Below the pieces are notes generated by a model. That model was not told the DNA's origin, ran no database searches, and saw only the letters and a list, made by a program, of their open reading frames with translations. Source: Lachnospiraceae bacterium (lineage in GTDB: Bacteria > Bacillota > Clostridia > Lachnospirales > Lachnospiraceae). From it: a DNA stretch of 64,000 nucleotides. The position numbers were made by a program, and so were the translations under genes. Where the stretch lies: contig JAFTWC010000044.1 of the NCBI GenBank assembly GCA_017465475.1, forward strand, positions 1 to 64,000, written 5' to 3'. This document shows positions 1 through 64,000 of this stretch, one piece after another (position 1 is the first letter of the stretch; every line of letters begins with the position of its first letter).

Positions 1-71
1 ACCCTTTCAACGCTTTCTTATACTTCTGTTTTACCCTGTACTACCATTTCAGCCCGCGCCTATTCGCAAAG

Positions 72-131
72 ACACCTACGGTGTAGCGCATTCTAAAAAC
101 ACAGAATGCGCTTTTACCGCTGCTTCGCAGC
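72..131. repeat. Cluster of three compact hairpins in non-coding DNA
   Basis: Three perfect stem-loops lie almost end to end: ACACC-TAC-GGTGT (72-84), AGCGCATTCT with an 8-nt loop and AGAATGCGCT (85-112, followed by TTT), and GCTGC-TTC-GCAGC (119-131). They lie downstream of rlmH and contain no open reading frame I would support. Such dense structure suggests a REP/MITE-type intergenic repeat or a structured RNA. Copy number elsewhere in the genome is unknown, so the class is inference. Confidence 0.55.
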
Positions 132-157
132 TACTTTGCTCATATACGGGCGCTAAC

Positions 158-222
158 CCTGTGCAGATATGCAAGCACAAAAATGTACAAGCACATTTTG
201 TGGTACTTGCATACTGCACAGG
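158..222. repeat. Long inverted repeat downstream of rlmH
   Basis: Arm CCTGTGCAG (158-166) pairs with CTGCACAGG (214-222). Inside it ATGCAAG (169-175) pairs with CTTGCAT (206-212), and CACAAAAATGT (176-186) pairs with ACATTTTGTG (193-202) with one bulged A, leaving a six-base loop. The stem is about 26 bp. Neither strand has a T-run after it, so it is not a textbook intrinsic terminator. It begins 10 bases past the rlmH stop and could protect the 3' end of that transcript or be part of the hairpin cluster next to it. Confidence 0.6.
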
Positions 223-231
223 CTGAACTGT

Positions 232-711
232 TTACTTATGATACGGTTCGCCGCTGATAATCCGGTATGCCCGGTACACCTGCTCTAATAACACCACACG
301 CATCAGCTGATGCGGAAAAGTCATTTTGGAAAAACTGAGAAGATAATCAGCTCTCTGTAGTACTTCTTTCGACAGTCCCAAAGATCCGCCGATTACCAGT
401 ACAATGTGGCTGGTGCCACCAACACCCAGTCTATCTACAAAAGACGCCAGTTCTTCGCTGGAAAGTTGCTTTCCTTCAATGGCAAGAGCAACCACATAAG
501 CCCCTTCCGGAATGGCCTTTAAAATACGCTCGCCTTCCTTTTTCTTAATCTGTTCTTCCAACGCTTCCGATGCTCCGTCCGGTGTTTTCTCATCCGCCAA
601 CTCCGTAATGGAAAGTTTACAGTACCGGCTCAGACGCTTTTCATATTCTTTTATGGCATCCGTGAAAAACTTTTCTTTTATCTTACCTACACAAACTACC
701 GTGACTTTCAT
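232..711 (-). CDS. rlmH: 23S rRNA pseudouridine-1915 N3-methyltransferase RlmH
   Basis: This SPOUT-class methyltransferase adds a methyl group from S-adenosylmethionine to pseudouridine 1915 in helix 69 of 23S rRNA on the assembled 70S ribosome. The 159-residue length is normal for the family. The SAM-binding trefoil-knot segment reads VIGGSLGLS near residues 106-114, and the C-terminal half carries the family signature FPHQLMRVVLLEQVYRAYRI and ends GEPYHK. The start is supported by AGGGAG a few bases upstream. It lies 29 bp downstream of the phosphatase gene on the same strand and may be the last gene of that transcript. Identification is near certain from the C-terminal signature. Confidence 0.97.
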   Translation of the reverse strand: MKVTVVCVGKIKEKFFTDAIKEYEKRLSRYCKLSITELADEKTPDGASEALEEQIKKKEGERILKAIPEGAYVVALAIEGKQLSSEELASFVDRLGVGGTSHIVLVIGGSLGLSKEVLQRADYLLSFSKMTFPHQLMRVVLLEQVYRAYRIISGEPYHK

Positions 712-740
712 TTGCTTCTCCCTCGGCTATTTTCTCGCTT

Positions 741-1334
741 CTATTTCTTCGATATTGCTTCTTTCTTCTGTTTTTGCATCTTCTTCCAAAACTCCGGACG
801 TGGTCCCACATATTGATACAGCATACCGTTTCGTACCCGGCGAAGCTTCGTGCCCTTAAATCCTAGTTTAAACAGTTCCATACAAATATTGAACATCATA
901 AATCCGTGGCACACAATCAGGATATTTTCCTGCGACCAGTCAATGGTACGCAAAAAAGCCCGGATACGTTTTCTGGTTCCTACAATGCTTTCCGGCTGAC
1001 TCTTGGATTTGAAATACCAGGCAAAGCGACCGCACACATGCCAAAGTTCAAAGGGGAGACGCAACTTCTCCGTATGAATAAACGGTGCATTATCCACCTC
1101 GCGAAGTAGCTTGTCCACATAAATATTGCCACTGTACACTTCCTTTGCTGTGGCTACCGCTCGCGGAATATCACTGGAGTAACAAATATCCCATTCGATT
1201 CCGTACATTTCCACATGCTTTTTTAATATTCTGGAATGCTCATATTTTTCAGACCATTCTCTGAATTCCTCAGACGTCATCATTTTCTTATGAGGGCAAT
1301 CCACTTTAAAATGTCGTACTAAACCGATTCGCAT
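741..1334 (-). CDS. Histidine phosphatase superfamily protein
   Basis: This is a small branch-1 histidine phosphatase of the phosphoglycerate-mutase/CobC type. The N-terminus MRIGLVRHF supplies the catalytic RH pair at residues 7-8, with F where the family usually has G. The motif YSSDIPRAVATA near residue 52 is the second conserved arginine segment, and VCHGFMM near residue 140 supplies the second catalytic histidine. The 197-residue protein has no signal peptide or membrane segment, so it should be cytosolic. The C-terminus is basic and lysine-rich. The substrate cannot be deduced; members act on phosphosugars, nucleotides or phosphoserine. It is followed by rlmH and preceded 10 bp upstream by the ThrE small subunit, so it may be co-transcribed with them. 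Confidence 0.85.
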   Translation of the reverse strand: MRIGLVRHFKVDCPHKKMMTSEEFREWSEKYEHSRILKKHVEMYGIEWDICYSSDIPRAVATAKEVYSGNIYVDKLLREVDNAPFIHTEKLRLPFELWHVCGRFAWYFKSKSQPESIVGTRKRIRAFLRTIDWSQENILIVCHGFMMFNICMELFKLGFKGTKLRRVRNGMLYQYVGPRPEFWKKMQKQKKEAISKK

Positions 1335-1344
1335 ACATTCCTCC

Positions 1345-1785
1345 TCATGTTCTCTTCCGATAAATCCTTTTAAATATGGAATCTACAATAAAAATCGCCA
1401 GCGCTATCATTCCTGCAATCTGCAATGTATAGGACAAATAGTAGGAAGTCTGTGCCATATCGCTGTGAAGTAAATAGTACACGGTCCGATACATGCCAAC
1501 TCCCGGTACCAACGGAAGAATCCCCGTGACCAGATAAATGGTTACCGGCGCTTTTAGGACCCTGGCAAAAATCTGTGACAGTACAGCTACCAAAACAGTG
1601 GCAAAAAAAGCGGCAAACATGTCATTTCCCAGACTCTCTTTTATAACAAGATACACCAGCCACCCTGCCGCGCCGGTCACCCCCGCCGGCCAAAGATACT
1701 GTTTCGGCACCTGAAATACCACCGCCAGTGTCACCACGCCCACAAAAGCACTGACCACCTGTAATATAAGTTCTAACGGACTCAT
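1345..1785 (-). CDS. Threonine/serine exporter family, small membrane subunit (ThrE_2)
   Basis: This 146-residue protein is all hydrophobic helices (four to five membrane segments) and ends in a basic tail IFKRIYRKRT. It matches the half-size ThrE_2 proteins that pair with a ThrE_1 protein in Firmicutes and together equal the single-chain ThrE exporter of actinobacteria. The motif GILPLVPGVGMYRT near residues 88-101 is the conserved proline/glycine signature of the family. Its ATG overlaps the TGA of the upstream partner (ATGA at 1782-1785), so the two are translationally coupled in about equal amounts. The expected function is proton-driven efflux of threonine and serine. Confidence 0.88.
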   Translation of the reverse strand: MSPLELILQVVSAFVGVVTLAVVFQVPKQYLWPAGVTGAAGWLVYLVIKESLGNDMFAAFFATVLVAVLSQIFARVLKAPVTIYLVTGILPLVPGVGMYRTVYYLLHSDMAQTSYYLSYTLQIAGMIALAIFIVDSIFKRIYRKRT

Positions 1786-2555
1786 AACACACCTCCCGTC
1801 ACCAAACCTCCGAGATACAGACCGATACCGATTCCTACTGCACAGGAAATTGCACGTACAAAGGCTTCCATCACTCTTGCAGCACCGGAAATATAATCCC
1901 CTTGCAAGGTATCACGAATGGCATTGGTAAGCGCCACTCCCGGAAGTAACGGCATGGCGGTTCCTGCTACAATGAGTTCCTGATTACACTCAATACGAAA
2001 CACTGTTTGTACCACTGATATCAAAAACGTTGCGCAAGCCAACGCCGCCATGTGATACAAAAAACGATTCACTTTCTTATGTTCAAATAACATTTGAAAT
2101 ATAACCAATACTACGGCCGAACCGCCTGCCAGTAAAGCATCCGTCGTATTTCCGCCCAATAGCAACGTAAACATAACCACGGTCACCAGTGTACACAAAT
2201 ACATGACCCAAGGAGAATACCGCTTGGTTTCACCCAAACCCTTTAAGGCATCGTACATCTCATCCAACGTCAATTCTCCCGCACAATACTGTCGGGACAG
2301 ATTATTCACCGTACAAATATTGCCGAGATCGGTTCCTCTGGTGGTAATCCGTTGCATCTTACTGATGGACGGAATCTCCGGATCATCCAGGTTTAACATC
2401 AACGCGGTTGACAACACAAGCACTTCCGTTGTCTCCGCACCGGAGGTATCCAAAATCCTCAGCATGGTATCCTCTACCCGGTAAGTCTCCGCTCCGGCTT
2501 GTAACATAATGGTCCCTGCCAACATAGTAGCATCTGCCAACTTCTTATAGTCCAT
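1782..2555 (-). CDS. Threonine/serine exporter family, large subunit (ThrE_1)
   Basis: The 257-residue protein has a soluble N-terminal half (about residues 1-110) that begins with the family motif LADATMLAGTIMLQAGAETYRVEDTM and contains the RITTRGTDL segment. About five membrane helices follow. The motif MPLLPGVALTNAIRDTLQGDYISG near residues 200-223 is diagnostic of ThrE_1 (formerly DUF1212). It works with the small ThrE_2 subunit encoded just downstream with a 4-nt overlap. A good promoter (TTGCAA, 17 bp, TATAAT) lies upstream at 2646-2674, so this is the first gene of the operon that may run through to rlmH. Confidence 0.92.
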   Translation of the reverse strand: MDYKKLADATMLAGTIMLQAGAETYRVEDTMLRILDTSGAETTEVLVLSTALMLNLDDPEIPSISKMQRITTRGTDLGNICTVNNLSRQYCAGELTLDEMYDALKGLGETKRYSPWVMYLCTLVTVVMFTLLLGGNTTDALLAGGSAVVLVIFQMLFEHKKVNRFLYHMAALACATFLISVVQTVFRIECNQELIVAGTAMPLLPGVALTNAIRDTLQGDYISGAARVMEAFVRAISCAVGIGIGLYLGGLVTGGVL

Positions 2556-2645
2556 AACTATCCTTTCCGTAAACAGATTCCGATTTACTTTCTAACAGAG
2601 TTTCATTTTATCTTCTTATCATTATCTTAACATTCCCATGATTTC

Positions 2646-2674
2646 ATTATACTTTTTTCCCATCCGAATTGCAA
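2646..2674 (-). promoter_or_regulatory. Promoter of the ThrE exporter operon
   Basis: On the minus strand TTGCAA (2669-2674) and TATAAT (2646-2651) are separated by exactly 17 bp, giving a sigma-A type promoter about 85 bp upstream of the ThrE_1 start. The rest of the 2556-3023 gap holds the terminator at 2843-2871 and AT-rich sequence with no supported gene. Confidence 0.7.
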
Positions 2675-2842
2675 GGATTACACTGTCAAATCAAAAAAAA
2701 TCCTTGTTCATAATTTGTTTACATTTTATACATATTTTATTCACAATCGCATGATATATTAAATCTCGGATAGTGATAAAACACTTTCTACTCCCACCCT
2801 ATTATACGTTGAGTAGCATGTTCCTCATAGCATGTTACTCGG

Positions 2843-2871
2843 AAAAAGAGGCTGTTCCCCAGCCTCTTTTT
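2843..2871. terminator. Bidirectional intrinsic terminator
   Basis: Arm AAAAAGAGGCTG, loop TTCCC and arm CAGCCTCTTTTT form a perfect 12-bp stem with T-runs on both strands. It should end the transcript of the giant surface-protein gene on the minus strand, 150 bp past its stop. Confidence 0.85.
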
Positions 2872-3023
2872 CTTTTGTTTTTTCTCATATCTGTAATTGT
2901 TTGGCATTCACGGTTCTTTGTTTTGTTCTCTGCTTCGTTTTTGACACCTTACATTTGTCACTGCTATCACTCTTTTCCGGAACAAAATCTAATAAGTCAC
3001 CGCTTTATCACGTTAACAATTTA

Positions 3024-6000
3024 TTAATAAATACCATGAGACATTTGACCTACCGAAATACTTTCGCCCGGATAGATGACAGCTGTTTCTCCACCAAAAA
3101 TCTGAAAATTCCTTTTATCATAATCTTCACGATAGGACACTTCCGCTTCTATCTTCCAAATATTATTAACGATTTCCTCCGGAATCATTCCATAATACAA
3201 CAATTCTTTCTTTGAAGTTTTAAGTTGTAACGCAAATCGCAGCATAAGCTCACAGTCTTCAAGCCAAAAAGATTCCGTGAAACTGAGTCCGTGTAGCTTT
3301 CGGTAAGACCATACATCAGTCCCTTTTTCTGTCACGTAAAGTTTTTTGGGAAGTGTAAATACTCCGTTCCATTGCCACATGCCTGTCTTTTCTTCTCTTC
3401 CCTCAAGGAAAAGCCGCTGTTCCTCCGGATTCCACTGTCTGAGAATTGTTCCCTTCTCCGTCTCCTCTTCATAATACACATCCACTTCACGGTAGCATCC
3501 GTTTTCCACGGTGAACAGATGAGGTTCTGCCTGTACCGTTGCCCCTTCCCCACACAGAACTCCTACACTTTTTACAGAGAATGAAAGTGTCCCGCCTCGC
3601 GGAAGACCGCCTAAATTTCGATACACCGGATGCACTCCTTTTCGTAACGGAAGTGTATCACGCAGAGAATACTCCGGCGGTTTTGGCCCCACGGTATAAC
3701 ACAATCCCTGCTTTGTTACCTCGTCCCACGCCTCTGTTCCGTTTATTCCGGTAACAACGAAACCAAACAACCGTCCTACCACATATACCTTTAACCGATT
3801 TTCTGCCACGTAGTTTTCTTCCTTCGTATTTCGTACCCATTCCGAAGAGCTTTCCTTTTCCTCTCCGTTTACCGCCACAGAACGAAATACAAACTCATAG
3901 GAACCTTCTTTTATCATTACCGGGAGATAGAAACGTTGCTTCTCCGCTCCTAACACATACCACTCGCCTGTTGGAATCAAACAGTCATTTTCTTTGATAT
4001 TATCATTTCCCGTATCCAACCACACGTCAAACGGGAAGCATACTTCATTTCGTACGTTTCCGTCTTTTTTCGCCAGAAATTCCGCGTAATTCCGTTCTTT
4101 ATATCCCCGTTTCTCACTGTGATACCCTGTATTGTTTACGAACAGTATAAATTCCGAATACCGCCCTTCTTCATCCAACACAAGTATACTGCCATCTTCC
4201 GGTAGCTCTTTTCCCTGATACAACTCTTCATGATTTCCTGCAAGTTCCGGCAAACATATTACCGGAGTATGAATGTTTATTTCATTTGTCTTTTCGATGG
4301 GTACTTCTATCGTATCCCAACCTTCTATTGCACCCATCTCTGCATCGTTTTCCGTAACCGTAATGCTCTTGGTTACAGTTTCCCCGGTATTCTGTTCCGC
4401 CAAGCGATAGATTGCATATGATTCTGTCTCATATCGCCCGTTTGCTATTGCAGAGTCAAGCAAAATTCCCGAACAATAAATCTGCGAATACGCTGTTTCC
4501 GGTATTATCTCACGAAAGGAATCCATCACTTCCTGTTGCGGTTTTGCTCCGTTTCCGTCCGCTGACGGCTCGTCGGAAAGAAGCGTGACTCCTGCCACTT
4601 TTACCTCATCACTCCTCACCGTAAGCTGCACCGGTTCTTTTCTTGCTGCCTTTTTCGCCGCTGCCAAAAGTTGCTTATCCACAGCAGGCATTTGCCCCGG
4701 TACCGAAGATACAATGTACTCCTCCCCGGCTACTGTTACATACATACTTGGTGTCCCGTCCTCATCATAGGAATCAAAGGATATGTGTTGTTCTTTTTCT
4801 CCGTATACCGTCACCTCATATTCCGGTTTCTTTGTTGCATCGGAAGTGTTCCACTGTACCGGCAGTTCTATGCTTTCTCCGGCCAGACTTTTGTTTTTTA
4901 CAACTACCTTCTCAGGGAAATATACGCCTCCTTCTGCCAACTCCCAGTAAGACCACGCTTTCGGTACCAAAACCTGTACCGTCTTTGTTTTTCGTTCACT
5001 GACAACCAACGAACCATCCTTGGGATTCTCATATTGGGTCCGATAAGGTACTGTAACATGGGCTCTAATCATCTCTACTCCGCTTTTTTGCTCAAATCTG
5101 CATGAAACAATACAGGCTTTTGTCTTCGCATGTACAGCTATCGGCTCCGTGGAAGGAATTGCCCCCTTTTCCGTTGCTCCTTCTTCTGTCACATAGTCGG
5201 CAACATAATACGGTAGTTCATCCGTCTCCGCACCGGTAGCCGGATTTCTGTCATCTGCATATAATTGTACCATTGCATCGGTTTCTCCTCCTTGTACGAC
5301 AATCGGTTCTTCCGGCTCTGTCACCGTCCCATAGGGTTCTTCCGACCAATACGCGTACAACTTCATAATACTCCTGTCATAAATTCTCCAAACAAGTGGA
5401 TTTCCCGATTCATCTAATGCCGGATTCCCGTCTGCCCCATAATACATAGTGGCATCCTCTGCCGGCAAACCGGCTTCGTCTAACTTATCATAATACCCCA
5501 TAAAGGTATACACACTTGATTCCGGCGGAATCACACTCGGTAACACCTTATCAAAGGTCATCCATACCGTCTTTTGTTCCTGTATGATATCTTCCTGTGC
5601 TGCTCCGTCTGCTTCCGCCATTAACTCAATCTTATACTCTCTCGGTTCATAGTGAGCGTATAATACAGTGTTATCCTTCCTTGGCTTATACAAGTATCCG
5701 CTACCTTCCGGTGCATAGACAAAGTTTTCATCCTTATCGGTAGCGCTCTCGGACCACCCGATGAGAGAATAACCGTCACACTGAATGCTCGGCAGTTTTA
5801 CTTCGGAATCCTTTCCGCTCCATAGAGGGAATAATACAGAGGCATAACTTGGATTCCGGGTCATTTGATTTGCTTTTGAACCCGGAAGATAAAATTTATG
5901 TAAATAATTATACTTTACATTCACTTCTTCCTCTTCATACAGCATCCAATGCAGAAACTTCTGTACCGCTTTTGTATACTCTTCCGTAAACGGTTGGCTT

Positions 6001-9000
6001 GTTACCCATTTCGGAGTGGTACTCATGCCATGTAGGGTCTGATAAGTATCTCCATTGATTTTGTATCCCACAGTGCAGGTACGGTCTGCCAATGCATTCG
6101 GAATCCTATACATCTGGTTGTATTCCAGATTTTTTTGACTGCTGATTGTTACCGGCCTTACATCTTCTTCGTTTTCGGCAACCTTTATGGTGTACTTATC
6201 CAGTTTCTTCCACTGAGCATACAATATGGTTGTACCGTTTTTCATCATAAACTCTGCTTCATCTGCATATGATGTTCCGGTACCATCCGGCCTCGTATTC
6301 CATCCATTGAAGGTATATCCGCCCATATAATAGCTGTTCTTCCGAAGAGTTACCTTATTCCCTGCCGGAGGAGTTGTTACTGTGTCTTCCATAAGGCTTC
6401 CGCTTCCTCCGTTTGGATGATACCGAATCTTATTACATACCGGCTCCCATTGAGCATAAAGTGTAGTCGGGCCACTAATTTCCAATGTATCTCCCGGATA
6501 TAATAAAACACCTCTGTTATCCTGTTCTTGATTCCAGTTTAAAAAGACATGATTTTCCCTTTGAAACATACATCCGTAAAGAGTGTCTTCGTAGTGGTAT
6601 CCGGCGAAAATCGGAATTTCTCTTGAAACTTCTTCTGACGAAGTTGACCGGGAAATATATGTTTTGTATGCCCCGTTCCAATCAATGTTGTCCGTCCTTA
6701 TGAAACCGTCATACTTTTGGTCATCCAAAAGGCCTCCTTCTCCGGTGGTATATCCGGTTCGATACACATTACCATCTTCATCCATGGCTAACGAAAACAT
6801 CTTCGGATATGCTCCATGAGTGGTGCCCCCGTAATTTAAACACATCATCATATCAACAAATTTATGATTTCCGCTTACCTTCACAGGGGAAGTGTTTGTT
6901 CCATACTTATTCGGCCCCAATACGGAATAAAAATAAAACTGCTCATAACTAAACCCTTCATATGTCATGGAATAGGAATGGTTTCCTGCATAAAGCAGCC
7001 AGATTTCTCCGTTTTCCAACAAATAGGCAAAAAACGGATCTCCGTTAAAGTTACCATGTTGAGACTTTATAATCCTTTGTTCCGGATTGTATAATACTTG
7101 TGGTGTTGGAGAACAATCCTTTGCCATACATAATTGCCAATAACGATTTTCTGAGTCTTTTATTGTAACCACGGTATGATTTGATGTATTTGAGGTATGT
7201 GTAATGAATTTTGTGTTAGAAGTTCCTGATGACGTACCAAAAAAATAATTAGGCACAACGTCTCCTAAAGAAACCGGTGCAAAACTTGCAGAAGAATCAT
7301 ATGTCGCATCGGTAACATAACTGATTTGGTCTCTGCCAAAATAATGAGTCATGGATATCTTAGGGCTTGTCAACCAATAAGTTCCGTTTTTGTCAAACAA
7401 ATACAAGTATGCGGAATCTTCCGTAGCCTTATGAAACACAAAGTCCCCCGATGCAATCACAGTTCTGGTCACAGCAGGGTATTCTCCTGCAAGTAAAAGG
7501 AAATTCCCATTTTTATCGATGGCATATGCATTGCTCTCGTCAATGGAAGTAAGACCTAAAATACTGTCTGTATAGGGATGATTTGCTGTCCACAAATCCA
7601 TAATATCTGATTCCACCCAGACATAATCTGCGCCCGAAACGGCATAGCTTGCCTTAAACTCTTCCGTAAAATCAGAGGCACCGTTGTAAGCGAAAGAATA
7701 TCTATTATTTTTAAATGGACCGAATCCGGTTGCGGTAACACTTTTTTGCGCATACCCTACCCAACATTTCCCTGTAGTGTCTACTCCATAAATGGTCGGT
7801 AATATAGAAGAAGCTGTTGTGGTGCAAATAAGCTGATAACTGCCGCCAAAGGTTCCCTTTCCATATTTGGATTCATATACAACATCATATCCGCCTCCGA
7901 TTTGAGAGTCGGTGGTAAATATCTTTTGAAACTTCACACCAGCCGGCATTGTAACCTTTTTCGGAGAAGCGTCGCCAAATCCATCCCATTCTAAATAAGG
8001 CTGTCCGTCAGATGCTCCGTAATAATCGCTATACGACGGACCGGTTTGCTTATACTTTCCTTGTTCCATATATTCTATGTCACCATCACTATTGATATAG
8101 AATAAATATTGTGTTCCGCCTCTACCGCTGTTGTATAATGAGTTAGAGGATTCATTATAAGAGCTGTCTTCGTCTCCATAGGACGAATGAATGATGGACC
8201 ATTGATGAGAAGAGCTTCCTATCGGAACGGCCAGTTTCTCCCATGATGTCACATTGGTAGGGGTTCTCCCTGTAAGCCGATACACTTCTCCGTTTTCCAT
8301 GTATGCGTGGAGAGCATCTCCGGGTACTGCACTATAAGATTCTAATTCCGGATAGGCTGTAAGATAGTTTTTAAAGTTTGTGGAGGCACTGGTCATCGGT
8401 ACTCTTTCCAAACCAATAACTTTCCCATCAAGGTCAATTTTAGTAGGAATTTCCGCATTATACGGAGTATGCCAAAGATTTCCTTCTGAATCCAAGCTAA
8501 TTGTTCCGTCGGAAGAATAATCAGAAGCGGCCATGTTCTGTTCCACAAGTGTATAGTTTTCTCTTAATTCCGCTCTTGTGGTAAAGGTTTCTTCCGGCTC
8601 AAAATTGTTTATATAAGTAACATCATAACCGCAACGTAAGGCATAATAAGCAATATATTCTAAGCCATAGTCCATTGCAGAGGAATCCGGTTCTGTAATG
8701 AGTATGGTTCGTTCTTCCTTTTTCACCGGCCCTTTCGAACCAAGGGTTGTCCAATCTCCCTCGATGGTCATAGTGAGATTTGGTACTTCAATCGAGTATA
8801 ATTTACATTTTTCAAACACACCGTCTTCCACATGCTGCAACCCTGCCGGTAAAACTACAGTTCGAAGATTCTCTCTGCCATAAAAACCGTGCGCCTGAAT
8901 CAATCTCAGTTTTCCAAATGTCGGAAATGGCAAATAAGCACTTAGCACTCTTGTTTGGTTGTACTCAGACATTCTTGTGGTAAATGGCATAGTTATGGCA

Positions 9001-10886
9001 TAAGACTCATTAAAGTGATAATAAGTATAGTTCGTACTCTGAACATTGGAAAGTCTTGCTGCAACACTGCCACCGGCAAAGGCATATTGTCCGATTTCCG
9101 TAACATAGTCTGCACCGTTAATCTTAACCAATGCGTTACATCCTGCAAAGGCACACTCTTCTATTCTTCTGACACTTGCCGGAATTGTGATTTCCAACAG
9201 AGTCGTATTATAGACGGTGTAACTACTTGCGGTATCGGTTCGGGTTACACTAAGAATCGTTCCGTATTCATCATAGTTATTCTGAATTCTGTTTGTAATG
9301 AAAGACACCTCACCATTACCCAATACGCCAAATTGATAACGGTTGTTGACACCGGAAGGTAAATATTGATAATATCCATACGAAGGTCTTTGATATACCT
9401 TCTGAGAATTCGTATTTATCATACCTCCGGTCAAAAAGGCATTTGTAACATACCAATCCATTGCACCTCCGATGGTTTCCACCGGATAGGTCGTTCCGTT
9501 ATAAGTGATGCTTTCCGGGAATGTAAGTTCCGTAATAAGCGCCGCTTGTGTGGCTACACTATAGCCATCATACATTTTCGGATGAACATAACAGGCACTC
9601 CCTGCTTCATCACGAAAATACCATTCATTCCCCTTTGCGTCGGTTCCGGTTAAATATGTTTGAACGCCGGAATTATTTTTCCAAAGAACATTATATCCAA
9701 TCTGAGTATAGAGATCTGTGTTCGGTTTAAATTTATCTATGGTCGGAAACAAGGAATCAATCGTATATCCCTTATCGGTTGTATAATAACGATAATTTTC
9801 CTGATAAGTATGCGTGGACATCGGAATTGGTGTGGGTGTAGGCATAGGGGTTGGTGTGGGCATCGGTGTGGGTGTTTCTTCAGATGGTAAGACTACTGTG
9901 GGTGTTACTCCAGGACTGGCTTTTTCGAAATGAGCAGTCATAGTGACGTTATAAGCAGGCATGATAAAAGAATCGGAATCCATTGTTCCGGTCCATCCTG
10001 TAAATTTCCATCCTGTATTCGCACCGGCCCATAAAGAAACACTCTCTCCTACAGAATAAGTACCGCCACCACCTGCAACACCACCGCTATCATCGGCAGG
10101 GTCAGTTAACACAGTTACCGTATAGGTAGGAATAGGAGTAACCGGTTCTGCTTTCGGAAGAAGCGCAGATGCATCAATCGGAGTGTCGAAATAGTTGGCA
10201 AAATTCTCCTTTGTTGTTTCGGCCCAACTTCCACCGGGATAAACTGCAGATACACCATTATCTCGTATGTCTTCTAAGGAAGTATGATGGTTCCATTCTT
10301 TCCATGTTCCATCGTCTTTCTTTTCTCTTGTGGTAAAAGTCTGACTGAAATACAACGTACCTTCTGTATTGCCATCTAAAACTTTGTCTAAGGCCATTTT
10401 GAAATCGACTGCGGGAATAGTAAATGTGGTTTGGATTTTATTCCCTTCTGCCGGATGGTCAACTCGTGTGGCATTTGAATCGTTGCTATTAAGTTCAAGT
10501 TGAACAAAGGAGTCTCTATCGGCTGTCGGGTTACCATTACTGTTTGTAGTTCCGAGGATAATGCTTGCCGTATCATAAGAGAAGGTTGCATCAGGCCTAT
10601 GTTCATAGGTTGTTGTTGCAACAAAGTTTCCGTCTTTATCAAATCCGTAGGAATATCCATCATCAGATTGATGAACAAGCGTGACATCGCCTACACCTTC
10701 GATATATATTGTACCAATACCTACAGTTCCTTTTGGTTCGGGCGTCGCTACGGTTGCAGGTGTGAGTGTCGCTCCTGCTGCATAAACAGGTGTAGACTTT
10801 TCAGATACCGGCATTATAGGAAGTAAGGATACAATTGTACCAAACAATGCTAAAAATGCCAGATTACGTTTCTTTTTATATTTCAT
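3024..10886 (-). CDS. Giant secreted BspA-type LRR / InlB-repeat surface protein
   Basis: A 2,620-residue exported protein. The N-terminal signal has a KYKKKR patch, a hydrophobic core and a likely cleavage after VYA. In order it shows a beta-sandwich-like N-terminal region, a divergent InlB/Flg_new_2 domain (about 255-330, ending MTAHFEK), a Pro/Thr linker near 345, BspA-type LRR_5 repeats (about 470-700, such as IPASVRRIEECAFAGC), a long region of repeated blades with 'DKNGN/DEDGN' turns resembling RCC1-like propellers (about 800-1400), and several Listeria-Bacteroides InlB repeats (about 1430-1850, FNGWNTRPDGTGT...LYAQW). A C-terminal region of unknown fold ends MSHGIY. I see no LPXTG signal, SLH or choline-binding repeats, so attachment is unexplained. 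The ATG at 10886 is preferred over 10901 because GGAGGG sits 7 nt upstream of it, inside the longer reading frame. Likely an adhesin or matrix protein. Confidence 0.85.
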   Translation of the reverse strand: MKYKKKRNLAFLALFGTIVSLLPIMPVSEKSTPVYAAGATLTPATVATPEPKGTVGIGTIYIEGVGDVTLVHQSDDGYSYGFDKDGNFVATTTYEHRPDATFSYDTASIILGTTNSNGNPTADRDSFVQLELNSNDSNATRVDHPAEGNKIQTTFTIPAVDFKMALDKVLDGNTEGTLYFSQTFTTREKKDDGTWKEWNHHTSLEDIRDNGVSAVYPGGSWAETTKENFANYFDTPIDASALLPKAEPVTPIPTYTVTVLTDPADDSGGVAGGGGTYSVGESVSLWAGANTGWKFTGWTGTMDSDSFIMPAYNVTMTAHFEKASPGVTPTVVLPSEETPTPMPTPTPMPTPTPIPMSTHTYQENYRYYTTDKGYTIDSLFPTIDKFKPNTDLYTQIGYNVLWKNNSGVQTYLTGTDAKGNEWYFRDEAGSACYVHPKMYDGYSVATQAALITELTFPESITYNGTTYPVETIGGAMDWYVTNAFLTGGMINTNSQKVYQRPSYGYYQYLPSGVNNRYQFGVLGNGEVSFITNRIQNNYDEYGTILSVTRTDTASSYTVYNTTLLEITIPASVRRIEECAFAGCNALVKINGADYVTEIGQYAFAGGSVAARLSNVQSTNYTYYHFNESYAITMPFTTRMSEYNQTRVLSAYLPFPTFGKLRLIQAHGFYGRENLRTVVLPAGLQHVEDGVFEKCKLYSIEVPNLTMTIEGDWTTLGSKGPVKKEERTILITEPDSSAMDYGLEYIAYYALRCGYDVTYINNFEPEETFTTRAELRENYTLVEQNMAASDYSSDGTISLDSEGNLWHTPYNAEIPTKIDLDGKVIGLERVPMTSASTNFKNYLTAYPELESYSAVPGDALHAYMENGEVYRLTGRTPTNVTSWEKLAVPIGSSSHQWSIIHSSYGDEDSSYNESSNSLYNSGRGGTQYLFYINSDGDIEYMEQGKYKQTGPSYSDYYGASDGQPYLEWDGFGDASPKKVTMPAGVKFQKIFTTDSQIGGGYDVVYESKYGKGTFGGSYQLICTTTASSILPTIYGVDTTGKCWVGYAQKSVTATGFGPFKNNRYSFAYNGASDFTEEFKASYAVSGADYVWVESDIMDLWTANHPYTDSILGLTSIDESNAYAIDKNGNFLLLAGEYPAVTRTVIASGDFVFHKATEDSAYLYLFDKNGTYWLTSPKISMTHYFGRDQISYVTDATYDSSASFAPVSLGDVVPNYFFGTSSGTSNTKFITHTSNTSNHTVVTIKDSENRYWQLCMAKDCSPTPQVLYNPEQRIIKSQHGNFNGDPFFAYLLENGEIWLLYAGNHSYSMTYEGFSYEQFYFYSVLGPNKYGTNTSPVKVSGNHKFVDMMMCLNYGGTTHGAYPKMFSLAMDEDGNVYRTGYTTGEGGLLDDQKYDGFIRTDNIDWNGAYKTYISRSTSSEEVSREIPIFAGYHYEDTLYGCMFQRENHVFLNWNQEQDNRGVLLYPGDTLEISGPTTLYAQWEPVCNKIRYHPNGGSGSLMEDTVTTPPAGNKVTLRKNSYYMGGYTFNGWNTRPDGTGTSYADEAEFMMKNGTTILYAQWKKLDKYTIKVAENEEDVRPVTISSQKNLEYNQMYRIPNALADRTCTVGYKINGDTYQTLHGMSTTPKWVTSQPFTEEYTKAVQKFLHWMLYEEEEVNVKYNYLHKFYLPGSKANQMTRNPSYASVLFPLWSGKDSEVKLPSIQCDGYSLIGWSESATDKDENFVYAPEGSGYLYKPRKDNTVLYAHYEPREYKIELMAEADGAAQEDIIQEQKTVWMTFDKVLPSVIPPESSVYTFMGYYDKLDEAGLPAEDATMYYGADGNPALDESGNPLVWRIYDRSIMKLYAYWSEEPYGTVTEPEEPIVVQGGETDAMVQLYADDRNPATGAETDELPYYVADYVTEEGATEKGAIPSTEPIAVHAKTKACIVSCRFEQKSGVEMIRAHVTVPYRTQYENPKDGSLVVSERKTKTVQVLVPKAWSYWELAEGGVYFPEKVVVKNKSLAGESIELPVQWNTSDATKKPEYEVTVYGEKEQHISFDSYDEDGTPSMYVTVAGEEYIVSSVPGQMPAVDKQLLAAAKKAARKEPVQLTVRSDEVKVAGVTLLSDEPSADGNGAKPQQEVMDSFREIIPETAYSQIYCSGILLDSAIANGRYETESYAIYRLAEQNTGETVTKSITVTENDAEMGAIEGWDTIEVPIEKTNEINIHTPVICLPELAGNHEELYQGKELPEDGSILVLDEEGRYSEFILFVNNTGYHSEKRGYKERNYAEFLAKKDGNVRNEVCFPFDVWLDTGNDNIKENDCLIPTGEWYVLGAEKQRFYLPVMIKEGSYEFVFRSVAVNGEEKESSSEWVRNTKEENYVAENRLKVYVVGRLFGFVVTGINGTEAWDEVTKQGLCYTVGPKPPEYSLRDTLPLRKGVHPVYRNLGGLPRGGTLSFSVKSVGVLCGEGATVQAEPHLFTVENGCYREVDVYYEEETEKGTILRQWNPEEQRLFLEGREEKTGMWQWNGVFTLPKKLYVTEKGTDVWSYRKLHGLSFTESFWLEDCELMLRFALQLKTSKKELLYYGMIPEEIVNNIWKIEAEVSYREDYDKRNFQIFGGETAVIYPGESISVGQMSHGIY

Positions 10887-10909
10887 ACGATTTCCCTCCA
10901 TTTCTTGGA

Positions 10910-10938
10910 ATTATAAAAAAGGTATAGTTTTTTGTACA
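10910..10938 (-). promoter_or_regulatory. Promoter of the giant surface-protein gene
   Basis: On the minus strand TGTACA (10933-10938) and TATAAT (10910-10915) are 17 bp apart, 24 bp or more upstream of the ATG at 10886. An inverted repeat AGGTATA-N12-TATACCT (10920-10945) covers the spacer and the -35 box, suggesting repression or other control by a dimeric regulator. Confidence 0.6.
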
Positions 10939-11078
10939 TATACCTATTAGTTAATTTTATGGTTAAGTTTTTGTGTTGTTAATGGGAGAATGAAAGAATT
11001 TTTGAAAAAAGGATACTTTCCGGCCAATAGCTCCGATGACTTGATGGTTGCTTACAACATACTGATTTGCAGAAAATA

Positions 11079-11106
11079 TGGGAATATACATTTCTGTATA
11101 TTCCCA
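11079..11106. terminator. Intrinsic terminator after the PemK/MazF-like gene
   Basis: A perfect 12-bp stem TGGGAATATACA with a TTTC loop lies in the 324-bp gap between the giant gene and the toxin-like gene. On the minus strand it is followed by TATTTTC. It sits about 105 bp past the stop at 11211. The rest of the gap holds only the promoter of the giant gene. Confidence 0.7.
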
Positions 11107-11210
11107 TTTGAAAAAAGCCTTTTACAGCCAAATGCTCTGACGAGCTTGATAACACATTTCTATAATATGATTATAGACTCTGTTTTAATGAATGTCAATC
11201 CCCAAATCCA

Positions 11211-11624
11211 TTATTTTGATGATTTCCGCAAATCCAAATGTTTTACTAAACATTGATTGATATCCTCTATTTTTGTTGGATTGAGTTTTGAACCATCTCC
11301 TTCAATCGGTAAAACCGTAACCTTTTCGCCGTATACATTACTTGAAAAACCTTGAACTATAACAACTAAATGATTATCACTCAACTCGCTTCCTGCATTT
11401 TGAGTAATTTGTGCATTATATATTTCACCCTTGAATACTTTTATCGGATGGTACTTTTTGACATGTGAATCACGTGATTTTCTACTTTCGATTGATTTTT
11501 CATCTATCTCGCAGATTTTTGGAATCTGTCTTACGCAAGCAATTATCTTATCTACATTGCTATTTGTGATGATTTGAGTCACATCGTTCACATGACTAAA
11601 ATACTGCTTTAGTCTATCTATCAT
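11211..11624 (-). CDS. PemK/MazF-like toxin domain protein, no antitoxin seen
   Basis: The 137-residue product has a helical N-terminus (about 1-65) followed by a PemK/MazF-like beta-barrel: FKGEIYNAQITQNAGSELS, then NHLVVIVQGFSSN and a VTVLPIEGD strand. These match the GDI/GSE..G..HPVVIIQ pattern of MazF-family endoribonucleases found as single genes in clostridia. The usual C-terminal helix (S.L...QI.TIDK.RL) is not visible: the frame ends LRKSSK. Another frame continues EIIKIMDLGIDIH after the same point, so a truncation or frameshift is possible. The start at 11624 follows GGGAGG; the longer frame begins at 11657. No antitoxin-like gene is adjacent on either side. MazF members cleave mRNA at short motifs, but activity here is unproven. 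Confidence 0.55.
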   Translation of the reverse strand: MIDRLKQYFSHVNDVTQIITNSNVDKIIACVRQIPKICEIDEKSIESRKSRDSHVKKYHPIKVFKGEIYNAQITQNAGSELSDNHLVVIVQGFSSNVYGEKVTVLPIEGDGSKLNPTKIEDINQCLVKHLDLRKSSK

Positions 11625-11698
11625 TTTTCCTCCCATTAATTTACGATTGTAAAACAAACTCCCCCTATAAATAGGAGTGACAGTATTATACTTCGCCT

Positions 11699-13066
11699 TT
11701 ATTCTACATTAATAACATCTGCAGATTCTAAATCAATCCACATACATGGACGAATACCTTGTTCATCAACAACTTGGTCATTACACATTGAGTTTTTATA
11801 CATCGTACATGCATTATGAGAATATGCATAAGAATCCGTTCTTAAAAACCACTCAACAAAGTCTTTATCAGGCATATCTCCATGAATGAGTTTTGCATAA
11901 TCCGTAGCACTGGTTGTGATGGAGTCTTTGTAGAAATAATCGTAAAGTGTTTCCCCAGTTCCCATTACTGTAGAGGTTCTTTCTTTTAAATAATACTTTC
12001 GGATTTCTTCTTCACTCATAACATAAATACATTCCTTCGTATCCGGCCCAGAAAGACTTTCTCCTCTCATTCTTTCAGGAATCTCGATATCTCTAATATG
12101 TGCCGGATTCTTTACCGTACTCTTAAGGATATTCTGTCGTTCCTCTTTCGTAAAAGATGTGGTATAAAAATAATCATTTAGCCATTCTCTTAAAGAACTA
12201 TCTATCCAAAGAGCTTTCGTTCTGTTTGTATCCTTTCGATTATCATCTTCATAGAACTGTTTGGAGTCAATGATATACTCTGTCATTACAAAGGCAGTAT
12301 TATCTTTAATATCCACAACTGTCCATTCTATCGGTTCATAAATGAAATACTTATATTCATATGGTTGACTATTCTCATAATCCCACCATTCCGGATATGT
12401 ATTTTCCCATGTAGCAATTAATGGACCAAATGCATACATTTCATTCTGACCTGTCCATTTACGTTTGATTTCTTCGGACCTTAAAACTCGCTTAATTCGC
12501 TTATCTCCCACCATTGCAATATTATTCTCATCATAATTTGCATTGATAACATCAGCCGTTAATTCATCTACCGTAATTTCAGTCTTCGGATGTTCTCCAA
12601 AAAGGAAATTATCACCAATTCCGATTCCTTTAATGGCTGCCGGAGTCGGAGTAGGTTTCGGAGTGGCAGTCGGCTTTGGTGTAGGGGTATTCGTAGGCTT
12701 TGGAGTAGCCGTTGGCTTAGGAGTAGGTGTATTTGTCGGAACCGGTGTAGGTGTTGGTTCCGGTGTAGGTGTATTGGTTGGTTCCGGCGTAGCAGTCGGT
12801 TCAGGAGTTGCTGTAGGCTCCGGAGTCGGAGTTGGTGTAGATGTTACCGGAACCATGGTAGGAGTCGGCATAAGAGTCGGTTCCAATACTTCCGTAATCA
12901 ATGGCATTTCTGTAGGAGTCGGCATCTCTGTCGGAAGTACTTCCTTCGTCGGAGCTACTGTGGGAGATGTCATTACAGGAGTATTTGGCTGTGTTCCTGC
13001 ACATCCGGTAAATAATAAAGTTATAAGTAATAAAACTGTCATTCGTTTTGTCTTTTTCATAAGCAT
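11699..13066 (-). CDS. Lipoprotein with Pro/Thr repeat stalk and DUF6273 domain
   Basis: The 455-residue precursor has a type II signal (KKTKRMTVLLLITLLFTGC), with lipobox LFTGC placing a lipidated cysteine near residue 22. About residues 35-145 are a degenerate six-residue repeat of the type TPTPEP/TATPKP, which forms an extended wall-spanning stalk. The C-terminal domain (about 150-455) contains EPIEWTVVDIKDNTAFVMTEY, SSLREWLNDYFYTTSFTKEE and a final RPCMWIDL, which are hallmarks of DUF6273, a Clostridia surface domain of unknown function. The ATG at 13066 is chosen because AAAGGA lies 6 nt upstream. It has its own promoter at 13103-13131. Together with the giant protein and the pilus operon it forms a surface-display region. 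Confidence 0.85.
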   Translation of the reverse strand: MLMKKTKRMTVLLLITLLFTGCAGTQPNTPVMTSPTVAPTKEVLPTEMPTPTEMPLITEVLEPTLMPTPTMVPVTSTPTPTPEPTATPEPTATPEPTNTPTPEPTPTPVPTNTPTPKPTATPKPTNTPTPKPTATPKPTPTPAAIKGIGIGDNFLFGEHPKTEITVDELTADVINANYDENNIAMVGDKRIKRVLRSEEIKRKWTGQNEMYAFGPLIATWENTYPEWWDYENSQPYEYKYFIYEPIEWTVVDIKDNTAFVMTEYIIDSKQFYEDDNRKDTNRTKALWIDSSLREWLNDYFYTTSFTKEERQNILKSTVKNPAHIRDIEIPERMRGESLSGPDTKECIYVMSEEEIRKYYLKERTSTVMGTGETLYDYFYKDSITTSATDYAKLIHGDMPDKDFVEWFLRTDSYAYSHNACTMYKNSMCNDQVVDEQGIRPCMWIDLESADVINVE

Positions 13067-13102
13067 TCCATTTCCTTTATTTTTATTCACTTTTCATGTC
13101 AC

Positions 13103-13131
13103 ATTATATCCCATATTTTACAGTCTGTAAA
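13103..13131 (-). promoter_or_regulatory. Promoter of the DUF6273 lipoprotein gene
   Basis: On the minus strand TTTACA (13126-13131) and TATAAT (13103-13108) are 17 bp apart, about 37 bp upstream of the start at 13066. It separates this gene from the pilus operon, which ends at 13194. Confidence 0.75.
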
Positions 13132-13193
13132 GTTCATATTTCATTTTTTAACTATTCCTATTATATTCAATTATCAATGTACAGCTTCCGTAA

Positions 13194-13952
13194 TTATTTC
13201 ATACAACTTTCACAAGGCATAGCACCATCTTGTGCACTTTCCTTTTGAGTTGCATAATATGCCACCACTTTCTTTTGCCCTACGCATTCACAAAAAGCAA
13301 AATGACAGTAATTATCTTCCGTCACATAGTAGCCCGTATCTCCGATTCCCGTCGCTGCGTATAAAAATGTGGGATGTTCTGCTGATAGTCTGTTCACAAC
13401 AGGCGGAGCATACAGCGCAAACACACACGGTGGTTCCAGGCTTTGCTCCCAAACACTGTTTCCGGAAGGCTCCATCCGATAGTTCTTCGTGCAGCCACTA
13501 TGTTGCCTCAAATATTCTGCCAATACCTCTTCTGTTTCCCGAAAGAAGCAATCCGGTATGCCCCCGTCCTCATCTAATGTCTTTACAGTCCATCCGTACC
13601 CATCTCCCGGCACATAACGATACACATAGTAGCCTTCTTCATCAAAGATAACGAGACAGGGAATTCGTTCTTTCCATATTTCCCATGCCGTCACATCCGC
13701 AGTCCCATCATGAATCACTCCCATAGTTTGAAAAAACACCTCTTTGGCTTCTTCCAATTTTCTTTGTGATATCTGTCTTGTTCCTTCAGCAAACACAACC
13801 TCTGTTACCGCATTTACCGCCTCTACAAGGCATCCGTATTCCGACTTTTTTACACTTTCACTTTGCATCTTTGTCACAATTTGTACCCTTGCCGTAACAA
13901 ACAATCCTCCGGCGATAATGATAAAAAACAATGCAAAATGATACAACTTCAC
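13194..13952 (-). CDS. Membrane-anchored protein of the Tad-like operon, last gene
   Basis: A 252-residue protein with one N-terminal membrane helix (FALFFIIIAGGLFVTARVQIV) and an extracytoplasmic remainder containing many aromatic residues and a C-terminal cysteine pair (PCESC). The topology resembles pseudopilin or TadE/F-like minor pilins, but I do not recognise a named domain. It starts with GTG, and the first two bases of the preceding gene's stop overlap it (GTGA), so translation is coupled. As the final gene of the Tad-like operon it is probably a minor subunit or assembly factor. Function is inferred from context only. Confidence 0.6.
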   Translation of the reverse strand: MKLYHFALFFIIIAGGLFVTARVQIVTKMQSESVKKSEYGCLVEAVNAVTEVVFAEGTRQISQRKLEEAKEVFFQTMGVIHDGTADVTAWEIWKERIPCLVIFDEEGYYVYRYVPGDGYGWTVKTLDEDGGIPDCFFRETEEVLAEYLRQHSGCTKNYRMEPSGNSVWEQSLEPPCVFALYAPPVVNRLSAEHPTFLYAATGIGDTGYYVTEDNYCHFAFCECVGQKKVVAYYATQKESAQDGAMPCESCMK

Positions 13953-14389
13953 GAACTACCGCCTCCTGTTCTTACGCAAGTAAAATATACCGTCGGTATC
14001 CGGTTCACCACAATGGTCAGCCATACACGATCCCCTGCCTGCAAAACAAACTGACCGCTTTCTTCCACTTGTCTCTCGATTTCCTCCGTGTCCTTTACAT
14101 AACAGCACTCCGTAATTTCTCCTTCTTTACCATAGGGTTCAAACAAAAAACGTTCTCTCTTTATCGAATACCCGTCACAACCGATTTGATTCAATGCTCG
14201 TCCCAGCTCCTTCCACACCGGCTGTGTTATCTCGCCTGCCGTACTGACACATTTCAAGAAATGTTCTCCTGCCTGTCCTGCAAGCATCACCTCCGACATT
14301 CGTTTTCCTCCTCCGTAATACAAAAGAGGCACCAAAAACAGAATCGCAATCGCTCCCAACAAATCTACCGTTTTTTCCAATGCATTCAT
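13949..14389 (-). CDS. Small membrane/pilin-like protein of the Tad-like operon
   Basis: A 146-residue product starting MNALEKTVDLLGAIAILFLVPLLYYGGGKR: a short cytoplasmic tail, one hydrophobic helix and a positively charged stop, then about 115 exposed residues. This is the layout of TadE/TadF-like minor pilins. The ATG at 14389 overlaps the upstream TGA (ATGA), which favours it over the longer frame starting at 14437. No catalytic motif is visible. A cysteine pair (ECCYVK) in the exposed part could form a disulfide. Confidence 0.6.
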   Translation of the reverse strand: MNALEKTVDLLGAIAILFLVPLLYYGGGKRMSEVMLAGQAGEHFLKCVSTAGEITQPVWKELGRALNQIGCDGYSIKRERFLFEPYGKEGEITECCYVKDTEEIERQVEESGQFVLQAGDRVWLTIVVNRIPTVYFTCVRTGGGSS

Positions 14390-14814
14390 CCGATTCTGCC
14401 TCCCGCGAAATAAAGCCCCCCGCCGCCATACAGCCATTGCTCTATTGTCTTCTTTTCTTTTTCCGTTACAACAAGCCGGATATAGCTTCCTTCCGAAAGC
14501 CTTTGTCCGTACCGGATTTCATCAAGTTCCGCAAACAAATATCGTTCTTTCCTTTCACCTTCGAAACTTCTTCGCTCCAACACCGTAAGCTCTGTCTCAT
14601 ATGTTCCGAGCCGTCCAAGCTCATTTAAAAATACATTCCATTCCGTTTCCGAAATCATCTGATTCTTAAGAGTACGTTGAATAAACGCATTACTGATACT
14701 TTGCACCGTTTCGTTTTTTTGCTGTCCTATAGATGCGGTTTCATAAAACACAATACATACTACCAGACCTACCATTGCACACATCAATGAAATCATACGT
14801 CCGAATGCTTCCAT
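14386..14814 (-). CDS. Small membrane/pilin-like protein of the Tad-like operon
   Basis: A 142-residue product beginning MEAFGRMISLMCAMVGLVVCIVFYETASI, a short head, one membrane helix and a roughly 110-residue exposed domain ending GGGGLYFAGGRIG. The start at 14814 is preferred because GGAGG lies just upstream, overlapping the stop of the 54-aa gene. The longer frame would need a TTG start. It resembles neighbouring small proteins in size and topology, so I take it as a minor pilin or membrane-tethered assembly protein. No named family recognised. Confidence 0.6.
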   Translation of the reverse strand: MEAFGRMISLMCAMVGLVVCIVFYETASIGQQKNETVQSISNAFIQRTLKNQMISETEWNVFLNELGRLGTYETELTVLERRSFEGERKERYLFAELDEIRYGQRLSEGSYIRLVVTEKEKKTIEQWLYGGGGLYFAGGRIG

Positions 14815-14815
14815 T

Positions 14816-14980
14816 TTATCCTCCGCTTTCTTCAAACAAAATCATTTGCTCCGGACATATTCCCACACACTCCAACTGTTTACAGAATGCTCCGTGCAAC
14901 CATAAAAGCAGAATTACCGCTCCGCAAAACAAGACACCGGAAAATGCAACTTCCAATGCATGCTCTATCCCTTCTGTCAT
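14816..14980 (-). CDS. 54-residue membrane protein of the Tad-like operon
   Basis: A short frame reads MTEGIEHALEVAFSGVLFC, continues as a hydrophobic helix to about residue 30, and ends EESGG. GGAG lies 5 nt before the ATG. It lies within the operon between the second Flp1-like gene and the next membrane protein, leaving a 36-bp upstream gap, and its TAA is 1 bp from the next ATG. Size and single helix suit a Flp-type major pilin or a small assembly peptide, but the usual Flp glutamate at the start of the helix is not clear, and cysteines at 19, 33, 38 and 42 are unusual. It would be missed by length cut-offs. Confidence 0.6.
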   Translation of the reverse strand: MTEGIEHALEVAFSGVLFCGAVILLLWLHGAFCKQLECVGICPEQMILFEESGG

Positions 14981-15016
14981 GCCTTCTCCACACACTCCTT
15001 CCCATTACAGTCACAT

Positions 15017-15472
15017 TTATTGTTGTTCAAATACAATCTGTACAATAATTCCGTTCTTATCTTTCACAACGCCGCCTAAAAACACCGCTCTGGAATTAAT
15101 ATAGCCGTCGCTTCCTTTCTCATCCGAAGGTAACTCTTTGCTTTCTTTTAACAGCTTCATTTCCTCCGGATTCCAGGTTTCATATACATATCCTTTCTCT
15201 ACACCGTCTCCGGTAATCACCTTGATCTGCACATATTCCTTGGAAGTGATGCTGTTTTCAATCAAACGTCGTACTTCCGCTCCCGATACCAACAATCCGT
15301 CATACATGGATTTTCCTAAATCCTGATATTCACTCATAGTAGTGTTAAACTGAGCAAATGCACTGCTTGCCTGTGCCTTCCCTTCTCGTGTATTCTGAAA
15401 TGCCAGTCCCGCCACAATACATGTAATAATAATACCCGCTGCAATCAAAAGCGCCTTTAATCCGTTATTCAT
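15017..15472 (-). CDS. Pilin-like protein, second of a tandem paralogous pair
   Basis: The 151-residue product begins MNNGLKALLIAAGIIITCIVAGLAFQNTREGKA and continues with an exposed domain containing YDGLLVSGAEVRRLIENS. It is clearly a paralogue of the gene immediately upstream (same NHGLKA start, ITCIV helix, MYDG.TV.G.EV segment). I know similar proteins from Lachnospiraceae Tad-like clusters, where they are usually unnamed. One N-terminal helix with a class III pilin-like layout suggests a pilus subunit or anchor. The gap to the upstream paralogue is 2 bp. Confidence 0.65.
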   Translation of the reverse strand: MNNGLKALLIAAGIIITCIVAGLAFQNTREGKAQASSAFAQFNTTMSEYQDLGKSMYDGLLVSGAEVRRLIENSITSKEYVQIKVITGDGVEKGYVYETWNPEEMKLLKESKELPSDEKGSDGYINSRAVFLGGVVKDKNGIIVQIVFEQQ

Positions 15473-15474
15473 CG

Positions 15475-15912
15475 TTATATCTCCTCCGTCTCCCCGTCTT
15501 TTCTGAAAATAAGTTCCACTATTACATCATTTTCATTTCTGATAATTTCTCCCGTATACCGTTCCGTAGGTGCTATATAATGCACACTCCCCGGTTGTTT
15601 TACTGCCTCTGCATCTTCCTTATTCTTGTAGGTAGCTTTACGATTCTCCCGAATAACGGTTACCCATATACCGGTGTCCTTCATTGTTAACTCCCGTTTC
15701 ATTAGGTTTAGTACATCTGTCCCATACACCGTAACCCCGTCATACTTTGTATAATCCTGTTCCTCTATGGCTACCCGGTATTGGTGAAGCTCGTCCACCA
15801 TATGATTTCCGATTTGCTTTGCTTCCCGTGCCATAGAAAAACCCAGACTTACAACAATACACGTAATTATGGTAGATGCCGCCAGCAAAAAGGCTTTTAA
15901 TCCATGATTCAA
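15475..15912 (-). CDS. Pilin-like protein, first of a tandem paralogous pair
   Basis: A 145-residue product starting MNHGLKAFLLAASTIITCIVVSLGFSMAREAKQ, with one membrane helix and an exposed domain containing YDGVTVYGTDVLNLMKRE. It aligns by eye over its length with the following gene, showing an old tandem duplication. It follows the TadB/C-like membrane protein by 51 bp, the usual place for pilin genes in Tad operons. The conserved D/E G-tv-G segment may be the subunit core. Function is inferred from topology and position. Confidence 0.65.
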   Translation of the reverse strand: MNHGLKAFLLAASTIITCIVVSLGFSMAREAKQIGNHMVDELHQYRVAIEEQDYTKYDGVTVYGTDVLNLMKRELTMKDTGIWVTVIRENRKATYKNKEDAEAVKQPGSVHYIAPTERYTGEIIRNENDVIVELIFRKDGETEEI

Positions 15913-15963
15913 CCAATCCCCCGCTTTCTTATTATTTTTTGCCTGATATCAAGTTCATTGACT

Positions 15964-17376
15964 CTAAAACAATCTGAGCTGCTCCATCTCCCTAAACAAT
16001 TCTCCCATCTGTCCCAAACTGATTCCCAGAAACGGGAGAATCAGATAGGCAAACAATAAAAACATCATCGGTAAAAAAGCAACCACCTGTGCATTGGCCG
16101 CCTTTTTCTTTCTCTCCTGCTCCATATCCAGACGCAGTTGTTCCCTAAAAAAATGTCGGTCTGCTTCTAATTCGGCAAATGCCGCCCGGATTCCGATTCG
16201 TTCACTTGCCAGAAGACGTCCTGCCAATTGCCGAAATGCCGGAGACGTTTCCGCTTCATACAAGTTTTTGAGAGCTGTTTCCTCTTCCGCTACATAACTG
16301 TCTGCACAGCATAGAAGGGGTTTTTGAAAAATCTCTCCGCAGCTTCCCAATACATCCAAAAGGTCCATCAGTGTGATATTCGGTACATCAATTAACAAAA
16401 GTACCGCTGCCTGCAAATTCAAAACTTCTCCTTCCATTCCAAGCCGACGCAAATAAGCCATATACCGGTACACTCCCATCATAAGTATAAAACCGATTCC
16501 GATTCCTATAAATAAGCCTAACATCAGTTGCAGCACCGGAGCACCTCGCATCAAATATAATGCAACCAATGCAAAGGCCGTTCCTGCACCCCCGCAAGAT
16601 AACCAATATAACGCCCCGGCTGCATCAATCCCGGCTTCAGACAACCATTGTTCCGCCTTTTTTACACACCTGCTTTTTTTCTCCCCTTTCCGGTGCGCCT
16701 TTTGATTTCCCCACGAAAACAGTTCCGACACCAGCCTCGGTTTCCGGTAAATGCGCTTATCTGTTTGCCGTATCATACACAACATCATATAACTCCCTAT
16801 GGTTAAAAGCCAAAATATCACTACTGTAGTTTCTCCCAACCTGCTTTCATAGAATGCCTCCATCTCTTCCATTGTTACAGTGCCAAACCATCGTAATAAA
16901 GGTAAACACACAACGGGTGCCACCGCTACCACACCCATCCCTGCAAACAAGTACATGGACTGCATTCTCTGATAACTTTCATTTTGAACATCTCTGCGAA
17001 GTTCCGTCATGTTTTTGACAAATACCGATTCTGTACCTTTTTTTCCGCTTCCGTACTGTATGGCACTCCGACACTGAATCAAAAATAACCGCAAATATTT
17101 TTGATCCCCGAAGAATTCCTCTTCTGCAACTGTCGTCCCCATGGCATCTTGTTCCAGCAAAAAGCAAATCCTTTCCAATCTTTTCCGCAGACTTCCGGGT
17201 ACACCTTCCATCGCCCGGAATATAGACTCTGTAACATTCTTACAGAGATAGAAATGGTCCTTCAGATCTGACAGAAACTCCGCAAAATGTTCCAACTCCC
17301 GATACTCTTGCCTCCTTCTTCGAAAGCCCCTATATTCTATTCCTAATACTGCTATAAAGCACAGCATCGGTATCAA
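15964..17376 (-). CDS. Type II secretion F-domain membrane protein (TadB/TadC-like)
   Basis: The 470-residue protein carries the inner-membrane platform domain of Tad/type IV pilus systems. Hydrophobic segments are near residues 1-15, 120-150, 180-200, 245-305 and 435-460. The cytoplasmic helical parts (for example FAEFLSDLKDHFYLCKNVTESIF near 30-55 and FRQLAGRLLASERIGIRAAFAELEADR near 385) match T2SSF repeats. Tad systems usually have two separate proteins, TadB and TadC. Here one long protein with two T2SSF-like halves seems to do both jobs. It lies 16 bp after tadA, as expected for the partner of the ATPase. Confidence 0.8.
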   Translation of the reverse strand: MIPMLCFIAVLGIEYRGFRRRRQEYRELEHFAEFLSDLKDHFYLCKNVTESIFRAMEGVPGSLRKRLERICFLLEQDAMGTTVAEEEFFGDQKYLRLFLIQCRSAIQYGSGKKGTESVFVKNMTELRRDVQNESYQRMQSMYLFAGMGVVAVAPVVCLPLLRWFGTVTMEEMEAFYESRLGETTVVIFWLLTIGSYMMLCMIRQTDKRIYRKPRLVSELFSWGNQKAHRKGEKKSRCVKKAEQWLSEAGIDAAGALYWLSCGGAGTAFALVALYLMRGAPVLQLMLGLFIGIGIGFILMMGVYRYMAYLRRLGMEGEVLNLQAAVLLLIDVPNITLMDLLDVLGSCGEIFQKPLLCCADSYVAEEETALKNLYEAETSPAFRQLAGRLLASERIGIRAAFAELEADRHFFREQLRLDMEQERKKKAANAQVVAFLPMMFLLFAYLILPFLGISLGQMGELFREMEQLRLF

Positions 17377-17392
17377 ATAAGTAACGATAGTG

Positions 17393-19039
17393 CTACACCT
17401 CCGTAAAAAAAGCCAAAACCTTCTCTTTCCTTTCCTTCTCCAAGCGCTCCGTCATACGACAAATCAACCTGTGAGACGGTACTCCCACTCTAATATAAGT
17501 GCCATCTTCATATCGATATAAAAGATGAAATCTCCCTCCCCCCTCGGAGCTGACCTCCGAAATTTCCTTTACATAACGCTTTCCGTTCAAATCCTTCTCA
17601 CACAGAACATGAATATCAAACGCTTCCGTCACCTGTTCCTGCGCCATCCGTTCATCGGAATAAGTACCGGTACGTAACAAAGCGTTACGAAAATACGCAA
17701 TCATTTTTTCTGTTGACATGGCATGATGCGTAAACAATTGCTGTTCCGACACCTGACTAAGCTCAATCATCAGTGCCGCAGCCTCTATCGTTCCCACTTC
17801 TCCCATCATTAAACAATTTCCGTCTGTCTTTCGAAATGCATCTAATCCTTCTGTGGAATCCACACTTTCCGTTTCCCGAAACGTTAAAATATTCCTTTGC
17901 GGAAACTCCTTTCTCATCCATAATTCAAATACCGATTCTTCAATCCTCAAATTATATTTGGGATTAATAAATCGAACCATTGCCTTTAGCAATGTGGTTT
18001 TACCGCTGCCCTGCGCACCGGTAAACGCAATATGTAACCCCCCACCCACAAAAAACTTTAATGCCTGTATCATCTCCTCTGCTCCGGGTCCTGTAATCAA
18101 GTCTTCCGGCTGCTTTTCCGTTGTGGAATCAAACTTTCTCACGAAAAAAGCCCAGGATTCGGAAAACGGTGGTCTGCAGGCAAATACACGACTACCGTCT
18201 TTCATGTCATTCACCATGTACGGTTGATAATAGGACAATTCTCCCGGTGCCTCAAACCGCAATAAGGACTTAATGACACGACGCAACTCCTGTTCACTGC
18301 CAAAACTCAGAAAGGATAACCGTACGGTGTTCCCGTTTAGCATCACAAATATGCTGTCATAAGCATGATTTCCCACATATTCGCCGCCGTTTTCCGCTTC
18401 ATAACGGAAAAATTGCTCCGGCAAACCGGACACTCCACCGGATACTCCTTCCAATCTGCAATCCCTCAAACGATCAATCACTCCGTGACCAAAGCCTTCA
18501 TACACCGCATCACAAATCACTTCAAGAACCTCCTGACTACTTAATATCACATGTTCTTTCTCATAGATACGGTGAATATCCTCTGCCGTCACTTCGTAGT
18601 AAGCGCCGTCCTCCCGCATTACTTCCCCCGGTAGCTTCCATTTTTCACAGAGTTTTATAAATCCGTCTTTTCCGTAATGTTTCATATAACGGAACAATAG
18701 AATTCTGAATTTCTGTGTAGCCGACAATTTCTCCGGATTATATGCGGGCAAAAGCCGTTCTCTCTCCTTTGTTGTCAGTTCCGATGCAATCAGTTCCCGC
18801 ATGATATAGTGCTTCACATATTCCTTTTCCCCGCCGTCACCGTACACACAGGCACGCAACGCATTTCTTAACTGCCTGATTTGTAACCGGTATTTTTCCC
18901 GCTCGGCTCTCGGAATTCCCAACGGTAACTGTTGCTCCATATAAGTGCGCATGCCTGTTTTCATGTACTCTCTGATTGCCTCCACCGAGTCAAACTCAGG
19001 TCGCTCCCTTTTTTTCAATTTCCCCTTTTTCTCCCACAT
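17393..19039 (-). CDS. TadA/CpaF-type secretion ATPase
   Basis: A 548-residue hexameric ATPase that powers pilus assembly from the cytoplasm. The Walker A motif GAQGSGKTTLLKA is near residue 338, the RIEES segment (Asp box) near 365, a Walker B-like MMGEVGTIEA near 420, and the His box LFTHHAMSTEKMI near 445. The N-terminal region (1-180) with helical repeats is longer than in typical TadA. It overlaps the preceding ParA-like gene by 44 bp. The ATG at 19039 has AAGGAG only 1 nt away, so a slightly downstream start (for example the TTG after AAGGGG) is possible. It couples with the F-domain protein directly downstream. Confidence 0.9.
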   Translation of the reverse strand: MWEKKGKLKKRERPEFDSVEAIREYMKTGMRTYMEQQLPLGIPRAEREKYRLQIRQLRNALRACVYGDGGEKEYVKHYIMRELIASELTTKERERLLPAYNPEKLSATQKFRILLFRYMKHYGKDGFIKLCEKWKLPGEVMREDGAYYEVTAEDIHRIYEKEHVILSSQEVLEVICDAVYEGFGHGVIDRLRDCRLEGVSGGVSGLPEQFFRYEAENGGEYVGNHAYDSIFVMLNGNTVRLSFLSFGSEQELRRVIKSLLRFEAPGELSYYQPYMVNDMKDGSRVFACRPPFSESWAFFVRKFDSTTEKQPEDLITGPGAEEMIQALKFFVGGGLHIAFTGAQGSGKTTLLKAMVRFINPKYNLRIEESVFELWMRKEFPQRNILTFRETESVDSTEGLDAFRKTDGNCLMMGEVGTIEAAALMIELSQVSEQQLFTHHAMSTEKMIAYFRNALLRTGTYSDERMAQEQVTEAFDIHVLCEKDLNGKRYVKEISEVSSEGGGRFHLLYRYEDGTYIRVGVPSHRLICRMTERLEKERKEKVLAFFTEV

Positions 19040-19823
19040 GCTCCTTCTTCACCCATTCTTTCCATTTTGTATATGCCTTTTCCAGTTCTTTACCGAAAAA
19101 GGTGTCCGGACCTTCTTCCTCGCTTCCCCGCTCTCTTACAAAGAAGTGTTCTGCCCTTCCTTCACAGCAAGCCGCATGATAGCCGGCATGATAGGGAATC
19201 GTTGCGCACCTTCCCCTAATCTTTGGGAACAACAAAGACAGATTATGCATGGAATAAATACACCGCGGTTCATAGGCTCCTATCACAAAAAACATCGGTT
19301 GTACATCCGGAAGTTGTTCTATCTTTTTTAGTTCTAACGGACTCTGTACCAAATTCACAATCACGCAATCCGCTAAAGAAAGCAGTACCGTAGCCAATTC
19401 GGAGTCTCCTGCAGGGAGTTCCACCCAGACATTCTGAAATACTTCATCCGCACTTTGCATCATACCGGCCACCTCCATTGCTGCAGCAGCCTCTCTTCCC
19501 CGATAAAAATATTCCGTCCCCGCCGGAAGTACATGAAGCTTACCTTCCGCAAAAGAGTAAGAAGCATTGATCACTGCTTCTTTCGAAAATCGCTCACAGT
19601 GCAACACTCTGTTTAAGTACTCCACCCCGAACTCCTTACGTTCCATCATACGATTCCTGTTTTTCCCTCCCAATAAATAATGCTCCGGTCCGCTTCCTTT
19701 CTCATCCGCATGAATCACCAGCTGTTCTCCCCCTTCTTTCGCAATGGACTCCAGGGCAAGCAACAGCAATTGGGTACTTTTTCTTCCGGAATAGGGTGTC
19801 GGACTCCAAACCGCTATTTTCAA
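18996..19823 (-). CDS. ParA/MinD-like protein of the Tad-like operon (third)
   Basis: A 275-residue SIMIBI-class P-loop protein related to TadZ/CpaE, which positions the pilus machine. The N-terminus KIAVWSPTPYSGRKSTQLLLLALESIA has a deviant P-loop that keeps the lysine (GRKST), and VWVELPAGDSELATVLLSLADCVIVNLVQSP is the Walker B/switch region. The C-terminus is highly charged. A TTG start at 19823 is chosen because AAAGGAG lies upstream and it overlaps the previous TGA (TTGA). The longer ATG frame would run deep into the neighbour. It is the most conserved of the three P-loop proteins here. Confidence 0.7.
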   Translation of the reverse strand: MKIAVWSPTPYSGRKSTQLLLLALESIAKEGGEQLVIHADEKGSGPEHYLLGGKNRNRMMERKEFGVEYLNRVLHCERFSKEAVINASYSFAEGKLHVLPAGTEYFYRGREAAAAMEVAGMMQSADEVFQNVWVELPAGDSELATVLLSLADCVIVNLVQSPLELKKIEQLPDVQPMFFVIGAYEPRCIYSMHNLSLLFPKIRGRCATIPYHAGYHAACCEGRAEHFFVRERGSEEEGPDTFFGKELEKAYTKWKEWVKKEHVGEKGEIEKKGAT

Positions 19824-20473
19824 CGATATGCTCTCCTTTCCGCTTTTTTTACCGTCTTCTCCATCTCTTTTCCGGTGTACTCCGGGCACAATAACTCCGC
19901 AATTCCGTATATGGTTTCCTGCATTTCCGGAGATGCTTTCCGTATACTGTATTCATGAGCCGTTTCACACACATACCGGTTCTTAATATCCCTGGCATCC
20001 GGTGCCAGGAAAAACTCCCTTCGATTAGGAAACAGCTTCAAAAACTCTGTTACCTCTTTCTCCCCTTTGCAAAGTTGTTCCGTTGCATCCCGTATCACAC
20101 ATACCTTCACGGAATGTCTCGGAATATCTTCTCTTTGCAGCCGTCTGATATGATGCAATAACATGTCCGTAAGAAGAATTAATTCCGTACACCCGGAAGC
20201 TTCCTTCCTGTCAGCTTCCATTCCGAAGTCAATGAGCATGATATCGCAATCTTCCGCCGTACAATACTCCTGCTCCGTAAACAAAATCCCATCGTACTCG
20301 ATCCTGGTTTGGGCCGGATATACTCCCTCCGGTTTCGGGACAGACACCCCTAACGTCCGCAATTTATTCCGGTCCCATAGCAATACTTTCTGTCCCATAC
20401 AACTCAGTACCTTGGCCAGCATTAAAATCACGTCATTGCTGTAACACCCTATAAACCCTACTTTCTTTCTCAC
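19820..20473 (-). CDS. ParA/MinD-like protein of the Tad-like operon (second)
   Basis: A 217-residue protein beginning KKVGFIGCYSNDVILMLAKVLSCMGQKVLLWDRN, the strand-loop-helix of a MinD-type fold, but without the GK(T/S) of a P-loop. DIMLIDFG near residue 78 corresponds to the Walker B strand. It probably no longer binds ATP in the usual way and may act as a structural partner of the other two. The gene lies 10 bp after cpaB and is coupled to the next gene through TTGA. Confidence 0.6.
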   Translation of the reverse strand: MRKKVGFIGCYSNDVILMLAKVLSCMGQKVLLWDRNKLRTLGVSVPKPEGVYPAQTRIEYDGILFTEQEYCTAEDCDIMLIDFGMEADRKEASGCTELILLTDMLLHHIRRLQREDIPRHSVKVCVIRDATEQLCKGEKEVTEFLKLFPNRREFFLAPDARDIKNRYVCETAHEYSIRKASPEMQETIYGIAELLCPEYTGKEMEKTVKKAERRAYR

Positions 20474-20483
20474 TCGTTCCTCC

Positions 20484-21284
20484 TTACAATATTCCCTCTC
20501 TTCTCTGTTCTGTATACCGTGTCAGTCGTTCTTCCAATTCTCTGCGGAGTCTGCACCACTCCTCCTGTTCCGATACATATCCGGTCTCCCACGTACAAAG
20601 CTGAGATATTACCTGCAACGTAGGCAAGTAGGTACTTACGGCATCCTCCTGCAGACGTTCTTCCCGAAAGCCCACCAAATACAACCGTGCCCCTTCGTAA
20701 ACCTCCGCATCATACTGGGCCGCACTCATCAACAGCTGTTCCTCTTCCGTCAAAAAAAAGAAACAAACTTCCGTGTCCGACGGCAATTTATGCAGACTTT
20801 TTTTCTTAAGGACACAGTAATTTTCTCCGTTGGCATAACGGATACGCACATCCACCACATCATACTCCTCGAACTTTTCCGTATGGTCGATTTGATAAAA
20901 CACACACTTACGTTCCGACGGCAATACCTCCTTGTCCGTGCATACAGACTTCGTAACAAGCTCTCCTTCCCGTAAATCTGCACAGGCAATGCTTCCCACT
21001 ACTACCGTTGCCAGTGCTTCCGGATTCTGTTCCGAAAGAAACTGTCTTCTTTCTACATTCTCCTCCGAGAAACGTTCTCCTGCTTTTATTTCCCGCAAAG
21101 TAACATAACCGGTACGTGCCGCAGCTTTTATTCTTCCTTCCTTTTCCTCCAGTAGAGCCTGATATTTTTGTTCCGAAACATAACCGGCTCCGGACCGGCA
21201 CACTACAAATAAAAGAACCTGTACTGTCGCTGCCAATATCCCGATAATGATCTTTTTCCTTACACTTTTTCGCAATCTCCGCAT
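20484..21284 (-). CDS. CpaB/RcpC-like SAF-domain pilus assembly protein
   Basis: The 266-residue protein has an N-terminal membrane helix (KIIIGILAATVQVLLFVVC) and a SAF domain at about residues 55-120 (VTLREIKAGERFSEENVERRQFLSEQ...LREGELVTKSV), as in CpaB/RcpC, which stabilise the Tad pilus outside the membrane. The C-terminal part is extracytoplasmic and charged, without the second RcpC domain. The start at 21284 is preceded by GGGGG and overlaps the upstream gene by 25 bp. In a Gram-positive cell this would sit on the outer face of the membrane. Confidence 0.8.
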   Translation of the reverse strand: MRRLRKSVRKKIIIGILAATVQVLLFVVCRSGAGYVSEQKYQALLEEKEGRIKAAARTGYVTLREIKAGERFSEENVERRQFLSEQNPEALATVVVGSIACADLREGELVTKSVCTDKEVLPSERKCVFYQIDHTEKFEEYDVVDVRIRYANGENYCVLKKKSLHKLPSDTEVCFFFLTEEEQLLMSAAQYDAEVYEGARLYLVGFREERLQEDAVSTYLPTLQVISQLCTWETGYVSEQEEWCRLRRELEERLTRYTEQRREGIL

Positions 21285-22060
21285 ATGATTTTCCCCCTAT
21301 TTAACGCATATTCTCTTAAATTGTTCACTGTTTCCTTTGCATAACGTATGAATCGATAAGATGCATTCCGTGTAGAACAATTCATATTTCCGGCAATATA
21401 AGAAACTGTACTTCCGTCTTTCATTGCCTGTTCAAATCCGAAGTTATACGGAATCACTCCGATTCTTTCCCGTGGAATATGATACCGTTTTGTCAGATAG
21501 GTAGGCCGACATGCCGTACCGGAACGGTAATTTCCAAAGATAAAAAAACTGTTCTCCTTTAAAACCGTATCCGACTGAAAAAAGTCATCCACCCTTTCCT
21601 TCTCCGGCGGAAACATGACCACCGTCACTTCCGCGTCCTCCAATATTTTCTGAGAACTCATACCGCAACCGCATGCGGTATCAATCATTAAACATTCTTC
21701 TTTTTCCACCTCCTTATTTAATCCATTTAGACCCTCAATACCAAACAATTCTCTCTCATTCCCCACCATAGGAATGAATCGCAAATTGTCATTAATCCAA
21801 AGCGTTGTTGTGGATTCTTTACTGTACAGGATTCGAAAATATTCCGGTTCACCGAAAATATATTCGTAAGGCCTTTTTGATGTTGTTTTCTCTTGTACAT
21901 TGTTCTCGCACAACCGTTTCACCAAACCACCGCTACAGATGTGATTTGATGTCACTGCAACCTCTTCTACATAAAGCTGCGTCCACAATACACTCAGTAA
22001 TGCTACACTTGATGTAACTCCGCTTTGGTGTCTGACATTGCTCCAAAATGCAATATTCAT
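21260..22060 (-). CDS. ParA/MinD-like protein of the Tad-like operon (first gene)
   Basis: The 266-residue protein opens MNIAFWSNVRHQSGVTSSVALLSVLW, matching the 'W-S...G.T.N..A.A..L' start of CpaE/TadZ proteins but with no lysine in the loop. ECLMIDTACG near residue 122 is the Walker B-like strand and RIGVIPYNFGFEQAMKDGSTV the C-terminal nucleotide-pocket segment. It is the first gene of the 12-gene operon, about 75 nt after the predicted start of the transcript. It probably helps localise the TadA machine. ATP binding is doubtful. Confidence 0.7.
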   Translation of the reverse strand: MNIAFWSNVRHQSGVTSSVALLSVLWTQLYVEEVAVTSNHICSGGLVKRLCENNVQEKTTSKRPYEYIFGEPEYFRILYSKESTTTLWINDNLRFIPMVGNERELFGIEGLNGLNKEVEKEECLMIDTACGCGMSSQKILEDAEVTVVMFPPEKERVDDFFQSDTVLKENSFFIFGNYRSGTACRPTYLTKRYHIPRERIGVIPYNFGFEQAMKDGSTVSYIAGNMNCSTRNASYRFIRYAKETVNNLREYALNRGKIICGDCEKV

Positions 22061-22142
22061 ACGCCACCTTCACCTACGTGTCATTCGCTGGAATTGTTTC
22101 GGAAAAACCACTTGAGCTTAGATACTTTCTTCAGACAAGAAC

Positions 22143-22171
22143 ATATTACTACGGATTTTAAGCTTTGTAAA
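22143..22171 (-). promoter_or_regulatory. Promoter of the Tad-like operon
   Basis: On the minus strand TTTACA (22166-22171) and TAATAT (22143-22148) are 17 bp apart. The expected start near 22136 gives a leader of about 75 nt before the first ParA-like gene. Confidence 0.6.
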
Positions 22172-22246
22172 TATCGGTAATTTTCACATATTTTTATTAA
22201 AAATTTGTGACATTTCAACAAAAATTTTCACCTCAAAAAAGTGCCT

Positions 22247-22271
22247 CAACCCCTTATATTTCAAGGGGTTG
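22247..22271. promoter_or_regulatory. Inverted repeat in the leader of the P-type ATPase
   Basis: CAACCCCTT (22247-22255), a 7-nt spacer and AAGGGGTTG (22263-22271) form a perfect 9-bp inverted repeat between the divergent Tad-like operon and the ATPase gene, 60 bp upstream of the ATPase start. There is no T-run, so it is more likely an operator or an RNA stem than a terminator. Confidence 0.4.
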
Positions 22272-22330
22272 GTCATACTTTTCCCCACTGCGACATATAT
22301 TTTTTTCAATTATACTTTTCGGAGCCATTT

Positions 22331-24991
22331 ATGAAGCTACACACCCTTTCTGCAAATGATGCGTTGCGCGCCATGCAAAGCAATGAAAACGGTTTATCGG
22401 AAAAAGAGGCGAAGGAACGGCTCGCCCTTCACGGATACAACGAGTTGTCCGGCAAAAAGCCGCGAAGTCTTCTTTCCCGCTTTGCGGAACAGTTCAACGA
22501 TTTTATGATTCTGATTTTGCTGGGTGCCGCCTTAGTTTCCTTTCTTTCCTCCCTTTTTGAGGGAAAGGCCGACTTTGCGGAACCTTGCATAATTTTGATT
22601 ATCGTTGTCATGAATGCCATTCTCGGTGTTTACCAGGAAGCAAAAGCCGAGCATTCCCTGGCCATGCTGCAAAAGCTGTCCACACCGGAAGCGCAGGTAC
22701 TGCGTGAGGGACAACACAAAATGATTCCCACCAAGGAACTGGTTCCCGGGGACATTATCCTGCTTTCCGCCGGTTCTAAAGTGCCTGCGGATGCCAGACT
22801 GCTTACGGCAGAAAGCCTCCGGGTGGATGAATCCTCGTTAACCGGAGAATCGGAACCGGTGAAGAAACATGCCGACTGTAAGTTAAAAGAAAACACGCCT
22901 CTGGGGGACCTGGTGAATATGGTAAGCGCCGGTTCCGTTGTGTTATCCGGTCATGCCACCGCTTTAGTGTCCCACACCGGTATGCACACTCAGGTGGGGA
23001 AAATTGCCGACCTGATTCAACAGGATACTGCACCGGACACCCCGCTTAAAAAGCATCTTGCCCACACAGGAAAAGTCCTGGGTATCACCGTACTTGCCAT
23101 CTGCTTTCTTGTCTTCTTACTGGGCTTTTTGCAGGGACGTCCTGTGTTCACCATGTTTATGACGGCGGTCAGCCTGGGCGTAGCTGCCATTCCGGAGGGG
23201 CTGCCTGCCATTGTTACCATTGTGTTGTCCATCGGTGTTCAGCGCATGGCCAAGAAAAAGGCCATCATCCGGCACCTGCCTGCCGTGGAAACCTTGGGCA
23301 GTGCCACCTTCATCTGTTCCGACAAAACCGGAACCCTGACCCAAAACCGCATGACAGTGACGGAACTTTCCGACGGAAAAGAGTCCTTTTCCAAAGAATC
23401 ATCCCATGCCAAATCCATTCTTTTATGCGGTGCCCTCTGTAACAACGTCTATCTGGACACAGACGGAAATCTAAACGGTGAGCCTACGGAGCTGGCCCTG
23501 TTTCACGCTGCCAGAGAAGCTTCTCTTTGCTCTCCCATGCCGGATACCGTCTATCGTCGGTTGTTGGAATACCCTTTTGACTCTTCCAGAAAGCGGATGT
23601 CCACCATTCACCGTTTTCCGGGGAAATCCGCAGGTCTGCTTCCTGCCATGCCTCAGGACACCTATGGGTTTCTTGTGTGCAAAGGCGCACCGGAAGTGGT
23701 GTTGTCCCGCTGCCGTTCCGTCTATGACAAAGGAGCCCACACTCCTCTTACAGCTCCGGCCTTAAAGCAACTGACAGAATACTGCGACCGGTGTGCGGAA
23801 CGGGCCCTTCGTGTCTTGGCCGTGGCGTACCGCCCTCTTACGGACTCTGTCTGCAATAAGCTTCTGGCAGCCGGCAGTTCTTCCGCCGACGGTGAACAGG
23901 ATTTGATTTTTCTCGGTTTTCTCGGCCTGATGGACCCGCCCCGTCCGGAAGTAAAAGAATGTGTCCGCATCTGCAAGGAAGCCGGTATCACTCCGGTCAT
24001 GATTACGGGAGACCATGCCCTTACTGCCCGGGCCATTGCGGCAGAACTGGGTATCTGTTCCAAAAAGGACCGTCCTGTTACGGGTCCGGAGCTCTCAGGC
24101 ATGAGTGAAGCACAACTCATAGAATGTGTGGGAACCTGTCGCGTATTTGCCCGGGTAGCCCCGGAACATAAAGTAGCCATTGTCCGTGCCCTCCAGGCTC
24201 GCGGTGAGGTGGTGGCCATGACCGGTGACGGTATCAATGATGCCCCTGCCTTAAAAGCGGCCGACATCGGCTGTGCCATGGGAAAAAGCGGCACCGATGT
24301 GGCAAAGGAAGCTGCGGATATGGTGCTTATGGACGATAACTTTGCCACCATTGTATCCGCCGTCCGGGAAGGCCGGGGAATCTACGCCAACATACGGCGT
24401 TGTGTCCACTTTTTGCTTTCCTGTAATATCGGAGAAATCATTACCATCCTGTTTGCACTTTTATTCGGCATGCCGGCTCCTCTTTTAGCGGTACAGCTGT
24501 TGTGGGTAAACCTTATCACCGACTCCCTTCCGGCTGCCGCTCTCGGCGTGGAACCTCCGGAAAAGGATGTTATGAAACGGCCTCCGTACAACACCGGAAA
24601 AAGTCTGTTTGCCGGAGGGCTGGGCTATAAGATTGCTTTTGAAGGAGCTATGATCGGTGCCATTGCCCTGATGGCCTATGTTATCGGAAACCACTATTTC
24701 GGCGCCGGTTCCACCATGACTTTTGCGGTACTCAGTCTGTCCCAGCTGGTTCACTCCTTCCACATGCGCAGCGACCATCCGCTTTCTGACATCGGATTTT
24801 TTACCAATCCGAAGCTTTTGCTTTCCTTCCTGATTTGCGCCTTTTTGCAGATTGCAGTGATTACCGTTCCCTTTGCGGCAGAGATTTTCTCCGTCACACC
24901 TCTTTCGAAAGCAGCCTGGTGTGTAGTAGCCATCCTCTCCCTTTTGCCCCTTCCGATTGTGGAACTGCAAAAAAGAGCGCAGAAAGCTTAA
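22331..24991 (+). CDS. P-type cation-transporting ATPase, Ca2+ (P2A) type
   Basis: An 886-residue ATP-driven cation pump. It has an N-terminal cation-ATPase domain (about 3-70), TGES of the actuator domain near residue 171, the phosphorylated aspartate in SDKTGTLTQNR at about 331, a hydrolase hinge TGDGINDAPALKAADIGCAMG near 630, and ten membrane helices. The fourth helix motif AAIPEGLPAIVTIVLSIG and the segment RRCVHFLLSCNIGEI match SERCA/PMCA-like pumps, so calcium export is the best guess. Manganese cannot be excluded. The start at 22331 follows GGAG by 6 nt; the longer frame from 22241 includes the leader repeat and lacks a ribosome site. Monocistronic. Confidence 0.92.
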   Translation: MKLHTLSANDALRAMQSNENGLSEKEAKERLALHGYNELSGKKPRSLLSRFAEQFNDFMILILLGAALVSFLSSLFEGKADFAEPCIILIIVVMNAILGVYQEAKAEHSLAMLQKLSTPEAQVLREGQHKMIPTKELVPGDIILLSAGSKVPADARLLTAESLRVDESSLTGESEPVKKHADCKLKENTPLGDLVNMVSAGSVVLSGHATALVSHTGMHTQVGKIADLIQQDTAPDTPLKKHLAHTGKVLGITVLAICFLVFLLGFLQGRPVFTMFMTAVSLGVAAIPEGLPAIVTIVLSIGVQRMAKKKAIIRHLPAVETLGSATFICSDKTGTLTQNRMTVTELSDGKESFSKESSHAKSILLCGALCNNVYLDTDGNLNGEPTELALFHAAREASLCSPMPDTVYRRLLEYPFDSSRKRMSTIHRFPGKSAGLLPAMPQDTYGFLVCKGAPEVVLSRCRSVYDKGAHTPLTAPALKQLTEYCDRCAERALRVLAVAYRPLTDSVCNKLLAAGSSSADGEQDLIFLGFLGLMDPPRPEVKECVRICKEAGITPVMITGDHALTARAIAAELGICSKKDRPVTGPELSGMSEAQLIECVGTCRVFARVAPEHKVAIVRALQARGEVVAMTGDGINDAPALKAADIGCAMGKSGTDVAKEAADMVLMDDNFATIVSAVREGRGIYANIRRCVHFLLSCNIGEIITILFALLFGMPAPLLAVQLLWVNLITDSLPAAALGVEPPEKDVMKRPPYNTGKSLFAGGLGYKIAFEGAMIGAIALMAYVIGNHYFGAGSTMTFAVLSLSQLVHSFHMRSDHPLSDIGFFTNPKLLLSFLICAFLQIAVITVPFAAEIFSVTPLSKAAWCVVAILSLLPLPIVELQKRAQKA

Positions 24992-25018
24992 AAAACACCT
25001 AAAAAGTACCTCCGAGCC

Positions 25019-25047
25019 TTGCACTCTTTCTTCTTTCGTGCTATACT
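25019..25047 (+). promoter_or_regulatory. Promoter of the 64-residue orphan gene
   Basis: TTGCAC (25019-25024) and TATACT (25042-25047) with a 17-bp spacer lie 25 bp upstream of the start at 25072, just after the ATPase stop. The small gene thus has its own promoter. Confidence 0.7.
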
Positions 25048-25071
25048 TAGAAGAAAAAGGAGGCGTCGGAC

Positions 25072-25266
25072 ATGAGCGAAAAAGGCTATACCCCTCTGTT
25101 ACCTTTCGATTCCACAGTGGCAGAAAATTTCATTATCTATTACCCGGTTCCCTATGTCCGTGACGTGAATTTTATCCCTCCGGAAAAAATCGCCATGGAA
25201 AGCGGGAATATCGTAAAATATTATCGTTGTCAGCTGGCTGAGCCGGTACCGGTAGGCGGAAAATAA
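25072..25266 (+). CDS. Small conserved-looking protein of unknown function
   Basis: A 64-residue soluble protein, MSEKGYTPLLPFDSTVAENF..., rich in proline, tyrosine and acidic residues, with the segments YYPVPYVRDVNF and NIVKYYRCQL. No membrane helix or known motif is seen. It looks like a true gene: GGAGG lies 8 nt upstream, it has its own promoter, and a strong terminator follows at once. I do not recognise the family, and the neighbouring genes (a cation pump and enolase) give no clear functional hint. Confidence 0.75.
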   Translation: MSEKGYTPLLPFDSTVAENFIIYYPVPYVRDVNFIPPEKIAMESGNIVKYYRCQLAEPVPVGGK

Positions 25267-25301
25267 AGGAGATAACTCAGAACTTCCGAGTTATCTCCTT
25301 T
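25265..25301. terminator. Convergent intrinsic terminator
   Basis: Perfect 14-bp arms AAAGGAGATAACTC and GAGTTATCTCCTTT with a 9-nt loop, followed by T-runs on the plus strand and by A/T on the other. It serves the 64-residue gene and the convergent enolase gene. Confidence 0.9.
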
Positions 25302-25303
25302 TT

Positions 25304-26575
25304 TTATTTCATCCCACGAAGTTCGGCCTCAATCTGAAGCAGGCGGTTATACTTTGCCGTACGCTCGCCGCGACACGGTGCGCCGGTCTTTATATAGCCG
25401 GTGTTTAAGCCCACCGCCAGATCAGCAATGGTGGTGTCTTCCGTTTCACCGCTACGATGAGACATAATGGCCTTGTACCCGTGCTCTTTGGCAATCCGGA
25501 TGGCCTCCATGGTCTCCGATAAGGAACCGATTTGGTTCGGCTTGATTAAGATGGCATTGGCTGCCTCGTTTTTGATTCCGTAGCGTAACCGCTTCGGATT
25601 GGTCACAAACAAGTCATCTCCTACCAGCAGTACCCGGTTTCCGATGCGCTGTGTCAACATTTTCCATCCGTCCCAGTCTTCTTCGTCAAGCGGGTCCTCC
25701 AAAGAGTAGATTGGGTACTTTTTCGTTAAGGTGTCCCAATGCTCCATCAGCCCTTCGGAGGTAAATTCCATGTTTTTCTTCGGCAAACGATAACAAAACT
25801 GTCCGTTGTTCTTCTTTTCTTCCTTCCATTCGGAAGCAGCCACATCCAGGGAAATCATAAAGTCCTTCCCAGCTCCTGCCGTGTATCCGGCACGTTCCAC
25901 GGCTTCCATGATAAGTTCGATGGCTTCTTCCTCGCTGCCAAGGTCCGGTGCGAAACCGCCCTCATCTCCGATGCCGCAGGAAAGTCCTTTTTCCTTTAAC
26001 AGCCCTTCCAATGCATGATATACCTCACAACACTGTCTGAGCCCCACACAAAATCGTTCCGCCCCCACCGGCAAAATCATAAATTCCTGAACATCCAAAT
26101 TGTTTCCCGCATGACGGCCGCCGTTGATAATGTTCATCATGGGAATCGGCAGTTTCTTTCCGTTCAAGCCTCCCACATACCGGTAAAACGGAATCCCCAT
26201 ACCGTCTGCTTCTGCTTTTGCGGTGGCCAAAGACACCGCTAAAATAGCATTGGCACCCAGTCGGCTTTTATTGTCCGTTCCGTCCAACACCTTCATGGCT
26301 TCATCCGCCTGTTCCTGAAAGAACCCATCCTTTCCCAAAAGCAGATTGGCAATATCCTCATTTACATGGGAAACTGCGGATTTCACTCCCTTTCCGCAGT
26401 AACGTTCCTTATCTCCGTCTCGTAACTCCACGGCTTCAAAGGCACCGGTGGATGCACCGGAGGGTACCGCTGCGGTTCCGCATCCGCCGTTTTCTAACCA
26501 AACTGTTGCTTCCACCGTAGGATTCCCGCGGGAATCCAGAATCTCTCTTCCTCTGATTCGAACTATTTTACTCAT
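25304..26575 (-). CDS. eno: Enolase (phosphopyruvate hydratase)
   Basis: Converts 2-phosphoglycerate to phosphoenolpyruvate in glycolysis. The 423-residue chain shows the family signature throughout: [19 protein letters not shown] at the start, [18 protein letters not shown] with the mobile loop serine, [10 protein letters not shown] near residue 200, the metal ligand stretch [11 protein letters not shown], and [18 protein letters not shown] followed by [18 protein letters not shown]. The C-terminus is a little shorter than the usual 430. AAGGAGG precedes the ATG. Magnesium-dependent cytosolic enzyme, possibly also surface-exposed as in other bacteria. It appears monocistronic. Confidence 0.98.
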
Positions 26576-26648
26576 ACAAAGTTCCTCCTTGTCTCTTCCA
26601 TTGTTCCCAAAGCTTGCATATTTTATTCCCTTTTGCGGTATAATTGCC

Positions 26649-26677
26649 TTGTCATACTCTGAAAAAAATGTTATAAT
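26649..26677 (+). promoter_or_regulatory. Promoter of the M32 carboxypeptidase gene
   Basis: TTGTCA (26649-26654) and TATAAT (26672-26677) with a 17-bp spacer, 75 bp before the ATG at 26752. Confidence 0.75.
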
Positions 26678-26751
26678 GACCGCACGAGGAACCGTTTCCT
26701 TTATATAGATTTCTGCGGTTTTTATGCACGTTTTGTGCAGAAAGGACTTTT

Positions 26752-28257
26752 ATGAATAAATACTTTGCACAGTTACTTCCCTACTTAGAACGCAATCAGG
26801 CGTACCAGACAGCTCTTGCCCTGCTTTCCTGGGATACGGAGACGCTGGCACCTGTGGCTGCTTCTGAGTACACCGCAAAATCCGTGGGTGTTTTATCGGA
26901 AGAAGCCTATCATATTTTAGTCTGCGAGGAAGTGGAGGATTTATTGAAAAAGCTCTCTTCCCCGAAGGAGCTGGAGTCGCTTAGTGTGTCCGAACAGGCC
27001 ATTGTGCGTCTTTTACAAAAGACCTACCACAAGCTTTCCTGTATTCCGGCAAAGGAATACAGAGAGTTCTCCGAGCTTTGTGCCACTGCTCAAACCGTAT
27101 ATTGTCGTGCCAAACAAAACAGTAAGTTCGAAGATTATGCTGATACATTAGAAAAACTGATTGAGTATACCAAGCGGTTTGCTGCTTACCGTGCAAAAAA
27201 AGGAGAGTCCGTTTATAATCTTTTACTGGATGAATACGAAGAAGGCTTTACCACCGAGGTGTTAGACAGCTTTTTTGAAAAGCTTCGTACCGCTTTGGTT
27301 CCGCTTATTAAGAAAGTAGTGGCGAAAAACGATGCCATTGATAAAAGTTACAATTCCGGTGATTTCCCTGCTGACATTCAAAGCGGTTTTTGCCGTTTCC
27401 TTTCCGGTTATTTAGGCTTTGACTTTAACCGTGGTGTCATTGCGGAAAGCGAGCATCCGTTTACCACCTCTTTGCACAATCACGATGTTCGCATCACCAA
27501 TCATTTTTACGAGGATAATTTGGAAAGCGCCCTATTTTCCGCAATTCATGAAACCGGACATGCCCTTTACGAGATGGGGGTAGACGATGCCTTAACCGGC
27601 ACTCCGGCAGGCTCCGCCATGTCCATGGGAATGCACGAATCCCAGTCCCGCTTTTATGAGAACATGATTGGCAGAAGCAGGGATTTCTGGACTCCGTTGT
27701 TTCCGAAACTGAAGGAGACCTATCCGGACGAACTTTCTTCTGTTTCTTTAGATGATTTTATTGCAGGCATCAACAAAGCAGAACCGGGACTGATTCGTAT
27801 CGAAGCAGACGAGCTTACTTATCCTCTCCACATTCTGATTCGCTACGAGTTGGAAAAAGAGATTTTCTCCGGAGAGTGCAAGGTTTCCGAGCTTCCGAAG
27901 CGTTGGAATGAAAAATACAACGACTACCTGGGTGTTACACCGGAAAACGATGCAGAAGGCATTTTACAGGATATTCACTGGGCCGGTGCCAGCTTCGGAT
28001 ATTTTCCGTCTTATGCCATCGGTTCCGCCATTGCGGCACAGCTTTATGCTTATATGGCACAACAGATTCCTCTTGCCGATTATTTGCGGGAAGGAAATCT
28101 GGTTCCCATTCGGGAGTTTTTACGGGACCATATCCACAAATACGGTGCGGTATATCCGACAAATGAGTTATTGAAAAAGGTTACCGGAGAAGAGTTCAAT
28201 CCGGATTATTATATCCGCTATTTAACGGATAAATATACAACACTATATCATTTATAA
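26752..28257 (+). CDS. M32 family metallocarboxypeptidase (carboxypeptidase Taq)
   Basis: A 501-residue cytosolic zinc carboxypeptidase. The active-site motif IHETGHALYEMG places HEXXH at about residues 265-269, with ESQSRFYENMIGRS about 30 residues later supplying the third zinc ligand, typical of M32. The C-terminal motif HWAGASFGYFPSYAIGSAIAAQ is also diagnostic. It removes C-terminal residues from peptides and has a preference against proline in known members. It is followed 16 bp later by a HAD phosphatase gene, with which it probably forms an operon. Confidence 0.95.
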   Translation: MNKYFAQLLPYLERNQAYQTALALLSWDTETLAPVAASEYTAKSVGVLSEEAYHILVCEEVEDLLKKLSSPKELESLSVSEQAIVRLLQKTYHKLSCIPAKEYREFSELCATAQTVYCRAKQNSKFEDYADTLEKLIEYTKRFAAYRAKKGESVYNLLLDEYEEGFTTEVLDSFFEKLRTALVPLIKKVVAKNDAIDKSYNSGDFPADIQSGFCRFLSGYLGFDFNRGVIAESEHPFTTSLHNHDVRITNHFYEDNLESALFSAIHETGHALYEMGVDDALTGTPAGSAMSMGMHESQSRFYENMIGRSRDFWTPLFPKLKETYPDELSSVSLDDFIAGINKAEPGLIRIEADELTYPLHILIRYELEKEIFSGECKVSELPKRWNEKYNDYLGVTPENDAEGILQDIHWAGASFGYFPSYAIGSAIAAQLYAYMAQQIPLADYLREGNLVPIREFLRDHIHKYGAVYPTNELLKKVTGEEFNPDYYIRYLTDKYTTLYHL

Positions 28258-28273
28258 GAGAGGTGCTTTACCA

Positions 28274-29104
28274 ATGAATCACAAGATACTCGTATTAGAC
28301 ATTGACGGCACATTGACAAATTCCAAAAAGGAAATTACCCCTGCTACAAAGAATGCCCTGTATGCCATGCAGGCAGCAGGTTATCACTTAGTCATTGCTT
28401 CCGGAAGACCGACTGCCGGCATCGAACCGATTGCAAAGGAATGCAAATTAGACCAGTACGGCGGTTATGTCATTTCCTACAACGGTGCCCGCATCGTAAA
28501 GTTTTCCACCGGTGAAATTCTTTACAACAACACTCTGCCGAAGCAATTCATCCCACAGATTTTTGAGATTGCCAAGAAACGCGGTGTCGGTATGGTTACC
28601 TATGATCCTAAGGACAATCTGATTACCGGTACCAAAACAGATAAATATATGGAGCTGGAGGCCCGTATCAATCGACGTGACATCCATCAGGTACAGGATT
28701 TTATGGGCGCGATTCAGTTCCCGGTAAACAAATGTCTCATCAGCGGTGAGCCGGAAGTTTTGGCACCTCTCACGGAAGAATTACAAAAACGCTATTACGG
28801 AGTATTAAACATTTACCGTTCCGAGCCGTTTTTCCTTGAAATTATGCCGCCGTTGGTGGACAAAGCACATGCACTGGAACGTCTGCTTCCGTCTCTCGGT
28901 CTTAGTCGCGAGGAATGCATTTGTTGCGGTGACGGTTATAACGATATTACCATGCTCCGGTATGCCGGCGTCGGTGTTGCCATGGGAAATGCCCAGACAG
29001 AGGTAAAGGAAGCAGCGGATGTCATTACTCTCTCTAACGATGATGACGGTCTGATTCCTGTTATCTGCACCTATTTTTTGAAAGAAGAAAACTTCACATC
29101 GTAG
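28274..29104 (+). CDS. Cof-type HAD-IIB phosphatase
   Basis: A 276-residue haloacid dehalogenase-superfamily phosphatase. It has motif I LVLDIDGTLTNSKKEI near residue 6, motif II IASGRPTAG near 41, lysine motif III KAHALERLLPSLGLS near 197, and motif IV GDGYNDITMLRYAGVGVAMGNA near 216, with a Cof-type (IIB) cap between. It is homologous to YidA/Cof proteins that dephosphorylate sugar phosphates, FMN or PLP. The precise substrate is unknown. AGAGAGG precedes the start and a terminator follows. Confidence 0.92.
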   Translation: MNHKILVLDIDGTLTNSKKEITPATKNALYAMQAAGYHLVIASGRPTAGIEPIAKECKLDQYGGYVISYNGARIVKFSTGEILYNNTLPKQFIPQIFEIAKKRGVGMVTYDPKDNLITGTKTDKYMELEARINRRDIHQVQDFMGAIQFPVNKCLISGEPEVLAPLTEELQKRYYGVLNIYRSEPFFLEIMPPLVDKAHALERLLPSLGLSREECICCGDGYNDITMLRYAGVGVAMGNAQTEVKEAADVITLSNDDDGLIPVICTYFLKEENFTS

Positions 29105-29112
29105 TGTTAGAA

Positions 29113-29138
29113 AAAGAGTCCGCGGTTGCGGACTCTTT
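29113..29138. terminator. Bidirectional intrinsic terminator
   Basis: Arms AAAGAGTCCGC and GCGGACTCTTT (11 bp) around a GGTT loop lie just after the HAD gene and before the convergent MBL-fold ribonuclease gene. Confidence 0.85.
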
Positions 29139-29161
29139 CTTCCTTCCGATTCTTTTTTGTC

Positions 29162-30763
29162 TTATCTGTCCCATTTATCACAAAGCATATTAATCTGGTC
29201 CGCAAACTTGGCCAAATCCTTATTGGCTCCGCCTTCGTTTCTGCGAATGACACTAAGCAGCCTCTGTCCTGCTGCCAGCAATCGCTCGAACACCTCCACT
29301 TTGCGCTTCTTTGCTTTCTCTTTCTTCTTTGCAAATACCGGCTCTGCCTGCTCTACCCAGACGCCCTTCAGAAGATCGTAGCAATGTCCGGAATACGGTG
29401 CCTCTGCATCCAAACCGTACTCGGTCTTTAAACAGTTGGCAAAGGAGTCACATACCGAATCCTCTCCATGTACCACAAACACCTTCTGCGGGTCTTCAAT
29501 CTGTGTCACCCACTGAATCAGGCCTTCCTTATCCGCATGACCGCTGATGCCGTCCAACTTACAAATCTCCGCTCTTATTTCTACCGGCTCGCCGAACAGT
29601 TTCACATCTGTAGCACCTTCCAAAAGGGTTCGTCCTAAGGTCCCCGCTGCCTGGTATCCTACGAATACCACCGTGCTTTGCGGTCTCCACAAGTTGTGCT
29701 TCAAATGGTGTCTGATACGCCCCGCTTCACACATTCCGGATGCGGAAATAATCACCTTCGGCTCCGTGTCAAAGTTTATCATTTTGGATTCTTCACTGGT
29801 GATGGCGGTCTTAAGACCCGGGAATGAAATCGGATTCACTCCCTGCCTTACCAGTTCCATCGCCTCTTCATCAAAATATCCGTTCACATTTTTATGGAAA
29901 ATCGTGGTTGCCTCAATCGCAAGAGGACTGTCGATATACACAGGAAAGCCGTCATGCCCCTGCACCAGATTGTCTTTTTTTATCTTCCGGATAAAATACA
30001 ACAGTTCCTGGGTTCTTCCTACCGCAAATGCCGGAATTACTACATTTCCTCCCCTGTCCAGTGTTCTTTGTATAATTCCCGCCAAATCTTTTACATAATC
30101 CACCCGCTCCGTACCATGAGAGCGGTCTCCGTAAGTGGACTCCATAATTACATAGTCTGCACGGTCCGTGGCCATCGGATCTCTTAAAATCGGCTGGTGT
30201 TTGTTTCCGATATCGCCGGAAAAAACAAGCTTCACTTGCTTTCCTTCTTCCTCTGCCCACACCTCAATACTGGAAGAACCAAGCAAATGTCCCACATCAG
30301 TAAACCGAATGGTTATCCCTTCTTCTACTTTTATTTTTTCTCCGTACTCACAAGGAACAAATAACTTCATCGCCCCGAAGGCATCTTCCATGGTATAGAG
30401 CGGTTCCACCTCCGGCATACCGGAACGCTTCGCTTTCCGATTTTTCCATTCTGCCTCAAACATCTGAATATGTGCCGAATCCCGAAGCATAATATCACAA
30501 AGCTCCTTTGTGGCTCCGGTTGCATAAATACGTCCGCGAAATCCTCTCGCATACATAAGAGGAACCAGTCCCGTATGATCGATATGAGCATGGGTTAAAA
30601 AGATATAGTCAATCTCCCCTGCATTCACCGGAAGCTCCTGATTCTCATATACATCCGCTCCCTGCTCCATACCGCAATCCACTAAAATTCTCTTTCCTGC
30701 CACTTCAAGGAAATGACAGCTTCCCGTAACTTCATGCGCTGCACCGATAAATTCCAAAAACAT
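29162..30763 (-). CDS. MBL-fold/beta-CASP RNA-processing metallohydrolase
   Basis: A 533-residue protein of the CPSF-73/YSH1-like group. The zinc-site motif THAHIDHTGLVPLMY is near residue 58, and VFSGDIGNKHQPILRDP near 190 is the next ligand strand. The beta-CASP region runs from about 230-380, followed by the C-terminal ligands in GHADKEGLIQWV and VFVVHGEDSV. The C-terminal tail is basic (KKKEKAKKRKVEVFERLL). Members are RNA endo- or exonucleases, whereas the smaller RNase J is distinct. The start at 30763 has AGGAG 8 nt upstream; the longer frame begins upstream of the promoter. Probably involved in mRNA turnover. Confidence 0.9.
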   Translation of the reverse strand: MFLEFIGAAHEVTGSCHFLEVAGKRILVDCGMEQGADVYENQELPVNAGEIDYIFLTHAHIDHTGLVPLMYARGFRGRIYATGATKELCDIMLRDSAHIQMFEAEWKNRKAKRSGMPEVEPLYTMEDAFGAMKLFVPCEYGEKIKVEEGITIRFTDVGHLLGSSSIEVWAEEEGKQVKLVFSGDIGNKHQPILRDPMATDRADYVIMESTYGDRSHGTERVDYVKDLAGIIQRTLDRGGNVVIPAFAVGRTQELLYFIRKIKKDNLVQGHDGFPVYIDSPLAIEATTIFHKNVNGYFDEEAMELVRQGVNPISFPGLKTAITSEESKMINFDTEPKVIISASGMCEAGRIRHHLKHNLWRPQSTVVFVGYQAAGTLGRTLLEGATDVKLFGEPVEIRAEICKLDGISGHADKEGLIQWVTQIEDPQKVFVVHGEDSVCDSFANCLKTEYGLDAEAPYSGHCYDLLKGVWVEQAEPVFAKKKEKAKKRKVEVFERLLAAGQRLLSVIRRNEGGANKDLAKFADQINMLCDKWDR

Positions 30764-30815
30764 AGTGAACACTCCTTTCCCTGAACCGCACATAAATGTG
30801 CATTTTCTTTCTTTT

Positions 30816-30844
30816 AGTATACTCCTTTTCTTAGTAATTATCAA
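30816..30844 (-). promoter_or_regulatory. Promoter of the MBL-fold ribonuclease gene
   Basis: On the minus strand TTGATA (30839-30844) and TATACT (30816-30821) lie 17 bp apart, about 50 bp upstream of the start at 30763. This also shows the longer reading frame is not used. Confidence 0.75.
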
Positions 30845-30891
30845 GCCAATGCTCGAATATTGCCTGTATAATTCCTTTTTTTTGCAAAAAA

Positions 30892-30937
30892 AAGGCTATT
30901 GTACTTACAACTAATATTTTGTAAGCACAACAGCCTT
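30892..30937 (-). terminator. Intrinsic terminator of the GH4 gene
   Basis: An extended stem (AAGGCT.TTGT.CTTACAA against its complement with small mismatches) lies 5 bp past the GH4 stop on the minus strand and is followed there by TTTTTTTT. Confidence 0.85.
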
Positions 30938-30941
30938 ATGA

Positions 30942-32315
30942 TTATAAGGTTGCATCCAACATGTCGTCTGCCAACTTCTCTACTTCTTTCACAGACACAC
31001 GGTCTTTCACCAGCGGATCTGCCAAAAACGCTTCTTTTACAAGACTTCTGTCCATTGTTAAAGCTGCTTTTAACACTCTTTCGTGGTTCTCGATATGAGG
31101 CATCAACAGCTCTTTTACCTGTTCCGGTACCGTTCCTGCCACCAACGGACGAATCGCATCACGCTCGAATAATGCATTGGTCTCCACCACGGCAGTGCGC
31201 GGTAAATTTTCTATCTGCCCTGCAGTATTCGGAATATTTACATTGCTGACCATACGCCGCAATCCGCACAGTGCTTTTATCAACTCGATTCCTTCTTCAC
31301 CGGTCGGTTTTAACTCAATCTCTTCTTCACCGTTTACCAGTCTTGCGGAACGTGAAAGCCGTCTCTGCAGGTCTTCCTTTCGCCATTCTACCGTGGTCAG
31401 TCCGAACTTCCATCCTTCTACCGTTGCAGGGTCTTTTAAGTACATATCTCCCGGCATAAATTCCGCCAAATGCCGATCCCCGGCTGCCGCAATCAATCCG
31501 TATTTTAAGAATAAGTCCATCTTAACCCGATGTGCACAGGCAAAGGTAGAATTCATCCAGTTATTATCCGGCTCATTAAATCCTTCTTCAAAATGCTTCT
31601 CTATATACGCTCTGTAAACAGGGAACAAATCGATTCCCTTATACGATGCATAATCAAACCAGGTAAAATGATTGATTCCCAATACATTTACCGCGATTTC
31701 TTCTCTGGCAATTTCCTCTGTACCAAGCTCCTCTTTTGCGATAGCTGCCAACAACTTCTGTGTGCCAAACACTTCGTGGCAACAGCCAAAGGCCTTTATT
31801 TGTGGGAATACGTGATACAGTGTCTTGATACACAACGTCATCGGATTCGTGTAATTGATAACCCAGGCATCCGGTGCATACTTCTTTATTGCTTCCGCAA
31901 ACTCTACAAACATAGGGATGGTTCGCATGGCCCGGACAATCCCCCCCGGTCCTGCCGTATCTCCCACCGATTGGTAAATTCCCAGCCGCTCCGGCATGTG
32001 AACGTCGGTTTCCATTTCATCGAAGGTCTTCGGCATAATGGATATCACTACAAAATCTGCTCCGGATAAGGATTCTTCTAAGGTTTTTGAAACCACATAG
32101 TTCCACTTTCCTACCGCTTCCGGTCGCGCGCTCACTTTATTTCCGATAATGGCATTGTTTTCCGCTGCCTGCTCATCAATATCATACAGTCTTATGGTAC
32201 CGGACATACTCGGTTCCAGTGCCAAATCCGTCATAAAAGTCCATGCCCATCCTCTGGAACCACCACCGATGTATGCAATGGTCATATCGCTAACATGATT
32301 TTTTTCGTATTTCAT
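30942..32315 (-). CDS. GH4 family glycosidase, probable alpha-galacturonidase/glucuronidase
   Basis: A 457-residue NAD- and Mn2+-dependent glycosidase of family GH4, which works by a redox-elimination mechanism. The N-terminal dinucleotide motif reads IAYIGGGSRGWAWTFMTDLAL. The metal-binding cysteine motif near residue 176 is CHEV, the variant I associate with alpha-glucuronidases and LplD-type alpha-galacturonidases rather than CN(V/I)P phospho-glucosidases. VNVLGINHFTWF is the next family segment. It lies divergently from an AraC regulator 295 bp away. Its likely substrate is an oligosaccharide with a terminal uronic acid, from pectin or xylan. The subfamily call rests on sequence memory. 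Confidence 0.85.
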   Translation of the reverse strand: MKYEKNHVSDMTIAYIGGGSRGWAWTFMTDLALEPSMSGTIRLYDIDEQAAENNAIIGNKVSARPEAVGKWNYVVSKTLEESLSGADFVVISIMPKTFDEMETDVHMPERLGIYQSVGDTAGPGGIVRAMRTIPMFVEFAEAIKKYAPDAWVINYTNPMTLCIKTLYHVFPQIKAFGCCHEVFGTQKLLAAIAKEELGTEEIAREEIAVNVLGINHFTWFDYASYKGIDLFPVYRAYIEKHFEEGFNEPDNNWMNSTFACAHRVKMDLFLKYGLIAAAGDRHLAEFMPGDMYLKDPATVEGWKFGLTTVEWRKEDLQRRLSRSARLVNGEEEIELKPTGEEGIELIKALCGLRRMVSNVNIPNTAGQIENLPRTAVVETNALFERDAIRPLVAGTVPEQVKELLMPHIENHERVLKAALTMDRSLVKEAFLADPLVKDRVSVKEVEKLADDMLDATL

Positions 32316-32518
32316 ACTTTCATCTCCGTTTCTGCAATATCTGACTTCTCATGTATCTGCACATTCGCGATTAAGCTGATTTATCTACCTTGTTTTATTC
32401 CTCTTTCCTTTTCCCAATTCTACTTCTTTTTTTCTGTTTTGTATACCAAATTTATAGTTATATTCACCTTTTAATACCGTTATTTTGCCATAATTGATGT
32501 TTAAGTTGCGAAAATCAC

Positions 32519-32547
32519 TTGTTTTTCGTCCTATTCTATAGTATAAT
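32519..32547 (+). promoter_or_regulatory. Promoter of the AraC-family gene
   Basis: TTGTTT (32519-32524) and TATAAT (32542-32547) with a 17-bp spacer, about 63 bp upstream of the start. The region 32316-32609 between GH4 and araC otherwise holds AT-rich DNA with no clear operator. Confidence 0.65.
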
Positions 32548-32609
32548 TAAATTTAGATGACTTGGGGAGAATCATCTTAATTTTTGTTATACAAGAGAGG
32601 GATATGATC

Positions 32610-33440
32610 ATGGACGATATGTTAAACAAAAAAATATATATGGAGCATCTCATTCGTAAACCGGACTTTTCCATGGCTTGCGAACATTCTCACGCACACT
32701 ACGAATTTTATTATTTGCATACCGGCAAGTGTGCTTTTTCCGTGAATAACACATTATATCCGTTGTCTGCGGGGGATGCCTTTTTAGTATGCCCGGATGA
32801 CTATCATTATACCTGCTACGAAGGAGAGGTACCGTGCGAGCGTACTACCGTTTATTTTTACCCTGACATCATCTCTTCCACATTTTTTAACGACTATCCG
32901 GAACTCAAGGAACTGTTATCCAAATCCGGAAAAATCGTTATACAAAAAGACAAGCAGCCGTTGGTACAAGAGTTACTGCAAAAAATGTGTTTGGAAGATA
33001 TGCAGACCGACTCCTACTCTTTCCCGTTACTTTCTTTACAATTGTTTGAACTTACAATGTATTTAAAGAGATACGGTCTGTTTGTTTACGAGAAAGCTAA
33101 ACAGACGGTTTCTGTCAGTGACGATATCGAAGCTGTCATGGAATATATCAACTTAAATTACCATCTGCCGATTTCTTTGGAGGACGCAGCTGCGAAGGCC
33201 AATTTAAGTCCGACCTATTTATCGAAAAAGTTCCGTCGCGTTACCGGAGCAACCTTTAAAGAGTATTTAAATTATGTCCGTATCCGTAAGGCGAGTCAGG
33301 CCCTTTTGACTACGGATGACTCTATTACCCAGATTGCGGTGGACTGCGGTTTTAACGGAAGCAATTATTTCAAAGACATTTTCCGTAAAACCACCGGATA
33401 TTCTCCGCGTGAATTCAGAAAGCAGTCAAAAAAGAACTAG
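32610..33440 (+). CDS. AraC-family transcriptional regulator with cupin sensor
   Basis: The 276-residue protein has an N-terminal cupin-like sugar-sensing domain (about 10-150: HSHAHYEFYYLHTGKCAFSVNN...GDAFLVCPDDYH) and a C-terminal double helix-turn-helix (about 175-275: SLEDAAAKANLSPTYLSKKFRRVTGATFKEYLNYVRI and ITQIAVDCGFNGSNYFKDIFRKTTGYSPREFR), the AraC signature. ATG at 32610 is favoured by GAGAGGG 8 nt upstream. It is divergent from the GH4 gene and most likely activates it in response to a uronic-acid-containing sugar. The ligand is not known. Confidence 0.9.
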   Translation: MDDMLNKKIYMEHLIRKPDFSMACEHSHAHYEFYYLHTGKCAFSVNNTLYPLSAGDAFLVCPDDYHYTCYEGEVPCERTTVYFYPDIISSTFFNDYPELKELLSKSGKIVIQKDKQPLVQELLQKMCLEDMQTDSYSFPLLSLQLFELTMYLKRYGLFVYEKAKQTVSVSDDIEAVMEYINLNYHLPISLEDAAAKANLSPTYLSKKFRRVTGATFKEYLNYVRIRKASQALLTTDDSITQIAVDCGFNGSNYFKDIFRKTTGYSPREFRKQSKKN

Positions 33441-33449
33441 GAGGTTATC

Positions 33450-35477
33450 ATGTTACTCGCCTGTAATTCTATTTCTAAAAGCTTTGGCGAAGATACCATA
33501 CTGAATGAAGTATCCTTTCATATAAATGAACGTGAAAAAATGGCGATTGTCGGCATCAACGGTGCCGGCAAATCCACTTTATTGAAGATTATTATGCAGG
33601 AGCTTTCCGCCGATTCCGGGGAAGTTATCACTGCAAAAGGGGCTACCATCGGCTACCTTTCCCAGCATCAGGACTTAGCCTCGGATCGCACCGTTTACGA
33701 AGAAATGCTTTCCGTAAAGGCTGATTTATTAAGAACCGAAGCCCGCATCCGGGAAGTCGAACTTCTGATGAAGGGACAAGAAGGGGATGCTTTGGAGGCT
33801 CTTTTAAAGGAGTACACCTCTCTCACCCATTCCTTTGAGGCCCAAAACGGCTACGCTTATAAAAGTGAAGTGGTCGGTGTTTTAAAGGGTCTCGGTTTTT
33901 CCGAAGGGGATTTTACCAAGCAGATTCAGGCCCTTTCCGGCGGTCAGAAGACCCGCATTGCGTTGGGGCGTCTTCTTCTTACCAATCCGGATTTAATTAT
34001 GCTTGACGAGCCTACCAACCATTTGGACATGGCTTCTATTGCCTGGTTGGAAACTTATCTTATCAACTATCCGGGTGCGGTACTTATTGTGGCCCACGAC
34101 CGGTACTTTTTGGACCGTGTGGTAACAAAGGTTGTGGAACTGGATGCAGGAAAAGCACAAACCTTTACCGGAAACTACTCGGACTATGCCGTTAAGAAAG
34201 AACAGCAACGGGAGATTTTGCTTCAGCACTACTTAAATCAACAAAGAGAAATTAAGCATCAGGAAGAAGTCATCGAAAAACTCCGTTCCTTTAACCGTGA
34301 AAAATCCATCAAACGCGCAGAAAGCCGTGAAAAGATGCTGGATAAAATCGAACGCATCGACAAGCCGACAGAAGTCCGCAGCAAGATGAAGATTCGTCTC
34401 ACGCCCCACATTATGAGCGGAAACGATGTTCTTACCGTCACCGGATTATCCAAGTCCTTTGGCAGTCAGAAGCTGTTTTCGGATTTAAGCTTTGATATTA
34501 AGCGTGGCGAAAAGGTGGCCATCATCGGCAAAAACGGCACCGGAAAAACCACTATTTTAAAGATTATTAACGGCCTTTTGCCGGCAGATGCGGGCGAAAT
34601 CAAACCGGGTGCCAAAGTACATGTGGCTTATTACGATCAGGAACATCAAGTGCTTCATCCGGAAAAGACCTTGTTTGATGAGTTGCAGGACACCTATCCC
34701 TACATGGATAACACGGAAGTGCGCAATGTTCTTGCTGCATTTCTCTTTACCGGAGATGACGTATTTAAGCGAATCAGTGAAATCAGCGGTGGCGAACGAG
34801 GCCGTGTTTCTCTGGCAAAGCTTATGCTCTCCGACGCCAACTTACTTATCCTCGACGAGCCGACGAACCATTTAGACATTGTGTCCAAAGAAATCTTAGA
34901 GGATGCCATTAACGCTTACGAAGGCACGGTATTGTATGTATCCCACGACCGTTATTTTATCAATAAAACCGCAACAAGAATCCTTGATTTAACGGAGCAA
35001 ACGCTCCTTAACTATCCGGGTAATTATGACTATTATCTGGAGAAAAAAGAGCTGACGGAACGCTTGTATTTAGACGGGATCGGGTACGGTATGGAAGGAA
35101 AAGGAAAGGCCGGCGGTGCTTCCGCAAACGGCGCCTCTTCTGTTTCCGGCAAAACTTCGACCTCCGGTTTAAACACAGCCTCCGGTTCATCCGGTCAGAG
35201 TGCCACTGCTTCTTCCGGTACTGTCACTGAAACGAAGCTTGACTGGCAGCAGCAAAAAGAAGAACAAGCCCGTCAGAGAAAGCGCCAGAATGACCTTAAG
35301 AAAACCGAGGAAGAGATTGAGCGCGTCGAAACCCGCATGGCAGAGTTAGACACTGCTTTAGCAGACCCTACCTTTGCTTCCGACCACACGAAGCTCACGG
35401 AGCTGAGTCGTGAGCGTGACGAGCTTGAAGAGAAGCTTGAAAAGCTTATGGAGCAGTGGGAAGAGCTGGCGGAGTAG
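33450..35477 (+). CDS. ABC-F family ATP-binding protein
   Basis: A 675-residue soluble protein with two ABC domains and no membrane segments. Walker A motifs are GINGAGKST (about residue 35) and GKNGTGKTT (about 358); signatures are LSGGQKTRIALGRLL and ISGGERGRVSLAKLM, each followed by LDEPTNHLD. The two domains are joined by an alpha-helical linker (about 250-320), the tRNA-interacting P-site arm of ABC-F factors. After a Gly/Ser/Ala-rich stretch (about 545-595) comes a charged C-terminal coiled coil. These proteins rescue or regulate ribosomes; some protect against antibiotics. It starts 9 bp after araC, with GGAGG before the ATG. Confidence 0.93.
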   Translation: MLLACNSISKSFGEDTILNEVSFHINEREKMAIVGINGAGKSTLLKIIMQELSADSGEVITAKGATIGYLSQHQDLASDRTVYEEMLSVKADLLRTEARIREVELLMKGQEGDALEALLKEYTSLTHSFEAQNGYAYKSEVVGVLKGLGFSEGDFTKQIQALSGGQKTRIALGRLLLTNPDLIMLDEPTNHLDMASIAWLETYLINYPGAVLIVAHDRYFLDRVVTKVVELDAGKAQTFTGNYSDYAVKKEQQREILLQHYLNQQREIKHQEEVIEKLRSFNREKSIKRAESREKMLDKIERIDKPTEVRSKMKIRLTPHIMSGNDVLTVTGLSKSFGSQKLFSDLSFDIKRGEKVAIIGKNGTGKTTILKIINGLLPADAGEIKPGAKVHVAYYDQEHQVLHPEKTLFDELQDTYPYMDNTEVRNVLAAFLFTGDDVFKRISEISGGERGRVSLAKLMLSDANLLILDEPTNHLDIVSKEILEDAINAYEGTVLYVSHDRYFINKTATRILDLTEQTLLNYPGNYDYYLEKKELTERLYLDGIGYGMEGKGKAGGASANGASSVSGKTSTSGLNTASGSSGQSATASSGTVTETKLDWQQQKEEQARQRKRQNDLKKTEEEIERVETRMAELDTALADPTFASDHTKLTELSRERDELEEKLEKLMEQWEELAE

Positions 35478-35504
35478 ATATCATTAATTTGCAAATAAGA
35501 ATAA

Positions 35505-35545
35505 TTCCCTAACTCTCTACATAGTACATGCAGAGAGTTAGGGAA
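35505..35545 (-). terminator. Terminator-like hairpin
   Basis: Perfect 14-bp arms TTCCCTAACTCTCT and AGAGAGTTAGGGAA with a 13-nt loop. The minus-strand side is followed by T-rich sequence and it comes directly after a small minus-strand reading frame remnant. It may also end the ABC-F transcript. Confidence 0.6.
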
Positions 35546-35548
35546 AAT

Positions 35549-35611
35549 TCATTCGTCAACTTCCACAAATTCTTTCTCAGAAATTGGATACTTTTCACAA
35601 AGTTTTCTCAT
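35549..35611 (-). pseudogene. Possible remnant of a gene 3' end
   Basis: On the minus strand a 20-codon frame MRKLCEKYPISEKEFVEVDE ends at a TGA right before the hairpin at 35505-35545. In frame upstream it extends only nine codons (NQSFGRKTK) to a stop. The composition looks like a real protein tail followed by its own terminator, suggesting the 3' end of a gene lost by deletion. It is too short to identify. The rest of the 35478-35919 gap up to the higBA promoter holds nothing I can support. Confidence 0.25.
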
Positions 35612-35848
35612 CTTTGTTTTCCGCCCAAACGATTGATTTTACTGGATTTTACCCCGTTTTCTCACCCTGTAAAACATTGTCTTGTAGCGTTCGGAACGGT
35701 TGCGAAATCACCTATCTTTTGCTATACTATCCTTACGTAACTCTTCCCACAAGTGTAATTTTCTTTGGATATTCCAAAATTTTTCCCGATACCATAACAA
35801 AAATTCATTCTTTGATAACTATCAATTTACATATGCATAAAATATTTC

Positions 35849-35878
35849 TTGACGTAGTGATAGCTTTCATGCTATCAT
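35849..35878 (+). promoter_or_regulatory. Promoter of the higBA operon
   Basis: TTGACG (35849-35854) and TATCAT (35873-35878) are 18 bp apart, 42 bp upstream of the toxin start. Two palindromes overlap or follow it (see separate entry), as expected for an autoregulated toxin-antitoxin operon. Confidence 0.75.
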
Positions 35879-35895
35879 TGTATCAGAATATGATA
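35858..35895. promoter_or_regulatory. Two palindromic operators at the higBA promoter
   Basis: TGATAGC-N6-GCTATCA (35858-35877) lies between the -35 and -10 boxes, and TATCA-N5-TGATA (35881-35895) just after the -10. Their centres are about 20.5 bp apart, roughly two helical turns, so two antitoxin dimers could bind on one face and repress transcription. Confidence 0.7.
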
Positions 35896-35919
35896 AGTAC
35901 AGAACGGAGAATCTATTTG

Positions 35920-36288
35920 ATGTATAATGTCATATTCTATGAAAAAAAGAATGGGGAATCCGAACTATGGAATTTCCTTGAAAAACTACGAAACAAATCC
36001 ACATCCGATAAAGATGCACGTATTCAATATAAACAAATTACTCTTTATATTGAACTCTTACAGAACAACGGAACACATCTTCCGAATACTATAACAAAAC
36101 ATCTTGAAGAAGACATTTGGGAACTACGTCCCGGGAACAATCGTGTTTTCTATTTTTATCATGACAACGGTTGTTTTGTTCTTCTTCACAGCTTTCGTAA
36201 AAAGACAAAAAAGACTCCGCGTCACGAAATCAGCAAAGCAAATGCGGAACGTGATGACTATATAGCCAGAAAGGAGCATATCTCATGA
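35920..36288 (+). CDS. higB: HigB-like (Gp49/RelE superfamily) toxin
   Basis: A 122-residue protein starting MYNVIFYEKKNGESELWNFLEKL, the standard opening of phage Gp49-like HigB toxins. The core contains KHLEEDIWELRPGNNRVFYFYHDNGCFVLLHSFRKKTKKTP, with basic residues likely to contact mRNA. These toxins cleave mRNA at the ribosomal A site. The C-terminus carries the helix ANAERDDYIAR common to the family. Start at 35920 is 10 nt after GGAG; the longer frame would begin 340 bp earlier, across the promoter. Its TGA overlaps the antitoxin start (ATGA). Confidence 0.88.
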   Translation: MYNVIFYEKKNGESELWNFLEKLRNKSTSDKDARIQYKQITLYIELLQNNGTHLPNTITKHLEEDIWELRPGNNRVFYFYHDNGCFVLLHSFRKKTKKTPRHEISKANAERDDYIARKEHIS

Positions 36289-36557
36289 GAAGTTGGAATG
36301 ACTACAAAGCATATGTTAAAAAAATCGATCCGCAAGGTGAGCGAGATCTTACTGACATCGAAACACAGGCTGCTATCATCAGCGCCATGATAAAACAACG
36401 CAATGAACTGGGATTAAGTCAACGCGAACTAGCGTCCCTCTGCAATATTCCGCAATCTTCTGTAGCAAGAATCGAGTCTTTTCAAACGACACCGAATCTT
36501 TCCACGTTGTTAAAGTTATTCCGGGTACTGGGACTAAAAATCTCTATCACTAAATAA
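36285..36557 (+). CDS. higA: HigA-like XRE-family antitoxin
   Basis: A 90-residue DNA-binding protein. Residues about 35-90 form an HTH_3 domain (IKQRNELGLSQRELASLCNIPQSSVARIESFQTTPNLSTLLKLFRVLGL). The N-terminal 30 residues probably wrap or cap the toxin. It is translationally coupled to higB by the ATGA overlap. It should neutralise HigB and bind the palindromes at 35858-35895. The toxin-first order is the usual HigBA arrangement. Confidence 0.88.
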   Translation: MRSWNDYKAYVKKIDPQGERDLTDIETQAAIISAMIKQRNELGLSQRELASLCNIPQSSVARIESFQTTPNLSTLLKLFRVLGLKISITK

Positions 36558-36558
36558 C

Positions 36559-36582
36559 ACAAGGCAGGGGGGCCTGCCTTGT
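36559..36582. terminator. Bidirectional terminator-like hairpin after higA
   Basis: Perfect arms ACAAGGCAGG and CCTGCCTTGT around a GGGG loop, immediately after the higA stop and before the convergent XRE gene. The downstream T-run is weak on both strands. Confidence 0.6.
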
Positions 36583-36611
36583 CGTTTACTATTACCATTT
36601 CAAATCCGAGC

Positions 36612-36812
36612 CTAAACTTTCTCATAAAACTCCAACGGATTTATCTCTAACTTTTTACAGATTTTGACAACTGCATCAAAGGAAGCTCCTCCCAAATCAC
36701 GAGACAAGATCGTCATAAGTGTACTATAAGGAATGTCTGCTTCCAGCGCAAACTGTCTGAGACTTTTGTAACGGTCTAAAATCAGATTTCGAAGCTTTTG
36801 TTCTCTCGTCAT
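36612..36812 (-). CDS. Small XRE-family DNA-binding protein
   Basis: A 66-residue protein that is almost only an HTH_3 domain: MTREQKLRNLILDRYKSLRQFALEADIPYSTLMTILSRDLGGASFDAVVKICKKLEINPLEF. It starts at 36812, where its ATG overlaps the DeoR stop (ATGA). Small Cro/CI-like proteins of this type often act as cofactors or antirepressors of nearby genes. Its position as last gene of the Nudix-DeoR operon suggests a role in controlling it. No phage genes surround it. Confidence 0.8.
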   Translation of the reverse strand: MTREQKLRNLILDRYKSLRQFALEADIPYSTLMTILSRDLGGASFDAVVKICKKLEINPLEFYEKV

Positions 36813-37585
36813 TTTCCTTCCTCTACAATCGTAACTGTGACACCTTTTTCCTCCAGGGCTGTTACCTGTTCTTCCACACAATCCCAATCCGTGATAATCT
36901 CGTCAAACACATCTATGTCACACACCTTTACAAAGGAATCCACTCCGATTTTTGCACTCGGGAGTACCATGTACTTTTTACGACTGTTCTTGATTACCGT
37001 ACGCTGGAAGGTTGCGGTCTCATCGGTGCCGTTGGACAGGCCGAAGTTTGCGGTCACACCGCCTCCGGTAATAAAGCACACATCAAAATGTAATCGACTG
37101 ACAAAGTCATTTGCAAAACTGTCCACAACAGAACCGCTCTGTCTCATTTTTCCGCCCACCATATACACATCAATGTTATCAAAGGCTCGAAGTTCCTTCG
37201 CAATATCCACCGAATTCACCACCACCGTGTAACGTATGTCTTTCGGCAAAAAAGATACCATAATGTGTCCGAAGGAACCTCCGGTCAGATAGACAATGTC
37301 GTTTTCATTAATCTTTGTAACTGCCACTCGTGAAATTTCCCGATAATTATCAAAGATAGGCATTTTTTCAAAGTCCCTGTCTATCGGCGGTCTTACACTG
37401 ACCTGCTGTAATAAAATGGCTCCTCCGTGGGTTCTCTTACAAAGCCCCTTCTGTTCCAACAGACGCAAATCTCTTCTGGCGGATTCATCCGATATGCCGT
37501 ACTTTGCTGTAATTTCTGCAATGGTAACTTTACCGTTTGTTTGGATTATTTCTACTATCTCCTGCTGTCGTTCTTCCATGAACAT
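36809..37585 (-). CDS. DeoR/GlpR-family sugar-responsive repressor
   Basis: The 258-residue protein has an N-terminal HTH (RQQEIVEIIQTNGKVTIAEITAKYGISDESARRDLRLLEQKGLCKRTHGGA, about 5-55) and a C-terminal DeoRC effector domain of the ISOCOT fold (about 75-235: IYLTGGSFGHIMVSFLP...VYMVGGKMRQSGSVVD...IGVDSFVKV). These bind phosphorylated sugars or intermediates. It lies 15 bp after the Nudix gene and is coupled to the XRE gene. The effector is unknown; no sugar kinase lies beside it. Confidence 0.9.
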   Translation of the reverse strand: MFMEERQQEIVEIIQTNGKVTIAEITAKYGISDESARRDLRLLEQKGLCKRTHGGAILLQQVSVRPPIDRDFEKMPIFDNYREISRVAVTKINENDIVYLTGGSFGHIMVSFLPKDIRYTVVVNSVDIAKELRAFDNIDVYMVGGKMRQSGSVVDSFANDFVSRLHFDVCFITGGGVTANFGLSNGTDETATFQRTVIKNSRKKYMVLPSAKIGVDSFVKVCDIDVFDEIITDWDCVEEQVTALEEKGVTVTIVEEGK

Positions 37586-37600
37586 AATAATACCTCCGTT

Positions 37601-38062
37601 TTATCTAATTCCCACACAGAAGCTTTCTTCTTCTGTGATTTCAAATGGTTCCCTTAGAAATCCAAAGCAATGAACTGTATCATTTCCCGATAACATATGT
37701 TCCAACCTTTTCTTTGTCAACGGAAACGTTACCATCTCCAATGCGTCTTGTTTTTTCACCCGCCGAACCTCCGAGCTTTCCTCACTGCTTGCCAGTTCTC
37801 CCTTGATATACTTACAAAAAAAATCAATATTTACAACATTCTTTTCCACATTCTTACATACTCCGATAAACCCTGTAATTTCCACCTCTACTCCTGTTTC
37901 TTCTTTTATCTCTCGGAGTAATGCCTGCTGAAGTGTTTCTCCCGGCTCTACCATTCCACCGGGATATTCCCATCCACGCCACGGACAATTGATTAGCAAT
38001 ATCTCCCCATTCTCATTCGTCACCAATCCGGCTACAGAAACAAAATGCGTATAATTCATCAT
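37601..38062 (-). CDS. Nudix hydrolase
   Basis: A 153-residue hydrolase with the full Nudix box GMVEPGETLQQALLREIKEETGVEVEI (GX5EX7REUXEEXGU) at about residues 36-62. It should cleave nucleoside diphosphate linkages of a substrate such as an oxidised nucleotide or nucleotide sugar. The start at 38062 follows GGAGG by 6 nt. The promoter at 38082-38110 gives a transcript that begins only about 13 nt before this ATG, ruling out the longer frame. It heads a Nudix-DeoR-XRE operon. Confidence 0.9.
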   Translation of the reverse strand: MMNYTHFVSVAGLVTNENGEILLINCPWRGWEYPGGMVEPGETLQQALLREIKEETGVEVEITGFIGVCKNVEKNVVNIDFFCKYIKGELASSEESSEVRRVKKQDALEMVTFPLTKKRLEHMLSGNDTVHCFGFLREPFEITEEESFCVGIR

Positions 38063-38081
38063 TCTATACCTCCATGCGTTT

Positions 38082-38110
38082 ATAATACAACATAATCGGT
38101 CATCAGTCAA
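38082..38110 (-). promoter_or_regulatory. Promoter of the Nudix-DeoR-XRE operon
   Basis: On the minus strand TTGACT (38105-38110) and TATTAT (38082-38087) are 17 bp apart. The predicted transcript starts about 13 nt before the Nudix ATG, so the phased array at 38162-38607 lies upstream of it. Confidence 0.75.
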
Positions 38111-38161
38111 CATTTTCGGTAATCGGATTTGCGTATATTTTCCTTGTAACCTAATTACGCA

Positions 38162-38607
38162 TACCATGAGTTTTCCCCTCCTTAACATCCTCATGGTACA
38201 CCTTTTACTTCACTTTTTCCTTTTACCATGAGATCTTCTTTTTCTATTCTTCATCATGGTAAGTAATTTGTACATTTCTTTTTTCTTACCATGATCAGAC
38301 TTCATATCATCATTTCTCATGGTACAAAAACAGCTTTTTCTGCACGATTCATGGTAATCGTTCAAATACTTTTCTATTTTGTACCATGAACACCCACTTT
38401 GTTCTCCTGTATCATGGTAATTTTTCAAACGCACTTCTCTTTTGTACCATGAGCATCTACCTTGTTCTCCTGTATCATGGTAATTTCTCAAACGCACTTC
38501 TCTTTTGTACCATGAACACCTACTTAGTCCTATTGCATCATGGTAATTTCTTAAACACACTTCTTCTTTGTACCATGAAAAATTCCTTCACTTTTCATTT
38601 CATGGTA
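38162..38607. repeat. Phased array of 15 copies of an 8-bp motif in alternating orientation
   Basis: TACCATGA occurs at 38162, 38224, 38287, 38382, 38445, 38508 and 38571; its reverse complement TCATGGTA occurs at 38191, 38254, 38317, 38349, 38412, 38475, 38538 and 38600. Motif starts are 29-33 bp apart, about 31.5 on average (three helical turns), giving a 62-63 bp unit. One TACCATGA is missing between 38317 and 38349, where about 31 bp was lost. Three units (38382-38570) are nearly identical; the others share little beyond the motif. Spacers are pyrimidine-rich on the plus strand. The array lies between the purL terminator and the Nudix promoter. The 8-mers look constrained, so a protein-binding array is my favoured reading; a structured RNA is the alternative. 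Confidence 0.9.
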
Positions 38608-38743
38608 ATCCCCGTAATAGAACCGGAATGTTACCGCCACAGTATTCCCCTCCCGGCCTCTCTTCCCCCTCTGACCAATCCCATATACAGGTTCCACTCC
38701 CCTAATATGGCCATTTGACCAACAGAATTCAAGCAAGCAAAAA

Positions 38744-38776
38744 GACGGGACCTTGCAGCTATCGCAAGGTCCCGTC
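38744..38776 (-). terminator. Intrinsic terminator of purL
   Basis: Perfect 13-bp arms GACGGGACCTTGC and GCAAGGTCCCGTC, followed on the minus strand by TTTTTGC, 25 bp past the purL stop. The stretch 38608-38743 between this hairpin and the array contains no recognisable feature. Confidence 0.92.
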
Positions 38777-38800
38777 ACTGTTCTATCTTATTTTCATATC

Positions 38801-41800
38801 TTACTTAAAGTACTTCACACCGGAAGCAAAGATTCTCTGATCCTGGTCACCGTAGATGTTTACAGCTACGGAGTTACCGCGACGCTCGGAGTGAGCCATC
38901 TTACCAAGAACACGACCGTCCGGGCTGGTGATACCTTCGATTGCAAAGTAGGAGCCGTTCGGGTTGAAGTCTTCGTCCATGGTCGGGTTGCCGGCAAGAT
39001 CTACATACTGGGTTGCAATCTGTCCGTTTGCGGCAAGCTTTTCGATCCATTCCTTGCTTGCTACGAAACGACCTTCACCGTGGGAAGCCGGGATTGCGTA
39101 AACGCCGCCAAGCTCTGCCTCCATGAGCCACGGGGACTTGTTGGTAACAACCTTGGTGTATACAGACTTGGAAATGTGACGTCCGATGCTATTCATGGTA
39201 AGAGTCGGGGAATCCTCCTTCTGCGGAGTTACTTCGCCGTACGGTACAAGTCCAAGCTTAATAATTGCCTGGAAACCGTTACAAATACCGAGAACCAAAC
39301 CGTCACGCTGCTTTAACATATCATTTACCGCATCGGTAATCTTTGCGTTACGGAACGCGGTTGCGATGAACTTACCGGAACCATCCGGTTCGTCACCTGC
39401 GGAGAAGCCGCCCGGGAACATGAGAATCTGTGCATTACGGATTTCCTTCTCGAATGCGTCAACGGACTCTCTGATGTCCTGCTCGTTACGGTTACGGAAT
39501 ACTACAGTGCTTACTTCTGCACCTGCGTCACGGAAGGAGCGCATGGTGTCGTACTCACAGTTGGTACCCGGGAATACCGGAATAAATACACGCGGCTTAG
39601 CCACCTTATTCTTAGCTACATAAACAGTCTTTGCATCAAACAACGGATGATTAATCTTCTCTTCCTTTACATTGGATCTGGTCGGGAATACCTTTTCTAA
39701 CGTATTGGTCCAAGCATCCAGTGCTTCTTCCATGGTAACGGTCTCACCACCGTATACAAACATCGGTGCTTCGGTTACGGTACCTACAGTCTTGTAAACA
39801 ACACCGCTTTCGTTTAATGCATTCAGGCAATCCTTGGAAACTTCCGCAAGGATTTCACCGTAAGCCGGAGCAAATAACTCATGAGAGCTTACTGCATCAG
39901 AGATTACTGCACCAAGGCGATTACCGAATGCCATCTTGGAAACAGCCTCAGCGATACCCTTTGCACCAAGAGCGTACATGGAAGCAATCTTTCCGCTCTG
40001 AGCCAGCTTCGTAATCTTGCTCATCTGTTCTGCAAATGCAGCGTAATCCGGAAGGTCATAAGAATCCTTCTTCATTGCGAACTTTACAAGTACATTACCG
40101 GACTTCTTAAACTCACCGGTTACCACATCAGAGGTCTTTGCCATATCTACAGCAAAGGATACCAGTGTCGGCGGAACATCAATATCCTGGAAAGAACCGG
40201 ACATACTGTCCTTACCGCCGATGGACGGAAGGCCAAGCTGAACCTGTGCCTCAAATGCACCGAGAAGTGCCGCCAGCGGTTCACCCCAACGCTTCGGATC
40301 GGTACCTAAGCGACGGAAAAATTCCTGGAAGGTGAAACGAATCTTTGTATGATCACCACCTGCTGCTACAATCTTAGCAACAGAGGAAATTACTGCATAA
40401 ACTGCACCGTGGTACGGGCTCCAGGAAGAAAGGTACGGATCGAAGCCGTAACTCATCATGGAAACTGCCTCACTGTCACCGTCAAGTACCGGCACCTTTG
40501 CAATCATGGTCTGTACCGGAGTCATCTGATACTTACCACCGTACGGCATGGTTACGGTATTTGCACCGATGGAGCTATCGAACATCTCCACTAAGCCCTT
40601 CTTGGAACAAGTATTTAAATCTGCAAGCATGGAAAGCCACTCGCCCTTAATGCCGGTCTTACCGGAAAGTACGGTTTCTCCCTTTGCAGTCTTTCTGGTA
40701 ATACGGGAAGCGGTATAGGAAGCACCCTTCTTAAAGTAGCTGTCTTCCTTCTTCGGCATGGTAACCTCAGCAGTTGCCTCCTGATGTGCGCCGTTGGTAT
40801 CAAGGAAGGAACGCTTCAGATTAACGATTTCCTTACCTCTCCAAACAAGTACAAGACGCGGGTCCTCGGTAACTACTGCCACCGGAACTGCTTCTAAGTT
40901 CTCTTCTGCTGCAAAATCAAGCATCTTGTCCACGTCCTTAGCGTCAACTACGATAGCCATACGCTCCTGGGACTCGGAGATTGCAAGTTCGGTGCCGTCA
41001 AGACCTGCATACTTCTTCGGAACCTTGTCAAGTTCTACACGAAGACCGTCTGCAAGCTCACCGATTGCTACGGATACACCGCCTGCACCGAAGTCATTAC
41101 ACTTCTTAATGATGCTTGCCACTTCTTCTCTACGGAACAATCTCTGAAGCTTACGCTCCGTCGGAGCATTACCCTTCTGAACCTCTGCGCCGCAGGTGTG
41201 AATGGACTCAGCGGTATGTGCCTTGGAAGAACCGGTTGCACCGCCGCAACCGTCACGTCCGGTTCTGCCACCCATAAGGATGATTACATCGCCCGGATCG
41301 GAATTTTCACGGATAACGTTCTTTCTCGGAGCTGCACCCATAACTGCACCGATTTCAAGACGCTTTGCCACATAATTCGGATGATAAATTTCATCTACAA
41401 GACCGGTTGCAAGACCAATCTGGTTACCGTAGGAGCTGTAGCCGGAAGCTGCACCGGTTACAATCTTGCGCTGTGCAAGCTTACCCTCTAAGGTCTCCGC
41501 AATCGGAAGAGTCGGGTCAGCAGCACCGGTCACACGCATTGCATGATATACATAACCACGGCCGGACAACGGGTCACGGATTGCACCGCCAAGACAGGTT
41601 GCCGCACCACCGAACGGCTCGATTTCCGTCGGGTGATTGTGGGTTTCGTTCTTAAAGAAAATTAACCATTCTTCGGTTTCCTTCTTACCGTCCGGTCTGG
41701 TAATCTCAATCGGAACGATAATGGAACAAGCATTGATTTCATCGGACACTTCCATATCATCAAGCTTACCGTCTGCACGAAGTTTCTTCATACCGACTAA

Positions 41801-42637
41801 AGCAAGGTCCATAAGAGAAATGAACTTATCATCTCTGCCCTTATATAAAATCTCACGCTCTGCTACATACTTATCATAGGAAGCACGAATCGGAGCAGTA
41901 TAATCTCCCTCTTCAAAGGTTACATCCGTAAGCTCGGTAAGGAAGGTGGTGTGACGGCAATGGTCGGACCAATAGGTATCCAATACACGGATTTCAGTCA
42001 TGGACGGGTCACGCTTCTCATCGTCACGGAAATAGTTCTGAATGTGTAAAAAGTCACGGAACGTCATAGCAAGGTTAAGGGAATTGTAAAGCTCCTTTAA
42101 CTGTGCCTCCGGCATGGTTGCAAAACCGTCAAAGATAATAACATCTGCCGGATCTTCGAATACTGCCTCTAAAGTCTCAGGCTTTGCTTCTGCTGCTTCT
42201 CTGGAGTCTACCGGGTTGATACAGTAAGACTTAATTGCCTCTACTTCTTCCTTGGTCAATACACCGGATAATACATAGGTGGTAGCGGAACGAATCACCG
42301 GTTCTTCCGTCTCGTTTAAAAGCTTCACACACTGCTCTGCAGAGTCTGCTCTCTGATCAAACTGACCCGGCAAATACTCTACGGAGAAAACGGTATCTTC
42401 CGGACAAATCGGGAAGGTCTCTTCGTATACAAAATCTACCGGCGGCTCGGAAAATACGGTACCGAGTGCACGGGATACAGTCTCGTCACTTACATTTTCA
42501 ACATCATAACGGATTAAAACACGTACTGCGGTTACATTCTGAATGTTCAAATATTCTTTGATTTCATTCATCAACTCGCCGGCCTTTACAGCATACTCCG
42601 GCTTCTTTTCGGAATAAATTCTTCTAACCTTACTCAT
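38801..42637 (-). CDS. purL: Phosphoribosylformylglycinamidine synthase, single-chain
   Basis: Catalyses ATP- and glutamine-dependent conversion of FGAR to FGAM in purine synthesis. At 1,278 residues it is the long form, with the N-terminal PurS-like domain, two AIRS-type synthetase halves and a C-terminal glutaminase. Visible motifs include THNHPTEIEPFGGAATCLGG (about 330) with the FGAR/ATP-binding region, IGGKDSMSGS (about 815), and the class I glutaminase with the nucleophile in LGICNGFQAI (about 1,120) and the SHGEGRFV catalytic histidine segment. Usually Clostridia carry this form. A divergent LysR gene lies 185 bp upstream. No riboswitch was seen in the leader; an extended -10 (TGGTATACT) lies near 42692-42700. 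Confidence 0.97.
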   Translation of the reverse strand: MSKVRRIYSEKKPEYAVKAGELMNEIKEYLNIQNVTAVRVLIRYDVENVSDETVSRALGTVFSEPPVDFVYEETFPICPEDTVFSVEYLPGQFDQRADSAEQCVKLLNETEEPVIRSATTYVLSGVLTKEEVEAIKSYCINPVDSREAAEAKPETLEAVFEDPADVIIFDGFATMPEAQLKELYNSLNLAMTFRDFLHIQNYFRDDEKRDPSMTEIRVLDTYWSDHCRHTTFLTELTDVTFEEGDYTAPIRASYDKYVAEREILYKGRDDKFISLMDLALVGMKKLRADGKLDDMEVSDEINACSIIVPIEITRPDGKKETEEWLIFFKNETHNHPTEIEPFGGAATCLGGAIRDPLSGRGYVYHAMRVTGAADPTLPIAETLEGKLAQRKIVTGAASGYSSYGNQIGLATGLVDEIYHPNYVAKRLEIGAVMGAAPRKNVIRENSDPGDVIILMGGRTGRDGCGGATGSSKAHTAESIHTCGAEVQKGNAPTERKLQRLFRREEVASIIKKCNDFGAGGVSVAIGELADGLRVELDKVPKKYAGLDGTELAISESQERMAIVVDAKDVDKMLDFAAEENLEAVPVAVVTEDPRLVLVWRGKEIVNLKRSFLDTNGAHQEATAEVTMPKKEDSYFKKGASYTASRITRKTAKGETVLSGKTGIKGEWLSMLADLNTCSKKGLVEMFDSSIGANTVTMPYGGKYQMTPVQTMIAKVPVLDGDSEAVSMMSYGFDPYLSSWSPYHGAVYAVISSVAKIVAAGGDHTKIRFTFQEFFRRLGTDPKRWGEPLAALLGAFEAQVQLGLPSIGGKDSMSGSFQDIDVPPTLVSFAVDMAKTSDVVTGEFKKSGNVLVKFAMKKDSYDLPDYAAFAEQMSKITKLAQSGKIASMYALGAKGIAEAVSKMAFGNRLGAVISDAVSSHELFAPAYGEILAEVSKDCLNALNESGVVYKTVGTVTEAPMFVYGGETVTMEEALDAWTNTLEKVFPTRSNVKEEKINHPLFDAKTVYVAKNKVAKPRVFIPVFPGTNCEYDTMRSFRDAGAEVSTVVFRNRNEQDIRESVDAFEKEIRNAQILMFPGGFSAGDEPDGSGKFIATAFRNAKITDAVNDMLKQRDGLVLGICNGFQAIIKLGLVPYGEVTPQKEDSPTLTMNSIGRHISKSVYTKVVTNKSPWLMEAELGGVYAIPASHGEGRFVASKEWIEKLAANGQIATQYVDLAGNPTMDEDFNPNGSYFAIEGITSPDGRVLGKMAHSERRGNSVAVNIYGDQDQRIFASGVKYFK

Positions 42638-42765
42638 TCTTAACCATTCCTTTCTGATGTATAAAACATCCGCTGCCTCATTGTTGCTTTCAGTATACCA
42701 TTTCTTCGTTTATAAATAAAATTAATATATATTAAATGTTTTATTAGGATTTCTTATGAAAACAG

Positions 42766-42794
42766 TTGAAGTTCCGCCAAATATCTGTTATACT
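42766..42794 (+). promoter_or_regulatory. Promoter of the LysR-family gene
   Basis: TTGAAG (42766-42771) and TATACT (42789-42794) with a 17-bp spacer, 28 bp before the ATG at 42822. Confidence 0.75.
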
Positions 42795-42821
42795 GTCATT
42801 ATACAGCGGAAAGGAGTTTCT

Positions 42822-43712
42822 ATGGACGTAAATTACGAATTATACAAAGTTTTTTATTATGTAGCAAAAACCCTCAGCTTCTCTGAAGCAGCTTCCTCTC
42901 TGTTTATTTCCCAGTCAGCGGTCAGTCAGTCCGTTAAGGTACTGGAACGCCGTCTCGGACAGGTTCTGTTTACCAGAAGTACCAAACGTGTCACCCTGAC
43001 AAAGGAAGGAGAGATGTTATTTAAGCACATCGAACCGGCCATTAACCTGATTACAAAAGGCGAAAACCAGCTTGTTAACTCCAAAGCCTCCGGTGGTATG
43101 CAGCTGCGTATTGCTGCCAGCGATACCATCTGCCGTTATTATCTTGTACCGTATTTGAATCAGTTCCATCAGACCTTTCCTGAGGTTCACCTTCGGGTAA
43201 TGAACGCCACCTCCCTCCAATGTGCAGAGTTGCTTGCGGAAAATGCGGTGGATTTTATTGTTGCCAATTCTCCGAATCCGGCACTGAATAACTCCATGCA
43301 AATCGAAACACTGCGGGAGTTCTCGGATGTGTTTATTGCGAACAAATCCTCCTATGATTACTCCGAAGAATCCCTTTCCTTTGCGGAACTTTCCGCTCTT
43401 CCGATTTTAATGTTATCTAAGCGTTCCACTACCAGTGAGTTTTTACACGAACAGTTTTTATCCCATTCCGTAGAACTGGCACCGGCAGTTGAGCTGAGCA
43501 GTAACGATTTATTAATCGACCTGGCAAAAATCGGTCTCGGAATTGCATTTGTTCCGGATTTCTGTGTAGAAGGAAAGACCGACGACGAGCTCTATATTAT
43601 TAAAACAAAAGAGGTGCTTCCGAAGCGTAAGCTTGTTCTTGCTTATGACAACTCCCTTCCTGTTTCGGAACCGACGGAATACTTTATGAAATTGTTAAAA
43701 GGGCTTATCTAA
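42822..43712 (+). CDS. LysR-family transcriptional regulator
   Basis: A 296-residue regulator with a winged HTH (about 1-60: LYKVFYYVAKTLSFSEAASSLFISQSAVSQSVKVLERRLGQVLFTRSTKRVTLTKEG) and a periplasmic-binding-like effector domain (about 88-290). Start at 42822 is preceded by AAAGGAG; the in-frame upstream ATG falls inside the promoter. It is divergent from purL, so control of purL or self-regulation is possible, though purine synthesis is not usually under LysR control. The effector is unknown. A terminator follows. Confidence 0.92.
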   Translation: MDVNYELYKVFYYVAKTLSFSEAASSLFISQSAVSQSVKVLERRLGQVLFTRSTKRVTLTKEGEMLFKHIEPAINLITKGENQLVNSKASGGMQLRIAASDTICRYYLVPYLNQFHQTFPEVHLRVMNATSLQCAELLAENAVDFIVANSPNPALNNSMQIETLREFSDVFIANKSSYDYSEESLSFAELSALPILMLSKRSTTSEFLHEQFLSHSVELAPAVELSSNDLLIDLAKIGLGIAFVPDFCVEGKTDDELYIIKTKEVLPKRKLVLAYDNSLPVSEPTEYFMKLLKGLI

Positions 43713-43759
43713 CGCCGTAACATATGTTATTCATACCGGACCCTATGTACACCAAACCG

Positions 43760-43803
43760 AAAAGACTGCCGTTTCGCAAGACATCCTGCGACGACAGTCT
43801 TTT
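43760..43803. terminator. Convergent terminator between LysR and PPIase genes
   Basis: Arms AAAAGACTG and CAGTCTTTT with an inner TCGCA/TGCGA helix form a long imperfect hairpin in the 93-bp gap between two convergent genes. Both strands give T-runs. Confidence 0.8.
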
Positions 43804-43805
43804 CT

Positions 43806-44972
43806 TTACTCCAATATACTTACAGTGGCACCAAACACGATCTCGTCCCACACCGCATCGTTTACCTCCACCTTATACTCATCAAGTAATACTTTATAGG
43901 CTGCTGCAAAGGCATCGCTGCATTGAAGCTCGTATTCCGCTTCCACTGCCGCATCATAAGACTTCGTACACTCATCATCCAACATTCGAATCAAATATAC
44001 ACCGTACTCTGTCTGTACCGGTCCCCCCACTTCTCCTTCTTCCAACCGTAACGCCATTTTTCTGAATTCCTCTTCCGCACCGTCTCCTTTTTCCAAAAAA
44101 GTCCGGGTATTGTATACCAGTTCCTCTTCTCGTTCCGCCAATTCCTTAAAATCGGCACCCTCCGTCACCTGTAAATAGTAATCCCACATCTGTGCCCAAC
44201 AGGACTCTTTCACCTTATCACTTTCTTCACAAATATTATACTCCTCATCATAATAAGTAGTAGCCAGATACAAGTACTCCGTTTCATATTCCTTATACTC
44301 ATCTTTGTTTATAGTCTCTTGTACTGCTTCTTTGGTAATCCCCAAATCCTCCGTCATCTCCGTGTAATACTTTTCAGCCAACATCATAAACTCACAAACC
44401 CTTTGCAAACCTTCCGTGGTGAATCCGCCACGCTCCGTTTCCTCTGCTGACAAAACGCTTTTCAGCTCTTCCACAAATGCAGTACACGCTTTTTTCTCAT
44501 CCTCGGTTAGTTCAATGCCTTTCTTCACGGCACAATCCTGCATGACAGCATACTGAATCAGCATATCCATGGTATCTTCCTTAAACACATCCCTTGTGAG
44601 GCGACCATCTTCATCATAAGGCATGGCCCAGTAATCTTCCCCGTACTGGGTCTGATAAAAGGACGCATAGCTGTTTCCCTGAACTTCCATGGTATAAATA
44701 AAAAACATTGCCGTATCCATTGTAATTTTCATATCTCCTACGGATACCGCTATCTGTTCCGCATATTCTTTTGCATGCTTTGCCACCAGCTCCGGATTGG
44801 CTTTGTCAAACCCTTCCCTGGTCACTGCGCCAGTCGGTGCGGCATCGTTTCCTGTTTGCTCCTTTTTTTTACATGCCGACATGCCACATAGAAGCCCGCA
44901 AAGCAATACACAACTGCAGCATTTTATTAAAAAGTGCTTTCTTCCGTTTTTCCTTCTGCTGTATTTTTTCAT
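43806..44972 (-). CDS. PrsA/SurA-like peptidyl-prolyl isomerase lipoprotein
   Basis: The 388-residue precursor has a basic head (KKYSRRKNGRKHF), a hydrophobic segment and a lipobox GMSAC, followed by a Lys/Thr-rich linker. Residues about 70-230 form a SurA-N-like helical chaperone part. About 255-345 resembles a parvulin/PpiC domain, ending LRLEEGEVGGPVQTEYGVYLIRMLDDE, where the GPVQT..G.hli pattern is the rotamase signature. It would fold exported proteins at the membrane face. The start at 44972 has GGAAAGGAG upstream; the alternative GTG at 45002 overlaps the previous stop (GTGA) but lacks a ribosome site. It is the last gene of the Mrp-ASKHA operon. Confidence 0.75.
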   Translation of the reverse strand: MKKYSRRKNGRKHFLIKCCSCVLLCGLLCGMSACKKKEQTGNDAAPTGAVTREGFDKANPELVAKHAKEYAEQIAVSVGDMKITMDTAMFFIYTMEVQGNSYASFYQTQYGEDYWAMPYDEDGRLTRDVFKEDTMDMLIQYAVMQDCAVKKGIELTEDEKKACTAFVEELKSVLSAEETERGGFTTEGLQRVCEFMMLAEKYYTEMTEDLGITKEAVQETINKDEYKEYETEYLYLATTYYDEEYNICEESDKVKESCWAQMWDYYLQVTEGADFKELAEREEELVYNTRTFLEKGDGAEEEFRKMALRLEEGEVGGPVQTEYGVYLIRMLDDECTKSYDAAVEAEYELQCSDAFAAAYKVLLDEYKVEVNDAVWDEIVFGATVSILE

Positions 44973-44998
44973 CCCGCTCTCCTTTCCGTTCCCTATTT

Positions 44999-46339
44999 TC
45001 ACCGTTCAAAGTTCATATAACGGTAATAAAGTTCTTCAAACTCCGGCTGCTCTGCCAAATTTATCATTTCTCCGGTTGCATGTATCTCCGGCTCTCTATC
45101 CTTCCAATATTGTAAAAGACCTCCTATACAACTGTTTCCCACAAAAGAAACCTTTCCGGCAAACTCCCGCGGTAAAAGTCCCGTATCAAACAAGTCATTT
45201 ACCTCACAAAAACGTCCCACTCCGCCGGCAATATAGATTCTTGAGATTTCCGACAACGGAACCTCCGCCTTTTTGCTCAATAATTCGATTCCGGCCCGAA
45301 GTGCTCCCTTTGCCAACTGAAACTCCCGTATATCTTCCTGTAACACCCCTTCATATCCTTCTAAAAAATACGATTCGGATAATAATCCCGTTTCATCCAC
45401 CGCTTCCTGCCGTATCCCCTGCGCAATCAACCGAAACAGCTCCGATGCATAGGCAAAGCGTCCGCCTTCAAAGGCACTTCCCATAGCTGCCGCCGTTCCG
45501 AATAAGCTCTTACCGTTCCACAAAAGAAGCTCTCCGTTAGTTCCCAAATCAAGGAGTAAACAAGGAAATTGCCCCCGCATGTCCTGCTGTTTTTCCCCTG
45601 CCGAGACCTCCGTTTCCTCCCCCTTCCTTACTTGTATCGCCCACGGGAATACCGAATACGCTCCCGCCGTCACATCCCCGCCCACAAAGGCAGCAAAGCA
45701 TGGGAACACCGTAACCCCTGCCTGTTTCAACCATTTCGGAAACTCTGCGTACTGATCACACTCTGCAAACAACCCGGCACAGGAAATCTCGTTTTTTTCT
45801 GTTGTGTAAGCCCGAAAAGGAGCTTTTGCAAATCCATCCACCGGATAACCTAACAATAAATGTTGCATGACTGTATTTCCTGCCACGACAATCCGGACCT
45901 TTTCCGGGCGCCACTCTTCCATCTTTCTGTTTCTTTCCTCACACAGCTTTTCAAGTACAAAAAGGAAGCCTTTTGCCAAGGCTTCCCTTATCATTTTTTG
46001 TAATTGCTCCCGCTTCCCCTGCATGGCCGCATCCACTCTGCCGATAACATCCGCTGCAATGATTCTCTGCGGATTCTCTGTTCCGTAAGACACCGTCCCG
46101 CTCGCATCCGCACAAACAAACGCCAACGTAGTGGTTCCCAAATCCACCGCCAAAACTAATGTTGCTTCCTTATCCCCCGGAGCTGTCTCTCCACGGAATT
46201 CTGCCGTTCCATCAGTATGAACTATTTCCTTCGGCGTAAAAAACTCCGTCAGTCCCGTGTACACCGCTGTCTTAGCTGCTTTTTTGCACTCCGGACAACC
46301 TCGTTCTCCGTGACATGCGCCACAATACGTTTTATTCAT
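44999..46339 (-). CDS. ASKHA-fold ATPase of the RACo/COG3894 family (DUF4445)
   Basis: A 446-residue protein with an ATP-binding ASKHA fold. The phosphate loops are LAVDLGTTTLAFVCADA (about 62-78) and LLLDLGTNGELLLWN (about 265-280), and the adenosine site is YIAGGVGRFCEV near 388. This is the C-terminal half of reductive activators of corrinoid proteins. The typical N-terminal [2Fe-2S] ferredoxin domain is absent; instead a short start MNKTYCGACHGERGCPECKK offers four cysteines (CX2CX5CX2C) that could bind a metal cluster. No corrinoid methyltransferase is nearby. Start at 46339 has GGAGG upstream, 14 bp after the Mrp gene stop. Confidence 0.82.
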   Translation of the reverse strand: MNKTYCGACHGERGCPECKKAAKTAVYTGLTEFFTPKEIVHTDGTAEFRGETAPGDKEATLVLAVDLGTTTLAFVCADASGTVSYGTENPQRIIAADVIGRVDAAMQGKREQLQKMIREALAKGFLFVLEKLCEERNRKMEEWRPEKVRIVVAGNTVMQHLLLGYPVDGFAKAPFRAYTTEKNEISCAGLFAECDQYAEFPKWLKQAGVTVFPCFAAFVGGDVTAGAYSVFPWAIQVRKGEETEVSAGEKQQDMRGQFPCLLLDLGTNGELLLWNGKSLFGTAAAMGSAFEGGRFAYASELFRLIAQGIRQEAVDETGLLSESYFLEGYEGVLQEDIREFQLAKGALRAGIELLSKKAEVPLSEISRIYIAGGVGRFCEVNDLFDTGLLPREFAGKVSFVGNSCIGGLLQYWKDREPEIHATGEMINLAEQPEFEELYYRYMNFER

Positions 46340-46352
46340 ATATCCTCCGGAC

Positions 46353-47630
46353 TTAATGACATCCGCAAGAGCAGTCGCCGCCACAGCCACAGCCTTCATC
46401 TCCGGACTCATGGGAATGACAATTCGGCTCCGTACTGGTTCCGAGACTTCCGTCCAGATATCCTGCCACTGCCACTTCAATATCACCGGTCAGTCCCGGT
46501 ACAACCAAAATATCAGATGCCATCAATGCCTGCATTGCTCCAAGACCGATACCTCCGCAAAGAAGTACCTTTACTCCCTTATCCGCAAGCACACCGGCCA
46601 TTGCCTCATGTCCGTTTCCATCCGTTTCAAGGAATGTCTTTGCCATCAAAATACCGTCACTGAAGGTATATAATGCAAACTTTTTACAATGTCCGAAATG
46701 CTGGAATACATTGTTATCGTCATCTGCGGTTACCGCAAGAGTATAATTTCCCTGTTCAGCCGCGGTAGCCTGTGCCGGAAGAAGCTCCTTTAATACAAGC
46801 GTTACATCCTCAAGCCAGTCACCTTCTAAGCCCTCAATATTACCTGCATCTACTGCCTTTGCAATATTCGGGTTAAGCGGAAGTCTTCCGAGTACCGGAA
46901 GGTTAAACTTACGTGCTGTATCTTCAATATGGCTTTCGCCGAAGACATACATCTTTTCTCCACAACATCCGCACTCTACATAACTGTAGTTTTCCACAAG
47001 ACCAAGCACCGGAATATCCATCTCACGAGCCATATTCACAGCCTTTGCCACTACCATGGAAACCAAATCCTGCGGACTGGTTACGATTACAATACCGTCT
47101 ACCGGAAGAGACTGGAACACCGTAAGCGGAACATCACCGGTTCCCGGCGGCATATCAACAAACATATAATCTACATCGCCCCAAACCACCTGAGACCAAA
47201 ACTGCTTAACGGTACCTGCAATAACCGGACCTCTCCAGACCACCGGTACTTCTTCGTTTTCCAACAAAAGATTTACGGACATAATTGCCGTACCGTTCTT
47301 TGTATACTCCGGCAAAATACCAAGTTCATTGCCCTGTGCCTTTTTGTGTACACCGAATGCCATCGGAATGGACGGTCCCGTCACATCGGCATCGAGAACT
47401 GCGGTCTTATATCCCATACGCTGCATCATAACAGCCAGATAAGATGTTACAAAAGACTTACCGACTCCGCCTTTCCCGCTGACAACACCAATTACTTTCT
47501 TCACATTACTATACTGATTCATCGGTTCTGCAAACTGGGACTTGTCCGGCTTTCTTGAACTGCAGTTGGAAGAACAGCTGCTGCAATCATGGGAACAATT
47601 TAACTCCTGCTCGTAAATTTCTTCACTCAT
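46353..47630 (-). CDS. Mrp/NBP35-family ATPase fused to a NifX/NifB-like domain
   Basis: A 425-residue iron-sulfur carrier ATPase. The N-terminus has a cysteine-rich head (CSHDCSSCSSNCSS), then a deviant Walker A VSGKGGVGKSF near residue 48 and DYMFVDMPPGTGDVPLT near 145. CGCCGEKMYVFG near 220 holds the conserved cysteines that bridge two subunits. The C-terminal domain (about 290-400: NVFQHFGHCKKFALYTF...LLCGGIGLGAMQAL) is a dinitrogenase-cofactor domain of the NifX/NifB type, and the tail is Cys/His-rich (GCGCGGDCSCGCH). This fusion is known in Clostridia. It heads the operon with the ASKHA ATPase and the PPIase lipoprotein. Confidence 0.92.
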   Translation of the reverse strand: MSEEIYEQELNCSHDCSSCSSNCSSRKPDKSQFAEPMNQYSNVKKVIGVVSGKGGVGKSFVTSYLAVMMQRMGYKTAVLDADVTGPSIPMAFGVHKKAQGNELGILPEYTKNGTAIMSVNLLLENEEVPVVWRGPVIAGTVKQFWSQVVWGDVDYMFVDMPPGTGDVPLTVFQSLPVDGIVIVTSPQDLVSMVVAKAVNMAREMDIPVLGLVENYSYVECGCCGEKMYVFGESHIEDTARKFNLPVLGRLPLNPNIAKAVDAGNIEGLEGDWLEDVTLVLKELLPAQATAAEQGNYTLAVTADDDNNVFQHFGHCKKFALYTFSDGILMAKTFLETDGNGHEAMAGVLADKGVKVLLCGGIGLGAMQALMASDILVVPGLTGDIEVAVAGYLDGSLGTSTEPNCHSHESGDEGCGCGGDCSCGCH

Positions 47631-47696
47631 TTCAAAAACCTCTCTTTATTCCATATGTTAAAATCCTAACGCTATCCATCATTATACGCCTTTGAA

Positions 47697-48002
47697 TTAT
47701 TTTGTCAAGTAATCCATGCAAAGACGCACTTCTGTATACGGGCGCACGTAGGTGTTTGCCACTGCCACATGGTCCGGGTGGGACTGATATCCTTTTAATG
47801 CTTCTTCGTTCTCTAAGGTGCTGTCAAGCATCACATCCGCATTGGAAGAAGCTAACGGCGTAATCACAATCTTAAGTTCCGTAAGCCCCGGCACTTTTCC
47901 TACCAATGCCTCTAAGTTTTCCTTCATCTCCCGCAGAACTCTCTCTTTCATCTCTCCGGCAACTTCTTCTTTTAATTTCCATAAAATCACATGTTTCACC
48001 AT
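47697..48002 (-). CDS. Dabb (stress-responsive A/B barrel) family protein
   Basis: A 101-residue protein with the Dabb pattern: MVKHVILWKLKEEV at the start, ELKIVITPLASSNADVMLDSTLENEEALKGYQSHPDHVAVANTYVRPYTEVRLCMDY at the end. It forms a dimeric ferredoxin-like barrel; the biochemical role is unknown in most members. Its ATG shares one base with the stop of the upstream HD-GYP gene (TAATG), so it is coupled to it. No ligand residues are obvious. Confidence 0.88.
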   Translation of the reverse strand: MVKHVILWKLKEEVAGEMKERVLREMKENLEALVGKVPGLTELKIVITPLASSNADVMLDSTLENEEALKGYQSHPDHVAVANTYVRPYTEVRLCMDYLTK

Positions 48003-49303
48003 TACATTTCCTCCTGAAATTGATAAAATACTTTTTCGACCTTGTCTCTGATTCGTAAAAATGCTTTCGCAATTAACGGGTCAAACTGTGTACCCGCACC
48101 TTGCTCAATGATAGCAAAGGACTCGTCAAGAGACATCGCTCCTCTGTAGCAGCGTTCCTGAGACACCGCATCAAAGACATCCGCTATAGCCACTACCCGT
48201 GCACAAAGCGGAATTTTCGTTCCGGATAATCCTTCCGGATAACCGGAACCATCCCACCGCTCATGATGGTATCTTGCCACCTGCCAGGCCATGGTAATAT
48301 ACCCCGGTTCCTCCAGTGTGGCCAAACTGGCTTTTATCATATCTGCTCCCTTTACGGTATGCGTTTTCATGATTTCATATTCGTCCGTTGTCAAACGCCC
48401 CGGCTTTTGCAACACAGTATCCGTCACGGCAATCTTTCCGAAAGCATGCATCGGTGCCGCTTTTATCAGATAGTCTGTGTACTCATTGTCCAATTCATCC
48501 GCATAGATTCCGTTGGTTTTCAATGCATCCACAATCAACCGTACATATTCGACTGTTCTCTTTACATGCTCTCCCGTACTTCCGTCTCTTCCTTCAATGA
48601 CATCCGAAAACGCAAAAATCACCTCTTCATGATACTGAATCAGGGCACTGTTTGCTGCATTCTCCATGGCACAATATGCCACCAGAATCAGTGTGGTAAT
48701 CGCTAATGATGTCACCAAAGCATCCGGCACAAACATCTGCCAGAGAACAGCACCTAAGAACACCGGAACGCAAATCAGGAAATTGACTCTGGATTGTTTC
48801 GGTAAATTATCTCTGTACTTTTTCCATACATAATAAGCAAGTCCCAGATAATACAGTACCAAAACATAGCAGACAATCACAGATACACCCATGGAATAAT
48901 TGGACATGGTTCCCACTTTATATTCAATGGATGAAATTCCGAGGAGCATTATTAAACTTCCCGCATAATGCGGCAAAAACACAATCCGCTTCCATTTGTT
49001 GGAGGACAGAGGCATTTCCAGTATCGCGGCCACATACAAAAACACATCCAGAAGGCACCGGTCAATCACCCACAAATAAAGCAAATGCAGAATATTATTC
49101 ACAATTACCGGCACGGTATCCAAATGATTCACCGTATATACCGTAACAATATCCAACACAAAATACAATAAGGAAAAAAACAACAATCGCTCAAAGCTGG
49201 TCATACGTTTCAGATTCTTCTGTTTTTGACGACCTCTGAAGTACAACACAAAAATCAACAGCACAATCACCATACAGCCGATTTGAAGCTTATAATGGAG
49301 CAT
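48002..49303 (-). CDS. Membrane-anchored HD-GYP domain protein with altered HD motif
   Basis: A 433-residue protein with about six to seven N-terminal membrane helices (about 5-205) and a C-terminal HD-GYP domain. HD-GYP enzymes hydrolyse cyclic di-GMP. The segment HHERWDGSGYPEGLSG is intact and DVFDAVSQERCYR follows, but the metal dyad reads HAFGKIAV instead of HDIGKI, so the catalytic aspartate is replaced by alanine. The protein may thus bind rather than cleave the nucleotide, or it may use other metal ligands. Start at 49303 is 9 nt after GGAGG; the ATG at 49309 is too close. It is translationally coupled to the Dabb gene. Confidence 0.85.
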   Translation of the reverse strand: MLHYKLQIGCMVIVLLIFVLYFRGRQKQKNLKRMTSFERLLFFSLLYFVLDIVTVYTVNHLDTVPVIVNNILHLLYLWVIDRCLLDVFLYVAAILEMPLSSNKWKRIVFLPHYAGSLIMLLGISSIEYKVGTMSNYSMGVSVIVCYVLVLYYLGLAYYVWKKYRDNLPKQSRVNFLICVPVFLGAVLWQMFVPDALVTSLAITTLILVAYCAMENAANSALIQYHEEVIFAFSDVIEGRDGSTGEHVKRTVEYVRLIVDALKTNGIYADELDNEYTDYLIKAAPMHAFGKIAVTDTVLQKPGRLTTDEYEIMKTHTVKGADMIKASLATLEEPGYITMAWQVARYHHERWDGSGYPEGLSGTKIPLCARVVAIADVFDAVSQERCYRGAMSLDESFAIIEQGAGTQFDPLIAKAFLRIRDKVEKVFYQFQEEM

Positions 49304-49381
49304 AGGCATTCACCTCCGATTATGTATAGTATACCATAAAGCAACGATTTTTTCCATATAATCTGCATTTTAACAAACTTC

Positions 49382-49708
49382 CTAAAACACCAACTGCACC
49401 AGCAACATATAGCAGACTGTACCGCCACCGATGGAGAGAAGCATATTTCGTTTCCATAAATGCAGCATCACAACAAGAAGAATCGCCAAACCTTCAGGAA
49501 ATCCGTGACTTCCCGACAGCACATTTACATTTTTCAGACAATACACTACCAACATTCCGAATATGGCCGCAGGCAACGCTTTCCCCAAATACCGGATATA
49601 CTTCGGTGTCGGTTTATCTGAACGAAAGATAAGAAACGGTAAAAAGCGGGTACACATGGTCGCCAGCGCACAAAGTGCAATTGTAATAATCTCCTGCGTC
49701 AGTGTCAT
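49382..49708 (-). CDS. azlD: AzlD-family branched-chain amino acid export subunit
   Basis: A 108-residue membrane protein with three to four helices, beginning [28 protein letters not shown] and containing [23 protein letters not shown], typical of AzlD. It partners with AzlC to export branched-chain amino acids or their analogues. Its ATG overlaps the AzlC stop (ATGA at 49705-49708), so the two are made in equal amounts. Confidence 0.9.
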
Positions 49709-50427
49709 GATAAACCTCCTGCCTTTTCAACCGGCTTCCGAAACACCGTAAGAAAACATAAAATGCAAACCATAGTAGGAATCAGGAACGAATCCGCCCC
49801 GAACAAAAGGAGGCAACCCGCCGATGCCGCCACACCAATCAATGCTGTATAATGCTTCTTTTCCTTTAACCACTGTTCAATGAATATCACTACAAACATG
49901 GCCGTCATTACAAAGTCAAGACCTTCCGTATTAAATGTAATGAAGCTGCCTAATATACCTCCTGCGGTTGCTCCGATAACCCAATAGGACTGATTTAATA
50001 CGGTGACAAAGAAGTAAGACCATCCTTTGTCCGTACCTTCCGGTACTTCCGTGGCACAATTTATGGAAAAGCTTTCATCGCACATGCCAAAAATCAAATA
50101 GGGCTTTTTCCATCCGGTCCCTTTATATTTTTCAAGCAGAGCTATCCCGTAAAACAAATGTCTTGCCTGTATCATCAATGCCATCAAAAAAGTTTGCATA
50201 GGTGCAAAACTACCCAACAACATCGTCACCGCCACAAATTCCAAAGAGCCCCCGAAAATCACCATGCTCATACAAAGGGGATACACAAAAGAAAAACCTG
50301 ATACCTTCATATAAATTCCGTAGGACATTCCTAAAAACAAAAACCCCATCATAATCGGAATTGTTTTCGGAAAGGCCGCCAAAAACGACCTCTTTACAAC
50401 ACCCCTTTTACTTTCTCTTCCAGACAT
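49705..50427 (-). CDS. azlC: AzlC-family branched-chain amino acid exporter
   Basis: A 240-residue membrane protein with about seven helices. Its motif [19 protein letters not shown] near residue 25, [14 protein letters not shown] and [15 protein letters not shown] are AzlC hallmarks. It works with AzlD in the next gene. The start at 50427 follows GGAGGA. The frame extends upstream to 50538, but a terminator at 50444-50481 lies inside that extension. The terminator ends only a few bases from the ribosome site, so expression may depend on read-through or attenuation. Confidence 0.9.
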
Positions 50428-50443
50428 GCTGTCCTCCTCTGAC

Positions 50444-50481
50444 AAAAAACTGCCACCGTACCGCGTAACGTACAGTGGCAG
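50444..50481 (-). terminator. Intrinsic terminator just upstream of azlC
   Basis: On the minus strand CTGCCACTGTAC and its near-perfect complement form a hairpin followed by TTTTTT, 17 bp before the azlC start and 60 bp past the epimerase stop. It ends the epimerase transcript, or acts as an attenuator for azlCD. Confidence 0.8.
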
Positions 50482-50543
50482 ATATCTCTTTTTATAACCA
50501 CCCGGTTCTGTACTTTGAAGAAGTACACAAACCGACATTTTTT

Positions 50544-51560
50544 CTAGTTACGAAGCTTTGCTTTGGCTTCTTCCTGTACTTCTATCACCTTATCACACCA
50601 TGCATCAAACTCCGGGTCTTCTGTCTGAAGTTCCGGATGTGCCAATACATGTTCGATTACCCTGCGTACTCCTTCTTCAAACCGCACTGTCGGTACAAAG
50701 CCCGGAACCGCACGTTTCACCTTGGTATTGTCAAACACCACGGAGCATGCCTTATCTCCCAACAGACTTCCCGTAAAATCATACGGTCCTGCTTCCGCTA
50801 AAAATGCGGAAGACACATAATAAGGCTGAAACGGAACTCCCAGTACATCTGCGATTGCCTGATAAATCTGATTCCATGTAAGAGTCTCATCTGAGGTAAT
50901 CGGGAACACTTCCCCCACAGCATGGGCATTTCCCATAAGACCGATAAATGCCTTGGCAAAATCGCTGTTGTGGGTCATGGTCCAAAGAGAGGTTCCGTCT
51001 CCGTGAATAATAACAGGCTTTCCCGCCAGCATACGTTTCACCACCTGCCAACTCCCCTTATCGCCGTGTACTCCAAGCGGTATGGACCGTTCATCATAGG
51101 TATGACTCGGTCTGATAATGGTCACCGGGAAGCCGTTTTCACGGTACATTTGCATCAAATACTCCTCACAAACAATCTTATTTCTGGAATACTCCCAGTA
51201 CGGATTTGCAAGTGCCGTCCCCTCGGTAATAATATGAGACTTACAAGGCTTATGATAGGCCGATGCGGAACTGATGTACATATACTGCTTTGTCTTTCCT
51301 GCAAACAGTCTGTAATCCCGTTCTACCTGGCCCTTTCCGAAGCCGATAAAATCACATACCACATCAAAAGAATACTCTTTTAACAGCTCTGCAGCTTCCG
51401 CTTCATTGTTAATATCGCCCTTAATTATCTTAATATTATTCGGTAATCCCTCATTTCTGGAACCACGGTTAAACAAATATACCTCCCAATCCGTCTCTGC
51501 CAACATCTTCGTGATTGCCATACTGATTGTGCCTGTTCCGCCAATAAAAAGTGCTTTCAT
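50544..51560 (-). CDS. NAD-dependent epimerase/dehydratase (extended SDR)
   Basis: The 338-residue protein has an N-terminal dinucleotide-binding motif LFIGGTGTISMAI, a Ser/Tyr/Lys active site (SSASAYHKP around residue 99; YWEYSRNK with Tyr and Lys about residues 124-128), and the C-terminal VSSAFLAEAGPYDFTGSLLGDKACSVVFDNTKVKRAVPGFVP. The family is close to nucleotide-sugar and sugar epimerases of the 'NAD(P)-dependent oxidoreductase' group. The substrate is unknown. Promoter TCGACA/TATCAT lies upstream at 51624-51652. The gene is followed by a terminator. Confidence 0.85.
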   Translation of the reverse strand: MKALFIGGTGTISMAITKMLAETDWEVYLFNRGSRNEGLPNNIKIIKGDINNEAEAAELLKEYSFDVVCDFIGFGKGQVERDYRLFAGKTKQYMYISSASAYHKPCKSHIITEGTALANPYWEYSRNKIVCEEYLMQMYRENGFPVTIIRPSHTYDERSIPLGVHGDKGSWQVVKRMLAGKPVIIHGDGTSLWTMTHNSDFAKAFIGLMGNAHAVGEVFPITSDETLTWNQIYQAIADVLGVPFQPYYVSSAFLAEAGPYDFTGSLLGDKACSVVFDNTKVKRAVPGFVPTVRFEEGVRRVIEHVLAHPELQTEDPEFDAWCDKVIEVQEEAKAKLRN

Positions 51561-51623
51561 AACCTTCCTCCCTCTGCATCCTGATTCTGCCGTATCACTT
51601 TGGCCTCACAAGTTCATATTTCT

Positions 51624-51652
51624 ATGATACTCTATTTTCTTCCGCTTGTCGA
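51624..51652 (-). promoter_or_regulatory. Promoter of the epimerase gene
   Basis: On the minus strand TCGACA (51647-51652) and TATCAT (51624-51629) are separated by 17 bp, about 64 bp upstream of the start at 51560. Confidence 0.65.
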
Positions 51653-51701
51653 TACCGGATTCCGGCTTACATATATCTTTTTATAAAAACATTTTCACCC
51701 G

Positions 51702-52712
51702 TTATAACTTTTTTACCGTCTTTCCTTCATATACCCCGCCTCCGATGATTACCTGCTCGATAATGGTTGTCTTCGGACGTTCAATTAGAGCAATCAGTTT
51801 TTTAGCCGCTTCTTCCCCGATGGCATCCGTATTCTGCCAAAATGTGGTGAGCTTCGGCTCAATATGTCTGCCGATACGGAGGCCGTCATATCCTGCCACC
51901 GAAATATCTTCCGGAATCGATAGTCCCCGTTCTCTGATGATGTTCATTCCGCCGAAACAGGAAAAGTCGTCCGGATATAAAATACAGGTAGGAGGTTCCG
52001 GCAGCTCCAAAAGCTCCTTTGTTGCTTCTCCCGCTGCCTTTGTGTTTCGGTAGGCTGCTTCTTTAATATAAGTATCCGGTACTGTAATCCCCAATTCTTC
52101 TGCTGTTTTAAAAAAAGAAGACAACCGATTTTTGGTTACTGCCGAATCCGCCCCGTGAATATATGCTATTTTTTTATGACCTTGCTTTACAATGTAACTA
52201 AGAAGTTCTTTCATTCCGGTAACATTATCGGAAATCACAGCAGCCCTACCGTAAAAGGAATGGTCGATGGTAACCAGCGGTATGTCGCTCTTTACCAATT
52301 CCTCCACTTCCGGATTATCAAAATCCACGCAGGCAATCACCACGCCGTCAAAGCCCCGATAGCGACATCGTTCCAGGTAGGACATACGATTTTCCCCTTC
52401 TTTTCCCGTGCTGATAAACGTAATATCATAGCCCTGCTCTTCCGCCACCTTTTTAAAGCTATTCAATACATTAGCAAAATAATCGTGAGTCAGACCGCTT
52501 TGTGCTTCATCTACAAAAAGCACCCCAAGATTATAGGTACGTTTTGTTTTTAAGGCTCTGGCCGATGCATTCGGAAAATACCCTAATTCCTTTGCCACCT
52601 GCTTTATGCGTTCTTTCGTTTCTTCTCCGACATCGCTTTGATCGTTCAATGCTTTACTCACCGTCGCAATACTGACTCCGCAGATTGCTGAAATATCTTT
52701 CATGGATGCCAT
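51702..52712 (-). CDS. LacI-family transcriptional repressor
   Basis: The 336-residue protein has the N-terminal LacI HTH (MKDISAICGVSIATVSKALNDQSDVGEETKERIKQVAKELGYFPN, about 5-50) with hinge ARALKTKR, followed by a periplasmic-binding-like sugar domain (about 60-330, KKIAYIHGADSAVTKNR, CILYPDDFSCFGGMNI). It is divergent from the cellobiose phosphorylase gene. Two TTAAACGTTT sites lie in the shared intergenic region, one next to each promoter, which suggests that it represses itself and the phosphorylase. The inducer could be cellobiose or glucose 1-phosphate; this is inference. Confidence 0.93.
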   Translation of the reverse strand: MASMKDISAICGVSIATVSKALNDQSDVGEETKERIKQVAKELGYFPNASARALKTKRTYNLGVLFVDEAQSGLTHDYFANVLNSFKKVAEEQGYDITFISTGKEGENRMSYLERCRYRGFDGVVIACVDFDNPEVEELVKSDIPLVTIDHSFYGRAAVISDNVTGMKELLSYIVKQGHKKIAYIHGADSAVTKNRLSSFFKTAEELGITVPDTYIKEAAYRNTKAAGEATKELLELPEPPTCILYPDDFSCFGGMNIIRERGLSIPEDISVAGYDGLRIGRHIEPKLTTFWQNTDAIGEEAAKKLIALIERPKTTIIEQVIIGGGVYEGKTVKKL

Positions 52713-52801
52713 AAATGTCTGTTCTCCTTACACACTGTAAATAAAGTTCTGTTATGCCGAATTCCTGTAATTCTCACAATTCAAACAACTCCGTCTGTAA
52801 A

Positions 52802-52813
52802 CTTAAACGTTTT
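52802..52813. promoter_or_regulatory. LacI-type operator at the regulator promoter
   Basis: CTTAAACGTTTT carries a 10-bp TTAAACGTTT core with the central CG typical of LacI-family sites. It lies at about +3 to +14 of the predicted lacI-type transcript (promoter TTGAAA/TATAGT at 52823-52851 on the minus strand, 17-bp spacer). The same core recurs at 52992-53001. Confidence 0.75.
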
Positions 52814-52822
52814 CGTAATAGT

Positions 52823-52851
52823 ACTATACTCCATTTCCCCTTATTTTTCAA
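52823..52851 (-). promoter_or_regulatory. Promoter of the LacI-family gene
   Basis: On the minus strand TTGAAA (52846-52851) and TATAGT (52823-52828) are 17 bp apart. The predicted transcript start abuts the operator at 52802-52813. Confidence 0.7.
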
Positions 52852-52922
52852 GCATGTTTTTTCGCTTTTTGCAATGCTTTTGTTATTTTTGTCACTTTTT
52901 TGTCCCTTATTTTTATTGGAGG

Positions 52923-52951
52923 TTGCATTTTTTGTTTGCATCTTGTATAAT
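52923..52951 (+). promoter_or_regulatory. Promoter of the cellobiose phosphorylase gene
   Basis: TTGCAT (52923-52928) and TATAAT (52946-52951) with a 17-bp spacer. The expected start near 52958 lies about 35 bp before the operator at 52992. Confidence 0.8.
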
Positions 52952-52991
52952 GCAAGTAAAGAGATGCAAGAGAACGTGATTTTACAAGCAC

Positions 52992-53003
52992 TTAAACGTT
53001 TAA
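52992..53003. promoter_or_regulatory. Palindromic operator in the cellobiose phosphorylase leader
   Basis: TTAAACGTTTAA is a perfect 12-bp palindrome with central CG, downstream of the promoter and 42 bp before the ATG. A LacI-family repressor bound here would block elongating polymerase. Matching site at 52802-52813. Confidence 0.8.
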
Positions 53004-53045
53004 CTCCGCATCATCTCATTATAAAAATCAAAGGAGAGACTCACT

Positions 53046-55481
53046 ATGAAATTCGGTTTTTTTGATGATGCAAACAAAGAATATGTAATCACCACCCCGA
53101 AAACTCCGCTTCCGTGGATTAACTACTTGGGATGCAATGACTTTTTCAGTCTGATTTCCAATACTTGCGGTGGATATACCTTCTATAAGGATGCAAAGCT
53201 CCTTCGTCTCACCAGATATCGTTACAACGATATTCCGGCTGACACCAACGGCAAATACCTTTACATAAAGGATGGCGATACCGTTTGGAATCCGGGCTGG
53301 CAGCCGACCAAGACCGAGCTTGATGCTTACGAATGCAGACACGGTATCGGATACAGCCGTTTCACCGGTAAGAAAAACGATGTAGAAGCTTCCGTTCTTA
53401 CCTTTGTTCCGATGAACGATACCTGTGAAGTAAGTCAGCTTACTCTTACCAATACTTCCGCAGCAAAGAAAGAATTACAGCTCTTCTCTTACGTAGAATG
53501 GTGTCTGTGGAATGCGGATGACGATATGAAGAACTTCCAGAGAAACTTAAGTACCGGTGAAGTTGAAGTAGTTGGTTCTACCATTTTCCACAAGACCGAG
53601 TACAGAGAACGTCGTAACCACTATGCCGTTTACTCCGTAAACACCGCAGTAGACGCATTCGATACAAGCCGCGATGCATTCCTGGGCGCATATCGCTCCG
53701 CTGCAAATCCGGAAGCCATCGAAAACGGTGCCTGCACCAATTCCATGGCCAGCGGTTGGTCTCCGATTGCTTCTCACCAGATTAACGTTTCTCTTAATCC
53801 GGGTGAGACCAAGACCTTCATCTTTGTATTGGGTTACATTGAGAATCCGCAGGAGGAAAAGTGGGAATCCCACAACATTATCAACAAAAAGCCGGCAAAT
53901 GCTATGCTTGCCCGCTATCAGACCGATGCAGATGTAGAAAAGGCATTTGCAGAGCTTAAGGCATACTGGGAGAAGCTGCTTTCCAAGTATACCGTAGCAT
54001 CCGACAACGATAAAGTAAACCGCATGGTAAATATTTGGAACCAGTATCAGTGTATGGTTACCTTTAATATGTCCCGTTCCGCTTCTTACTACGAATCCGG
54101 TATCGGCAGAGGTATGGGCTTCCGTGACTCCTGTCAGGACCTTCTCGGCTTCGTACACTTGATTCCGGACCGTGCAAGAGAGCGTATCATCGATATTGCT
54201 TCCACCCAGTTCCAAGACGGTAGCGCATACCATCAGTATCAGCCGTTGACCAAGAAGGGTAACGCTGATATCGGTAGCGGTTTCAACGATGACCCGTTAT
54301 GGCTCATTGCAGGTACTTCTGCTTATGTCAGAGAGACCGGCGACCTCTCCATTTTAAAGGAGACTGTACCGTACGACAACGACATGTCCGTAGCAACGTC
54401 CTTAATGGAACACTTAAAGCGTTCCTTAGACTATATTATCAATCACAAGGGTCCGCACAACTTACCGTTAATCGGTCGTGCAGACTGGAATGACTGCCTC
54501 AACTTAAACTGCTTCTCCGAGCATCCGGGTGAGTCCTTCCAGACCTTCGGCCCGAGTGAAGGCCCGGTAGCTGAATCCGTCTTCATCGCAGGTATGTTTG
54601 TAAAGTATGGCGAAGAGTACGCACAGCTTGCAGAGCTTTTAGGTGATACCGCAGAGGCAGAACGTGCCCGTAAGGAAGTAAAGGTTATGTATGATGCCAT
54701 CCTTGCTGACGGTTGGGACGGCGAGTGGTTCGTACGTGCTTACGATGCTTACAGCAACAAGGTAGGTTCCAAAGAGTGTGAAGAAGGCCAGATTTTCATC
54801 GAGCCGCAGGGCTTCTGTGTTCTTGCAGGCGTAGGTGTAGAGGAAGGTCTTGCAAAGAAGGCTCTTGATTCCGTCAAGGAACGTCTCGATACCAAGTACG
54901 GTGTTATGATTTTACAGCCGGCTTATACCAAGTATCACTTAGAGCTTGGTGAAATCACCTCCTATCCGCCGGGATACAAGGAAAACGCAGGTATTTTCTG
55001 TCACAACAATCCTTGGGTATCCATTGCAGAAACCGTAATCGGCAGAGGTGATCGTGCATTTGAGATTTACCAGAAGACTTGTCCGGCTTATGTAGAAGAA
55101 ATCAGTGAAATTCACCGCACCGAGCCGTATGTATACTCCCAGATGGTAGCAGGTCGCGACGCAAAGTTCCACGGCGAAGCTAAGAACAGCTGGCTTACCG
55201 GAACCGCAGCATGGACCTTCGTAAACATCTCCCAGTACATTTTAGGTGTTTACCCGACTCACACCGGTCTTTCCATTAATCCGTGTGTACCGAAGGGCTT
55301 TGGTGATTTCACGTTAACAAGAGCATTCCGTGAGGGTGTTTACAACATTACGGTTAAGAACCCGCAGAATGTAGAAAAGGGTGTTGTTTCCCTTGAAGTA
55401 GACGGTGTAAAGGTAGACGGTCACATTATCCCGTATGTACAGGGCAAGACCGAATACAACGTCACCGTAACCATGGGCTAA
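53046..55481 (+). CDS. Cellobiose phosphorylase (GH94)
   Basis: An 811-residue cytosolic enzyme that splits cellobiose with phosphate into glucose and alpha-glucose 1-phosphate, saving ATP. The length equals that of Clostridium cellobiose phosphorylase, and [29 protein letters not shown] is the family start. The catalytic aspartate lies in [12 protein letters not shown] at about residue 480; further family motifs are [16 protein letters not shown] near 355 and [24 protein letters not shown] near 415. Longer cellodextrin phosphorylases differ in size and N-terminal region. GGAGAG precedes the ATG. It is under the divergent LacI regulator and is flanked by a terminator. A partner cellobiose transporter is not in the window. 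Confidence 0.95.
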
Positions 55482-55537
55482 TCCCCATCCCAATTACGCA
55501 ATTATCAATTTTTTGTTCAATCATTCCTTTCTTTCTC

Positions 55538-55571
55538 TAAAAGAGCCTCCGAGAATCCGGAGGCTCTTTTA
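55538..55571. terminator. Convergent intrinsic terminator
   Basis: Perfect 14-bp arms TAAAAGAGCCTCCG and CGGAGGCTCTTTTA with a 6-nt loop, between cellobiose phosphorylase and the FucU gene, giving T-runs on both strands. Confidence 0.9.
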
Positions 55572-55609
55572 CTTATCTTTCCCGCTCTTGCGCGACTTTC
55601 CTTACACAC

Positions 55610-56047
55610 CTACAATACACAACCTTTTTGAAGAATCACGTTCGCGTACTGGCTTGTTTCCGTGGTAGCAATGACTGCATAGGCTTTTTTTGCTTCTTCG
55701 TAGAAGGCAAATCGTTCCAGCTTCTGAATCACATCCGAACCTCTCTCTTCCGCTTTCGTAATCATTTCTTCATAAGTCTTCCAAATGGATACATCCGCAT
55801 TGTCTCCCGGTACCCGTTCCATCAGGCTTACCGGCTTTTCAATGTACTGATCCAAAGGAAATACTTCTAAAATTGCTTCTAAGATTTCCGGTACACCATG
55901 TCCGTCCATCCGAATTACGATACCGTTCTTTCCCATGGTTTCTGCCGGGAAATTTCCGTCGGCAATCACTATGGTATCACTGTGTCCCATCTCGCAAAGT
56001 ACTTTTAATAGCATTGGGGACAAAATCGGGGATATTCCTTTTAACAT
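55610..56047 (-). CDS. RbsD/FucU-family sugar mutarotase (FucU-like)
   Basis: The 145-residue protein is a decameric, cytosolic mutarotase. MLKGISPILSPMLLKVLCEMGHSDTIVIADGNFP is the FucU opening, where the conserved histidine in MGHSD is catalytic, and TSQYANVILQKGCVL closes the chain with the tyrosine-containing C-terminus. FucU interconverts the anomers of L-fucose. L-Galactose has the same ring configuration with an extra 6-OH, so either could be the substrate. Start at 56047 follows GGAGAG; the longer frame has no ribosome site. It is the last gene of the operon that begins at 62004. Confidence 0.9.
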   Translation of the reverse strand: MLKGISPILSPMLLKVLCEMGHSDTIVIADGNFPAETMGKNGIVIRMDGHGVPEILEAILEVFPLDQYIEKPVSLMERVPGDNADVSIWKTYEEMITKAEERGSDVIQKLERFAFYEEAKKAYAVIATTETSQYANVILQKGCVL

Positions 56048-56114
56048 ACGCTTCTCTCCTTTTTCGCGTTTTCTATGTCCTGCATGAAACAACGTTTTCC
56101 CAGACACCTTCTGC

Positions 56115-56996
56115 TTACAACATGTTCGGAATTTCTTCCATCACAGACAGGTTCTCAAAGCCGTAAAAACGCACCGCATTTTCACCCAAAAAGGCTTTCT
56201 TTTCTTCTTCTGTCAGCTTTTTTGATTCCATAATAAATCGCACTGCCATAGGGTAGGTAATATCCGTCATAGTGCGCGGATAGTCGCTTCCCCACATAAG
56301 CTTCTCCATACCGCAAATATCTCTTGCTTCCAAAATCGCATCCACAGCAGAAGGATACGGATAAAATTCCTGATGGAACAGCCAGGTAAGACCACCGCTC
56401 TCAATATACACATTTTTATGTTTCGCCAGCGCAATCTGCTTTTGCCACCCTTTTGTGGTTACCATTCCGAAATGACCGACGGCAATTTTTAAATCAGGAC
56501 ACCGTTCAATCAAATACTCCATTCCTTCTACCTGTGCATCTCCGTCTGCCAAATCGATGGAGATAAACTTCCCTGCCCGCTCCACTTTCCGAAACACAGG
56601 AAGAAGCTTCGTCACATCTTGGTCAGCCAGACGTCCTGCACATATCTTTACACCGTCCACGCCATCCAAAAGAAATTCTTCATTTTCCTCGTACAAGGAA
56701 CAGATTTTGATTCTGTCAGGATACTTTTTCTTTGCTTCAAGTAAGTAGGCATCCTGATTGCCGTCAATATACTCCTGGGTTACTACGCATCCTGCCACAC
56801 AGGCATAATCCATATTGGCAATAAGGCGCTCCACCGTATTTTTATCATCTTCCATATAAGGCGGCATCATCTGGCGCACTTCCCCGCCGAAATTGCTTTT
56901 TCCGTTCCCTACACCGTAAACCGGTTTTCCGTTTACTCTGCCGTTTTGTTTTTCCCAAAGATGCAAATGGGCATCCACCATTGTATAGCTACTCAC
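56115..56996 (-). CDS. Amidohydrolase-superfamily lactonase (COG3618)
   Basis: A 293-residue TIM-barrel hydrolase. Its motifs are VDAHLHLWEK at the start (metal site HxH), GHFG near residue 180 (the barrel histidine) and WGSDYPRTMTD near 243 (catalytic aspartate). The COG3618 branch includes L-fucono- and L-galactono-lactonases and related sugar lactonases. In this operon the natural substrate would be the aldono-lactone made by the dehydrogenase at 60802, giving L-galactonate. Its ATG overlaps the UxaA stop (ATGA). The substrate assignment is inferred from the neighbours. Confidence 0.85.
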   Translation of the reverse strand: MSSYTMVDAHLHLWEKQNGRVNGKPVYGVGNGKSNFGGEVRQMMPPYMEDDKNTVERLIANMDYACVAGCVVTQEYIDGNQDAYLLEAKKKYPDRIKICSLYEENEEFLLDGVDGVKICAGRLADQDVTKLLPVFRKVERAGKFISIDLADGDAQVEGMEYLIERCPDLKIAVGHFGMVTTKGWQKQIALAKHKNVYIESGGLTWLFHQEFYPYPSAVDAILEARDICGMEKLMWGSDYPRTMTDITYPMAVRFIMESKKLTEEEKKAFLGENAVRFYGFENLSVMEEIPNML

Positions 56997-58369
56997 AGCG
57001 TCACTCCATCCTTAAAAATCGCAATTTCCCGATAACCGTTCCGTTCATTGGCGGTCTCTTCACCGTTTGCCACACAGATTACATACTGCATAAACGCTTC
57101 CGTAAGATTCTTTCCTTCTAACATCGGCCCTGCATTAAAATCAATCCAGTTTTTCTTTTCCGTTGCAAGTCTGTCATTGGTAGCTATCTTAACTGTCGGC
57201 ACCGGACTACCAAGGGGCGTTCCGCGGCCTGTGGAAAACAACACCATATGACATCCTGCCGCCACCAGATTCGTCACTGCCACCATATCATTTCCCGGAC
57301 CGTTCAGAAGATTAAGCCCGTTTCTCGTCACCCGGTCTCCGTAGGTCAGCACATCCACTACCGGGGCTCTGCCTCCCTTTTGGGTACAACCAAGAGACTT
57401 TTCTTCCAAAGTGGTAATTCCGCCGGCTTTATTTCCCGGAGAAGGATTCTCATAAATCTCCTGATTATGACGAATAAAATAATCCTTAAAATCATTGATT
57501 AAGTGTACTGTTTTTTCAAACACTTCTTCATTTATGCAACGGTCCATAAGAATCGTTTCCGCACCGAACATTTCCGGCACTTCCGTTAGCACCGTACTGC
57601 CTCCTGCAGAAATCAGCGCGTCGGAAAACTGGCCGATTAACGGATTTGCCGTAATACCGGAAAAACCGTCGGAACCACCGCACTTTAAACCTACCTTTAA
57701 TTTGGAAATACTCACCGTCTGACGGGTAAAGGTCTTTGCGTAGGCCTTTAACTCCTCAATCAGTCGTACCCCTTCCGCAATTTCATCCTCCGCATCCTGG
57801 GCATTCAAAAACTTCACGCGACGCTCATCCACTTCTCCCAACACTTCTTTAAAGGAGGCAATGTTATTGTTCTCACAACCGAGCCCCAGCACCAACACAC
57901 CACCGGCATTAGGATGCTCCACCAGTCCCTTTAAAATGTGTTGCGTAACCCCGTGGTCCTCCCCCAACTGGGAGCAACCGTACGGATGAGGGAAAGAATA
58001 GGCTCCCGTCAAGGTACTGAGTTTTTCCGCAATCTTGTTCACACAGCCAACCGTGTTCACAATCCAAATATCATTCCGAATACCGATTTCGCCGTTTTCC
58101 CGCACATAAGCGTCAATAGTATACTCCGGCACCTGAGGTAACTCAAAGGTCTTCGGACAATACTCATAGGTCAGCTTTTCTTTCAGGTTTGTCTTTACAT
58201 TGTCGGTATGTACCCGCTCGCCTTCCCGGATGGCCTTTGTAGCATGTCCGATAGGGAACCCGTACTTAACGATATTCTCCCCGGCAGCAATATCACAAAG
58301 GGCTGCTTTATGCCCTGTTGCAATGTCCACTGCCACATTGTCGGACCCATGGATTTTTAACTGCTTCAT
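56993..58369 (-). CDS. uxaA: Altronate dehydratase family protein (UxaA-like)
   Basis: The 458-residue chain has a short N-terminal SAF domain (about 1-60: DNVAVDIATGHKAALCDIAAGENIVKYGFPIGHATKAI) and a C-terminal galactarate/altronate dehydratase domain (about 75-458), with PYGCSQLGEDH near residue 125, GLGCENN near 160, and LGCTQKGGRAPVVDVLTYGD. UxaA removes water from D-altronate to give 2-keto-3-deoxy-D-gluconate, using a metal centre. Related dehydratases act on other aldonates, so the exact substrate is inferred from UxaB and LgoD-like neighbours. It overlaps the UxaB stop by ATGA and is followed by the lactonase gene. Confidence 0.9.
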   Translation of the reverse strand: MKQLKIHGSDNVAVDIATGHKAALCDIAAGENIVKYGFPIGHATKAIREGERVHTDNVKTNLKEKLTYEYCPKTFELPQVPEYTIDAYVRENGEIGIRNDIWIVNTVGCVNKIAEKLSTLTGAYSFPHPYGCSQLGEDHGVTQHILKGLVEHPNAGGVLVLGLGCENNNIASFKEVLGEVDERRVKFLNAQDAEDEIAEGVRLIEELKAYAKTFTRQTVSISKLKVGLKCGGSDGFSGITANPLIGQFSDALISAGGSTVLTEVPEMFGAETILMDRCINEEVFEKTVHLINDFKDYFIRHNQEIYENPSPGNKAGGITTLEEKSLGCTQKGGRAPVVDVLTYGDRVTRNGLNLLNGPGNDMVAVTNLVAAGCHMVLFSTGRGTPLGSPVPTVKIATNDRLATEKKNWIDFNAGPMLEGKNLTEAFMQYVICVANGEETANERNGYREIAIFKDGVTL

Positions 58370-59691
58370 GCAAGCACCTCCGCATAAGCCTTCTTCATTC
58401 CCTGCAGCGTCATAATCTCATAATAGCGTTCTACTTCGGAAAGCATAAAGGACAAATCTCTGCCCCAATACTGTTCTTTCTTCAAAATATCAGCAACAGT
58501 TGCCGACTTCATAAACTCCATAATCTCTTCTCCGTCATTTGCCTCGTCCGTACGATAAAAGGCAATCAAGGCCGCCAGAGAAAAGGTCATACACTTCGGA
58601 AGCTTCTTGTTCTCTTCATAATACTCCAACAGCGTCGGAAGAACTCTTGCCTTAAATTTGCTGACGGAATTAAGCGCAATACTTAACAGCTGATGCTTTA
58701 CAAACGGATTGGCAAAACGATCCAGCACTGCCTTTCCGAAGGTAATGTCTTCTTCCGTACTTCCCAGGGTCGGTATAATCTCTTCCGATAAAGTCTTATC
58801 AAGAAACGCTCTTACCGTGGTATCCTCCAGACATTCCTTAACAGTGGAAAGTCCATACAATCTGGCAGCCAATACCATGGAAGTATGCGCTCCGTTTAAG
58901 ATACGTACCTTTCTTTTCTTATAGGGCTTTACATCCGGAGTCCAGATTACATTTACCCCGGCTTTTTGAAGCGGGAATTCCTCTTCAAAGTCTCCTTCAA
59001 TGACCCAAAGATGGAAAATCTCCGCCGTGTTCATAAGCTTATCTTCTTCTCCCAAAAACTTGGTCAATTCCTCTACTTCATCCTTCGGATAACCGGTGCA
59101 AATGCGATCTACCAAAGTGTTACAGAAATGATTTTCCTTTTGAATCCACTGTACAAACGCATCCGACAACTTCCAAAGCTTTGCGTACTTTAAAACGCAA
59201 TCCAGCAGTTCCTTTCCGTTATTATCAATTAGTTCGCAAGAAAGAATGATAAATCCGGAAAGACCCGCATCAAATCGCTCGTACAACAGTCTTGTCAGCT
59301 TCGCCGGAAAGGATTTCGGCGGTGCATCATCGAAAGTTTCCGTTCCCAAATACTCAATTCCGGCTTCCGTGGTGTTGGAAATAATCACCCGCATATCCGG
59401 ATTATGCGCCAACTTCAAATACTCTGCATAGTCCGCGTACGGGTCCACACCTCTGGAAATAGAGGTGACTTTAATACACTCATTTACCACCTGACCGTTT
59501 TCGATTCCGCGAAGGAACTGATGATACACTCCCTTCTGTTCATTAATCACCGGAATCAATCCCTTGGCAATCGGCTGTACCACAACCACCTTGCCGTCAT
59601 ACAGGCCCTGTTCGTTCATTTTGTGCACAAACACATCGGCAAAGCTTCTTAAAAAGCCCCCCTCACCAAACTGAATAATTGTTTCCTTCAT
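58366..59691 (-). CDS. uxaB: Tagaturonate reductase-like (UxaB, mannitol dehydrogenase family)
   Basis: A 441-residue NAD-linked polyol/uronate dehydrogenase with the FGEGGFLRSF start (nucleotide-binding loop), SNTTEAGIEY, FPAKLTRLLYERF and the active-site helix WVIEGDFEEEFPLQKAGVNVIWTPDVKPYKKRKVRILNGAHTS (lysine in KKRKVRILNGAHT near 272). It should reduce D-tagaturonate to D-altronate. The mannitol dehydrogenase family also includes fructuronate reductase and mannonate enzymes, so the call relies on the UxaA and LgoD-like neighbours. The gene is 23 bp after the Zn-dehydrogenase and overlaps uxaA. Confidence 0.88.
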   Translation of the reverse strand: MKETIIQFGEGGFLRSFADVFVHKMNEQGLYDGKVVVVQPIAKGLIPVINEQKGVYHQFLRGIENGQVVNECIKVTSISRGVDPYADYAEYLKLAHNPDMRVIISNTTEAGIEYLGTETFDDAPPKSFPAKLTRLLYERFDAGLSGFIILSCELIDNNGKELLDCVLKYAKLWKLSDAFVQWIQKENHFCNTLVDRICTGYPKDEVEELTKFLGEEDKLMNTAEIFHLWVIEGDFEEEFPLQKAGVNVIWTPDVKPYKKRKVRILNGAHTSMVLAARLYGLSTVKECLEDTTVRAFLDKTLSEEIIPTLGSTEEDITFGKAVLDRFANPFVKHQLLSIALNSVSKFKARVLPTLLEYYEENKKLPKCMTFSLAALIAFYRTDEANDGEEIMEFMKSATVADILKKEQYWGRDLSFMLSEVERYYEIMTLQGMKKAYAEVLA

Positions 59692-59714
59692 ACTTTCATC
59701 CCTTTCTGATTTCT

Positions 59715-60728
59715 TTACATTTCAATCAATACCTTGGATAAGCTGCCGTCATTCTCCGCAAGGGCCTTAAACGCTTCATCCGCACGGTCCATGGGATACA
59801 CTGCACTTACCATATCAAGTACATTTACTTCTCCGCTTGCAATCAGGTCGATTACAGCCTTAAAATCAGCGGCATAAGAATTTCTGCTGCCGAACACATT
59901 TAACTCTTTCTTTAACAAAACGGAATGCAGGAATGTGGTTTCTTTCTTGCCGTTTCCGATTAAAATGATATTGGCCGCAAATGCCGCACATTCGATACAG
60001 GAAAGGAAGGTAACAGATAGTCCGCAAGCTTCTACGCATACATCAAACCCGTTGCCCTTTGTAATCTTCATGGCCTCTTCCTTGATATCACTTGTAGCAG
60101 AGTTGATTACTCCGGCAGCACCAAACTGCATTGCCTTTTCCAGTCTTCCCTCCAGTACGTCCGCCACGTAGACTTCCGCTCCCTGCGCCTTTGCAGCAAT
60201 AAGAGCAAATAATCCGATTGGTCCTGCACCTACTACCAGCACTTTATCCCCCGGCTTTACCGGTGCTCTGTGAAGCGCATGATAGCTGATGGTAAACGGC
60301 TCTACCAAAGCCAGTTCTTTTGCGGATAATCCCTTTCCATCGTAAATACGTTCCACCGGCATTACAATATATTCGCGGAAACTTCCGTCTCTCTGAACTC
60401 CCATGGTCTGGTTGTCGGTACAGCAGTTTACATACCCTCTCTGACAAGAATAACAGGTTCCGCAATTAAAATACGGATTGGCTGTCACAATATCTCCCGG
60501 CTTTAATCCCTTGTCATTTTCCGGTATGGATACGATCTCTGCACTAAACTCATGTCCCGGAATACGCGGGTAAGTCGTAAAAGGCTGATTTCCGGTATAG
60601 CTTGCCACATCAGCTCCGCATACACCGCAGTACAATACCTTTAACAGTGCTTCCCCTTCCTTTACTACCGGCATCTCTGTATCCGTTACCGCGATTTCAT
60701 AAGGTTTTTCTATCATTACAGTCTTCAT
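59715..60728 (-). CDS. Zinc-dependent dehydrogenase, probable L-galactonate 5-dehydrogenase
   Basis: A 337-residue zinc MDR dehydrogenase. GVCGADVASYTGNQPFTTYPRIPGHEFSAEIV near residue 35 supplies the catalytic zinc ligands, CGTCYSCQRGYVNCC holds the structural zinc, and VLVVGAGPIGLFALIAAKAQGAEV is the nucleotide site. From memory the segments GNQPF.TYPR..GHE, NCC...MGVQRDGSF.EY and GSRNS...DF resemble E. coli LgoD/YjjN, which oxidises L-galactonate to D-tagaturonate. With UxaB and UxaA next to it this fits well. Other sugar-alcohol or aldonate substrates remain possible. Start at 60728 has GGAG 9 nt upstream. Confidence 0.8.
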   Translation of the reverse strand: MKTVMIEKPYEIAVTDTEMPVVKEGEALLKVLYCGVCGADVASYTGNQPFTTYPRIPGHEFSAEIVSIPENDKGLKPGDIVTANPYFNCGTCYSCQRGYVNCCTDNQTMGVQRDGSFREYIVMPVERIYDGKGLSAKELALVEPFTISYHALHRAPVKPGDKVLVVGAGPIGLFALIAAKAQGAEVYVADVLEGRLEKAMQFGAAGVINSATSDIKEEAMKITKGNGFDVCVEACGLSVTFLSCIECAAFAANIILIGNGKKETTFLHSVLLKKELNVFGSRNSYAADFKAVIDLIASGEVNVLDMVSAVYPMDRADEAFKALAENDGSLSKVLIEM

Positions 60729-60801
60729 TTTGTTGGTCTCCTTTTTGTGATGTTTTCTCGATTTCCTATACATTCCGTCGTTTTTTCAAATTTTACTTGT
60801 T

Positions 60802-62004
60802 TTACCCGATTTCTACATAATTCGGATTCCAAATCACCGCTGTTTTCATCGGAGCATTTTTACTGTAAATCTTATCCTTATATGCTCCCATCGGATTTTG
60901 GATAAACTCCTCTTTGTCAATCAGTTCCACAATTTCATCATAGCGACTTTTCGCCAAAAGCTTAATCGCCTGTTCCATGTGATCCTGACGGAAATTAATG
61001 GACCCGAAAATCAGATGATTTTCAAATCCAAACGGCATAGTATCGAAGGTCACCTTCGGTCCCAATGAAAAACTGTTGTAAATTCCGTTACAACCAAGTA
61101 CCTTATGTTCAAATGCCACTCTGTGCTCTACATTGCTTCCGCTAACTCCGATAAAGGTAGTGGCACGTCCTCCCATTTTCTCTATAATAGCTTTCGCAAG
61201 TTCTTCCTCGCTGTCATAGGTATTCTGCAAATACTCCGCTTTCGCCTGTTTCAACGCAAACTGCACCTTCGGGGAATCCTGGGAGCTTCTTGCCACAAAC
61301 AATACTTTCGCATCCTTATGATTCTGCATAATCAGGTCCCCGATAAACATACCGGTGGTACCCAGTCCAAAAATCACGGTGCGCTCAAAAATCTCTTCTT
61401 TTGCAATCTTACGGGCCTCTTCTTCCCCGCATTTATACTTTTTCATTGCCACGCGGAAGTTGTGGGCACTTCCCAAATCCTCCATACGCTCCAGCTGAAA
61501 CAACATACAGGCAAAGGGATCCGGAAATACCATCTTTTTTGCAAAGGACAACTTTAACTTTCCGTTCTCCACATACCCGTCCGGAATCGGCAGAAGCATA
61601 TCCGGGTGGAAGTACTGCTTATCACAGAACAAACCGTCCGCCTGGTCGCAACCATATTCAAAATAGGTTTCTTCCTCCGTATACCGGGTTGGGTCGTAGC
61701 TGTTCCCTCCGCGAATGAGTACAATGGCAAAACGCTTCTGAGACGGCACCCATACAATGCCCTCATGCCCGTTAATAAGTCGGTTCGTTCCTACCGGAAA
61801 TTTCGGACTAAGCTTTCCTTCACTTCCCATATGCATCAGTTCATTATCTGTCCCGCAAAAGCCTACCATAACCGGCTCACAAAGCACAGCTTCCTTTTCC
61901 TCTTCTCCCCGAAGTCTTCTGCGTTTTGTATTAAAAATCTCCACATCACCGTATACCAACGGTTTCTCTGCATCATTTTGAAAATAGGTTCCTTTTACTA
62001 CCAT
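60802..62004 (-). CDS. Glucose-dehydrogenase-like MDR enzyme, candidate L-galactose 1-dehydrogenase
   Basis: A 400-residue medium-chain dehydrogenase. The N-terminal segment VGFCGTDNELMHMGSEGKLSPKFPVGTNRLINGHEGIV and the following EYGCDQADGLFCDKQYFHPDMLLPIPDGY match the sugar 1-dehydrogenases of the glucose dehydrogenase group; VIFGLGTTGMFIGDL is the Rossmann site and the C-terminus is the Glc_DH_C type. Such enzymes oxidise aldoses at C1 to lactones. In this operon it would feed the lactonase at 56115. Substrate is inferred; L-galactose, L-fucose or D-galactose are options. Start at 62004 has GGAGG. Promoter and operator lie directly upstream. Confidence 0.78.
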   Translation of the reverse strand: MVVKGTYFQNDAEKPLVYGDVEIFNTKRRRLRGEEEKEAVLCEPVMVGFCGTDNELMHMGSEGKLSPKFPVGTNRLINGHEGIVWVPSQKRFAIVLIRGGNSYDPTRYTEEETYFEYGCDQADGLFCDKQYFHPDMLLPIPDGYVENGKLKLSFAKKMVFPDPFACMLFQLERMEDLGSAHNFRVAMKKYKCGEEEARKIAKEEIFERTVIFGLGTTGMFIGDLIMQNHKDAKVLFVARSSQDSPKVQFALKQAKAEYLQNTYDSEEELAKAIIEKMGGRATTFIGVSGSNVEHRVAFEHKVLGCNGIYNSFSLGPKVTFDTMPFGFENHLIFGSINFRQDHMEQAIKLLAKSRYDEIVELIDKEEFIQNPMGAYKDKIYSKNAPMKTAVIWNPNYVEIG

Positions 62005-62029
62005 AACCTGTCCTCCTGTCGGATTATTC

Positions 62030-62057
62030 CCAAACATCTTTTACCTATGATGTTTGG
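62030..62057. promoter_or_regulatory. Inverted-repeat operator at the start of the carbohydrate operon
   Basis: CCAAACATC-N10-GATGTTTGG (arms 62030-62038 and 62049-62057) is a perfect inverted repeat that covers the predicted transcription start. It is likely bound by a regulator not encoded in the window. Confidence 0.65.
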
Positions 62058-62061
62058 TTTC

Positions 62062-62090
62062 ATTATACTAAAACCATTCTAAGATTTCAG
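62062..62090 (-). promoter_or_regulatory. Promoter of the L-galactose-type operon
   Basis: On the minus strand CTGAAA (62085-62090) and TATAAT (62062-62067) are 17 bp apart. The predicted start near 62055 falls within the inverted repeat 62030-62057. The transcript would run from the dehydrogenase at 62004 to the FucU gene at 55610. Confidence 0.7.
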
Positions 62091-62151
62091 TCATATATCC
62101 GACTTAATTTCAGGCCTAATGGCACATTTTCGCAGATTCTTACTATACATG

Positions 62152-63168
62152 TCATCCGTCTATAAGCTGCACCTGCATATTCTCGCAAGGTTTCCGGTGA
62201 AAGATCATTTCCCATTCCACTGTTTCTGCCGGTTCAAAACGAAACGCGGAACAGGCCACCTGGGCCATCTCTGTTGTTCCTTTCTCTGCGATAAACACCG
62301 CCGTAGGACCGCACCCTCCGCCGATGATTCCAATGGAGGACGCCCCGGAATAAGACGAGGACACCTTTTGTTTCGGTGTATCATTGTCGCATACATCCTT
62401 TACGGTATACTCCTTCGTCGGGATATCCGGTTGAATCGTATAAATCATTTGGTAATAATTCTCCGGAAATTCATACCCCTCTTCCGAAAGACGTTCGCTT
62501 GGGAAACGCGCCCTTTGAAACTCATGTACCGTCAGGGTATGCGTCGATCCCTTGATAGGATGTAAAAAGGAAATGCTTTCTCCTACCTTCGGTGTAACAA
62601 ACTTAGGTCCCGGCACCGGCACCCGCCTCGGCTCCAAAAGCAGTGAAAGTGTCCGAAGCGTCGGCTTTGTCTTTGTTCCCCAAGGGATGGAAAATCGATG
62701 AAATGCCCAGCCCTTCGTCTTATCTAAACCGTAATACTCCACAACCTCCACTGCTTCTTCCGTATTTTCCGTTTCGCCGAACAAACAACGTTCCGGAACC
62801 CAATTCGTTCCGCTTCCGGACCAATTCTCCTGTAATCTGCTGTTTATTTGGAGTTTTAACTGAAACTCCACGTCCAAAGGATTCTCCCTCCACGCCAGTC
62901 TCTGTTCTTCTTTACTAAGCGTCTCAAGCCTTCCCTCCGCCAAGCCCCATTTCTCGTAATATGCAGAAATCACTTCCGGTTCTACTTTAATGCAAACATC
63001 CATCACAAGACCTTTCCCACACACATAAAGGGCCGGAACATACCAATCATGTCCGTTCCAGGAAAAGTCTTTTTTCACTTTCACTTCCGTTCCGGCTCGG
63101 CCGGTGCCCCGGCGGTCATAAAAGCTTCCTTCAAAATATACCTTCCACTCACAAGGCTTGTTATTCAT
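62152..63168 (-). CDS. Protein of unknown function in a carbohydrate gene cluster
   Basis: A 338-residue protein without signal peptide or membrane helix. It has many tryptophans and prolines and shows beta-rich segments such as WKVYFEGSFYDRRGTG (start), WVPERCLFGE, GWAFHRFSIPWGT and VGESISFLHP. I do not recognise the fold. A cluster of glycines (SGASSIGIIGGGCGPTAVFIAEKG near residue 285) is not a Rossmann motif. The start at 63168 has GGAGG 7 nt upstream. It lies 147 bp before the dehydrogenase and 75 bp after the deacetylase-like gene, so it probably belongs to the same pathway, for example as a sugar-processing hydrolase. Confidence 0.6.
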   Translation of the reverse strand: MNNKPCEWKVYFEGSFYDRRGTGRAGTEVKVKKDFSWNGHDWYVPALYVCGKGLVMDVCIKVEPEVISAYYEKWGLAEGRLETLSKEEQRLAWRENPLDVEFQLKLQINSRLQENWSGSGTNWVPERCLFGETENTEEAVEVVEYYGLDKTKGWAFHRFSIPWGTKTKPTLRTLSLLLEPRRVPVPGPKFVTPKVGESISFLHPIKGSTHTLTVHEFQRARFPSERLSEEGYEFPENYYQMIYTIQPDIPTKEYTVKDVCDNDTPKQKVSSSYSGASSIGIIGGGCGPTAVFIAEKGTTEMAQVACSAFRFEPAETVEWEMIFHRKPCENMQVQLIDG

Positions 63169-63243
63169 TTCATTTCCTCCCCTGTAACATCCCGTAATCA
63201 AACTCTGTCTTTTACATTACATATCCGTTATGAAACAAACAAA

Positions 63244-63879
63244 TTATAGAAACTTTCCGTAGATCTTATGTTTCTCCGGCTCAACACCGTTTTGCTTCGC
63301 AAGTTCCGATACCGTCACAAAACGATACCCCTTCTCAACCAAAGTCGGAAGCAGATACTCCACTGCCGCTGCCGTGGTAGCATACTGTTCGTGCATCAAA
63401 ACGATGGCATTTTCCAGTTCACCGGACTTCTCCGCATCCATAATTCTCTGAATAATTTCCTCTGTAGATACGCCTGCCCAGTCCTTACTGTCTACACTGC
63501 AATTAATCATCGGATAGTCCACCGTAGCCGTCACCGTCTCGTTTGCCGCCAGGTACGGCAGACGCATCAGTTTCGGAGCCACACCAAGAACCTTTTCTTC
63601 TGCCTCGGCCGTCTTACTAAGCTCTTCTTTCATTTCCTCCACCGTCTTTTCCGTTAAGAAACAGTGAGTGAAGGTATGATTTCCCGCTTCGCAACCGATA
63701 CTCTGTGCGAACTTCATCTCCGGAGCACTCTCCTCATTTATTTTCTGACCCACATAAAAGAAAGTGGCCTGCTGTCCGTACTTCTCATAGGTCTTTAAAA
63801 TACGCATAGCGGTACTGTCCTCGGCATACGCTACCGGGCCGTCATCAAAGGTAAGTGCTACTAATTTTTCTTTTTCCAT
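63244..63879 (-). CDS. Polysaccharide deacetylase family protein (NodB-like)
   Basis: A 211-residue protein with a NodB-homology domain: motif 1 LTFDDGPVAYAED (about 8-20), the metal-site motif 2 GNHTFTH (about 71-77), and RLPYLAAN and WAGVSTEEI-type segments later. It has no signal peptide, so it acts in the cytosol, unlike the wall-modifying deacetylases. It could remove acetyl groups from imported oligosaccharides. The tail ends KIYGKFL. It lies upstream of the unknown 338-residue gene in the same direction. Confidence 0.85.
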   Translation of the reverse strand: MEKEKLVALTFDDGPVAYAEDSTAMRILKTYEKYGQQATFFYVGQKINEESAPEMKFAQSIGCEAGNHTFTHCFLTEKTVEEMKEELSKTAEAEEKVLGVAPKLMRLPYLAANETVTATVDYPMINCSVDSKDWAGVSTEEIIQRIMDAEKSGELENAIVLMHEQYATTAAAVEYLLPTLVEKGYRFVTVSELAKQNGVEPEKHKIYGKFL

Positions 63880-63936
63880 TGTACAAATCCTCCGTTATTC
63901 TAAATCATGTTCTTACATGCTTCATTTATTGTTTTA

Positions 63937-64000
63937 TCATGTCCAAAACGGCTTCTGATCCTTATGGGTATATCCCTTCATTTCTTCCTGATATACCGCA
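63937..64000 (-). CDS. C-terminal end of a gene cut by the window edge
   Basis: On the minus strand an open frame runs from the window edge to a TGA at 63937 and reads AVYQEEMKGYTHKDQKPFWT. Only 20 residues are visible. It ends 58 bp upstream of the deacetylase gene in the same direction and may be part of the same operon. The family cannot be named. Confidence 0.4.
   Translation of the reverse strand, partial: AVYQEEMKGYTHKDQKPFWT

What the first reader, a model, noticed from the sequence alone, without database searches (positions are those of the whole stretch)
38162..38607. Phased array of 15 alternating 8-bp motifs with a three-helical-turn spacing
Seen directly: TACCATGA and its reverse complement alternate over 446 bp, motif to motif 29-33 bp, average about 31.5 bp (3 x 10.5). 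The motif and spacing are kept in units whose intervening DNA has diverged, while three units are near-identical over 63 bp. Spacers are strongly pyrimidine-rich on one strand. The array sits between a strong terminator and a promoter, so it seems not to be part of either gene. It is not CRISPR (8-bp repeats, alternating), not iterons of a known origin, and has no coding role I can defend. Inference: a cis-acting DNA site for an unknown filament-forming or clustering protein (partition, nucleoid, recombination or replication role), or a tandem-hairpin RNA.
Basis: partly seen in the sequence, partly recalled or inferred. Interest (0 to 1): 0.85.

Follow-up and report, generated by a model that had tools for sequence, protein, structure and literature searches.

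The report
Dispersed, helix-phased DNA binding-site arrays
A gut bacterium carries about ten dispersed, mirror-symmetric DNA landing strips whose short repeated word and helix-locked spacing are kept while the DNA between changes; the word matches the control site of a widespread ATPase family that is a suspected anti-phage defence, which offers a handle on how those proteins touch DNA.

Summary
In detail: 15 exact TACCATGA/TCATGGTA motifs at 38162-38607. It is one of ten such arrays found in this 3.07 Mb Lachnospiraceae genome. Motif pairs of this kind occur in 4 of 10 genomes of its genus; a three-motif pattern matched no other of 397 sampled family genomes.

The arrays are best read as double-stranded DNA elements, not RNA. 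In orthologous arrays motifs differ at 4.4% of sites, spacers at 39%; gaps are 1 bp, 20 bp, or half or whole units. Central gaps of 37, 57, 67-69 and 78 bp keep helical phase. Arrays are mirror-symmetric: motifs pointing inwards mostly follow T, outwards G.

New lead: TACCATGAAA-N21-TTTCATGGTA lies at the start of AAA_14-DUF4143 ATPase genes in 34 of 119 pattern loci from many phyla. PADLOC calls this family PDC-S01, a candidate phage defence. The three distinct such genes seen in the genus have phased repeats of other motifs upstream.

Best reading: dispersed sites for such an ATPase. No TACCATGA-specific ATPase gene was found here. ParB, REP/BIME, CRISPR and hairpin RNA are disfavoured.

The parts
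38162..38607 (.). Phased array: 7 convergent units TACCATGA-N21/22-TCATGGTA plus one solo motif
38162..38198 (.). Outer unit 1 (N21)
   Evidence: terminal units are N21 in 35 of 42
38224..38261 (.). Unit 2 (N22)
38287..38324 (.). Unit 3 (N22)
38325..38381 (.). Array centre, 57 bp (11 bp, one helical turn, shorter than the common 68 bp), holding the solo motif 38349-38356 (minus strand)
38382..38419 (.). Unit 4 (N22)
38445..38482 (.). Unit 5 (N22)
38508..38545 (.). Unit 6 (N22)
38571..38607 (.). Outer unit 7 (N21)
38744..38776 (-). Terminator-like hairpin behind the purL-like gene, between it and the array
38801..42637 (-). Neighbour: purL-like gene; its 3' end faces the array
   Evidence: ORF; name recalled from the sequence
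38082..38110 (-). Promoter-like site (TTGACT-N17-TATTAT) before the next gene, outside the array
   Evidence: 2 found, 2.1 expected in shuffles, so only suggestive
37601..38062 (-). Neighbour: NUDIX hydrolase gene (start codon assumed)
   Evidence: PF00293

Best explanation
The array is a double-stranded DNA landing site for an oligomeric, sequence-specific DNA-binding protein. It is one of about ten equivalent sites dispersed over the chromosome. Shown: 8-bp half-sites in convergent units of 37-38 bp, about 63 bp (six helical turns) per unit, mirror polarity about a centre, centre lengths that differ by whole helical turns, and motifs and spacing conserved while spacers diverge. Inferred: a protein dimer contacts each unit, and neighbouring dimers assemble cooperatively on one face of the DNA from both sides of the centre. 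The binder I favour is an AAA_14-DUF4143 (COG1373, a recalled name; PADLOC PDC-S01) ATPase with TACCATGA specificity. Genes of this family carry TACCATGAAA inverted pairs at their starts in many phyla, and those seen in this genus carry phased multi-copy repeats of other motifs upstream. The physiological role (holding the ATPase on the chromosome, titrating it, or marking self DNA for a defence ATPase) is a guess. My split: DNA-level protein-binding array about 0.93; binder of the DUF4143 family about 0.5; any particular role 0.2 or less.
For: Ten arrays in G000; nine loci in G007, one a single unit and one a pair of units; three in G003 (one a single unit) and one two-unit locus in G005. The pattern read backwards as a control gives 0 in these genomes. 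Orthologous arrays, 9 comparisons at 5 sites: motif divergence 39/896, spacer divergence 1010/2564, gaps of 1 bp or 20, 32 and 62-64 bp; spacers of non-orthologous arrays differ at 58% and shuffled spacers at 64%. Terminal units N21 (35 of 42) against internal N22 (63 of 81), P = 1e-10; centre lengths 37, 57, 67-69, 78 bp in phase with the linker, P = 9e-4. Mirror polarity, P = 1e-16. No convergent pair with spacing 0-20 in the four array genomes, and only N21/N22 among the 41 and 40 pairs of G000 and G007 (range searched 18-26). ATPase link: 34 of 119 pattern loci have the pair within 71 bp of the estimated start of an AAA_14-DUF4143 gene; the 44 pairs in the 37 loci with a homologue are all N25, while the other loci spread over N18-26. 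Both sets favour A at motif position 10 and A or T at 11, outside the searched 8-mer. The three distinct family members seen in the genus have upstream repeats: TTCGGCTAAA + - + - at 27,34,27 (G007), an AAAATGTGCA-type repeat every 32 bp (G009), a direct repeat x4 at exactly 23 bp (G000 and G007 orthologues).
Against: No ATPase gene with a TACCATGA operator was found in G000 or G007: the exact N25 pair is absent from both genomes, and the two family members in the 0.90 Mb of G007 I read have other motifs. That is about 29% of the genome. The operator pair is N25, the array unit N21/22, and motif position 9 is A in 97% of operators but free in arrays. In a motif-independent sample of 28 promoters none has exact TACCATGA in the 250 bp upstream; a common motif there is CCTTGCAAAT-like, and only 15 of 28 show a strong inverted repeat. 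The family is very large, so an 8-mer match by coincidence is possible. One motif-variant pattern fits base pairing (see the RNA rival). No binding or expression data exist.
Confidence: 0.5

Rival explanations
1. Same kind of DNA element, but the binder is unrelated to DUF4143: a lineage-specific nucleoid, partition-like or silencing protein. The 8-mer match is coincidence.
For: The DNA-level evidence stands without it, while no TACCATGA-specific ATPase gene was seen. Geometry is N21/22 against N25.
Against: The half-site matches at 8 of 8 plus A at position 10. DUF4143 genes of the same genus have phased repeats of the same style, one alternating 27,34,27.
Confidence: 0.4
2. REP/BIME- or MITE-like mobile DNA: intergenic repeats spread and kept by a transposase.
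For: Alternating, regularly spaced, intergenic, as described for BIMEs (PMC2817692, passages read). Patchy presence in the genus. Different arrays do resemble each other weakly outside the motifs (58% spacer divergence against 64% for shuffled spacers; BLAST pairs at E <= 1e-5).
Against: Y1 transposases (the RAYT family) were not found in G000 or G007, the two array-rich genomes, though G003, with three loci, has one. No near-identical copies at different sites, while several sites are shared between species. Motifs are conserved against diverged spacers within orthologues.
Confidence: 0.05
3. A structured RNA of tandem hairpins, used as a protein sponge.
For: Convergent motifs could pair. By my hand count (the contig-37 array left out), 17 of 25 units with a change in one motif would keep a G-U pair on the G-rich strand, and three units carry a compensated G-C change.
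Against: No excess pairing at inner loop positions 1-8. Promoter-like sites are at the chance level in the two arrays checked, and the window array lies behind a terminator. Helix-phased centres. The variant bias can come from regional strand skew.
Confidence: 0.03
4. Recent tandem duplication without function.
For: Three 63-bp units in the window are near-identical, and some G007 arrays also hold near-identical units.
Against: Most other units share little beyond motif and spacing; in orthologues motif divergence is about nine-fold below spacer divergence.
Confidence: 0.02

Closest known systems
AAA_14-DUF4143 (PADLOC PDC-S01) ATPase gene operators
   Same: TACCATGAAA inverted pairs at the gene start; phased multi-copy repeats upstream of the family members seen in this genus
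   Different: Operators sit at the ATPase's own gene with N25; the arrays are dispersed, not beside such genes in the loci read, with N21/22 and up to 9 units
BIME / REP clusters (E. coli and others)
   Same: Alternating orientation, regular spacing, intergenic, several units (PMC2817692, passages read)
   Different: 8-bp half-site instead of the REP palindrome; about ten arrays, where REPs usually exceed 100 copies per genome; no Y1 transposase found in G000 or G007; mirror polarity and helix-locked centre
Plasmid centromeres with repeated sites (F sopC, pSM19035 parS)
   Same: Repeated binding sites for one protein-DNA complex; pSM19035 parS needs at least four contiguous repeats for full activity (PMC9499535, passages read)
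   Different: Chromosomal, about ten loci, 63-bp units; the genome's ParB has canonical parS. sopC details are recalled
Neisserial NIME / dRS3 arrays
   Same: Intergenic arrays built of short inverted repeats and varied intervening elements (PMC3898611, passages read)
   Different: dRS3 has almost 700 copies and 30-160-bp RS elements; here spacing is fixed to about 1 bp

Membership tests
BIME / REP-RAYT | REP-associated Y1 transposase in the genome | tested here: not met
   PF01797: 2 of 10 genus genomes match (G003, G008); none in G000 (88.8% complete) or G007 (94%)
BIME / REP-RAYT | Alternating, regularly spaced, intergenic units | tested here: met
ParABS centromere (parS) | Site of the chromosomal ParB | tested here: not met
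   G000, G005, G007 and array-free G002, G004, G006 each have 3 parS-like sites (at most 1 mismatch) within 2 kb of a ParB match; G008 has 2; G003, G001 and G009 gave 0 sites, and G003 no ParB
CRISPR array | Direct repeats of about 20-50 bp with acquired spacers | tested here: not met
   8-bp alternating motifs; spacers of orthologues diverge by point changes
Structured RNA (Rfam) | Match to a known family at gathering score | tested here: not met
   0 matches in the window
Structured RNA (hairpin array) | Covariation of paired positions | tested here: not met
   inner loop positions 1-8: none exceeds shuffles. Within the 8-bp motifs variation is too low for a strong test; three compensated units
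AAA_14-DUF4143 ATPase operator | TACCATGA half-site in inverted pairs | tested here: met
   true of one subset of the family, not of the 28-promoter sample
AAA_14-DUF4143 ATPase operator | Pair spacing N25 | tested here: not met
   arrays N21/22
AAA_14-DUF4143 ATPase operator | Lies at the start of an AAA_14-DUF4143 gene | tested here: not met
   no array in the loci read is next to such a gene; nearest about 3.3 kb away in L190 and L207
AAA_14-DUF4143 binding site | Binding by such a protein | not testable with these tools
   needs EMSA or pull-down

The most novel reading that the evidence does not exclude
PDC-S01 (AAA_14-DUF4143) ATPases, one of the commonest candidate phage defences, are sequence-specific proteins that assemble on helix-phased DNA arrays. 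In this Lachnospiraceae lineage one such ATPase has a chromosome-wide set of dispersed, mirror-symmetric arrays that hold or license it on self DNA; lineages that lost the system lost all arrays.
Probability: 0.3. Interest if true: 0.92.

Novelty: categorically new. Interest (0 to 1): 0.85.

Why it matters
None of the element families I tested fits a set of about ten dispersed, mirror-symmetric, helix-phased site arrays whose motifs and spacing are conserved. It is a ready-made, testable DNA ligand. If the DUF4143 link holds, it also gives a DNA target for PDC-S01, which a 2026 survey calls the fourth most common defence across all prokaryotes, with experimental validation pending for most such candidates (PMC12988326, passages read). 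Binding by repeated sites as such is not new; the set, its symmetry and the link are.

Tried and rejected
Hairpin RNA: disfavoured by the pairing test and by helix phasing. AT-tract bending signal: the spectrum of A/T in spacers peaks near harmonics of the 63-bp unit (z = 2.0 at 10.5 bp and 3.8 at 10.25; 1.9 at 10.5 in coding controls), so I make no bending claim. Coding: the 116-aa ORF through the array follows from 63 = 21 codons; unit steps of 62, 63 and 64 bp in other arrays break any frame. parS and ParB, Y1 transposases and Rfam: no support. Phages: 49 viral stretches with a pair, none with more than one, read as chance. Autoregulated binder gene through pairs at other spacings: one hit in G005, a perfect hairpin unrelated to the arrays. 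Same architecture with another motif: not found in 0.62 Mb of G004, 0.32 Mb of G009 and 0.37 Mb of G011 and G013. There, at a looser threshold, the detector gave one irregular alternating chain of 4 and several same-direction repeats of the coding tandem type. This does not exclude arrays elsewhere in those genomes. Remnants of arrays in G004 at three sites (purL, rplA-rplJ, the locus): none seen by eye. Target-site duplications: none obvious by eye. My first view that different arrays share no spacer sequence was wrong on recheck: there is weak similarity.

Papers: ten searches, for the motif letters, BIME, helical phasing (two), sopC, dRS3, Lachnospiraceae repeats, DUF4143, COG1373/AAA_14 and PDC-S01. 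One paper holds the word DUF4143 (passage read). The listings showed no paper on these arrays or on a DUF4143 operator. Searches matched 2,002, 578 and 1,561 papers, of which I saw 20, 25 and 10 titles, so absence in print is not shown. The library holds open-licence papers only.

Full report
WHAT IS THERE. The window array has 15 exact copies of TACCATGA or its complement at 38162-38607; the window has 18 in 64 kb against a mean of 1.7 in shuffles. Read as convergent units TACCATGA-N21/22-TCATGGTA it holds 3 units, a 57-bp centre with one solo motif, and 4 units. It lies between a terminator-like hairpin behind the purL-like gene (38744-38776) and a promoter-like site before a NUDIX gene, both on the minus strand. 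The search of the own genome (3,067,975 bases, 81 contigs) gives 41 convergent pairs on nine contigs and 0 for the pattern read backwards. A second pattern adds a tenth locus on contig 37, with a variant motif TACCATTG/TCATGGTA in all five units. Four of the ten G000 arrays end within about 340 bp of a contig end (contig lengths); IS-like sequence follows some of them by my reading.

DISTRIBUTION. Of 116 genomes searched, six match: G000 (41 pairs), G007 (40), G003 (8), G005 (2), all of one genus, and two genomes outside it with one pair each. The other six genus members have none. A three-motif pattern (N22 and N25 fixed, up to 3 mismatches) matches 1 of 397 family genomes, the own one; only one other genus member, array-free G001, was in that sample. 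G003 and G007 correspond to public Lachnospiraceae MAGs RGIG7215 and RGIG5355 (inferred from equal contig lengths and coordinates). An unrooted purL tree puts G000, G003, G004, G005, G006 and G007 on one side of a branch with support 100; an rplJ-region tree without G005 has the matching split at 89; the order inside is weak. Array-free G004 and G006 fall among array-bearing species, so arrays were probably lost there; gain by transfer is not excluded.

ORTHOLOGY AND SELECTION. BLAST of the loci shows shared flanks at several sites: next to the rplA-like gene (G000, G003, G007, G005), and next to pheT-like, purL-like, DHFR-like and sigma-factor genes (names recalled from sequence or from Pfam). 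At one site G000 has six units and G007 a single unit (L191 and L209). In nine pairwise alignments of orthologous arrays at five sites, motif positions differ at 39 of 896 and spacer positions at 1010 of 2564. Gaps are 1 bp, or 20, 32 and 62-64 bp. A motif position counted as such if the 8-mer had at most one mismatch in either sequence, which favours the motifs a little, and the nine comparisons are not all independent. A wider count gives spacer divergence of 39% for the 9 orthologous pairs, 58% for 162 non-orthologous pairs and 64% for shuffled spacers (40 pairs), so different arrays share weak, position-dependent spacer similarity (BLAST pairs).

ARCHITECTURE. Over 23 array loci, terminal units are N21 in 35 of 42 and internal units N22 in 63 of 81 (Fisher P = 1e-10); linkers are 25 (63), 26 (25) or 24 (2) bp. 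A frequent form is 3 units, 68-bp centre, 3 units (393-395 bp). Of 13 arrays with a centre, lengths are 67-69 in nine, 57 in two (one the window), 37 and 78 in one each: all close to the linker plus whole helical turns (P = 9e-4 on the length classes; I chose the test after seeing them, and some arrays are orthologues). Motifs pointing to the centre are preceded by T in 92 of 122 (G in 14), motifs pointing away by G in 68 of 114 (T in 30), P = 1e-16 over 19 arrays. Positions 10 and 11 after the motif start favour A. Pairs at other spacings are rare: convergent N0-20 gives 0 in the four array genomes, divergent N0-23 gives one, an unrelated perfect hairpin.

DNA, NOT RNA. Inner positions of the supposed stem show no excess pairing. 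Phasing to 10.5 bp has no meaning in a folded RNA. By my hand count, without the contig-37 array, 17 of 25 units with a change in one motif would keep a G-U pair on the G-rich strand; array skew follows regional skew (19 of 20 same sign), so strand mutation bias can explain it. Three units with both changes remain a weak point against me. In my reading of the ORF tables I saw no array between divergent genes; they follow gene 3' ends in tandem or convergent settings (unannotated ORFs, some arrays cut by contig ends).

CANDIDATE BINDER. A protein from an Algoriphagus stretch (L020:4013-5155) is AAA_14 plus DUF4143. Homologues occur in 37 of the 119 stretches; in 34 the pair lies from 5 bp inside to 71 bp upstream of the estimated start, and three (L015, L033, L088) are truncated or unclear. 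The 44 pairs in those 37 loci are all N25. The pairs of the other 82 loci spread over N18-26, 5-20 per spacing; without the five loci of array genomes, 5-17 per spacing over 77 loci. Record titles span Bacteroidetes, Verrucomicrobia, Omnitrophota, Nitrospira, Cyanobacteria, Acidobacteria, Kuenenia, Myxococcales and proteobacterial MAGs among others. After dropping eight of nine Algoriphagus, 29 operators give TACCATGAAA(A/T). In a sample chosen without regard to the motif (23 of the plasmid hits, and 5 of 8 viral loci, dropping two near-identical and one partial), 15 of 28 promoters have an inverted repeat of at least 9 of 10 pairs near the start codon, against 2.3% of shuffles and 1 of 28 windows inside genes. 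A common motif there is CCTTGCAAAT-like, related to TACCATGAAA, and none has exact TACCATGA.

INSIDE THE GENUS. tblastn over the array loci, 0.90 Mb of G007, 0.62 Mb of G004, 0.32 Mb of G009 and 0.37 Mb of two other genera finds four family genes, two of them orthologues. Each has upstream repeats: CTCACGGGTT-like, four times at exactly 23 bp (L190 and L207); TTCGGCTAAA + - + - at 27, 34, 27 bp, up to 2 mismatches (L394), the same alternating layout as the two-unit TACCATGA arrays (29, 33, 29); AAAATGTGCACTTTT-like palindromes every 32 bp, three whole and one half (L310). Chains of four or more occur in 0 of 155 shuffles; in the 28 other promoters, 3 have chains of three and none of four. None of the four genes has TACCATGA upstream, and no TACCATGA-specific ATPase gene was found; about 70% of G007 and most of G000 were not read. 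The four proteins tested match PADLOC PDC-S01. No solved structure covers the protein (RecA and a P-loop protein, over short stretches). The winged-helix and PD-(D/E)XK-like segments I see in the consensus are my reading, not tested.

CONCLUSION. The array is a conserved, helix-phased, mirror-symmetric DNA element present about ten times in this genome, best read as a protein-binding site. The best lead for its binder is a PDC-S01 ATPase; this rests on motif identity and on phased repeats upstream of this family in the genus, and is not proven. Its role is open.

Noticed in passing
L394:4330-5754; L310:9376-10950; L190:11782-13300; L207:9548-11080: AAA_14-DUF4143 (PDC-S01) ATPase genes each carry phased repeats of a private motif upstream (27/34/27, 32, 23 bp spacings).
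   Followed up: partly
L020, L024, L058, L060, L063, L107 (Algoriphagus): Two 41-bp near-palindromes TACCATGAAAatcg...TTTCATGGTA at the ATPase gene, 76 bp apart start to start in five of the six (98 bp in L058), one of them over the start codon.
   Followed up: partly
L232 (G004), L230 (G006), L234 (G003), rplA-rplJ gap: MITE-like DNA with ends GAATTCGGGTGTCAAAGC / GCTTTGACACCCGAATTC in G004, and parts of it in G006 and G003, in the same intergenic gap that holds an array in some species.
   Followed up: no
L189:8429-8465: The last motif of this array is interrupted after TCAT by what looks like an insertion sequence with a transposase start.
   Followed up: no
L187:8719-8928; L185:5480-5640: Short repeats directly behind two arrays, unrelated to the motif.
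   Followed up: no
L201:8046-8386: Array with a uniform variant motif TACCATTG (5 of 5 units) on one side only and a 78-bp centre; may bind a variant protein or show concerted change.
   Followed up: no
L133:2134-2274 (viral contig): Five alternating copies of TATGTCA at 44,24,45,21 bp, the only other 5-copy alternating chain that the detector reported in its first 2.05 Mb.
   Followed up: no
window 9832-12808: Imperfect 18/24/42-bp tandem repeats.
   Followed up: no
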